DNA from: Sphingomonadales bacterium CG_4_10_14_3_um_filter_58_15
GTDB taxonomy: Bacteria; Pseudomonadota; Alphaproteobacteria; Sphingomonadales; Sphingomonadaceae
DNA length: 33,610 nucleotides
Assembly: GCA_002783865.1 (NCBI GenBank)
Contig: PFJE01000066.1
Span: 1 to 33,610 of the forward strand
Direction of reading: 5' to 3'
A program made the position numbers and the translations under genes. Below are positions 1-33,610 of the stretch, piece by piece. Every line of letters starts with the position of its first letter. Position 1 is the first letter of the stretch. Under the pieces are notes generated by a model. The model ran no database searches and was not told the DNA's origin. It saw only the letters and a list, made by a program, of their open reading frames with translations.

Positions 1-157
1 GATCCTGCACTTCGATCCTCCCGGCATCGAACGTCACCGGCGCATTGCTGTTGTGGCTTCCGAAAACTTGCGCGGGCGCAGGGCCTGCGAGCAGCAAAAG
101 TGACGCAGCCAGCAAAGCCGTGCCAGAGGCAAGAAAAAGAAAAAGGTGCAGTTTCAT
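1..157 (-). CDS. lptA: LptA/OstA-family LPS transport periplasmic protein, N-terminal fragment (cut by window start)
   Basis: Reverse-strand translation MKLHLFLFLASGTALLAASLLLLAGPAPAQVFGSHNSNAPVTFDAGRIEVQD: signal peptide followed by an OstA-like start. Its ATG immediately follows the lptC stop (TAGATG). Confidence 0.75.
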   Translation of the reverse strand, partial: MKLHLFLFLASGTALLAASLLLLAGPAPAQVFGSHNSNAPVTFDAGRIEVQD

Positions 158-802
158 CTAAGGTCTTCTTAGTCCATTTTGTTCGATCCGCAAACGCGCA
201 TTACCAGTAAGGCTCACGGTGCGCTCAGCCAAATCAGCTTCAAGCCGATCCGCCCTAAAAGTTCCGATATTGGTCCGTCCATCCACCTTCCCTTCACTCT
301 GCAATGTGTGCTGCTTGAGATCGACGGTGACATTGTTGGTCGAAAGACGATAGCCGCTGGCGGCCTCGACCTGCACGGGTCCCGGCACCCGAACCTTTTC
401 CTGATCCATATCGTAGCGACCACCGCTGGCACGTATCTGGGCCGGGCCGTCCGTCAATAATATGCGGGCCGACAGATCGCTTAATTCGACGATTGCTTCG
501 CTGGAGCTTTTCTGGACCGCGGACCCCGCTTTCAAAGAAAAGGGCCGGCCCTCGCTATCTTCGCCGCGATAGAGTGCTTCGGTAACCCGCATGCGCTCCT
601 TGGCGACATCGACGCTATTCTTGTCGAGAACGAAACTCAGTTCGCCGGTCATCGTGAACGGGGCCAGCGCCAGCATCGAACCCAATATGCCAACGCCAAC
701 GGGAAGAATGAAACGCAGCAATCGAACATTTCGATCATGCGTGCCGTTGGGAGCGGCAAATTGCTGGCGCTTGGTCCGGACAATATTAGCGGTGGTTACC
801 AT
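158..802 (-). CDS. lptC: LPS export ABC transporter periplasmic protein LptC
   Basis: 214 aa ORF with one N-terminal TM segment (FILPVGVGILGSMLALAPF) and LptC-like beta repeats; directly upstream of lptA. Confidence 0.8.
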   Translation of the reverse strand: MVTTANIVRTKRQQFAAPNGTHDRNVRLLRFILPVGVGILGSMLALAPFTMTGELSFVLDKNSVDVAKERMRVTEALYRGEDSEGRPFSLKAGSAVQKSSSEAIVELSDLSARILLTDGPAQIRASGGRYDMDQEKVRVPGPVQVEAASGYRLSTNNVTVDLKQHTLQSEGKVDGRTNIGTFRADRLEADLAERTVSLTGNARLRIEQNGLRRP

Positions 803-859
803 GGCTAAGCAGCAATCCCTCGATCATCGTCACGACGACTTTGCAATAGGTTCCAACGC

Positions 860-1477
860 TCACGCATGCGCGAAAATATCGGTTTCTGGCCAGCCAGCCA
901 GATCCAGACGGGCCCGGTCCGGCAGAAAGTCAAAACACGCCTGCGCCAGAGCCGTTCTGCCTTCCCGTTCGAGCCGAACTTCCAGCTCATCCTTTAATCG
1001 ATGCAGAAAACGAACATCGGACGCGGCATAGTCCCGCTGCGCTTCGCTGAGTTCGGGGTTGCCCCAATCACTGGACTGCTGCTGCTTCGAAATATCCTGC
1101 CCGAGCAGCTCCCGGACCAGTTCCTTCAGGCCGTGCCGATCCGTATAGGTTCGAATAAGACGCGATGCGATTTTCGTGCAGAACACAGGCTCTGCCATCA
1201 CGCCCATATAATGCTCGATGGCGGCAAGGTCGAACCGCGCAAAGTGATATAGCTTTACGCGTTTTGGATCGGCCAGAATCGCGCGGAGATTGGGCGCCGC
1301 ATAATCACTGTCGGGGCCGAAGCGGACAAGATGCTCGTCGCCTTCGCCGTCTGATATCTGAAGCAGGCATAACCGATCGCGATGGGTCTGGAGTCCCATG
1401 GTTTCCGTGTCCACCGCAACAGCACCATCGGCTAAAACGCCCTCGGGAATATCTTCCTCATGAAAAAAAACTGCCAT
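860..1477 (-). CDS. rnd: Ribonuclease D-like 3'-5' exonuclease
   Basis: MAVFFHEEDIPEGVLADGAVAVDTETMGLQTHRDRLCLLQIS...: DEDD exonuclease motif (VDTET) and YAASDVRFLHRL. The ORF is open to 1642, but the start at 1477 (MAVFFHEED) fits the family better. Confidence 0.85.
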   Translation of the reverse strand: MAVFFHEEDIPEGVLADGAVAVDTETMGLQTHRDRLCLLQISDGEGDEHLVRFGPDSDYAAPNLRAILADPKRVKLYHFARFDLAAIEHYMGVMAEPVFCTKIASRLIRTYTDRHGLKELVRELLGQDISKQQQSSDWGNPELSEAQRDYAASDVRFLHRLKDELEVRLEREGRTALAQACFDFLPDRARLDLAGWPETDIFAHA

Positions 1478-1708
1478 TGCTAGTTGCCTGTCTATTTTGT
1501 TTCTAGGCCACTTCACCTTCGCTTTTGCGGTGTCGGATTGACACCTTTTTGGCTTTCGGTTTCGAACCTTGACCAAATCTCCGGCAGCAAAAATTGACAG
1601 CGGCGCCTCATTGGATATGTTATGTGCCGCAGGCCGGTTCAAACAGCAAGTTTAGTTTGAGTTTCTTCTCCTAAGGGAATCACACGAGCAGCACAGGGAT
1701 TTGACAAT

Positions 1709-2071
1709 ATGGCAGAAAATTTACCTGATCCAGCTACCCCCGGTTTCGATTTCAACAAGGCGACAATCGTCTCGCTCCTCTATATTGCCGGATTTGTTGT
1801 GGGTATCACCGGCCTGGTGGGGTTCATTCTGGCCTTGGTCTGGAAGGATGACGTTGCCGGAACGTGGGAAGAAAGCCATTTGCAATTTCATATCATGACC
1901 TTCGTGATTGGATTCGTGGTCGGCATCATCGGCGGGATTCTGTCTTTCGTGCTGATTGGTATCCCCATCCTGCTCGCGCTCGCTGTCTGGATATTGGTCC
2001 GTTCGGTGCTGGCTTTGCTGAAAGCGCAAAAACACGAACCCATTGCCGATCCGAAAACCTGGCTTTTCTGA
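1709..2071 (+). CDS. DUF4870-like small membrane protein
   Basis: 120 aa with three predicted TM segments; pattern 'WEESHLQFHIMTF ... LVRSVLALLKA' resembles DUF4870/TIC20-like proteins. Confidence 0.65.
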   Translation: MAENLPDPATPGFDFNKATIVSLLYIAGFVVGITGLVGFILALVWKDDVAGTWEESHLQFHIMTFVIGFVVGIIGGILSFVLIGIPILLALAVWILVRSVLALLKAQKHEPIADPKTWLF

Positions 2072-2258
2072 CGACAAAGATTTGAACCTCAGATTCGGCG
2101 AGCCTTTAGGGAAGCACCGAATTCATTCGCTTATTCGTCTGTTTTTCTATATAGTTGGAAGGCACGACAATGGGATTCGTGCAAAACAATGTTTCGGAAA
2201 TCGTCCGCTGTGACATTGCTATTACTGGGTAGGGCGAATTGAAAGTGACGATTTAAGA

Positions 2259-2933
2259 ATGGGTTTTGATAGAAACCGGCGAGGCAGAGGCCGGGACAAA
2301 CGCGACGGCTTCGGTGACGAAAACTTCGATGGATATCAAGGTGATAACGGTCCGCCCGTAGAGCGATATACGCGACCAGACAGCGATTCCGGTGCCCCCA
2401 GACGGGGTGGCGGTATGCCGGATCAAGTCGTCGGCGAAAGCACCGGGACGGTAAAATTTTTCAATGCACAAAAGGGTTTTGGCTTCATCGTACAAGATGG
2501 TGGCGGCGAAGACGTTTTTGTCCATATTAGTCAAGTCGAACGTGCGGGCCTGAAAGGTCTCGCCGAAGGCCAAACATTGCGTTTTTCGCTGGTCGACCGC
2601 GGCGGCAAAGTCTCCGCGTCAGACATTCAGATTGAAGGCGATCTCATAGAAGTGCCGGACGGTGGCGGGAGCCCTCGTGAGGATCGTGGTGGCGGTGGCC
2701 CGCCTCGCCGGGAACTTACCGGAGAAAAGGCCACTGGCACTGTGAAGTTCTTTAATGGCAGCAAGGGCTTTGGCTTCATTCAACGTGATGATGGTCAGCC
2801 TGACGCATTTGTCCATATTTCTGCCGTAGAGCGCGCCGGGATGCGCGGCTTGGAAGAAGGGGACAAGCTGGAGTTTGAACTGGAAGTCGATCAACGCGGC
2901 AAGACCGCAGCGGTAAATCTGGTCGCGAAATAG
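2259..2933 (+). CDS. Cold-shock protein with two CSD domains and an RG/G-rich N-terminus
   Basis: Two CSD signatures: GTVKFFNAQKGFGFIVQDGGGEDVFVHIS and GTVKFFNGSKGFGFIQRDDGQPDAFVHIS. Confidence 0.95.
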   Translation: MGFDRNRRGRGRDKRDGFGDENFDGYQGDNGPPVERYTRPDSDSGAPRRGGGMPDQVVGESTGTVKFFNAQKGFGFIVQDGGGEDVFVHISQVERAGLKGLAEGQTLRFSLVDRGGKVSASDIQIEGDLIEVPDGGGSPREDRGGGGPPRRELTGEKATGTVKFFNGSKGFGFIQRDDGQPDAFVHISAVERAGMRGLEEGDKLEFELEVDQRGKTAAVNLVAK

Positions 2934-2954
2934 CGCGTTTTATCCGATTGATAT

Positions 2955-2988
2955 AAAAATGGCGGGCTTCGACCCGCCATTTTTTTTG
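2955..2988 (+). terminator. Rho-independent terminator after the cold-shock gene
   Basis: AATGGCGGG-CTTCGA-CCCGCCATTTTTTTT: strong hairpin followed by a T-tract. Confidence 0.9.
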
Positions 2989-3029
2989 CCCTCCGTGCCT
3001 GCCATAATAGGCAGATTAGCCGGACAGAG

Positions 3030-3062
3030 AAAAGCCCGCGGAACCAGTCCCGCGGGCTTTTG
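3030..3062 (-). terminator. Intrinsic terminator after the autotransporter gene (minus strand)
   Basis: Inverted repeat AAAAGCCCGCGG-AACCAGT-CCCGCGGGCTTTT just downstream of the minus-strand stop at 3083; convergent with the 2955-2988 terminator. Confidence 0.8.
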
Positions 3063-3082
3063 CAATTGGAATATATCCGCTC

Positions 3083-6000
3083 CTAGAAGCGGAAGCTAAT
3101 CGCGCCGGAATAGACCTGGCTGGACACATCCGACCGGCCAATCGTCGAGTCGGCGGAGAGATCCAGTGAGACATTGCCCATGTTGTAGCGCAAGCCAACA
3201 CCCACTTCGCCCCAGTTCCTGTCCTGTGCTGCCAGCCGGAATGGAGCGGCCAGTCCATTGCCTCCGACAAAATTTGCACCGAAGCTATTCGGATTATCCA
3301 TGAATTCATGGACATAATGCATTGTGGCGCGAAGCTGCAATGCGCCACCTGGCTTCGATTTGAACTCGACACCTGCCAGACCCTGAACGCTGTTATAGTC
3401 GGGGCGAATGATCGCCAGCGCTGGTCCGCCACCCTGTTCGTTCACGTTGCTGAAGTTGATCTTTGCCGCACGGCCCCGAATTCCAGGCGCGATGATCGCA
3501 TCGAGAACATTCAGTTCCTTCGACAAGCCAACCTCGGATGCAAATACCAGACTGTCATCATCGGTCGTCAGGTTAAAGGCCTGCGCTCCAACAGCGACGT
3601 TGCGCAGGGTCTTCACATTATAGGTACCAAGAGTAACCCGGGCATCCAATACCAGATCGGCAAAGGTTTTCGATTGGCCGTAAATCGAACCCATAATGGC
3701 TTTCGACTGTGCCGTGTTCCCCAATGACGCCGTTGCATCGACATCCGAATAATAGCCGGACAGTCCTATGAATGAAGATTCGTCCAGATAATATTCCAGG
3801 CCAGCAGCAATGAAGAAGCCGTCAAATTCATCTTCTCCGTCCGCAGCGCCAGGATTGCGAACTGGCATCGACTGAGTGTCTCCATTTACGAAGCCACCGG
3901 CCAGATAAATGGCCATATCCTCGTTAACACCGCCGGTGCGGACTTCGGTATCGTCCGCAAATGCGGCGGCATCACCGACTGCAGAAGCGCCATTCATCGC
4001 AAAGCCGCCCAGAGATGCAGCCGCCAATTGTAGCGGTTGACCGATGACAGCGATGGTGCCCCCATTGGAAGAACGATCAGCAAAGCTGTTCCGGTTTTGG
4101 TGGAAACCGGCAACATTGCTGAGGAGACCGCGACCCATGGCCTGTGCTGTCGACTCCGTGTTCGGTGCCCAGCTGTCAAACGTCGATTGAATTGTCCCCG
4201 CATTCGCAAAGTCCAGGAAGGAGAAGAGACCCGCAACAGCCGTATTGCCACGGTTGCGATCCATCAAAGCAGCATAGCTGACTTGGACCGGGTTGAGCTG
4301 GTCGATGACATTCTGGTAACTTTGCGCCCGAACGGTCAAATCGACCGCATTTGCGCTGTAGGTCAGATTGGAAAGCAGAATGGCCGAGAGGTTCGACACG
4401 CCGCTAAATGTGCTCGTCACCCCACCGTTGGCGGTCAGTATTCGATAGGTGCTAGGCGTGGCCGTCTGGAAGCCGGCGACATTTGCCACTGCAACGTTGC
4501 CCCCGACATTTGCTACGCCTGTGACAGCAACACGATCCGAACTTCCAGAAGTGCCGACGTCAACGAACAGAGTTGAGCCCGATGACAAGATCAGATTGCC
4601 GTCGACATTTAGCGTGCCGATCGTGCCCATGGTACCTGGCGCAATTCCGCCAGCGATACTGGTCAAAAACGGAGCTTTCACGGTACCGGTTCCCGACAAT
4701 AATCCGCTAAAGAGCGAATAGTCGCCCGTGCTGGTAAGCGATCCATTGACCGCAACCCGTCCGCCTGTCTGATTCGTATCGATCAGCGTTGACAATTTTC
4801 CATTGCTGTTAATCACAAGACCGGCGGTGCCGCCTACGTTCAACCGGTCGATCGTCACATTGCTACTCAATGTCGTGGTACCAGCGTTGCTGAGCGTCAC
4901 TTCAAAATAACGACCGTTCACGCGTGCCGCTGGATTGGCGCTGACAACCGGGTTGACGTTGTTCGGAACAAAGCCGGTTGCACCGGGCAGACCATTAGCC
5001 AGCGTTGGCGTTGGTAGCGGATCTCCTGGTGCTTGCGATTCTTCCTTGGCAAGCTCAACACCAGTAGCAGCCTGGGCTTCTTCGTCCGCTGTCTCGACAC
5101 CATTATGCGGTGCTTCAATGGCGAATTCGACGCCATTGCCGTGCGCCTGATGCTCGGCGCCCATGATCATGCCTGCGCGTGCGCCCGGAGAGGAAGCAGA
5201 TGCAACATCGACTGGCGCTGCCACGGCTGTGCTGGGCGCGACTTGCGCTACAACATCCGATGATTCAGCATTGCCGTCGGCAGCCAGATCAGACACTTGA
5301 GAAGCATTGCCAAATTCCACAATGCCAATGCCCGAGGTCAGATTGCTACCAGCTGTAGCTGCAGGAGTTGGGGTCGGGGCTGGTGCGGGACGCGATGGCG
5401 GTGTTTCTTTGCCGGTGGCAAAGTTAAAGCAGCCGTCACCAGGGTTGTTGCCTTCCGGATCAAAGCAGACTTCACCGAATGTTGGAGCTGTGCCAAACCG
5501 TCCATCAGACTGCTTATCGGGGAAACCGTTTACTACTTTTCCATCGGCATTGATGATGCGGTAAGCAGGGTCGAGATCTGTCTGCCAGTGCGTTGCATCT
5601 TCCCACGCACCATTGCCCGTCTTCGCGCTAACATAGCGATAGGGATTGGTTGCTGCGATATAATCGGAAAACAGAAATAATGGCTGATAGAAACTTTCCG
5701 TACCGTAAGAGCTGAATACCTGGGCCCCAAAGAAACGTGATCCGCCGGACAACACGCCGATTTGAAGATTTTCGGTCGACAGGCTGTTATTTGCCGCATC
5801 AAGAATCAAAGGGCCGCCGGAATCACCGCCCGCAGTCGTCCCTTCACGAACCCGCGGCTCATCCTTGTACAGGTTAAAGTCAAAGGGGTTGGTTTTGTTC
5901 GGATCGTCGAAGTCGAGACGATAAAGAACCTGAGGCAGATCACCAAATGCGCCGCCAAACAAGAATTCGTTGCGCTTGTCAAAAGAGGACAGCGAACCCA

Positions 6001-6667
6001 GCATATTCTCCGCCGCACGACGGCGGTAGTCGATACCGACACTTGCACCCGTCGTTCCGCTACCCGTCCGGCCATAGCCGGTAATATTTACATGATAACC
6101 GGTGCCGTCCTTGTCGCTAATAGAAGCAGGCGTCGGCAACGGTGAGAAAAGCAGCGCCCAAGTCGGGATCTTGCCCGCAGGAGTAGCAAGGCTGGCGAGA
6201 GCAATATCGCCCTCTAGGAAACCTTGGCTGTCCGGCCGCTGATTGGATTGTGCGTTCCAAAAAATCTGGTTGACCAAAAACGTGTTGACCGATTGTTGGA
6301 AGGTACCAGAGCTGATGCCCAATTCATCGCGAATGAAGTTGCGCAGCTGGCTGGCGTTAAAGTCAAAAGACCAAGCGGTATTCACCACCGTGCCATAGTC
6401 GCTTTCCGGACGGTCATTCACACAGTGTGCGGCGAATAATACAGTACGCGGGTTGATCAGTGTACCCGAACAGACAAAGCCGTCACCGCGAGCGAACATG
6501 CCGACGCCATTGACGCCGCCAGCTTCATCGAGAATCTGGGCTGGGGTATAATTATCGTTGGGCACGATAGCCTGAGCAGGTGTAGCAAGAGCGATCGTGG
6601 CAATTGCCCCTGCCGCCGCAGTCCGCAAAAGTACAGAACGCTTAGATTGTCCGAAGTTCTTGGTCAT
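3083..6667 (-). CDS. Autotransporter with N-terminal trypsin-like (S1) serine protease and C-terminal beta-barrel
   Basis: 1194 aa: signal peptide (AAGAIATIALATPAQA), His motif VLFAAHCVND, Asp motif GDIALASL, Ser motif TTAGGDSGGPL, glycine/asparagine-rich passenger, C-terminal barrel ending in aromatic residue (SGAISFRF). Confidence 0.92.
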   Translation of the reverse strand: MTKNFGQSKRSVLLRTAAAGAIATIALATPAQAIVPNDNYTPAQILDEAGGVNGVGMFARGDGFVCSGTLINPRTVLFAAHCVNDRPESDYGTVVNTAWSFDFNASQLRNFIRDELGISSGTFQQSVNTFLVNQIFWNAQSNQRPDSQGFLEGDIALASLATPAGKIPTWALLFSPLPTPASISDKDGTGYHVNITGYGRTGSGTTGASVGIDYRRRAAENMLGSLSSFDKRNEFLFGGAFGDLPQVLYRLDFDDPNKTNPFDFNLYKDEPRVREGTTAGGDSGGPLILDAANNSLSTENLQIGVLSGGSRFFGAQVFSSYGTESFYQPLFLFSDYIAATNPYRYVSAKTGNGAWEDATHWQTDLDPAYRIINADGKVVNGFPDKQSDGRFGTAPTFGEVCFDPEGNNPGDGCFNFATGKETPPSRPAPAPTPTPAATAGSNLTSGIGIVEFGNASQVSDLAADGNAESSDVVAQVAPSTAVAAPVDVASASSPGARAGMIMGAEHQAHGNGVEFAIEAPHNGVETADEEAQAATGVELAKEESQAPGDPLPTPTLANGLPGATGFVPNNVNPVVSANPAARVNGRYFEVTLSNAGTTTLSSNVTIDRLNVGGTAGLVINSNGKLSTLIDTNQTGGRVAVNGSLTSTGDYSLFSGLLSGTGTVKAPFLTSIAGGIAPGTMGTIGTLNVDGNLILSSGSTLFVDVGTSGSSDRVAVTGVANVGGNVAVANVAGFQTATPSTYRILTANGGVTSTFSGVSNLSAILLSNLTYSANAVDLTVRAQSYQNVIDQLNPVQVSYAALMDRNRGNTAVAGLFSFLDFANAGTIQSTFDSWAPNTESTAQAMGRGLLSNVAGFHQNRNSFADRSSNGGTIAVIGQPLQLAAASLGGFAMNGASAVGDAAAFADDTEVRTGGVNEDMAIYLAGGFVNGDTQSMPVRNPGAADGEDEFDGFFIAAGLEYYLDESSFIGLSGYYSDVDATASLGNTAQSKAIMGSIYGQSKTFADLVLDARVTLGTYNVKTLRNVAVGAQAFNLTTDDDSLVFASEVGLSKELNVLDAIIAPGIRGRAAKINFSNVNEQGGGPALAIIRPDYNSVQGLAGVEFKSKPGGALQLRATMHYVHEFMDNPNSFGANFVGGNGLAAPFRLAAQDRNWGEVGVGLRYNMGNVSLDLSADSTIGRSDVSSQVYSGAISFRF

Positions 6668-6973
6668 GGAAGAATGTCCCCTGTAATATTCAGCCAGAAT
6701 AGACTCAAGCCATTGCTTTGCTTGATTTTGCAGGACGAATCAAAGTGAATTTTCCTTGAGGCACAGCAGGCCATGAAAGAAATGCCGGTTTTTTGCCGGA
6801 TTTCCGAAGGGGCAAAATTTAATTTTGGTTACATATGTGATGAATAGGCAACAGAGTTTGACCATTTCAGCCAAATAGCACTGCCGCCGCCAACGTTCAT
6901 TTAAACCTTGGCGGCGACGATTTGATTCTGCTTTCGGCTTCTCTCCTTTAGGGAAGAGATTATTGATTTTTGC

Positions 6974-7444
6974 TCAATCTTTTTGGGCGATTTCCAACAG
7001 GAACCATGCCCGCTCTTCTGCCTGGTCGGTCCAGTCATCCAGCAAACCATCCGTAGCATTGTCGCCGGCGTCGCCCGCCAATTCCTTGGCTTCCCGGAGC
7101 TTTTCAACAAGCTTCAGATTGTCGGCACGGAGTTCACCAAGCATATCCGGTGCCGCAACCTTGGCATCGTCATTGTCGGCGATAGTCTGCCGTTTGCCGA
7201 TATCGCCAATAGAGGTAAGCGTGCGGTGGCCATTTTTGCGGACGCGTTCCGCAATCAGGTCAGTGGTTGCGAGAATCTGCGCCGCATGTTCGTCAAACAT
7301 AAGATGATAATCCCGGAAATGCGGCCCGGAAACATGCCAGTGGAAATTCTTCGTCTTGAGATAAAGGGCAAAACTATCTGCCAAAATTCCATTCAGTGCT
7401 TCGGCTACAGCCTTCTTTGCATTGTCGCCTGTGGTCATTGTCAT
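6974..7444 (-). CDS. dps: Dps-family DNA-protection ferritin-like protein
   Basis: KTKNFHWHVSGPHFRDYHLMFDEHAAQILATTDLIAERVRKNG matches the Dps ferroxidase region. Confidence 0.92.
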   Translation of the reverse strand: MTMTTGDNAKKAVAEALNGILADSFALYLKTKNFHWHVSGPHFRDYHLMFDEHAAQILATTDLIAERVRKNGHRTLTSIGDIGKRQTIADNDDAKVAAPDMLGELRADNLKLVEKLREAKELAGDAGDNATDGLLDDWTDQAEERAWFLLEIAQKD

Positions 7445-7588
7445 TCTCCTTTTCGGATATGTCTACTTTATAACACTTGAATACAGTTTATTGGCGAATC
7501 AACATAACGGGAAGATTTGCTCTCTCATAGTTACAATATCGATTGAGCGCCTGGACACATTTGACCGACCCACCATTGACGGGCGGCT

Positions 7589-8155
7589 TCAGACTATTCC
7601 CCAAGCACCAAGCGCCAATATGGTCCCGACCAGCAAAAAGAGCGCCCCGCCCACATAGCGAACCGGCACCATGGGTATGTTTTCGGTCAATTGCCGATAA
7701 AACAGGATGGCGGGCAGGCAAGCGATCATCACCCCGAACCACCCGCCGGCAGCGGCAAAAAAACCCATGTCGGTTCGCGCTGCGGTCGCCATCAAGACAA
7801 ATTGCCCCTTGTCGCCAAATTGCAGAATGAAGAGCCCCACAAACGACGTCCAGAACGGCGCAAGCTGCCAGTTTTCCAGCAAGTCAACCGGGCGCCGCCA
7901 CGCCACCATGCCAAAACCAGCAAAAATTAGCGACAGGGCATAGAAAAGTTGCAGAGCGTCTTCGCTAATCCACCGATGGATTGCGGAGCCTGCGATAGCT
8001 GAAATCACGCAATTGCAAAGAGTGGCAAAGCCAAGCCCCCAGATGACCGGCGACAATCGGCCATATCTCATGGCCAGAGCAGCACATAATATCTGTGGCC
8101 TGTCGCCAAATTCTGCGACTGCCAAAGCAAACAGAGAAGTTAGAAATGCATCCAC
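7589..8155 (-). CDS. TMEM165/GDT1 (UPF0016)-family membrane protein
   Basis: Two repeated TM halves with the family motifs AEFGDRPQ and LQFGDKGQF; about six hydrophobic segments. Confidence 0.8.
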   Translation of the reverse strand: MDAFLTSLFALAVAEFGDRPQILCAALAMRYGRLSPVIWGLGFATLCNCVISAIAGSAIHRWISEDALQLFYALSLIFAGFGMVAWRRPVDLLENWQLAPFWTSFVGLFILQFGDKGQFVLMATAARTDMGFFAAAGGWFGVMIACLPAILFYRQLTENIPMVPVRYVGGALFLLVGTILALGAWGIV

Positions 8156-8166
8156 TGCCTGTGCGG

Positions 8167-8502
8167 TTACGGCTGCCCGCCAAGGCGGAGTGCTACATTG
8201 GCCATCAGCGCTTCAGTCATGGCAGGGTTCATCTGGACACAGTCGAGACTCGCCCGCATAGCTTCGAGATATGATCGCGCAATGGTAGTCCCGCCGCCTT
8301 TCTGCAAGGCTGGTTGCAAGGCGCTTTCCAATGCGCAACTGAGATCGCGAAGCGCAAACAGATGATGCCAGGTTGCTTTTTGCCGAACCTGGTCCAGATG
8401 CATGAGAAATTGACGTGGCTGCTGCGCAACCATTTCCGCCGACAGGCAGTCGAGCAAATTCAGCATTTCCGCCTGCACAAACAGATCTTTATCATGATTC
8501 AT
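8167..8502 (-). CDS. Hypothetical helical protein, probably co-transcribed with the GDT1-like gene
   Basis: Open ORF from 8532; start at MNHDKD (8502) preferred. No family recognised. Confidence 0.55.
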   Translation of the reverse strand: MNHDKDLFVQAEMLNLLDCLSAEMVAQQPRQFLMHLDQVRQKATWHHLFALRDLSCALESALQPALQKGGGTTIARSYLEAMRASLDCVQMNPAMTEALMANVALRLGGQP

Positions 8503-8699
8503 CGCAATGGCTCCCTGCTTCGATGCGACCATGCAAAAACATGGTTAAGAAGTCGTAAACAGAGCGGAGATTGCTTCCCTCAAGATCACGAAGGCTTTTT
8601 CTTGACATTCACTGGCGTTTTCACCATTAGCGCGGGAAGGAATGCGGCGCCGGATTGCGTCGCTGTTTTTATTTCAGCTTCTGCGTTAAGGAATGCACC

Positions 8700-8867
8700 A
8701 TGGCGAAACCAGCCAATGTAAAGATCAAACTCGTCAGCACGGCGGATACCGGCTTTTTCTATGTAACCCGGAAAAACCCCCGCAATCTCACCGAAAAAAT
8801 GGTGCAGCGCAAATATGATCCAGTTGTTCGCAAGCATGTCGAATTCAAAGAAGCCAAAATCAAATAA
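8700..8867 (+). CDS. rpmG: 50S ribosomal protein L33
   Basis: [55 protein letters not shown] is a full-length L33. Confidence 0.98.
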
Positions 8868-8885
8868 GCAGCTTTTGATTGTGCT

Positions 8886-9254
8886 TTAACGGTGCAGGAC
8901 CTGCTGTACCGATTCGATGAATTTCGCGACCGATATCGGCTTTGAAACATAAGCTTCCGCCCCGGCGCTCAATATCCGGTCTTCATCACCCTTGCCGGCA
9001 TAAGCGGTCACGGCCATGATCGGAATGATCTTTAGCTGACCGTCTTTCTTGATCTGCTCGATCAGCTCCAGACCGCTGACGTGGGGAAGCTGGATATCCA
9101 TGATGATCAGATTCGGCACGAAGCTGCGCGCCTTTTCGAGCACTTCCCGGCCATCGCTGACCGGCTCGACCACAAAAGCATGGGCCCGCAGCAGATCGCA
9201 GAATAGCTTGAGGTTCAATTCATTGTCCTCAACCACCAACACTCTTTTTGCCAC
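8886..9254 (-). CDS. divK: Single-domain response regulator, DivK-like
   Basis: Receiver domain VLVVEDNELNLKLFCDLL...LIIMDIQLPHVSGLELI...PIMAVTAYA...AYVSKPIS; no output domain. Confidence 0.88.
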   Translation of the reverse strand: MAKRVLVVEDNELNLKLFCDLLRAHAFVVEPVSDGREVLEKARSFVPNLIIMDIQLPHVSGLELIEQIKKDGQLKIIPIMAVTAYAGKGDEDRILSAGAEAYVSKPISVAKFIESVQQVLHR

Positions 9255-9306
9255 GACCGGATTTGCCCTTTCAAACTTGCTGCCGAACCATTAGGCGAAA
9301 GCGGCT

Positions 9307-9597
9307 ATGGAAACAAATCCCAATCTCGGGCCGGACAGCGATATCATCGCCTTGCAGGCGCTTGGCTGGGTCCTGCAGGATCAGGACCGGGCCGAACGGC
9401 TACTCGCATTGACCGGGCTGGATCCGCGCGAATTGCGGTCGGGTCTCGAAGATCCGGCCATGCTGTCCTCCCTGCTCGGCTTTCTTGCCAATCACGAACC
9501 CGATCTGCTTGCCTGCGCGGAGGCCATCGGGGTTGCTCCTGGCAAATTGGCGGCCGCTGCCGACCATCTTAACTCGACCGGAGATTGTCATGAGTAA
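9307..9597 (+). CDS. DUF3572-family protein
   Basis: ALQALGWVLQDQDRAERLLALTGLDPRELRSGLEDPAMLSSLLGFLANHEPDLLACAEAIG matches the alphaproteobacterial DUF3572 pattern. Confidence 0.8.
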   Translation: METNPNLGPDSDIIALQALGWVLQDQDRAERLLALTGLDPRELRSGLEDPAMLSSLLGFLANHEPDLLACAEAIGVAPGKLAAAADHLNSTGDCHE

Positions 9598-10267
9598 AAA
9601 GCCGCTTCTGATCAGCGACTGCGATGAAGTGCTGCTGCATATGGTGGTGCCGTTCCAGCAATGGCTGGACAGCGACAAGCATATTCATTTCGATCTGGAA
9701 AATGGCAGCGATTTTGCCAATGCGCTGCGCCACAAGCATGACGGCACCCAGGTTCTGCCAGAACAAATCTGGCCGATGCTGAAGGAATTTTTCGACACCG
9801 AAATGCATCGCCAGGGAGCCATTGAGGGCGCAGTGGAATCGATCAACAAGCTCGCTGAAATGGCCGATGTCGTGATATTGACCAACCTGCTGGATGATCG
9901 CCGGGAGGCGCGAGCAGAACAGCTCAAGGCGGTCGGCATCCATTTCCCCGTCTACACCAATCAGGGCGGCAAGGGCGAACTGCTGAACGATATCATCGCC
10001 GAATTTGAACCTTCGGTCACCGCCTTTGTCGACGATCTGGGGCATCAGCATGGCAGCGTCGCCAAACACGCGCCCGATGTATGGCGGCTGCAAATGGTTG
10101 GCGAGCCGATCATGGCCAAACATATCAAGACCAATCCTGCCGCCCACGCCCGTATCGACTCCTGGAGTGAAGCCGTGGCCTGGATATCCGAAAGATTTGA
10201 AAAAGCCGAACCGGCTCCGGCGATGGACCTGCCTTCGCAAGAGCTTGACCCTGCCAACCATGCGTGA
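9590..10267 (+). CDS. HAD-family hydrolase
   Basis: MSKKPLLISDCDEVLL (motif I, DxDxV form), VVILTNL (motif II), FVDDLGHQ (motif IV). Overlaps the DUF3572 stop by 8 nt. Confidence 0.75.
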   Translation: MSKKPLLISDCDEVLLHMVVPFQQWLDSDKHIHFDLENGSDFANALRHKHDGTQVLPEQIWPMLKEFFDTEMHRQGAIEGAVESINKLAEMADVVILTNLLDDRREARAEQLKAVGIHFPVYTNQGGKGELLNDIIAEFEPSVTAFVDDLGHQHGSVAKHAPDVWRLQMVGEPIMAKHIKTNPAAHARIDSWSEAVAWISERFEKAEPAPAMDLPSQELDPANHA

Positions 10268-10279
10268 GAGTTTCAGCCT

Positions 10280-10747
10280 ATGACCAATCATATCGAAAAG
10301 GCCCTGACCGCCAAGGGCATCCACTTACCCACACCCGCTGCTCCTGTTGCTTCTTATGTTCCTGCTGTTGAAGTGAATGGCATGCTGCATATCAGCGGCC
10401 AGGTGTCGATGAATGACGGCGAGCTGATCACCGGTCGGCTCGGGGACAATATGTCGCTGGAGGAAGGACAACAGGCCGCCAAGGCCTGTGCACTGATGAT
10501 CGCGGCGCAGATCAAGAAGGCGGCGGGATCGCTCGACCGGGTCGACCGCATCGTCAAACTCGGTGTTTTCGTCAACAGCACCGCCGACTATACCGACCAT
10601 CCCAAAGTCGCCAATGGCTGCTCCGACATGATGGAAGTGATCTTTGGGGCCGCCGGACAGCACGCCCGAAGTGCCGTGGGCGTGGCATCGCTACCGCTTG
10701 GGGTCGCGGTCGAAGTCGACGCCATCATTGCCCTTAAACTCGAGTGA
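10280..10747 (+). CDS. RidA-family protein
   Basis: VNGMLHISGQVSMNDGELITGRLG...VDRIVKLGVFVNSTADYTDHPKVANGCSDMMEVIFGAAGQHARSAVGVASLPLGVAVEVDAIIAL. Confidence 0.92.
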   Translation: MTNHIEKALTAKGIHLPTPAAPVASYVPAVEVNGMLHISGQVSMNDGELITGRLGDNMSLEEGQQAAKACALMIAAQIKKAAGSLDRVDRIVKLGVFVNSTADYTDHPKVANGCSDMMEVIFGAAGQHARSAVGVASLPLGVAVEVDAIIALKLE

Positions 10748-11502
10748 TCGGAAGGCTGCTCGATAACGCGCTCGCGCCGGCTCCGGCGCCCGGCCGTGTC
10801 GCCTTTCTGAAAGGCCAGCCCTATGCGCATCGCGGGCTGCATGGCGATGGCGTTCTCGAAAATAGCCCCGCCGCCTTCGAAGCCGCAATCAAGCTGGGTC
10901 ATGGCATTGAATGCGATGTCCAGGCAGCGGAAGATGGTCGCGCCTTTGTCTTTCATGATTATGAGCTGGACCGGTTGACCAATCAAACGGGCCCGATCGC
11001 AAAATTGCGGGCAAAAGATATTGAACAGATTGAGCTGAAGGGCGGCCACGGCAAAATCCCGCGGCTGCGCGAAACCCTGGCTCAGGTAGCCGGCCGAGTG
11101 CCGGTCCTGATCGAAATCAAGTCACGCAACCTGCGGATAGGCCCCCTGTGCCTATCGGTGCGCCGAGCCCTGGAAGGCTATGGCGGCCAAGCCGCTATAA
11201 TGTCCTTCAACCCGCTCGTCGGTGCATGGTTTCACAGCAACGCCAGACATATAGTGCGCGGGCTGGTCGTCACCGAAGAGGATAGCAAGAACTGGCGCGG
11301 CCGTATCGCTCGCCACCGCAATCTTTGGACGGCGAAGCCGGATTTTCTGGCCTATGACATTCGTGACCTGCCCTCCCGCTTCGCAGCAGCCCAGCGGGCA
11401 CGCGGCCTGCCAATCGTCACTTGGACGGTCCGTTCCGCCGAACAGGAAAAAACCGCCAACCTATATGCCGACGAACCGGTTTATGAGATGCCGCAAAACT
11501 GA
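10744..11502 (+). CDS. Glycerophosphodiester phosphodiesterase family protein
   Basis: AHRGLHGDGVLENSPAAFEAAIKLGHGIECDVQAAEDGRAFVFHDYELDRLT: GDPD catalytic His and Glu/Asp pattern. GTG start in a 4-nt overlap with the ridA-like stop. Confidence 0.92.
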   Translation: MIGRLLDNALAPAPAPGRVAFLKGQPYAHRGLHGDGVLENSPAAFEAAIKLGHGIECDVQAAEDGRAFVFHDYELDRLTNQTGPIAKLRAKDIEQIELKGGHGKIPRLRETLAQVAGRVPVLIEIKSRNLRIGPLCLSVRRALEGYGGQAAIMSFNPLVGAWFHSNARHIVRGLVVTEEDSKNWRGRIARHRNLWTAKPDFLAYDIRDLPSRFAAAQRARGLPIVTWTVRSAEQEKTANLYADEPVYEMPQN

Positions 11503-11516
11503 TAGCATTGATCGCA

Positions 11517-12665
11517 ATGTCCGATTCTCCCCAGACCGAAATTCTTGCCCGTGTTGCCGGTGATATCGCCAGCCTGCCCGCCGACCAGTGGGATGCCTGC
11601 GCCGGTTCGGCGAATCCCTTTGTTTCCCATGGTTTTCTTTCGGCGATGGAGGAATCGGGGAGTGTCGGGCTGGGTACCGGCTGGAAATCGCTGCCCATAA
11701 TAATCGAGGACCAGGCTGGGACGATCGCCGCCTGCCTGCCGAGCTATCTGAAATCGCACAGCCAGGGCGAATATATATTCGATCAGCAATGGGCGCATGC
11801 GTTTGAAAATGCCGGCGGCCAATATTATCCCAAGATCCAGGTAGCCGCCCCCTTTTCTCCGGTGCCCGGCCCGCGGTTGCTGATGCGGGACGAGGCGCTG
11901 GCGGTGCCATTGTTGAGAGCGGCTGAGCAACTGGCGCAAAATAACGGCATTTCATCGGTCCATGCGACATTTGTCAGCGAAGACCAGCTGCCCCATTTCC
12001 GCGAAGCTGGCTGGATGATCCGCACCGACAGCCAGTTCCACTGGCGCAATGACGACTATGAAAGCTTTGATGATTTTCTGGCGGCTCTCTCTTCCCGGAA
12101 GCGCAAGGCAATCCGGCGGGAACGCGCCAAGGCTCAGGAAGGGGTCGAGATTGTTCACCTGACCGGCGATGATATTGAACCGCATCATTGGGACCATTTC
12201 TGGGAATTTTACCAGGATACCGGGATGCGCAAATGGGGGCAGCCCTATCTGACGCGGAGCGCCTTCGATCTGCTGCAAGAGAAAATGGCGGACAAGTTGC
12301 TGCTGATCTTTGCCATGCAGGACGGCATTCCGGTTGCGGGTGCGCTCAATGTGATCGGAGAGGACACGCTATATGGCCGCTATTGGGGTTGCACGCGCAA
12401 TATCCCGTTTCTGCATTTCGAGATTTGCTATTATCAGGCAATTGATGCCGCGATCGCGCGCAGGCTGAAGACGGTGGAGGCCGGAGCGCAAGGCAGCCAC
12501 AAGCTGGCGCGTGGCTATCAACCGGTGCCGACCTGGTCGGCGCATTTTATTGTTGATCCGGGATTTCGTTCAGCGATTGCCGACTATCTCGAACGCGAGC
12601 GGCGGGCGGTTACCGCCGACATTGAATTTCTGGCCGAGATGGGACCATTTAAGAAATCGACGTAA
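11517..12665 (+). CDS. FemAB-like / GNAT-fold N-acyltransferase (PF04339-like)
   Basis: NPFVSHGFLSAMEESGSVGLGTGWKSLPIIIED...YIFDQQWAHAF...YYPKIQVAAPFSPVPGPRLL. ATG at 11517 preferred over the upstream TTG at 11508. Confidence 0.82.
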   Translation: MSDSPQTEILARVAGDIASLPADQWDACAGSANPFVSHGFLSAMEESGSVGLGTGWKSLPIIIEDQAGTIAACLPSYLKSHSQGEYIFDQQWAHAFENAGGQYYPKIQVAAPFSPVPGPRLLMRDEALAVPLLRAAEQLAQNNGISSVHATFVSEDQLPHFREAGWMIRTDSQFHWRNDDYESFDDFLAALSSRKRKAIRRERAKAQEGVEIVHLTGDDIEPHHWDHFWEFYQDTGMRKWGQPYLTRSAFDLLQEKMADKLLLIFAMQDGIPVAGALNVIGEDTLYGRYWGCTRNIPFLHFEICYYQAIDAAIARRLKTVEAGAQGSHKLARGYQPVPTWSAHFIVDPGFRSAIADYLERERRAVTADIEFLAEMGPFKKST

Positions 12666-12667
12666 GC

Positions 12668-13018
12668 TTATGCCGCTCGGCGTATATTTTCTTGCAGCCA
12701 ACCACGGGCTTCGCGCTGGGCTTCGGCAATTTCACGCGCCGTCATATCAAGCGAAATTTCTGCCCGACATATCTTGCTCTCATCATGGCCGGATAATGCC
12801 GCCAGATTGAACCATTTGTGCGCTTCGATCAGATCGACCTCGACGCCATCCGATCCGGTCGAGTAGATTACCCCCAAATCAAAATAAGCATTGCTGCTGC
12901 CTTGCAAAGCTTCCGCGAGGTGGCTTTCGATCAGAAAGGCCCCGCTTTTCATGCTGTTGCCCATATTTTCAGTCCCTGTTTTTTCTTGCCGCAATTGCAG
13001 CGACACAGCGACATTCAA
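12668..13018 (-). CDS. Short Sel1-repeat (SLR/TPR-like) protein
   Basis: Sel1-like unit AYFDLGVIYSTGSDGVEVDLIEAHKWFNLAALSGHDES. Confidence 0.7.
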   Translation of the reverse strand: MNVAVSLQLRQEKTGTENMGNSMKSGAFLIESHLAEALQGSSNAYFDLGVIYSTGSDGVEVDLIEAHKWFNLAALSGHDESKICRAEISLDMTAREIAEAQREARGWLQENIRRAA

Positions 13019-13072
13019 CGCAATATCCTAAAGGAATGGTTAACGCGAAGCGGAGAAAGTCCGGTTAGACGA

Positions 13073-13104
13073 GACAAAAACCCACGAAATCGGGTACTTT
13101 TGTC
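13073..13104 (-). terminator. Probable terminator downstream of panC (minus strand)
   Basis: Inverted repeat GACAAAAACCC-ACGAAATC-GGGTACTTTTGTC (2-nt bulge), 35 nt past the panC stop; minus-strand 3' arm contains GGGTTTTTGTC. Confidence 0.45.
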
Positions 13105-13138
13105 ACATTTTATCAATTAACCATATGGCTCAAGAGCC

Positions 13139-13978
13139 CTAGGAAAGCGGGATATTATCGATCAATCGGGTACGGCCGATATGGGCCGCGGCGAAAAGAC
13201 GGGCAGGTTTTGTAAAAACATCCAGTAGCGCCAGCGTATGGGCATCGCGAAGCTCGAGATAGTCAATTTTGTGAAAGCCAGAGTCGAGTATTTGCGCTTT
13301 GGCTGCTTCCAATATCGCGGCCACTTTGCCGCCGTCCGCAATCGCAGTGGCCGCTTCGCGCATCGCTTCGGGGAGCGCCACGGCATTGGCTCTTTGCTCC
13401 GCAGTCAGATAGGCGTTGCGCGAGGATAAGGCGAGACCGTCGGGGTCACGGACCGTCGGCACGCCGACAATCTCATGGGCGAAGTCAAGATCCCGCGCCA
13501 TCCGCCGGATGACCGCCAGCTGCTGATAATCTTTTTCGCCGAAATAGGCGGCATCGGGGCGCACCTGGTTGAACAGTTTCGCCACGACCGTGGCAACGCC
13601 ATCAAAATGGCCCGGGCGGGCCGCGCCGCACAGACCATCGCTGATCCCGGTCACGCTGACACTGGTGGCATAGCCAGAAGGATACATTTGATCCGCCGTT
13701 GGCGCCCATAGCAATTCCACGCCCGCCGCATCGAGCAAAGCCGCATCGGCGACTTCCTGGCGGGGATAGGCATCAAGATCCTCTCCCTCGCCGAACTGGG
13801 TTGGGTTGACGAAGATCGACGCCACCACCGCGTCGCATTCTTCCCTCGCCACTTCGACCAGCCGCATATGCCCTGAGTGCAAAGCGCCCATGGTCGGCAC
13901 CAGACCGATTTTTAATCCTGCCTTGCGAAATTCCGCCAAAGCGTCCCGCAGCGGGTCAAGCTGTCGAACAATTTGCAT
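13139..13978 (-). CDS. panC: Pantothenate synthetase
   Basis: GLVPTMGALHSGHMRLVEVAREECDAVVASIFVNPTQFGEGEDLDAYPRQ...YFGEKDYQQLAVIRRM. Confidence 0.98.
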   Translation of the reverse strand: MQIVRQLDPLRDALAEFRKAGLKIGLVPTMGALHSGHMRLVEVAREECDAVVASIFVNPTQFGEGEDLDAYPRQEVADAALLDAAGVELLWAPTADQMYPSGYATSVSVTGISDGLCGAARPGHFDGVATVVAKLFNQVRPDAAYFGEKDYQQLAVIRRMARDLDFAHEIVGVPTVRDPDGLALSSRNAYLTAEQRANAVALPEAMREAATAIADGGKVAAILEAAKAQILDSGFHKIDYLELRDAHTLALLDVFTKPARLFAAAHIGRTRLIDNIPLS

Positions 13979-14079
13979 GCATCACTCTTTGCGTTTAGAT
14001 TTTGCGGTAAAGCTCATCTAAGCTATGGGACGACGGATCGTCCTTCGCAAGGGCCAAGAACAGGGGTAGCGCTCAGAAC

Positions 14080-14904
14080 GTGACCGACAATACGCATCAT
14101 ATCGTCTTCGCCAATGAAAAAGGCGGCACCGGCAAGTCAACAACCGCAGTTCACGTCGCAGTGGCGCTTGCCTACCAGGGTCACAAGGTTGCGCTTATCG
14201 ATCTCGATCCGCGCCAGCGCACATCCTATCGCTATCTGGAAAACCGCGACGCGACAATGAAGCGGCTGAATATCGAAATTCCGCAACCCGATTATGACGT
14301 GTTTGAAGATGACAATCTTGCGCGGCTCGAACAGTTGATCGAACGGCTGGCCGACGGGGCGGATTTTCTGCTCTATGATACGCCGGGCCGCGACGACAAA
14401 TTCGCCCGATTTGTGGCAACCCGAGCGAATACATTGGTCACGCCGATCAATGACAGCTTTGTCGATTTCGACCTGATCGGGCAGGTCGATCCGGAAACTT
14501 ACAAGGTAAAAAAACTCAGTTTTTACGCCGAGCTGATCTGGGACGCACGCAAGGCGCGGGCCAAGGCGGACGGTGCGACAATCGACTGGGTCTTGCTGAG
14601 AAACCGCACCCAATATGTCGAGGCGCACAATATGAAGCGCATTGTCGCAGCGCTGGCAGAATTGTCGCAGCGGGTCGGATTCCGGATCATTCCCGGACTC
14701 AGCGAGCGAGTCATTTACCGCGAGCTTTTCCCTTCGGGAATGACGATGCTCGACAAAAAACATCTCGGTCGGCTCGCCACCAGCCATCTGGCGGCGCGTC
14801 AGGAATTGCGCGAACTGATCAAGCATCTGGCTTTGCCGCAAACCAGCAGGGACACGCCCGACGGCGTCGATACAGGCTTGGCGAAGCCAAAGCTGGTGGC
14901 CTGA
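14080..14904 (+). CDS. mipZ: MipZ-like ParA-family division-plane ATPase
   Basis: IVFANEKGGTGKSTTAVHVAVALAYQGHKVALIDLDPRQRTSYRYLENR (deviant Walker A), FLLYDTPGRDD; GTG start; divergent from panC. Confidence 0.92.
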   Translation: MTDNTHHIVFANEKGGTGKSTTAVHVAVALAYQGHKVALIDLDPRQRTSYRYLENRDATMKRLNIEIPQPDYDVFEDDNLARLEQLIERLADGADFLLYDTPGRDDKFARFVATRANTLVTPINDSFVDFDLIGQVDPETYKVKKLSFYAELIWDARKARAKADGATIDWVLLRNRTQYVEAHNMKRIVAALAELSQRVGFRIIPGLSERVIYRELFPSGMTMLDKKHLGRLATSHLAARQELRELIKHLALPQTSRDTPDGVDTGLAKPKLVA

Positions 14905-14905
14905 T

Positions 14906-15340
14906 TTGTTGCCCCTGCTGATCTTTGGCGGCGCCATTCTGGCCTGGCTGGTGCTGTCGGGAAAAGCGAAGACCATGACCCCCAACCAGTGGCTGGCATT
15001 GGTAATTGCCCTGGTCGGTGCCAATTTTCTGCGCGGCGGCGGCTGGATCATGGGCGGGGCAATGCTCTTGGGCGCGGCTTTTCTGAGCGGCTGGCGGATA
15101 TTGATACCGGCGCGAGGCCACGAGGAACCGAAACGCAAACCTCGCAGTTTTGAACTGGACCGGGCGCGGTCGTTGCTCGGGGTAAGCGACGATGCCGGGT
15201 TTATCGAGATCAACGCGGCCTGGAAACAGCGGCTGGCGGAACATCATCCCGACAATGGCGGCGACGAGCAGCTGGCGAAGATGATCAACCGGGCGCGGGA
15301 CCTGTTGCTGGAAGAGCTGGAAGCATCCAAGGGTCGGTAA
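14906..15340 (+). CDS. Membrane-anchored J-domain (DnaJ-like) protein
   Basis: Hydrophobic N-terminal half followed by ARSLLGVSDDAGFIEINAAWKQRLAEHHPDNGGDEQLAKMINRARDLLLEEL with the HPD tripeptide. Confidence 0.85.
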   Translation: MLPLLIFGGAILAWLVLSGKAKTMTPNQWLALVIALVGANFLRGGGWIMGGAMLLGAAFLSGWRILIPARGHEEPKRKPRSFELDRARSLLGVSDDAGFIEINAAWKQRLAEHHPDNGGDEQLAKMINRARDLLLEELEASKGR

Positions 15341-15431
15341 CCCGGCTGTCGCAATTTGACAGTAGCACTGGATTTTCAAACATTTGCCTCTTAGAGATAC
15401 CGGCAAATCCAACAAGCCAGGAACCCCTGAC

Positions 15432-16841
15432 ATGAACGCTCCCATCTCCCACAATTTCCATCCCACGACGCTACGCGAATATGATATTCGCGGCGTTGTC
15501 GGCGAGACGCTGGGCGAGGAGGATGCCTATGCCATCGGTCGTGGTTTCGGAACCCTGATTGGTCGGGACGGCGGCACTGCGGTGGCCACCGGATTTGACG
15601 GGCGCACCAGTTCTCCTACGCTCGAATCGGCGCTTATCCGCGGCCTCAATGATGCCGGAATCAATGCCATTTCTGTCGGAATGGGGCCCACTCCGATGCT
15701 TTATTATGCCGAATCTGTACTGAATCAGGTCCAGGGCGGCATTATGATTACCGGCAGCCACAACCCCGCCAATTATAATGGGTTCAAGATGGTGTTTCAG
15801 GGCCGGCCCTTTTTTGGTGCCGACATATTGGGACTTGGTACCATGGCGACGAACGGCGACTGGGATCAGGGCACTGGCACGCTTGAACGCATCGATATCG
15901 AAGATGAATATGTCGAGCGCCTGCTGAAGAATTTTACCGGCGGTGCCTATAAGGTCGGCTGGGATTGCGGCAACGGGGCTGCTGGACCGGTGATCGAGAA
16001 ATTGACGGCCCTGCTCACCGCTCGCGGCGCGGGCGAGCATCATCTGCTTTACACCGATGTCGATGGCGCTTTCCCCAATCACCATCCCGACCCCACGGAA
16101 GAAAAGAATCTCGCCGACCTGAAGGCTTTGGTCGCAGAGAAAGGCCTCGATTTTGGCGTAGCCTTCGACGGCGACGGCGACCGCATCGGCGCGATCGATG
16201 GCGAAGGCCGGGTGATCTGGGGCGACCAGTTGTTGCAGATTTATGCCGAGGATGTGCTGAAAAGCGAGCCCGGTGCGACCATCATTGCCGACGTCAAGGC
16301 ATCACAGGCGCTCTACGACCGGATCGCCGATCTGGGCGGCAAACCGCTGATGTGGAAGACCGGGCACAGCCTGATCAAGTCGAAGATGAAGGAAACCGGT
16401 TCACCGCTCGCCGGCGAAATGAGCGGCCATGTGTTTTTCAAGCATGATTATTACGGTTTCGATGACGCCCCTTATGCCGCGATCCGGCTGATTCAGGCGG
16501 CGACCAATATCGGCAAGAGCGTGACCCGGTTGCGCAGCGATATGGTCGAGATGATCAACACGCCGGAAATGCGCTTTCAGGTCGACGAAAGCCGCAAGTT
16601 CGCGGTGATCGATGAAGTATTGGCGCGTCTGTCGGCCAGCGGCGCCGAGGTGAATAATACCGATGGGGCGCGGGTCAATTCCGAAGACGGCTGGTGGCTG
16701 CTGCGCGCGAGCAATACCCAGGATGTTCTGGTCGCCCGCGCTGAAGCGAAATCTCAGGATGGTCTCGACCGGCTGATGGCGCAGATTGACGAGCAACTGG
16801 CATTATCGGGCCTGAAGCGTGGCGAGCAGGCGGGGCATTAG
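15432..16841 (+). CDS. pgmG: Phosphomannomutase/phosphoglucomutase
   Basis: TLREYDIRGVVGETLGEEDAYAIGRGFGTLIG, ITGSHNPANYNGFKMV (phosphoserine loop), AFDGDGDRIGAID (metal loop). ATG at 15432 preferred. Confidence 0.93.
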   Translation: MNAPISHNFHPTTLREYDIRGVVGETLGEEDAYAIGRGFGTLIGRDGGTAVATGFDGRTSSPTLESALIRGLNDAGINAISVGMGPTPMLYYAESVLNQVQGGIMITGSHNPANYNGFKMVFQGRPFFGADILGLGTMATNGDWDQGTGTLERIDIEDEYVERLLKNFTGGAYKVGWDCGNGAAGPVIEKLTALLTARGAGEHHLLYTDVDGAFPNHHPDPTEEKNLADLKALVAEKGLDFGVAFDGDGDRIGAIDGEGRVIWGDQLLQIYAEDVLKSEPGATIIADVKASQALYDRIADLGGKPLMWKTGHSLIKSKMKETGSPLAGEMSGHVFFKHDYYGFDDAPYAAIRLIQAATNIGKSVTRLRSDMVEMINTPEMRFQVDESRKFAVIDEVLARLSASGAEVNNTDGARVNSEDGWWLLRASNTQDVLVARAEAKSQDGLDRLMAQIDEQLALSGLKRGEQAGH

Positions 16842-16978
16842 TCACTAGGTAATATTCTACGCGCACCTTGCAGAATCGGTGAATCATCTCACACAGGAAT
16901 CGCTTCGTCGCAATTATACTACCTTTCATCGCAATGCTGTGCCATTGGCACTCAATCCACTCGCGCAAGAGGTGTGCC

Positions 16979-17239
16979 ATGACATCGGCTAAAGAAACTG
17001 AAATCGATCTCAATTACTATGCTTTCAGAAGCCAATTGCCCGACTTGTTGAGAACTCATGCAGGTGAGTATGCTTTGATTCACAAACAAAAAGTCATTTC
17101 CTTTTTCGACAATGCAATTGATGCCGTTACCGAAGGTTTTTCCAAATACGGGGATGGCGGATATTCGATCCAAGAAGTGACTCGCGAAGTCGAAAATTTG
17201 GGATTTTATTCTTATGCGGGTGGTGCGTTGCAAGCTTGA
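16979..17239 (+). CDS. Small DUF5678-like protein
   Basis: 86 aa: LNYYAFRSQLPDLLRTHAGEYALIHKQKVISFFDNAIDAVTEGFSKYGDGGYSIQEVT, matching the pattern of DUF5678-like proteins (LP-LL--H-G-(Y/F)-L---(K/E)V--FF--). Confidence 0.6.
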   Translation: MTSAKETEIDLNYYAFRSQLPDLLRTHAGEYALIHKQKVISFFDNAIDAVTEGFSKYGDGGYSIQEVTREVENLGFYSYAGGALQA

Positions 17240-17675
17240 GCGCAGGCAGGCTATTGTTGAAATAGGCCTTCAAAAGTTTATTCCATGGGCCCAAAATCTG
17301 CAATCACAGGACGCAGTAACGGCTTTTCCAGTTAATAGATATCGCGCACTAATTGACACCGGTGCACAAAGGACATGCCTCTCAAGGAGCACGATAGCGA
17401 TCGAAAATCTGTCGAGTCACAGCAAGAGAGCGATCCAAAATGTCCATAACCAACAGTTGCACCGGCTGTATTTTATAAACTTGGGATTCGTTTGCGAAAT
17501 CGAACGACCGGATGGCGGTGAAAATGATATCTCATACTATGCTATGGAAACCCCGTGTGAAGTGATCAACATCGCTGATAATGAATATTTTGACGCAATC
17601 TTGGGTATGGATATTTTAGAACAATTCGATTTTCGATTCCAAAAAACTGGCGAGTTTCTTTTACAAATTCCTTAA
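17214..17675 (+). CDS. Retropepsin-like aspartic protease without a signal peptide
   Basis: YRALIDTGAQRTCLSRS (DTG at 17355-17363) and NEYFDAILGMDILEQFDFRF (retropepsin C-terminal motif). Overlaps the upstream small ORF by 26 nt. Confidence 0.75.
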   Translation: MRVVRCKLERRQAIVEIGLQKFIPWAQNLQSQDAVTAFPVNRYRALIDTGAQRTCLSRSTIAIENLSSHSKRAIQNVHNQQLHRLYFINLGFVCEIERPDGGENDISYYAMETPCEVINIADNEYFDAILGMDILEQFDFRFQKTGEFLLQIP

Positions 17676-17779
17676 ACAAAATTCGAATCGATAAGATGAG
17701 TCCTTATCCATTTGCAGTATGGTTATCCGAAAGGCCCGCCCTATAATCGCCGGTTCAGAGGAGAGGAACCGCGCCGGTC

Positions 17780-18178
17780 ATGGACCCCTATATCTACGTC
17801 GCCTTTGTCAGCGCCCTTGCGCTGCTGGCTTATTATTTTACCCTGCTGATGGCGGGCCTGGCGCGCGGGCGATTCAAGATCGCGGTGCCGTCGCATAGCG
17901 GTCCTCCCGAATATGAGCGTTATGTCCGGGCGCATCAGAACACGCTGGAACATCTGGTGCTGTTCCTGCCCGGCTTGTGGCTGTTCGCCTATGTTGTCAG
18001 TCCCTATTGGGCAGCGGGTATCGGCCTGATCTGGCCGTTCATGCGAGTCGGCTATGCGCTGGGCTATCACAAGGCACCGGAGAAACGCTTGCGCTGGCTT
18101 TATATCAGTATGCCGCCGATCTATATTTTCGTGCTGGGCTCGTTGGTCGGCAGCATTGTCATTTGGATCAGAGCATGA
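17780..18178 (+). CDS. MAPEG-family membrane protein
   Basis: YERYVRAHQNTLEHLVLFLPGLWLFAYVVSPYWAAGIGLIWPFMRVGYALGYHKAPEKR is a MAPEG signature. Confidence 0.92.
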   Translation: MDPYIYVAFVSALALLAYYFTLLMAGLARGRFKIAVPSHSGPPEYERYVRAHQNTLEHLVLFLPGLWLFAYVVSPYWAAGIGLIWPFMRVGYALGYHKAPEKRLRWLYISMPPIYIFVLGSLVGSIVIWIRA

Positions 18179-18191
18179 GAGGCGTCACAGC

Positions 18192-19895
18192 ATGAGCGAA
18201 TATGACTTTGTAATCCGCAGCGGAACGATCGCCGATGGCAGTGGCGGCGAGCTGATCGATGGCGATATCGGCATCAGCGACGGCAAAATATCGGCAATCG
18301 GCACAATTTCCGGTAAGGGCCGCGAAGAAATCGACGCGTCCGGCAAAATCGTCACTCCCGGCTTTGTTGACGTCCATACCCATTATGACGGCCAGTCGAT
18401 CTGGGCCGAGGAACTCAGCCCCTCGTCCTCGCACGGCGTGACCACCGCGATCATGGGCAATTGCGGCGTCGGCTTTGCACCCTGCCGCACGGCGGACCAT
18501 GATATGCTGATCAACGTCATGGAAGGCGTCGAAGACATTCCCGGCGTGGTGATGGCCGATGGCCTGCCATGGAACTGGGAGACCTTTCCCGAATATCTCG
18601 ACGTCGTCGCCAGCGGAAAGCGCGATATCGATGTCGCTGCCTATCTGCCGCACTCACCGTTGCGCGTCTATGCGATGGGTGCGCGCGGCGCGGCGCGCGA
18701 ACCGGCCAATGATGATGATCTGGCCCTGATGCGCAAGCTCTGCCGCGAAGCGATGGACGCCGGGGCGCTGGGCTTTGCCACATCACGGCTGTCGATTCAC
18801 AAGACCGCCGACGGCGGCAGCATTCCGACGTTCGAGGCGGATATCGCCGAGCTGGAAGCGATTTGTGGCGGCATGGCGGATGCCGGGACCGGCACTTTTC
18901 AGGTCGTGCTTGATGCCTTTGTCGGCTGGGACAAGGAATATAAGGTGATCGAGCGGGTAGTCGAAAGCTCCGGCCGGCCCGCCACCTTCACGCTGGCATC
19001 CGGCAATGACGGCCCGCCGCGCTGGCGCCGGGTGCTGGAAATGCTCGACCGCACCAACGCTGCTGGCGGCAAGGCCACCGCCCAGATCATGCCGCGTCCG
19101 ATTGGTCTGATCGCCGGACTGGAACTGACCGTGCATCCATTCATCCTCTGCCCGAGCTGGGCAAAGATCGCGGACCTGCCGATAGAGCAGCAGGTCGCGG
19201 CGATGCGCGATCCGGGCCTGCGCGCAGCCCTGCTCAGCGAGGAGTTCGAGCCAGGCCATCCGTTCAACGCGCTGGCCCGTGACTGGAACTGGCTGTTCCC
19301 GCTCGACAATCCACCGGATTATGCGCCGCCGAAGGAAATGAGCATGGCCGGGCAGGCCGCGGCCAAGGGCTGCACGCCGCAGGAAATTGCCTATGACCGG
19401 CTGCTCGATACCGACGGCAAGGGCCTGTTCCTCGCCGCACTGGGAAATTATGAAAATGGCACGCTGGCCAGCGCCCATGAAATGCTCAGCCATCCGCATT
19501 GCATTCCCGGTCTGGGTGACGGCGGCGCCCATTATGGCGCGATCTGCGACGCCAGTTACTCGACCTATTTGCTCAAGCAATATGTGCAAAAAGCCAATGG
19601 CTACCGGTTCGACCTCGCCGAAGCCGTGCATATGCTGTCGCACAAGGCGGCCTGCGCGGTCGGTCTGAACAGTCGGGGCCTGCTGAAAACCGGTGCCAAG
19701 GCCGATATCAATGTCATCGATATGGATCGGCTGGAACTGCATCTGCCCGAAATTGTCCAGGACCTTCCCGCCGGGGGACAAAGATTGCACCAGCGCGCAA
19801 CCGGCTATGATGCCACTATCGTGTCCGGAGAAATCATCCGGCGATTTGACCGGTCCACCGGGGCACGGCCGGGCCAATTGATACGCGGAGCGTGA
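18192..19895 (+). CDS. N-acyl-D-amino-acid deacylase-like amidohydrolase
   Basis: VTPGFVDVHTHYDGQSIWAEELSPSSSHGVTTAIMGNCGVGFAPCR; GDGGAHYGAICDASYSTYLL. ATG at 18192 (MSEYDFVIRSG) preferred over the ORF-track start at 18054. Confidence 0.92.
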   Translation: MSEYDFVIRSGTIADGSGGELIDGDIGISDGKISAIGTISGKGREEIDASGKIVTPGFVDVHTHYDGQSIWAEELSPSSSHGVTTAIMGNCGVGFAPCRTADHDMLINVMEGVEDIPGVVMADGLPWNWETFPEYLDVVASGKRDIDVAAYLPHSPLRVYAMGARGAAREPANDDDLALMRKLCREAMDAGALGFATSRLSIHKTADGGSIPTFEADIAELEAICGGMADAGTGTFQVVLDAFVGWDKEYKVIERVVESSGRPATFTLASGNDGPPRWRRVLEMLDRTNAAGGKATAQIMPRPIGLIAGLELTVHPFILCPSWAKIADLPIEQQVAAMRDPGLRAALLSEEFEPGHPFNALARDWNWLFPLDNPPDYAPPKEMSMAGQAAAKGCTPQEIAYDRLLDTDGKGLFLAALGNYENGTLASAHEMLSHPHCIPGLGDGGAHYGAICDASYSTYLLKQYVQKANGYRFDLAEAVHMLSHKAACAVGLNSRGLLKTGAKADINVIDMDRLELHLPEIVQDLPAGGQRLHQRATGYDATIVSGEIIRRFDRSTGARPGQLIRGA

Positions 19896-19927
19896 CAAAA
19901 ACGCCGGGCGGCTGATAATGAGCGGGA

Positions 19928-20341
19928 ATGATAGACGTAATTCCCGAACAGACCCGGGCCGCCTGGGCAGGCTTTCCGCAAGCGCTGACCGAGAAACTGG
20001 TCCAGCTTCGTGGCCTCGTGCTGGATGTCGCGCGCAACGAACCGGCCATTGGTCCGCTCGAGGAGACACTGAAATGGGGAGAGCCTGCGTTTCTGACGGC
20101 GGCCACCGGATCTGGCACCACGGTACGAATCCATCGGCACAAGAAATCGACTTACACCTATGCCCTATATGTGCATTGCCAGACCGATCTGATCGAGCAC
20201 TACAAGCAGCTGTACAAGGATATACTCGCCTTTGATGGCAATCGAGCGGTCGTGTTTGACGTCAAGGACCCACTGCCGGTCGAGATCGTCAAGCATTGCA
20301 TCGTCATGGCCCTGACCTATCATCAGCGGAAAGCGCGCTAG
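19928..20341 (+). CDS. DUF1801-like protein
   Basis: LEETLKWGEPAFLT...YALYVHCQTDLIEHYKQLY resembles the DUF1801/YdhG pattern. Confidence 0.7.
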   Translation: MIDVIPEQTRAAWAGFPQALTEKLVQLRGLVLDVARNEPAIGPLEETLKWGEPAFLTAATGSGTTVRIHRHKKSTYTYALYVHCQTDLIEHYKQLYKDILAFDGNRAVVFDVKDPLPVEIVKHCIVMALTYHQRKAR

Positions 20342-20348
20342 GACCGTC

Positions 20349-21263
20349 ATGCTCCATATCGTCCATCATGCCGATTATGTCGCGCCGCGCCCGCAAAGCG
20401 GGAGCTTTGTGTTCGACAAATATCAGTTGGTGATGGACGCGATTCGGGAGCACGCACCGGACCATGTCGCTTATGAGCCGACACCAATGCCGCGGCGCTG
20501 GATCGAGGCGGTGCATGATCCGGCCTATGTCGAGCAAGTGATGACGGCCACTGTTCCACGTGAAATAGAGCGCCGGATCGGTTTCCCCGTGTCGGCTGAA
20601 ATTGCCAGCCGCGTGCAATATAGCTCGGGCGGCACCTGGCTCGCGGCGCAGCTTGCCCTGGACCATGGCTATGCCGCGAACAGCGCCGGCGGCAGCCACC
20701 ATGCGCTGGCCGATACCGGTGCAGGCTATTGCGTGTTCAATGATCTGGCGATCACCGCCAACCGGTTGCTGGCGGAGGGCGATGCGCGCAAGATCCTGAT
20801 CGTCGATCTGGATGTGCATCAGGGAGACGGAACCGCGATGTTGCTGGCGGGACGGTCCGATGTGTTTACCCTTTCGATCCACAATGAGCGCAATTTCCCG
20901 ACCCGCAAAGCCCGCTCCAGCCGCGATATAGCTCTGCCAGACGCGGTTGAAGATGATGCCTATCTGTCTATTGTGGACGTGGCTTTGGAGGAAATTCTGG
21001 CCGGTTTCGCCCCGGACATGCTGCTCTATCAGGCGGGCGTCGATCCGCATGTCGATGACCGGCTCGGGCGGCTTTCGCTTACCGATGCCGGTCTGGAACG
21101 GCGCGAGCGGATGGTTGTTCGCAAGGCGCGCGATCGCGGCATTCCCGTCGCCAGCGCCCTTGGCGGAGGCTATGGTCTCGATCATCCGGCGGTTGCCCTG
21201 CGCCACGCGCGATCGATGATAGCAATGGCCGATGAAGCGGATCTAAGTGACGTTATTCGGTAG
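20349..21263 (+). CDS. Histone deacetylase-family protein (acetoin utilization/acetylpolyamine amidohydrolase type)
   Basis: GGSHHALADTGAGYCVFNDLAITANRLL, ILIVDLDVHQGDGTA, LLYQAGVDPHVDDRLGRLSLTDAGL, LGGGYG. Confidence 0.94.
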   Translation: MLHIVHHADYVAPRPQSGSFVFDKYQLVMDAIREHAPDHVAYEPTPMPRRWIEAVHDPAYVEQVMTATVPREIERRIGFPVSAEIASRVQYSSGGTWLAAQLALDHGYAANSAGGSHHALADTGAGYCVFNDLAITANRLLAEGDARKILIVDLDVHQGDGTAMLLAGRSDVFTLSIHNERNFPTRKARSSRDIALPDAVEDDAYLSIVDVALEEILAGFAPDMLLYQAGVDPHVDDRLGRLSLTDAGLERRERMVVRKARDRGIPVASALGGGYGLDHPAVALRHARSMIAMADEADLSDVIR

Positions 21264-22344
21264 CTTTTTCCTGTTCGGCATGGACGTCATGCATATCCGA
21301 AAATATGCTCCAGATTGCGATAAACAGGGCTGCCACCAATGGGCCAATCACGATCCCATTGATCCCGAACAGTTGCAGCCCGCCAAGGGTGGAAATCAAC
21401 ACCACATAATCGGGCATGCGCGTATCCCGGCCGACCAGGATCGGACGGACCACATTGTCGACCATGCTGATCACAAAAACGCCGCAGAGCACCAGTACCA
21501 CCGCTTGCCAGACCGCGCCGGTGGCGAACAGATACAGGGCAACGGGGATCCAGACAAATCCCGTACCAATGGCCGGAATCAGAGAGAATATACCCATCAA
21601 CACCGCCCAGAGCAAAGCGCTGCGGATATCGAGCGCCCAGAACACCAGACCCCCGAGACTGCCCTGGATGATTGCAATGACCAGGCTGCCCTTGATCGTC
21701 GCGCGGATGACAGAGAGGAATCTTTCCATCAGAATCTGGCGTTTTTCCTCGTTCAGCGGAATCATGTCTCCGATTCTCTCGGTTAATGCCGGACCGTCCC
21801 GGAGCAGGAAAAAGGTGAGGTACAGCATCACACCCAGGCCCAGCATGAACTGGAACGCACCCTGCCCGACGCTGAGTAGCTGGGTCAGCAGAAATTCCAG
21901 AATTGCCGATACATATTGTTCAATTTCTGCCCTGATGCTGGCAAAGTCACCATAGCCATAAGCGGCCAACTGGACCTGCATCCAATGGGGCAACGATTGT
22001 TCGAACGCCTTGAACACCGCGTCAAAATCAATATCTCCCACCTGAATCTGCCGGTAGATGCTCGCCGCTTCCTGAGCGAGTGCCATGCCCAGGAGAATTG
22101 CCGGTACGACGACCAGCAACAATATCAGGATCAAGGTGATCACCGCTGCCAGATTGTTTTTGCCCGGGAGATAAGCCAGCAATCGATCGTAGACTGGACG
22201 AAACAGCACGGCGACAACCACACCCCAGACGATTGCCCCGAAAAACGGTTCGATCAGAACCGCAAATGCCAGCGAAATAATGACCAGCAGGGCAATCATA
22301 AACCCCCATTCGACACGGTTTTTGGAAGTCGCCCGATTGTCCAT
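21253..22344 (-). CDS. AI-2E family transporter (PerM/TqsA-like permease)
   Basis: 363 aa polytopic protein: PFFGAIVWGVVVAVLFRPVYDRL...GIFSLIPAIGTGFVWIPVALYLF...IVIGPLVAALFIAIWSIF. Tail-to-tail 11-nt overlap with the HDAC-family gene. Confidence 0.93.
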   Translation of the reverse strand: MDNRATSKNRVEWGFMIALLVIISLAFAVLIEPFFGAIVWGVVVAVLFRPVYDRLLAYLPGKNNLAAVITLILILLLVVVPAILLGMALAQEAASIYRQIQVGDIDFDAVFKAFEQSLPHWMQVQLAAYGYGDFASIRAEIEQYVSAILEFLLTQLLSVGQGAFQFMLGLGVMLYLTFFLLRDGPALTERIGDMIPLNEEKRQILMERFLSVIRATIKGSLVIAIIQGSLGGLVFWALDIRSALLWAVLMGIFSLIPAIGTGFVWIPVALYLFATGAVWQAVVLVLCGVFVISMVDNVVRPILVGRDTRMPDYVVLISTLGGLQLFGINGIVIGPLVAALFIAIWSIFSDMHDVHAEQEKATE

Positions 22345-22617
22345 TCAATGTCGCTCTTGTTGGGTTTGTCGTTGCGTTTGCGGTGATATTGCCTTGCTCG
22401 GCAGATACGAGAATATTTTGCGGTCGGCAAGGATCGCCGTATCGGCCATTAATACCTCCCATCCAGTCGGCATCCGGCTGTACTTGATGCTTCGTTTTTC
22501 CCGATCGCCGTCTGGAGTCCCGAAGATTGCAACCCTCTGTTCAAGCCACCTACGTGCGAATCATTGGAAAGTTGCGACGACATATCGCATAAGGCGCGTA
22601 ATGCTGGAGAACAGTTG

Positions 22618-23541
22618 ATGGCAATTCCGTTTGAAAAGGGCCTGGTCGAAACCGGCGATGGCCTCTACGCCTATCTCCAGCCGGATGGCGGCTGGGGCTG
22701 GTCCAATGCCGGTCTGATCACCGATGGCGGTCAATCCTTGCTGGTCGATACGCTGTTCGATGCCAGCCTGACCCGCGAGATGCTTGGCGTCATGGCGGAT
22801 GCGGCCGGCGTCGGCGCGGATGATATCGGCATCATCGTCAACACCCATGGCAATGGCTGCTGTGCGCATGCCGAGGTGATCGCATCAGCAGCCAGCGCGC
22901 GCGAAATGTCCGAGCTGCCGGCCAGCCAGCTCGCCGCGATCATGGCGCAGGCCCGGGCGATGGGGCCGGCAGGACAATATCTGGTGGATATTTTCGGCAG
23001 CTTTGACTTCACCGATGTCGAGGAAAAACTGCCAACCCAGACCTTCAGCGGCGAGTATCGCCTGATGGTCGGCGACAAGAAGGTCGATCTCATCGAGGTC
23101 GGACCCGCGCATACGGCGGGTGATGTGCTCATCCATGTGCCGGGTGACAAAACCGTCTTTACCGGCGACATCTTGTTTATCGAAGGCACACCGATCATGT
23201 GGGCCGGGCCGGTCGGCAACTGGATCGCCGCCTGTGACAAGATCATCAGCTTCAAGGCCGAAACCATCGTCCCCGGCCATGGCCCGATCACCGATGTCCA
23301 CGGCGTCCGGCGGGTGCAGGATTATCTGCGCTATATCGATCAGGAAGCGCGCAAGCGGTTCGACGCCGGGCTGTCGGTGCGCGATGCGGCGCATGATATC
23401 AGGCTCGGCGATTTCTCCAGCTGGGGCGACAGCGAGCGGATCGCGGTCAATATCTCGACCCTTTACCGCGAATATTCGGGCGATACATCGCCGCCGGATG
23501 TGGTGCAGCTGTTCGGGCTGATGGCGGAGTTGAAACAATAG
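22618..23541 (+). CDS. MBL-fold metallo-hydrolase-like protein with altered metal motif
   Basis: NTHGNGCCAHAEVI at the HxHxDH position, then VGPAHTAGDVLIHVP, VFTGDILFIEGTPI, TIVPGHGPITD; RBS-like GGAGA upstream. Confidence 0.88.
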   Translation: MAIPFEKGLVETGDGLYAYLQPDGGWGWSNAGLITDGGQSLLVDTLFDASLTREMLGVMADAAGVGADDIGIIVNTHGNGCCAHAEVIASAASAREMSELPASQLAAIMAQARAMGPAGQYLVDIFGSFDFTDVEEKLPTQTFSGEYRLMVGDKKVDLIEVGPAHTAGDVLIHVPGDKTVFTGDILFIEGTPIMWAGPVGNWIAACDKIISFKAETIVPGHGPITDVHGVRRVQDYLRYIDQEARKRFDAGLSVRDAAHDIRLGDFSSWGDSERIAVNISTLYREYSGDTSPPDVVQLFGLMAELKQ

Positions 23542-23564
23542 CAACGAAGCGCCATTCCAGAGCA

Positions 23565-26084
23565 ATGGCCGAAGATATTATTCCCCCGATTCTCGCCGAC
23601 TGGTTCGCAGCGCGCGGCTGGGCGGTGCGTGAGCATCAGCTGGCAATGCTGGAAGCGGCACGAGCCGGTCGTCATGCGTTGCTGACGGCACCAACCGGTG
23701 CGGGCAAAACGCTAGCCGGTTTTTTGCCGACGCTGGTGGAGCTGGTCGAGCAAGCGGCTCAGAAACCCGTTCGTGCTGAGCCTGTCGAAGCACCTGGCTT
23801 GACGCTACCGGCCCTTCGACAGGCTCAGGGCGAACGGAAGGGTGGCGACACCCTGCACACGCTCTATATCTCGCCGCTCAAGGCTTTGGCTGTGGACGTG
23901 CAGCGCAACCTGCTGACGCCGGTCGAGGAAATGGGTCTGCCGATCACGATCGAAACCCGCAGCGGCGACACGCCAGCCAATCGCAAGGCGCGGCAGCGGG
24001 TGAAGCCGCCGCAGATCCTGCTGACCACCCCTGAATCGCTCAACCTGCTGCTCAGCCAGCCGGAGAGCTTCACCCTGTTTGCGGGTCTCCGGCGAGTGGT
24101 GATCGACGAGGTCCACGCCTTTGCCACCGGCAAGCGCGGTGATCTGCTCGCCCTGTCGCTCGCCCGTCTGCAGAAAATCGCACCCGACATGCGCCGCGCA
24201 GCGCTGTCGGCAACCGTTGCCGATCCCGATGCCTTCCGCGCCTGGCTCGCACCTTATGGTGACATCGATACGGTCACCCATGTGCTCGGCGCAGAGGGAG
24301 CGCCCGCCGATCTGTCGATCATGCTGCCCGAGACACCGGAAGGCGATCCGATACGGGTGCCCTGGTCCGGCCACGCCGGTGCCTATGCGATCCCGCAGGT
24401 GATGCAGCAGATCCGCAGCAACCGGATGACTTTGATCTTCTGCAACACGCGCTTCCTGGCCGAGCTGACCTTCCAGAAACTGTGGGACATCAACGACGAG
24501 ACGCTCGCCATCGGCATCCACCACGGCAGCCTGTCGCGGGAGGCGCGGCGCAAGGTCGAGAACGCCATGGCGTCAGGACGGATGCGGGCGCTGGTCTGCA
24601 CCGCCTCGCTCGATCTCGGGGTCGACTGGGGCGATATCGACTGCGTGATCCAGATGGGCGCGCCGAAGGGCTCGTCGCGGCTGTTGCAGCGGATCGGCCG
24701 CGCCAACCACCGGCTGGATGTGTCGTCGAAGGCGCTGCTGGTGCCGGGCAACCGCTTTGAATATCTCGAGGCGCAGGCGGCACTTGATGCGGTCAACGAG
24801 GGACGCCGCGACGGTGAACCTTTCCGCGCTGGCGGGCTCGATGTGCTGGCCCAGCACGTGATGAGCTGCGCCTGTGCCGCGCCGTTTCAGGAGGATGAGC
24901 TGCTCGACGAGGTGCAGTCCGCCCTGCCCTATAGCGCCCTGAGCAAGGAGCAGTTCGAGCGGGTGCTGAATTTCACTCGCGATGGCGGATATGCGCTCAA
25001 GGCCTATGACAAGTTCAAGCGGCTGCGCCGGGATGCGCAGGGCGTGTGGAGTCTCACCCATCCGAAATTTGCCGCGCAGCACCGGCTCAACGCCGGGATC
25101 ATCGTCGATGCCGCGATGATGACCGTGCGGTTCAAGAATGGTCGCAGCCTCGGCAAGGTCGAGGAAGGCTTTGCCGCCATGCTGTCGGTCGGCGACACGT
25201 TTTTCTTTGCCGGGCTGAGCCTCGAGATGATCAAGATGGACAGCAGCGACGTGATTGTCCGGGCCTCGAAAAAAGCCGCGATGATCCCGAGCTATATGGG
25301 CGCTCGGCTGCCGCTTACCACCCACCTGTCGGACCGCGTGCGCGGGCTGCTGACCGATCGCGCGGGATGGGCGCGTTTTCCCGACGATGTCCGCGAATGG
25401 CTGGAAATGCAGGATTTTCGCTCGGTGATGCCCGAGCCCGGCCAGTTGCTGGTCGAGACCTTTCCGCACAAAAACCTCCATTATATGGTCGCCTACAGCT
25501 TTGAAGGCTGGAACGCGCATCAGTCGCTCGGCATGCTGCTGACCCGGCGGATGGAGGATCGCGGGCTGAAGCCGGTCGGTTTTGTCGCCAATGATTATGC
25601 GCTGGCCTGCTATAGCGTCGAGCCGGTGACAGACCCTGCACCGCTGTTCAGCGCCGACATATTGGAAGAAGAGTTTTTCGACTGGGTCGAAGGATCGAAT
25701 CTGCTGAAACGGGCGTTTCGCGAAGTGGCGGTGATCAGCGGTCTGGTCGAGCGGCAACATCCGGGCAAGCGCAAGACCGGCAAGCAGGTGACCTTCTCAA
25801 CCGATCTGATTTTTGACGTGCTGCGCAAATATGAGCCAGACCATCTGTTGATGCAGGCCGCTTGGGCCGATGCGCGGGCGCGGATGACCGATGTCGGGCG
25901 TCTCGGCGACCTGCTCGACCGTGCTGCAGGATCGATGATCCATGTCGATATGGACCGGGTCAGCCCGCTCGCAGTACCGGTGCTCGTGATGATCGGGCGC
26001 GAACATGTCGCCCAGGGCGCGACCGATGATGCGCTGCTGATCGAGGCCGAATCGCTGATCAACGAAGCCATGAAAATGGACTAG
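23565..26084 (+). CDS. Ligase-associated DNA damage response DEXH-box helicase (Lhr-like)
   Basis: LLTAPTGAGKTLAGFLPTLVEL (Walker A), VVIDEVHAF (DEVH), ALSATVADP, IGRANHRLD. Contains an in-frame palindromic repeat. Confidence 0.94.
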   Translation: MAEDIIPPILADWFAARGWAVREHQLAMLEAARAGRHALLTAPTGAGKTLAGFLPTLVELVEQAAQKPVRAEPVEAPGLTLPALRQAQGERKGGDTLHTLYISPLKALAVDVQRNLLTPVEEMGLPITIETRSGDTPANRKARQRVKPPQILLTTPESLNLLLSQPESFTLFAGLRRVVIDEVHAFATGKRGDLLALSLARLQKIAPDMRRAALSATVADPDAFRAWLAPYGDIDTVTHVLGAEGAPADLSIMLPETPEGDPIRVPWSGHAGAYAIPQVMQQIRSNRMTLIFCNTRFLAELTFQKLWDINDETLAIGIHHGSLSREARRKVENAMASGRMRALVCTASLDLGVDWGDIDCVIQMGAPKGSSRLLQRIGRANHRLDVSSKALLVPGNRFEYLEAQAALDAVNEGRRDGEPFRAGGLDVLAQHVMSCACAAPFQEDELLDEVQSALPYSALSKEQFERVLNFTRDGGYALKAYDKFKRLRRDAQGVWSLTHPKFAAQHRLNAGIIVDAAMMTVRFKNGRSLGKVEEGFAAMLSVGDTFFFAGLSLEMIKMDSSDVIVRASKKAAMIPSYMGARLPLTTHLSDRVRGLLTDRAGWARFPDDVREWLEMQDFRSVMPEPGQLLVETFPHKNLHYMVAYSFEGWNAHQSLGMLLTRRMEDRGLKPVGFVANDYALACYSVEPVTDPAPLFSADILEEEFFDWVEGSNLLKRAFREVAVISGLVERQHPGKRKTGKQVTFSTDLIFDVLRKYEPDHLLMQAAWADARARMTDVGRLGDLLDRAAGSMIHVDMDRVSPLAVPVLVMIGREHVAQGATDDALLIEAESLINEAMKMD
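23767..23837. repeat. Palindromic dispersed repeat element inside the helicase CDS
   Basis: Left arm 23767-23790 CCGTTCGTGCTGAGCCTGTCGAAG; right arm 23814-23837 CTTCGACAGGCTCAGGGCGAACGG; 22 of 24 arm positions complementary, 23-nt spacer; translated in frame as PVRAEPVEA...LRQAQGER. Confidence 0.9.
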
Positions 26085-26144
26085 GAAAAAGCACTACACC
26101 GGCTGACATTAGGAACTATCGGGTTTTGGGCCTATTATGGCAAA

Positions 26145-27095
26145 ATGGCCTGTCCGATCCTGCTCTATCCTGCCCTTGCCTCCCTGTTCGCGGCGCAGCT
26201 TGCGGCGCCCATCCCGGTAGAACCGGAGACCGAAGCCACGATTGCCGACCGCCTGCCGGATCAATTCCTCCAGACAGACGCAGAACAGATTGCGATTGAA
26301 CAGGACCGCCTCAAGCGAATGACCGTCTCGGTCCGGATCAACAAGGGCGGGCCTTATGCCTTCATTATCGATACGGCCTCCCAGCGGACGATCCTTTCCA
26401 GTGAGATCGCTGGCGCGCTGGCGCTGGACATTGAGGATGAAGTCACGATCGTGGCGCTGGCCGGCAGCACCGTCGTGCAAACTGTCTTTGTCCCGAGCCT
26501 GACCTTAGGAAAACGCAGCTATGACGGACTGGTCTCGCCGACCTTTCGCTCCAGCAATATCGGTGCCGACGGTGTGCTCGGTCTCGACAGCCTGCAGGGG
26601 CAGCGGATCCTGTTCGATTTTCTCGCGCGCAATATTTCCGTCCAAGACACCAGCGAGCCGCTGAAAAGCCGCTCGCTGCGCGAAATCGTGGTGACGGCAA
26701 GACGGCGCTCCGGACAGCTTATCTTCACCAACGCCACAATCGCCGGTGTCAAGACCAGCATCATCATCGATACCGGCGGGGAACTTTCGATCGGCAACAA
26801 GGCGCTGCAGAGACGCTTGCGGCTGAAATCGTCGGCGATGGTGCAGACCAGTCTCGTCGATATCACCGGGCGCTCGGTGCTTGCTGATTACGGCATCGCC
26901 GAGGAATTGCTGATCGGCCGCGCCCGCTTTGGTATCATCCCCATCGCTTTCGCCGATATTGCGCCGTTCAAGGCCCTCAAGCTGGACAAGAAACCGGCGC
27001 TGTTTCTCGGCATGGATGCGCTGCGCAAATTTGACCGGGTGGCGATCGATTTTGCCAACCGGAAGATCTATTTTCTGATTCCGAAGGATGCTTGA
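26145..27095 (+). CDS. Exported protein with two retropepsin-like aspartic protease domains (copy 1)
   Basis: Signal-peptide-like N-terminus (MACPILLYPALASLFAAQLAAP); domain 1 FIIDTASQRTILS (DTA), GADGVLGLDSLQGQRILFDF; domain 2 SIIIDTGGELSIGN, LFLGMDALRKFDRVAIDF. Confidence 0.85.
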   Translation: MACPILLYPALASLFAAQLAAPIPVEPETEATIADRLPDQFLQTDAEQIAIEQDRLKRMTVSVRINKGGPYAFIIDTASQRTILSSEIAGALALDIEDEVTIVALAGSTVVQTVFVPSLTLGKRSYDGLVSPTFRSSNIGADGVLGLDSLQGQRILFDFLARNISVQDTSEPLKSRSLREIVVTARRRSGQLIFTNATIAGVKTSIIIDTGGELSIGNKALQRRLRLKSSAMVQTSLVDITGRSVLADYGIAEELLIGRARFGIIPIAFADIAPFKALKLDKKPALFLGMDALRKFDRVAIDFANRKIYFLIPKDA

Positions 27096-27188
27096 CAAAG
27101 TTGTTGGTCGAGGCAGGACGCCCGTCCATGATATCGGTCTGGCAATTGCCGGGCGCCGACCTATGCTGAGGCTGTCCGGGAAAATCGC

Positions 27189-28172
27189 ATGGGAGAGATT
27201 ATGTCCGCCTTTCTGACCTGCATGCCCGTCGTTTTGGCATCCGTTCTGGCGATGGCTTATCCCGTGCCCTTTGGCCAGCCGGTTCAGCCCGGCAGCCGGA
27301 TCAATCCCGAAGGCGAAATTGTCGATCTTGACGAAGACCGCTCCGAACGGATGACCGTCCCGGTCAGCATCGAAGGCAAGGGGCCCTTTTCCTTTGTCAT
27401 CGACACCGGTGCGGAACGGACCGTGATTTCACGTCGGATTGCCGACCGGCTAGCGCTGGAAGGGGAAGATCCGGCGGAATTGATGAGTATCGCCGGCACG
27501 AGCATGGTCGAGATGGTCTACGTGCCCAGTCTGACCCTGGGTCAAAAAAGCTACAATGGCCTGATTTCGCCGGTTTTGGCCGCCCGGCATATCGGCGCGG
27601 ATGGCATATTGGGCCTCGACGGGCTACAGGATCAGCGCATCCTGTTCGATTTCGTTTTGAACCAGATTTTTATCGAAGATGCAGACGAGGAAAGCAGCCG
27701 ACCAGCGTCGCGAGAAATCGTGGTGACCGCCAAACGCCGGTCGGGCCAGCTGATTTTCACAGACGCCACGATCTCGGGAATCAAGGTCAATGTTATCGTC
27801 GATACCGGCGCCCAGATTTCCATCGCCAATAAGGTCCTGCAAAAGCGATTGATCAGCCGGGCGAAAGAACTCGGGGATGATAATCTGTTGATTGCCGTGA
27901 CCGGGCAGACACTGGGCGTCGAATTCGGTCGGGCACGCGATTTCCGCATCGGTCGCGCCCGTTTTGCCAGTCTGTCGGTGGCATTCGCGGATGCGCCGCC
28001 GTTTGAACGCTTCGGCCTTGCCGACAAGCCGACCCTGCTGATGGGCATGGACGTGCTGCGCAAATTTGATCAGGTCGCGATCGACTTTCCCAAACGGAAG
28101 ATTCATTTTCTGACGCCGAAAAATGCCCGTTTGCATGTGGATGAACCAAGAAACAGCCGAATCAGATCCTGA
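27189..28172 (+). CDS. Exported protein with two retropepsin-like aspartic protease domains (copy 2, tandem paralog)
   Basis: FVIDTGAERTVIS, GADGILGLDGLQDQRILFDF, VIVDTGAQISIAN, LLMGMDVLRKFDQVAIDF; alignable along its length with 26145-27095. Start may be the MSAF methionine four codons downstream. Confidence 0.87.
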   Translation: MGEIMSAFLTCMPVVLASVLAMAYPVPFGQPVQPGSRINPEGEIVDLDEDRSERMTVPVSIEGKGPFSFVIDTGAERTVISRRIADRLALEGEDPAELMSIAGTSMVEMVYVPSLTLGQKSYNGLISPVLAARHIGADGILGLDGLQDQRILFDFVLNQIFIEDADEESSRPASREIVVTAKRRSGQLIFTDATISGIKVNVIVDTGAQISIANKVLQKRLISRAKELGDDNLLIAVTGQTLGVEFGRARDFRIGRARFASLSVAFADAPPFERFGLADKPTLLMGMDVLRKFDQVAIDFPKRKIHFLTPKNARLHVDEPRNSRIRS

Positions 28173-28260
28173 CGCAATCCTTTTGCTCGGAATGTAGCGG
28201 TGCCGATAGCTGGTGCGGTGCTGCGGCAGCAGGACTGGGCGTTCCCCGGGCAAATGCCTG

Positions 28261-28914
28261 CTAGCCCGCGGCGTCTTCCAAACTGAAGACCGGTTCCGGG
28301 TCGCCGGTCTTCCATTGCGGGTATTTTTGCATCGCGGCCTTGAACAAGGGTGATGCAAGATGATCGGCGAGCCATTTCTGCAAAGCTGGAAGCGGCAATG
28401 GGTCAAACCAGGCGCGGTCATGATTGGCGAACTGGCGGACAAATGGGAAGATGGCATGGTCGGCCAGCGTCGGTCTTGCTCCCATCAACTGGCCGAGCGG
28501 TTGAATCAGGCTATCGAGCTTCTCGAGAAACGCCCGGCCGGCAGCCCGATGCTCCAACGCGTCGACATTTTCGTAGCGAACGGGATATTTATAGCGGTCG
28601 AGATGATGCTTGAACGGACCATCGGCCTCCGCGATCAATTCTGCCGCAGCCGCCTTGCCTTGCAGCCAGCCCTGCGGATCCTTTTGCTCCAGCGCCCAGT
28701 GCATGATCGCGAGACTTTCGTCGACGACCAGCCCATCGGTCAAAATCAGCACCGGCACGGTCGCTTTCGGGGAGGCAGCGACCATTTCCGCGGGCTTGTC
28801 GCGCAGCACGACTTCGCGCAAGCGGACGGAGGTCTGGCTGATCAGCAGCGCCATTCTTGCGCGCATCGCGTAGGGACAGCGCCGGAAACTGTACAGAACC
28901 GGCAGGCCGTTCAT
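28261..28914 (-). CDS. Glutathione S-transferase family protein
   Basis: VLYSFRRCPYAMRARMAL (thioredoxin-like Cys motif), KATVPVLILTDGLVVDESLAIMHWAL. Its ATG overlaps the trhO stop (ATGA). Confidence 0.9.
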   Translation of the reverse strand: MNGLPVLYSFRRCPYAMRARMALLISQTSVRLREVVLRDKPAEMVAASPKATVPVLILTDGLVVDESLAIMHWALEQKDPQGWLQGKAAAAELIAEADGPFKHHLDRYKYPVRYENVDALEHRAAGRAFLEKLDSLIQPLGQLMGARPTLADHAIFPFVRQFANHDRAWFDPLPLPALQKWLADHLASPLFKAAMQKYPQWKTGDPEPVFSLEDAAG

Positions 28915-29849
28915 GCGGAACCCAGATGCTGCCTACCCTCTTCCGCAGCCTTTTCGACCTGACGCTGGCGTTCGCGGTAGCGGGCGCGCTGTTCGTCGGT
29001 GCGCTGGTCGATACAATGCGGGCAGGCTTCACCGGGAATATAATCCGGCGAGGCGCGATCGGCGGCGTTCAGCGGCATCCGGCAGGCATAGCACTGGTCA
29101 TAATCGGCTTCGACCAGGCCGTGACCAACGGCGACTCTCTGGTCGAACAGAAAACAGTCACCCTGCCAAAGGCTTTCGGATTCGGGCACATGTTCAAGAT
29201 ATTTCAGGATGCCGCCCTTGAGATGCTGGACATCGTCAAAGCCCTGCGCCTTGACATAGGCGGTGGCCTTTTCGCAGCGGATGCCGCCGGTGCAGAACAT
29301 GGCGATCTTCGGCCTTGTCACCGAATCCGGCCGCAATTGTCGGGAAAAATCGTCAAACCATGCCGGGAAGTCGCGGAAGCTCTCCGTGTTGGGATTGATC
29401 GCGCCGTCAAAGCTGCCGATCGCCACTTCATAGGCGTTGCGCGTGTCGATCACGATCGTGTCCGGGTCGGCGATCAGATCGTTCCAGTCGGCAGGGTCGA
29501 CATAAGCGCCTTTCTCGGTGGCGGCGTCGACACCCTCCACGCCCATCGAGACGATCTCCTTCTTCAGCCGGACCTTCATCCGCAGAAAGGGCATATTACT
29601 GGCTTCGGAATATTTCACCTCGAGATCGGCGAACTGCGGCAGCGCGCGCAACCCGGCAATCACCCGGTCAATCGCGTCGGGCGCACCGGCGATGGTGCCG
29701 TTGATGCCTTCGGGAGCGAGCAGGATCGTGCCCTTCAGGCCATGCTGTTCGCACAAGGGCAGCACCTGCAGGCGCAGCGCGGCGGGATCGTCGACGACGG
29801 CAAAATGATAAAGCGCGGCGACTTTAACGGGAGATAGGGATTCGGTCAT
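28911..29849 (-). CDS. trhO: TrhO/YceA-like rhodanese, tRNA uridine hydroxylase
   Basis: APEGINGTIAGAPDAIDRVI, IVIDTRNAYEVAIGSFDGAINPNTESFRDFP, MFCTGGIRCEKATAYVKAQGFDDVQHLKGGILKYLE, C-terminal Cys-rich CYACRMPL/CPHC. Confidence 0.94.
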   Translation of the reverse strand: MTESLSPVKVAALYHFAVVDDPAALRLQVLPLCEQHGLKGTILLAPEGINGTIAGAPDAIDRVIAGLRALPQFADLEVKYSEASNMPFLRMKVRLKKEIVSMGVEGVDAATEKGAYVDPADWNDLIADPDTIVIDTRNAYEVAIGSFDGAINPNTESFRDFPAWFDDFSRQLRPDSVTRPKIAMFCTGGIRCEKATAYVKAQGFDDVQHLKGGILKYLEHVPESESLWQGDCFLFDQRVAVGHGLVEADYDQCYACRMPLNAADRASPDYIPGEACPHCIDQRTDEQRARYRERQRQVEKAAEEGRQHLGSA

Positions 29850-29930
29850 GGCAGCGCATATAGAGCTGTTGCATCGGAAATTCCAATAGAGCGGCTTGCA
29901 TAGCGACTATGTTCATCGCATAGCGGCGGG

Positions 29931-30659
29931 ATGGTTCCCCTTCTGTTCACCCATCATCGCTTTGCTATCGTCGCTCCGGCGGCGCTCTACTGGCCAGCAA
30001 AAGACGCCCTGCTGGTGGCGGATCTGCATCTCGAAAAAGCCAGCTTCTATGCACGGCAGGGCCAGATGCTACCGCCCTATGACAGCCAGGCAACGCTGCA
30101 AGAACTGGCCAATCTGGTGCGCGCAACCGGTGCGACAACGGTTTTCTGCCTCGGCGACAATTATCATGATGGCGGCGGCGAAGCGCGGCTGGAACCGGGG
30201 GCAGCCAAACTGCTCACATCGATGACCGCCGATCTGGACTGGGTCTGGATCACCGGCAATCATGACCGGGATGTCGCTGGTCTGTGGGGCGGATCGGTGG
30301 TCGACGAGTGGACGGGCGAGGGTCTGGCGCTGCGGCATGAAGCAACGGCGAGCAATGCATTACCGGAAATATCGGGCCATTATCATCCCAAGCTTCGCAT
30401 CGCCGTGCGCGGCCGCCATGTTTCGCGGCGCTGCTTCGTGCGCGGCCAGCATCATCTCATATTGCCTGCGTTCGGGTCTCTGACCGGCGGCATGGCGGCA
30501 CAGGATCCGGTGATCGAAGCGTGCGTCGGCGGCCCGGCAGAGGCGATCATCGGGCTCAAGGACAAGCCGGTGCGCTTCCCGCTGCCCTTTGCCGACCGGT
30601 CGATTGACAAGATCGATGATCCGCAGTTGGCATTGCCTCTGGTCACCAGCGGGCAGTGA
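29931..30659 (+). CDS. pdeM: Ligase-associated DNA damage response endonuclease PdeM
   Basis: Metallophosphoesterase motifs LLVADLHLEKASFYARQG, CLGDNYHDGG, WITGNHDRD, ISGHYHPK. Confidence 0.92.
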   Translation: MVPLLFTHHRFAIVAPAALYWPAKDALLVADLHLEKASFYARQGQMLPPYDSQATLQELANLVRATGATTVFCLGDNYHDGGGEARLEPGAAKLLTSMTADLDWVWITGNHDRDVAGLWGGSVVDEWTGEGLALRHEATASNALPEISGHYHPKLRIAVRGRHVSRRCFVRGQHHLILPAFGSLTGGMAAQDPVIEACVGGPAEAIIGLKDKPVRFPLPFADRSIDKIDDPQLALPLVTSGQ

Positions 30660-31819
30660 CTGCTAACGGTCCGGCGATGGATCGATTCAAACCCTATCGC
30701 GACCAGCTGCGTGCGCTGGAAAAAGCGGGGCGCAAGCGCCAACTGACGGTGCCGGCGGGCAAGGATTTTTCCTCGAATGATTATCTCGGGCTGGCCAGCA
30801 GTCCGTTTCTAAAAGAAGCAGCTCAGACTGCCATTGCAAATGGCGTCGCCCACGGGTCTGGCGGTTCACGACTGCTCGGCGGCAATCATCCGGAACATGA
30901 AGCGCTCGAAGAATTTGCCGCCGCCTATTATGGTGCACAGGCCAGCCTGTTCTTCGGCTCCGGCTTTGCCGCCAACACGGCGCTGTTCGCGACCCTGCCA
31001 CAGACCGACGACCTGGTGCTCTATGACGAACTGATCCACGCCAGCGTTCATGACGGCATGAAGCTGGGCCGCGCCGCATTCAGAGCCTTCCGCCACAACG
31101 ATTGTAATGCAGTCGAAGCGGCGATTCAGAACTGGCGCGCGAGCGGCGCTACGGGCACTGTCTGGATCGCCGTCGAGAGCCTGTACAGCATGGATGGTGA
31201 CCGGGCACCGCTGGCCGAACTCACGCAAATTGCCGATGCGCAGGACGCAATGCTGATCATCGACGAAGCCCATGCCGTGGGTGTTTTTGGTGAGGGCGGC
31301 ATCGGTCTTGCGGGCATGCTGGGCAAAGGGGACAATGTCCTGATCTTGCGCACCTGTGGCAAGGCGCTGGGCGGTGAAGGCGCGTTGCTGACCATGCCGA
31401 CGATATTGCGCGACTTCTTCATCAACCGCGCCCGGCCCTTCATCTTTTCCACCGCGCCGAGCCCGCTGACCGCGCACCTCGCCCATCAGGCGATTGTCCA
31501 TATCGCAAAAACGCCCTCGCTACAGGCCGGTCTGGCAGAGCATATCGCGCTGGCCCGCCGCTGCTTTGCCGGTCTCAGTCTGAGCCGCGGACAGGATAGC
31601 CAGATATTTCCGATCATCCTTGGCGACGATCGGGTCGCCGTGACCGTGGCGACTCTATTGCAGGGTCAGGGATTTGACGTCCGCGCCATTCGTCCGCCGA
31701 CCGTGCCTGTCGGAACCGCTCGCCTGCGCATTTCGCTGACATTGAATGTCACTTCGGACGATATTCGGGACCTCTCGACCGCTTTGGGCGAAGCACTAGC
31801 GATGGCCGAGGCAGCGTGA
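30656..31819 (+). CDS. bioF: 8-amino-7-oxononanoate synthase
   Basis: FSSNDYLGLASSP, GSGGSRLLGGNHPEHEALEEFAAAYYGAQASLFFGSGFAAN, IIDEAHAVGVFGEGGIGL, LRTCGKALGGEGALL. GTG start overlaps the pdeM stop; alternative ATG at 30677. Confidence 0.93.
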   Translation: MTANGPAMDRFKPYRDQLRALEKAGRKRQLTVPAGKDFSSNDYLGLASSPFLKEAAQTAIANGVAHGSGGSRLLGGNHPEHEALEEFAAAYYGAQASLFFGSGFAANTALFATLPQTDDLVLYDELIHASVHDGMKLGRAAFRAFRHNDCNAVEAAIQNWRASGATGTVWIAVESLYSMDGDRAPLAELTQIADAQDAMLIIDEAHAVGVFGEGGIGLAGMLGKGDNVLILRTCGKALGGEGALLTMPTILRDFFINRARPFIFSTAPSPLTAHLAHQAIVHIAKTPSLQAGLAEHIALARRCFAGLSLSRGQDSQIFPIILGDDRVAVTVATLLQGQGFDVRAIRPPTVPVGTARLRISLTLNVTSDDIRDLSTALGEALAMAEAA

Positions 31820-32445
31820 ACGGGAAATTTGTCATCACGGGTACCGATACCGACATCGGCAAAACCGTCTTTGCGGCAGCGCTGACCGCCGCCCTGGACG
31901 CCAGTTACTGGAAGCCGGTGCAGGCCGGTCTGGCCGATGGTACCGATAGCGAGACGGTGGCACGTATCGGCGGTATTGATCCCGACAAGATTCTGCCCGA
32001 ACGATATCGGCTGCAGATTCCCGCTTCGCCCCATTATTCGGCGGCGCAAGAAGGCATTACCATTGAATTGGATGACTTTGTCCTGCCGCCGGTCGACGGC
32101 CCCTTGATCATCGAAGGGGCGGGCGGTGCACTGGTCCCGGTCAATCGGGAATTGCTCTTCGCCGATGTCTTTGCCCACTGGGCGCTTCCGGTGATCATCG
32201 TCGCATCCACCCAGCTGGGAACGATCAATCACAGCTTGCTGACGATCGAAGCTTTGCACAGCCGCGGCGCGCCGATTCACGGCATTGCCTTTACCGGGCC
32301 GGAAGTGAGCGACAGCGAGCATATCATCTGTGAAATTGGCAGGGTGAGGAGGCTCGGCCGATTGCCGATGATTGACGAGCCATCACCAAAGTCGCTGAAA
32401 TCGGCCTTTGATACGAATTTCGATCCAGCAGACTTCGCATCATGA
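31816..32445 (+). CDS. bioD: Dethiobiotin synthetase
   Basis: FVITGTDTDIGKTVFAAALTAAL, YWKPVQAGLADGTDSE, IIEGAGGALVPVNRELLFAD. GTG start in a GTGA overlap with bioF. Confidence 0.94.
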   Translation: MNGKFVITGTDTDIGKTVFAAALTAALDASYWKPVQAGLADGTDSETVARIGGIDPDKILPERYRLQIPASPHYSAAQEGITIELDDFVLPPVDGPLIIEGAGGALVPVNRELLFADVFAHWALPVIIVASTQLGTINHSLLTIEALHSRGAPIHGIAFTGPEVSDSEHIICEIGRVRRLGRLPMIDEPSPKSLKSAFDTNFDPADFAS

Positions 32446-33610
32446 GTCTCAATATCTGGCACCCGTTCACACAGCACGGTCTACGCGAACCGATTCCGGA
32501 GATCGCGCGGGCCGAGGGCGCAGCGCTCTATACAACGGATGGCACCAAGATCATCGATGCGATTTCCAGCTGGTGGGTGCAGACTCACGGCCATTGCCAC
32601 CCCAAGATTGTCGCTGCGATTCAGGATCAAAGTGCTAAGCTGGATCAGATGATCTTTGCCGGCTGGACACACGCACCAGCCCGCGAACTGGCCGAGAGGC
32701 TGGGCGATTTTCTGCCAAAGTCGCTCAAACACATCTTCTTTTCCGACAGCGGTTCGACTGCCGTTGAAGTCGCGCTCAAAATGGCGCTGGGTTACTGGCA
32801 TAATCGCGGCGAAGCCCGTCAGAAAATCCTGGTCATGGAGCACAGCTATCATGGCGATACGATCGGCGCGATGTCGGTCGGCGCGCGCGGCGTGTTCAAT
32901 CAGGCCTATGCGCCGCTATTGTTCGATGTCGGCATCATATCCTTTCCCGAAGCCGGGGCAGAACGCGAGACGCTCGACCAACTGGAGACCTACTGCAAAG
33001 ATAGCCAACACCTGCCAGCGGCGCTGATCGTGGAGCCGCTGATTCTCGGTGCGGGCGGGATGAAAATCTACAGTCCCGCCATATTGGCGGAAATGGCGGC
33101 GATCTGTCGCGCGCATGATGTGCTGTTCATAGCCGACGAAGTGATGACCGGCTGGGGCCGCACCGGCACAATCTTTGCCTGCGAACAGGCGGGCGTCGAA
33201 CCGGATATATTGTGCATGGCCAAGGGCCTGACCGGCGGCGTCATTCCGCTCGCCGTGACCGCTGCCACAGATGCCATTTACCACGCGCATTATTCCGAAG
33301 ATCGCGCGCAAATGTTTTTCCATTCAAGCAGCTTCACCGCCAATCCGATCGCCTGCGCTGCGGCCAATGCCAATCTCGCGATCTGGCGCGACGAGCCTGT
33401 GCAGAGTCGGATCGATAATATCAGCGCTTCCCATCAGGAATTTTCACGTCGGTTGACGCGCAAATCGAATATCAGCGGCTTGCGACAGTGCGGGACGATC
33501 TTGGCGTTCGAAATCGATGACGGTGCAGGCGACTACATGTCTGATCTGGGGCCGGCGCTTCTCGGGTTTTTTCGCGATCGCAACATCTTGCTGCGTCCGC
33601 TGGGCAATAC
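32442..33610 (+). CDS. bioA: Adenosylmethionine-8-amino-7-oxononanoate aminotransferase (truncated by window end)
   Basis: Open to the window edge: MSLNIWHPFTQHG...AISSWWVQTHGHCHPKI...FFSDSGSTAVEVALKMALGYW...FIADEVMTGWGRTGTIFACE...MAKGLTGG. ATGA overlap with bioD. Confidence 0.94.
   Translation, partial: MSLNIWHPFTQHGLREPIPEIARAEGAALYTTDGTKIIDAISSWWVQTHGHCHPKIVAAIQDQSAKLDQMIFAGWTHAPARELAERLGDFLPKSLKHIFFSDSGSTAVEVALKMALGYWHNRGEARQKILVMEHSYHGDTIGAMSVGARGVFNQAYAPLLFDVGIISFPEAGAERETLDQLETYCKDSQHLPAALIVEPLILGAGGMKIYSPAILAEMAAICRAHDVLFIADEVMTGWGRTGTIFACEQAGVEPDILCMAKGLTGGVIPLAVTAATDAIYHAHYSEDRAQMFFHSSSFTANPIACAAANANLAIWRDEPVQSRIDNISASHQEFSRRLTRKSNISGLRQCGTILAFEIDDGAGDYMSDLGPALLGFFRDRNILLRPLGN

Follow-up and report, generated by a model that had tools for sequence, protein, structure and literature searches.

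The pairing of a small DUF5678-like gene with the gene for a retropepsin-like aspartic protease is a conserved module, and its recurrence in distant bacteria, occasionally as a fused gene, suggests a proteolytic enzyme, not described so far, that has a partner protein of its own. We describe it from a Sphingomonadales contig whose complete 33,610 bases are the window analyzed here, part of a 2.69-Mb genome in 180 contigs. Two genes, both on the + strand, lie between the end of pgmG (16841) and the start of a MAPEG gene (17780). The upstream one, the small DUF5678-like partner gene (16979..17239, +), is supported by its ORF, Pfam and AlphaFold2; it encodes 86 aa from the ATG at 16979, while an alternative ATG at 16934 would give 101 aa. 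A Shine-Dalgarno-like (SD) sequence, AAGAGGTGT, precedes it at 16965..16973 (+), and no convincing gene was found from 16842 to 16978. The downstream gene (17214..17675, +) encodes a single-domain retropepsin-like aspartic protease of 153 aa, assigned through the Pfam families gag-asp_proteas and RVP and through profile relatives. The two genes overlap by 26 nt (17214..17239, +), and the protease ATG, which has no SD sequence, falls within the TAT-GCG of the partner's LGFYSYA motif. This is the arrangement that the sequence-only reading had described, with two ORFs on one strand sharing 26 nt. The two other retropepsin-like genes that it had placed in the window are also there (26145-27095 and 27189-28172); they are adjacent, spanning 26145-28172, and their products of 316 and 327 aa, one of them with VIDTGAERTVIS, are longer than the paired protease. 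Elsewhere in the window, 3083-6667 (−) encodes a large autotransporter of 1194 aa with a trypsin domain (Pfam Trypsin and Autotransporter).

The protease carries in its one domain both a catalytic motif, ALIDTGA, and a second motif, AILGMDI, as is characteristic of A2-type enzymes. The catalytic LIDTG region maps by translation to 17349..17363 (+) and is conserved in relatives; among 38 of these, the active-site D and G are invariant and the T is nearly so. The Pfam matches lie under the cut-offs for both gag-asp_proteas (2.1e-5, 25.4 bits vs 28.2) and RVP (8.9e-4, 20.0 vs 20.7), and the profile relatives are Ddi1 and retroviral proteases, including the HTLV protease. We modelled one natural in-frame pair of a relative (L140) as a fusion in which, purely as a modelling device, the one TGA was treated as Ser. 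Its protease half is predicted to adopt a retropepsin fold, matching the XMRV, EIAV, FIV and HIV proteases, Ddi1 and APRc with probability 1.00, which agrees with the sequence-only reading. Both halves of the model are well folded; since the junction and the tail are disordered and the pTM is 0.57, it shows no docking or interface. By eye, neither a signal peptide nor a transmembrane-like stretch was visible in the window protease, in agreement with the initial claim, and from its sequence the stand-alone enzyme is probably cytosolic. In two otherwise intact pairs (L071:1498-1980 and L125:3221-3670), DNG replaces the DTG of the protease.

The small protein matches Pfam DUF5678 (PF18929) with E=2.5e-4 and 21.2 bits, below the gathering cut-off of 23.2, and 11 of its 39 relatives match at E<0.01. 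Its AlphaFold2 model (pLDDT 80) has a helix-strand-strand-helix-strand order and ends in a conserved tail (SIQEVT...LGFYSYA) that is predicted to be disordered, with residues 78-86 at a pLDDT below 50. The sequence of this tail varies between subfamilies. No relative with a solved structure was found by sequence or fold. The best viral fold matches include Pandoravirus DUF5678 proteins, whose models are matched with probability 1.00 but an E of 0.03, and also tailed-phage models. A second small-protein subfamily, of the GPYLIRQVGA type, is represented by L038, L221 and L222; near its genes we saw, by eye, genes resembling toxin-antitoxin ones (MNT/HEPN- and Phd-like, or DUF4160/DUF2442-like) or transposase and GIY-YIG-like genes.

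The sequence-only reading had asked how often the two families are neighbours across phyla, and we found them as immediate neighbours in several phyla, sometimes fused; the counts that follow are based on ORF position together with a protease motif or profile. Early relatives were a pair in the same genus (L003, overlap 26 nt), two copies in one genome (L004 and L037, 14 nt) and a pair in another family (L038, 20 nt). In 385 genomes of the class, a profile search gave 29 places with the small gene, 19 of them with the protease directly downstream; of the others, two retain remnants of the protease (L055, L065) and in two the small gene is fused to a ParA-type ATPase. Within the family of the window, the protease was beside the small gene at 10 of 10 places. 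When about 85,000 species genomes were scanned with the small protein as seed, we obtained 41 loci, from Alpha- and Gammaproteobacteria and from genomes labelled Nitrospinota, Binatota/Binatia and Planctomycetota, and the protease was directly downstream in 38. The remaining three are a contig end (L104), a locus with only the protease C-terminus (L137) and a decayed one (L141), and two of the 38 pairs have damaged proteases (L119 and L127). At the scan loci, the profile found no protease away from a small gene. Searches seeded with the protease placed the partner beside all four strong non-self matches and all three evaluable extra copies, a small sample.

Canonical DUF5678 (PF18929) genes from three other phyla behave in the same way: judged by eye, a retropepsin is adjacent or fused in 29 of 42 cases, two of them natural fusions. 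By phylum, 12 of 19 DUF5678 genes in Planctomycetota are fused to, or directly precede, an ORF for a D[TS]G protease, and such an ORF accompanies 4 of 5 in Nitrospinota and 13 of 18 in the phylum of the L131 genome, whose record is titled Candidatus Binatota. The two fusions (L182 and L191) are copies in one planctomycete genome, each a single ORF of 200 aa in which an aspartyl protease domain comes after DUF5678, and in both of them each Pfam domain scores above its cut-off. Distances between partners correlate with those between proteases (Mantel r=0.54, p=2e-4), a value to which shared ancestry contributes. On contig JALCBB010000007.1, five pairs stand in tandem with abutting stop and start codons (L100:70-5340, also L140). 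A leader, TKAEEPAMSKSALIAT, is repeated in most of the five pairs of this array.

How the two genes overlap is itself conserved. In 36 of 38 pairs, the protease start codon (35 ATG, 1 GTG) is embedded at the same place in a conserved motif of the partner, LG-FFS-[HY]A or more broadly LG-x-x-S-[HYNC]-[AV], and the residue at that place is set by the nucleotides: His by CAT, Tyr by TAT, Asn by AAT and Cys by TGT. Where it is His, the codon is CAT in 28 cases and CAC in 2, while neighbouring genes use 47% CAT (p=8e-8). Third positions vary freely in the preceding codons, so Leu-Gly-Phe-Phe-Ser is kept for the sake of the protein. An SD-like site precedes 28 of 38 partner starts, a count that allowed several possible starts for the small gene and so favours a match, and only 1 of 38 protease starts; this near-absence at one start and presence at the other make it probable that translation of the protease is coupled to that of the partner. 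Termination-reinitiation is the simplest reading of these sequences. Translational coupling, as originally suggested from the overlap, is thus strongly supported by embedded starts, codon bias and SD counts.

The pair differs in composition from its surroundings, as had been claimed. Its GC is 0.422 vs 0.573 for the window and is the lowest of any stretch of equal length, every such stretch outside the pair having a GC of at least 0.48; GC3 is 0.40 and 0.44 in the two genes vs 0.57-0.77 in 15 others. At 39 of 39 loci the GC of the pair is below that of its flanks, by 10.6 points on average. In several species of the same genus, pgmG adjoins the MAPEG gene without the pair. One such sister species (L007) has a pgmG–MAPEG spacing of only 103 nt, the last 78 nt of which are 82% identical to 17702..17779 (+) of the window, so that this segment before the MAPEG gene represents the ancestral right flank of the site. 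The pgmG–MAPEG gap of L006, L008-L011, L013 and L015 contains ORFs for hydrophobic peptides of about 40 aa, in tandem on the minus strand; their types, MTNVNIQNxVAAAFAALFSAAVLVAASVGPAVQNSAALIA and MPRFTLRQEIAAGFAAI..SSVGPATNGATFI, are conserved in the genus and absent from the window. A BLAST search found the protease in 3 of 151 related genomes, the source genome included, and a profile search found the small gene in 9 of 201 genomes from the family. With so few genomes, the pair is patchy in genus and family, and was either gained here or lost widely. Many pairs in Sphingomonadaceae sit between ftsK and lolA, and elsewhere pairs lie beside dnaX-ybaB and other housekeeping genes. This frequent, single conserved site indicates that inheritance within Sphingomonadaceae is partly vertical. 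The possible horizontal acquisition raised by the sequence-only reading stands in part: the pair-less locus of relatives and the mismatch in GC and GC3 favour it, but vertical descent accounts for some of the distribution. There was no match among 72,556 plasmid records, with queries from several subfamilies, and no credible one among 50,697 phage records, with several family members as query. We rejected a defence-island context because most of the 72 proteins encoded nearby have housekeeping roles (ftsK, lolA, dnaX, ybaB and others); PADLOC matches to SspH/mad8 among them were taken to be FtsK.

At no fewer than seven loci (L055, L065, L119, L137 and, from the PF18929 set, L198, L209 and L217), the partner is intact and its protease has been deleted, truncated, frameshifted or mutated at the active site, a pattern seen mainly in searches seeded with the small gene, which are blind to orphan proteases. 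The small domain also occurs by itself. In two genera of one family (L053 and L056) it forms the N-terminus of a ParA-type ATPase, and no protease was found beside these fusions. On a viral contig of 110 kb (L220:1650-2210), a frame of 187 codons beside a tail-fibre-like ORF ends in a lone relative of the small domain, and again no protease was found by it. Because some DUF5678-like genes are alone or fused to the ATPase, the domain has other uses as well.

Bacterial retropepsins are already known; what is new, as far as we could find, is the module with DUF5678. The literature under open licence gave no published description of it, which is not proof of absence, and in that literature DUF5678 itself appeared in an unrelated mention only. 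Pfam PF18929 covers the same region, with a predicted fold that may be similar, and paired-type proteins above its cut-off likewise precede a retropepsin; the window protein differs in scoring below the cut-off and in its extra conserved C-terminal tail, and the family has no recorded function. The prokaryotic single-domain clan AA peptidases COG3577 and COG5550 ('pSNCAP'), to which no role has been assigned (Llorens, 2009; PMC2642776), are likewise small, single-domain and retropepsin-like with a DTG active site. Unlike for the window protease, no pairing with DUF5678 has been described for them, and with NCBIfam TIGR02281 and TIGR03698 as stand-ins for these groups, the window protease scores far below the cut-offs (13.8 vs 57.95 and 14.9 vs 57.35 bits). 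RimB and RloA are Pseudomonas retropepsins in operons with genetic partners (PMC11957791, PMC12239564). Those partners comprise ATP-grasp proteins (RimK, RloC) and RloB, with no DUF5678-like one described, and RloA is secreted; no ATP-grasp gene lies beside the window pair, which is flanked by pgmG and MAPEG, or among the 25 most frequent of the 66 families listed for the 72 neighbouring proteins. The bacterial retropepsin APRc of Rickettsia (PDB 5c9b) is matched by the model of the L140 relative (target TM 0.65-0.71); unlike for the window protease, a small partner gene is not described for it in the literature consulted.

In its overlapping, partner-first and apparently coupled genes, the pair has the organization of a type II toxin-antitoxin system, and it shares with such systems small gene size, a patchy distribution, sometimes multiple copies and loss of the effector before the partner. 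It differs in that the partner has no recognised DNA-binding domain, that plasmid carriage was not seen and that toxicity is only postulated. The PADLOC candidate defence modules PDC-M08 and PDC-M52 have retropepsin-like B components with a weak match to paired proteases. The PDC-M08 component matches the window protease weakly (E=0.008) and leaves the small partner unmatched, so that one component of two is found, and this looks like fold-level similarity; we rejected identity with PDC-M08, whose model picks other retropepsins of 320-410 aa in the class and not this pair. None of the small partners tested gave a meaningful PADLOC match, and in the open-licence literature we found no paper linking a retropepsin with toxin-antitoxin systems and none on PDC-M08.

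We tentatively propose that the pair is a two-gene operon in which the small protein may well be a dedicated regulator that keeps a cytosolic retropepsin inactive, possibly in the manner of a toxin–antitoxin system; the pattern of loss and the conserved flexible tail point to such restraint. Physical association of the two proteins is very probable from the partner-first order, the apparently forced co-translation, the fusions and the correlated divergence. Ribosomes would begin with the partner, which has a normal start; as the protease start is embedded in the final codons of the partner and has no ribosome-binding site of its own, the protease would be made mainly once the partner has been. 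The partner would bind the new protease and hold back its activity, or let it fold correctly yet stay inactive, its unstructured tail probably sitting in or beside the active-site groove. A signal would then free the protease to dimerise and cleave a cellular or invading target. Counting against this regulator are the predicted L140 fusion, which lacks docking, the different tails of the subfamilies, the bias of small-gene-seeded searches toward decayed proteases, and apparently lone or ParA-fused DUF5678-like genes. An extension to a broad proteolytic toxin-antitoxin or antiviral module, in which the freed protease would cut an essential cellular or phage protein and DUF5678 would be the antidote, is unlikely as we judge it. 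If the antidote reading were true, lone viral DUF5678-like genes (L220, Pandoravirus, the tailed-phage models) would be counter-inhibitors, which we give as a lead only.

Much of the same evidence bears on other roles. An activator, chaperone or adaptor that folds the protease or brings its substrate is somewhat unlikely; strict order and coupling would suit a chaperone made first, the natural fusions an adaptor domain in cis, and the small domain is joined to a ParA-type ATPase as an adaptor could be, yet a helper of the protease only would not be predicted to outlast its loss. Known bacterial A2 proteases are reported to involve other protein factors (PMC11957791). Doubtful, in our view, is that the small protein is a substrate, clipped perhaps at the hydrophobic LGFFS stretch of its tail to release an active form, much as retroviral polyproteins are cleaved. 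Retropepsins often cut at hydrophobic or aromatic residues, such as the conserved flexible tail has, and L182 and L191 are each one polypeptide that could process itself; however, the partner outlives a decayed protease in L119, L137, L198, L209 and L217, and pairing persists though the tail differs between subfamilies. That unrelated small genes merely hitch-hike in AT-rich, weakly selected spots, or that the contig is an artefact, is highly improbable. The patchy distribution, the annotation without function and the MAG origin would fit it, but recurrence across phyla, the conserved overlap, the embedded start codon and the fusions refute hitch-hiking as an explanation of co-occurrence, and the flanks on either side are of one genus and lie in the order expected.

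Since only two short genes are involved, the proposed regulation is easily checked. Most of the DUF5678 genes considered here adjoin or are fused to a retropepsin, which offers a first clue to the function of a Pfam family that is still uncharacterised and points to a module of protease and partner present in several phyla of bacteria. Should the partner prove to be an inhibitor, the module would represent a prokaryotic retropepsin controlled by a dedicated protein antidote, and it would bear on the early use and control of HIV-type proteases.
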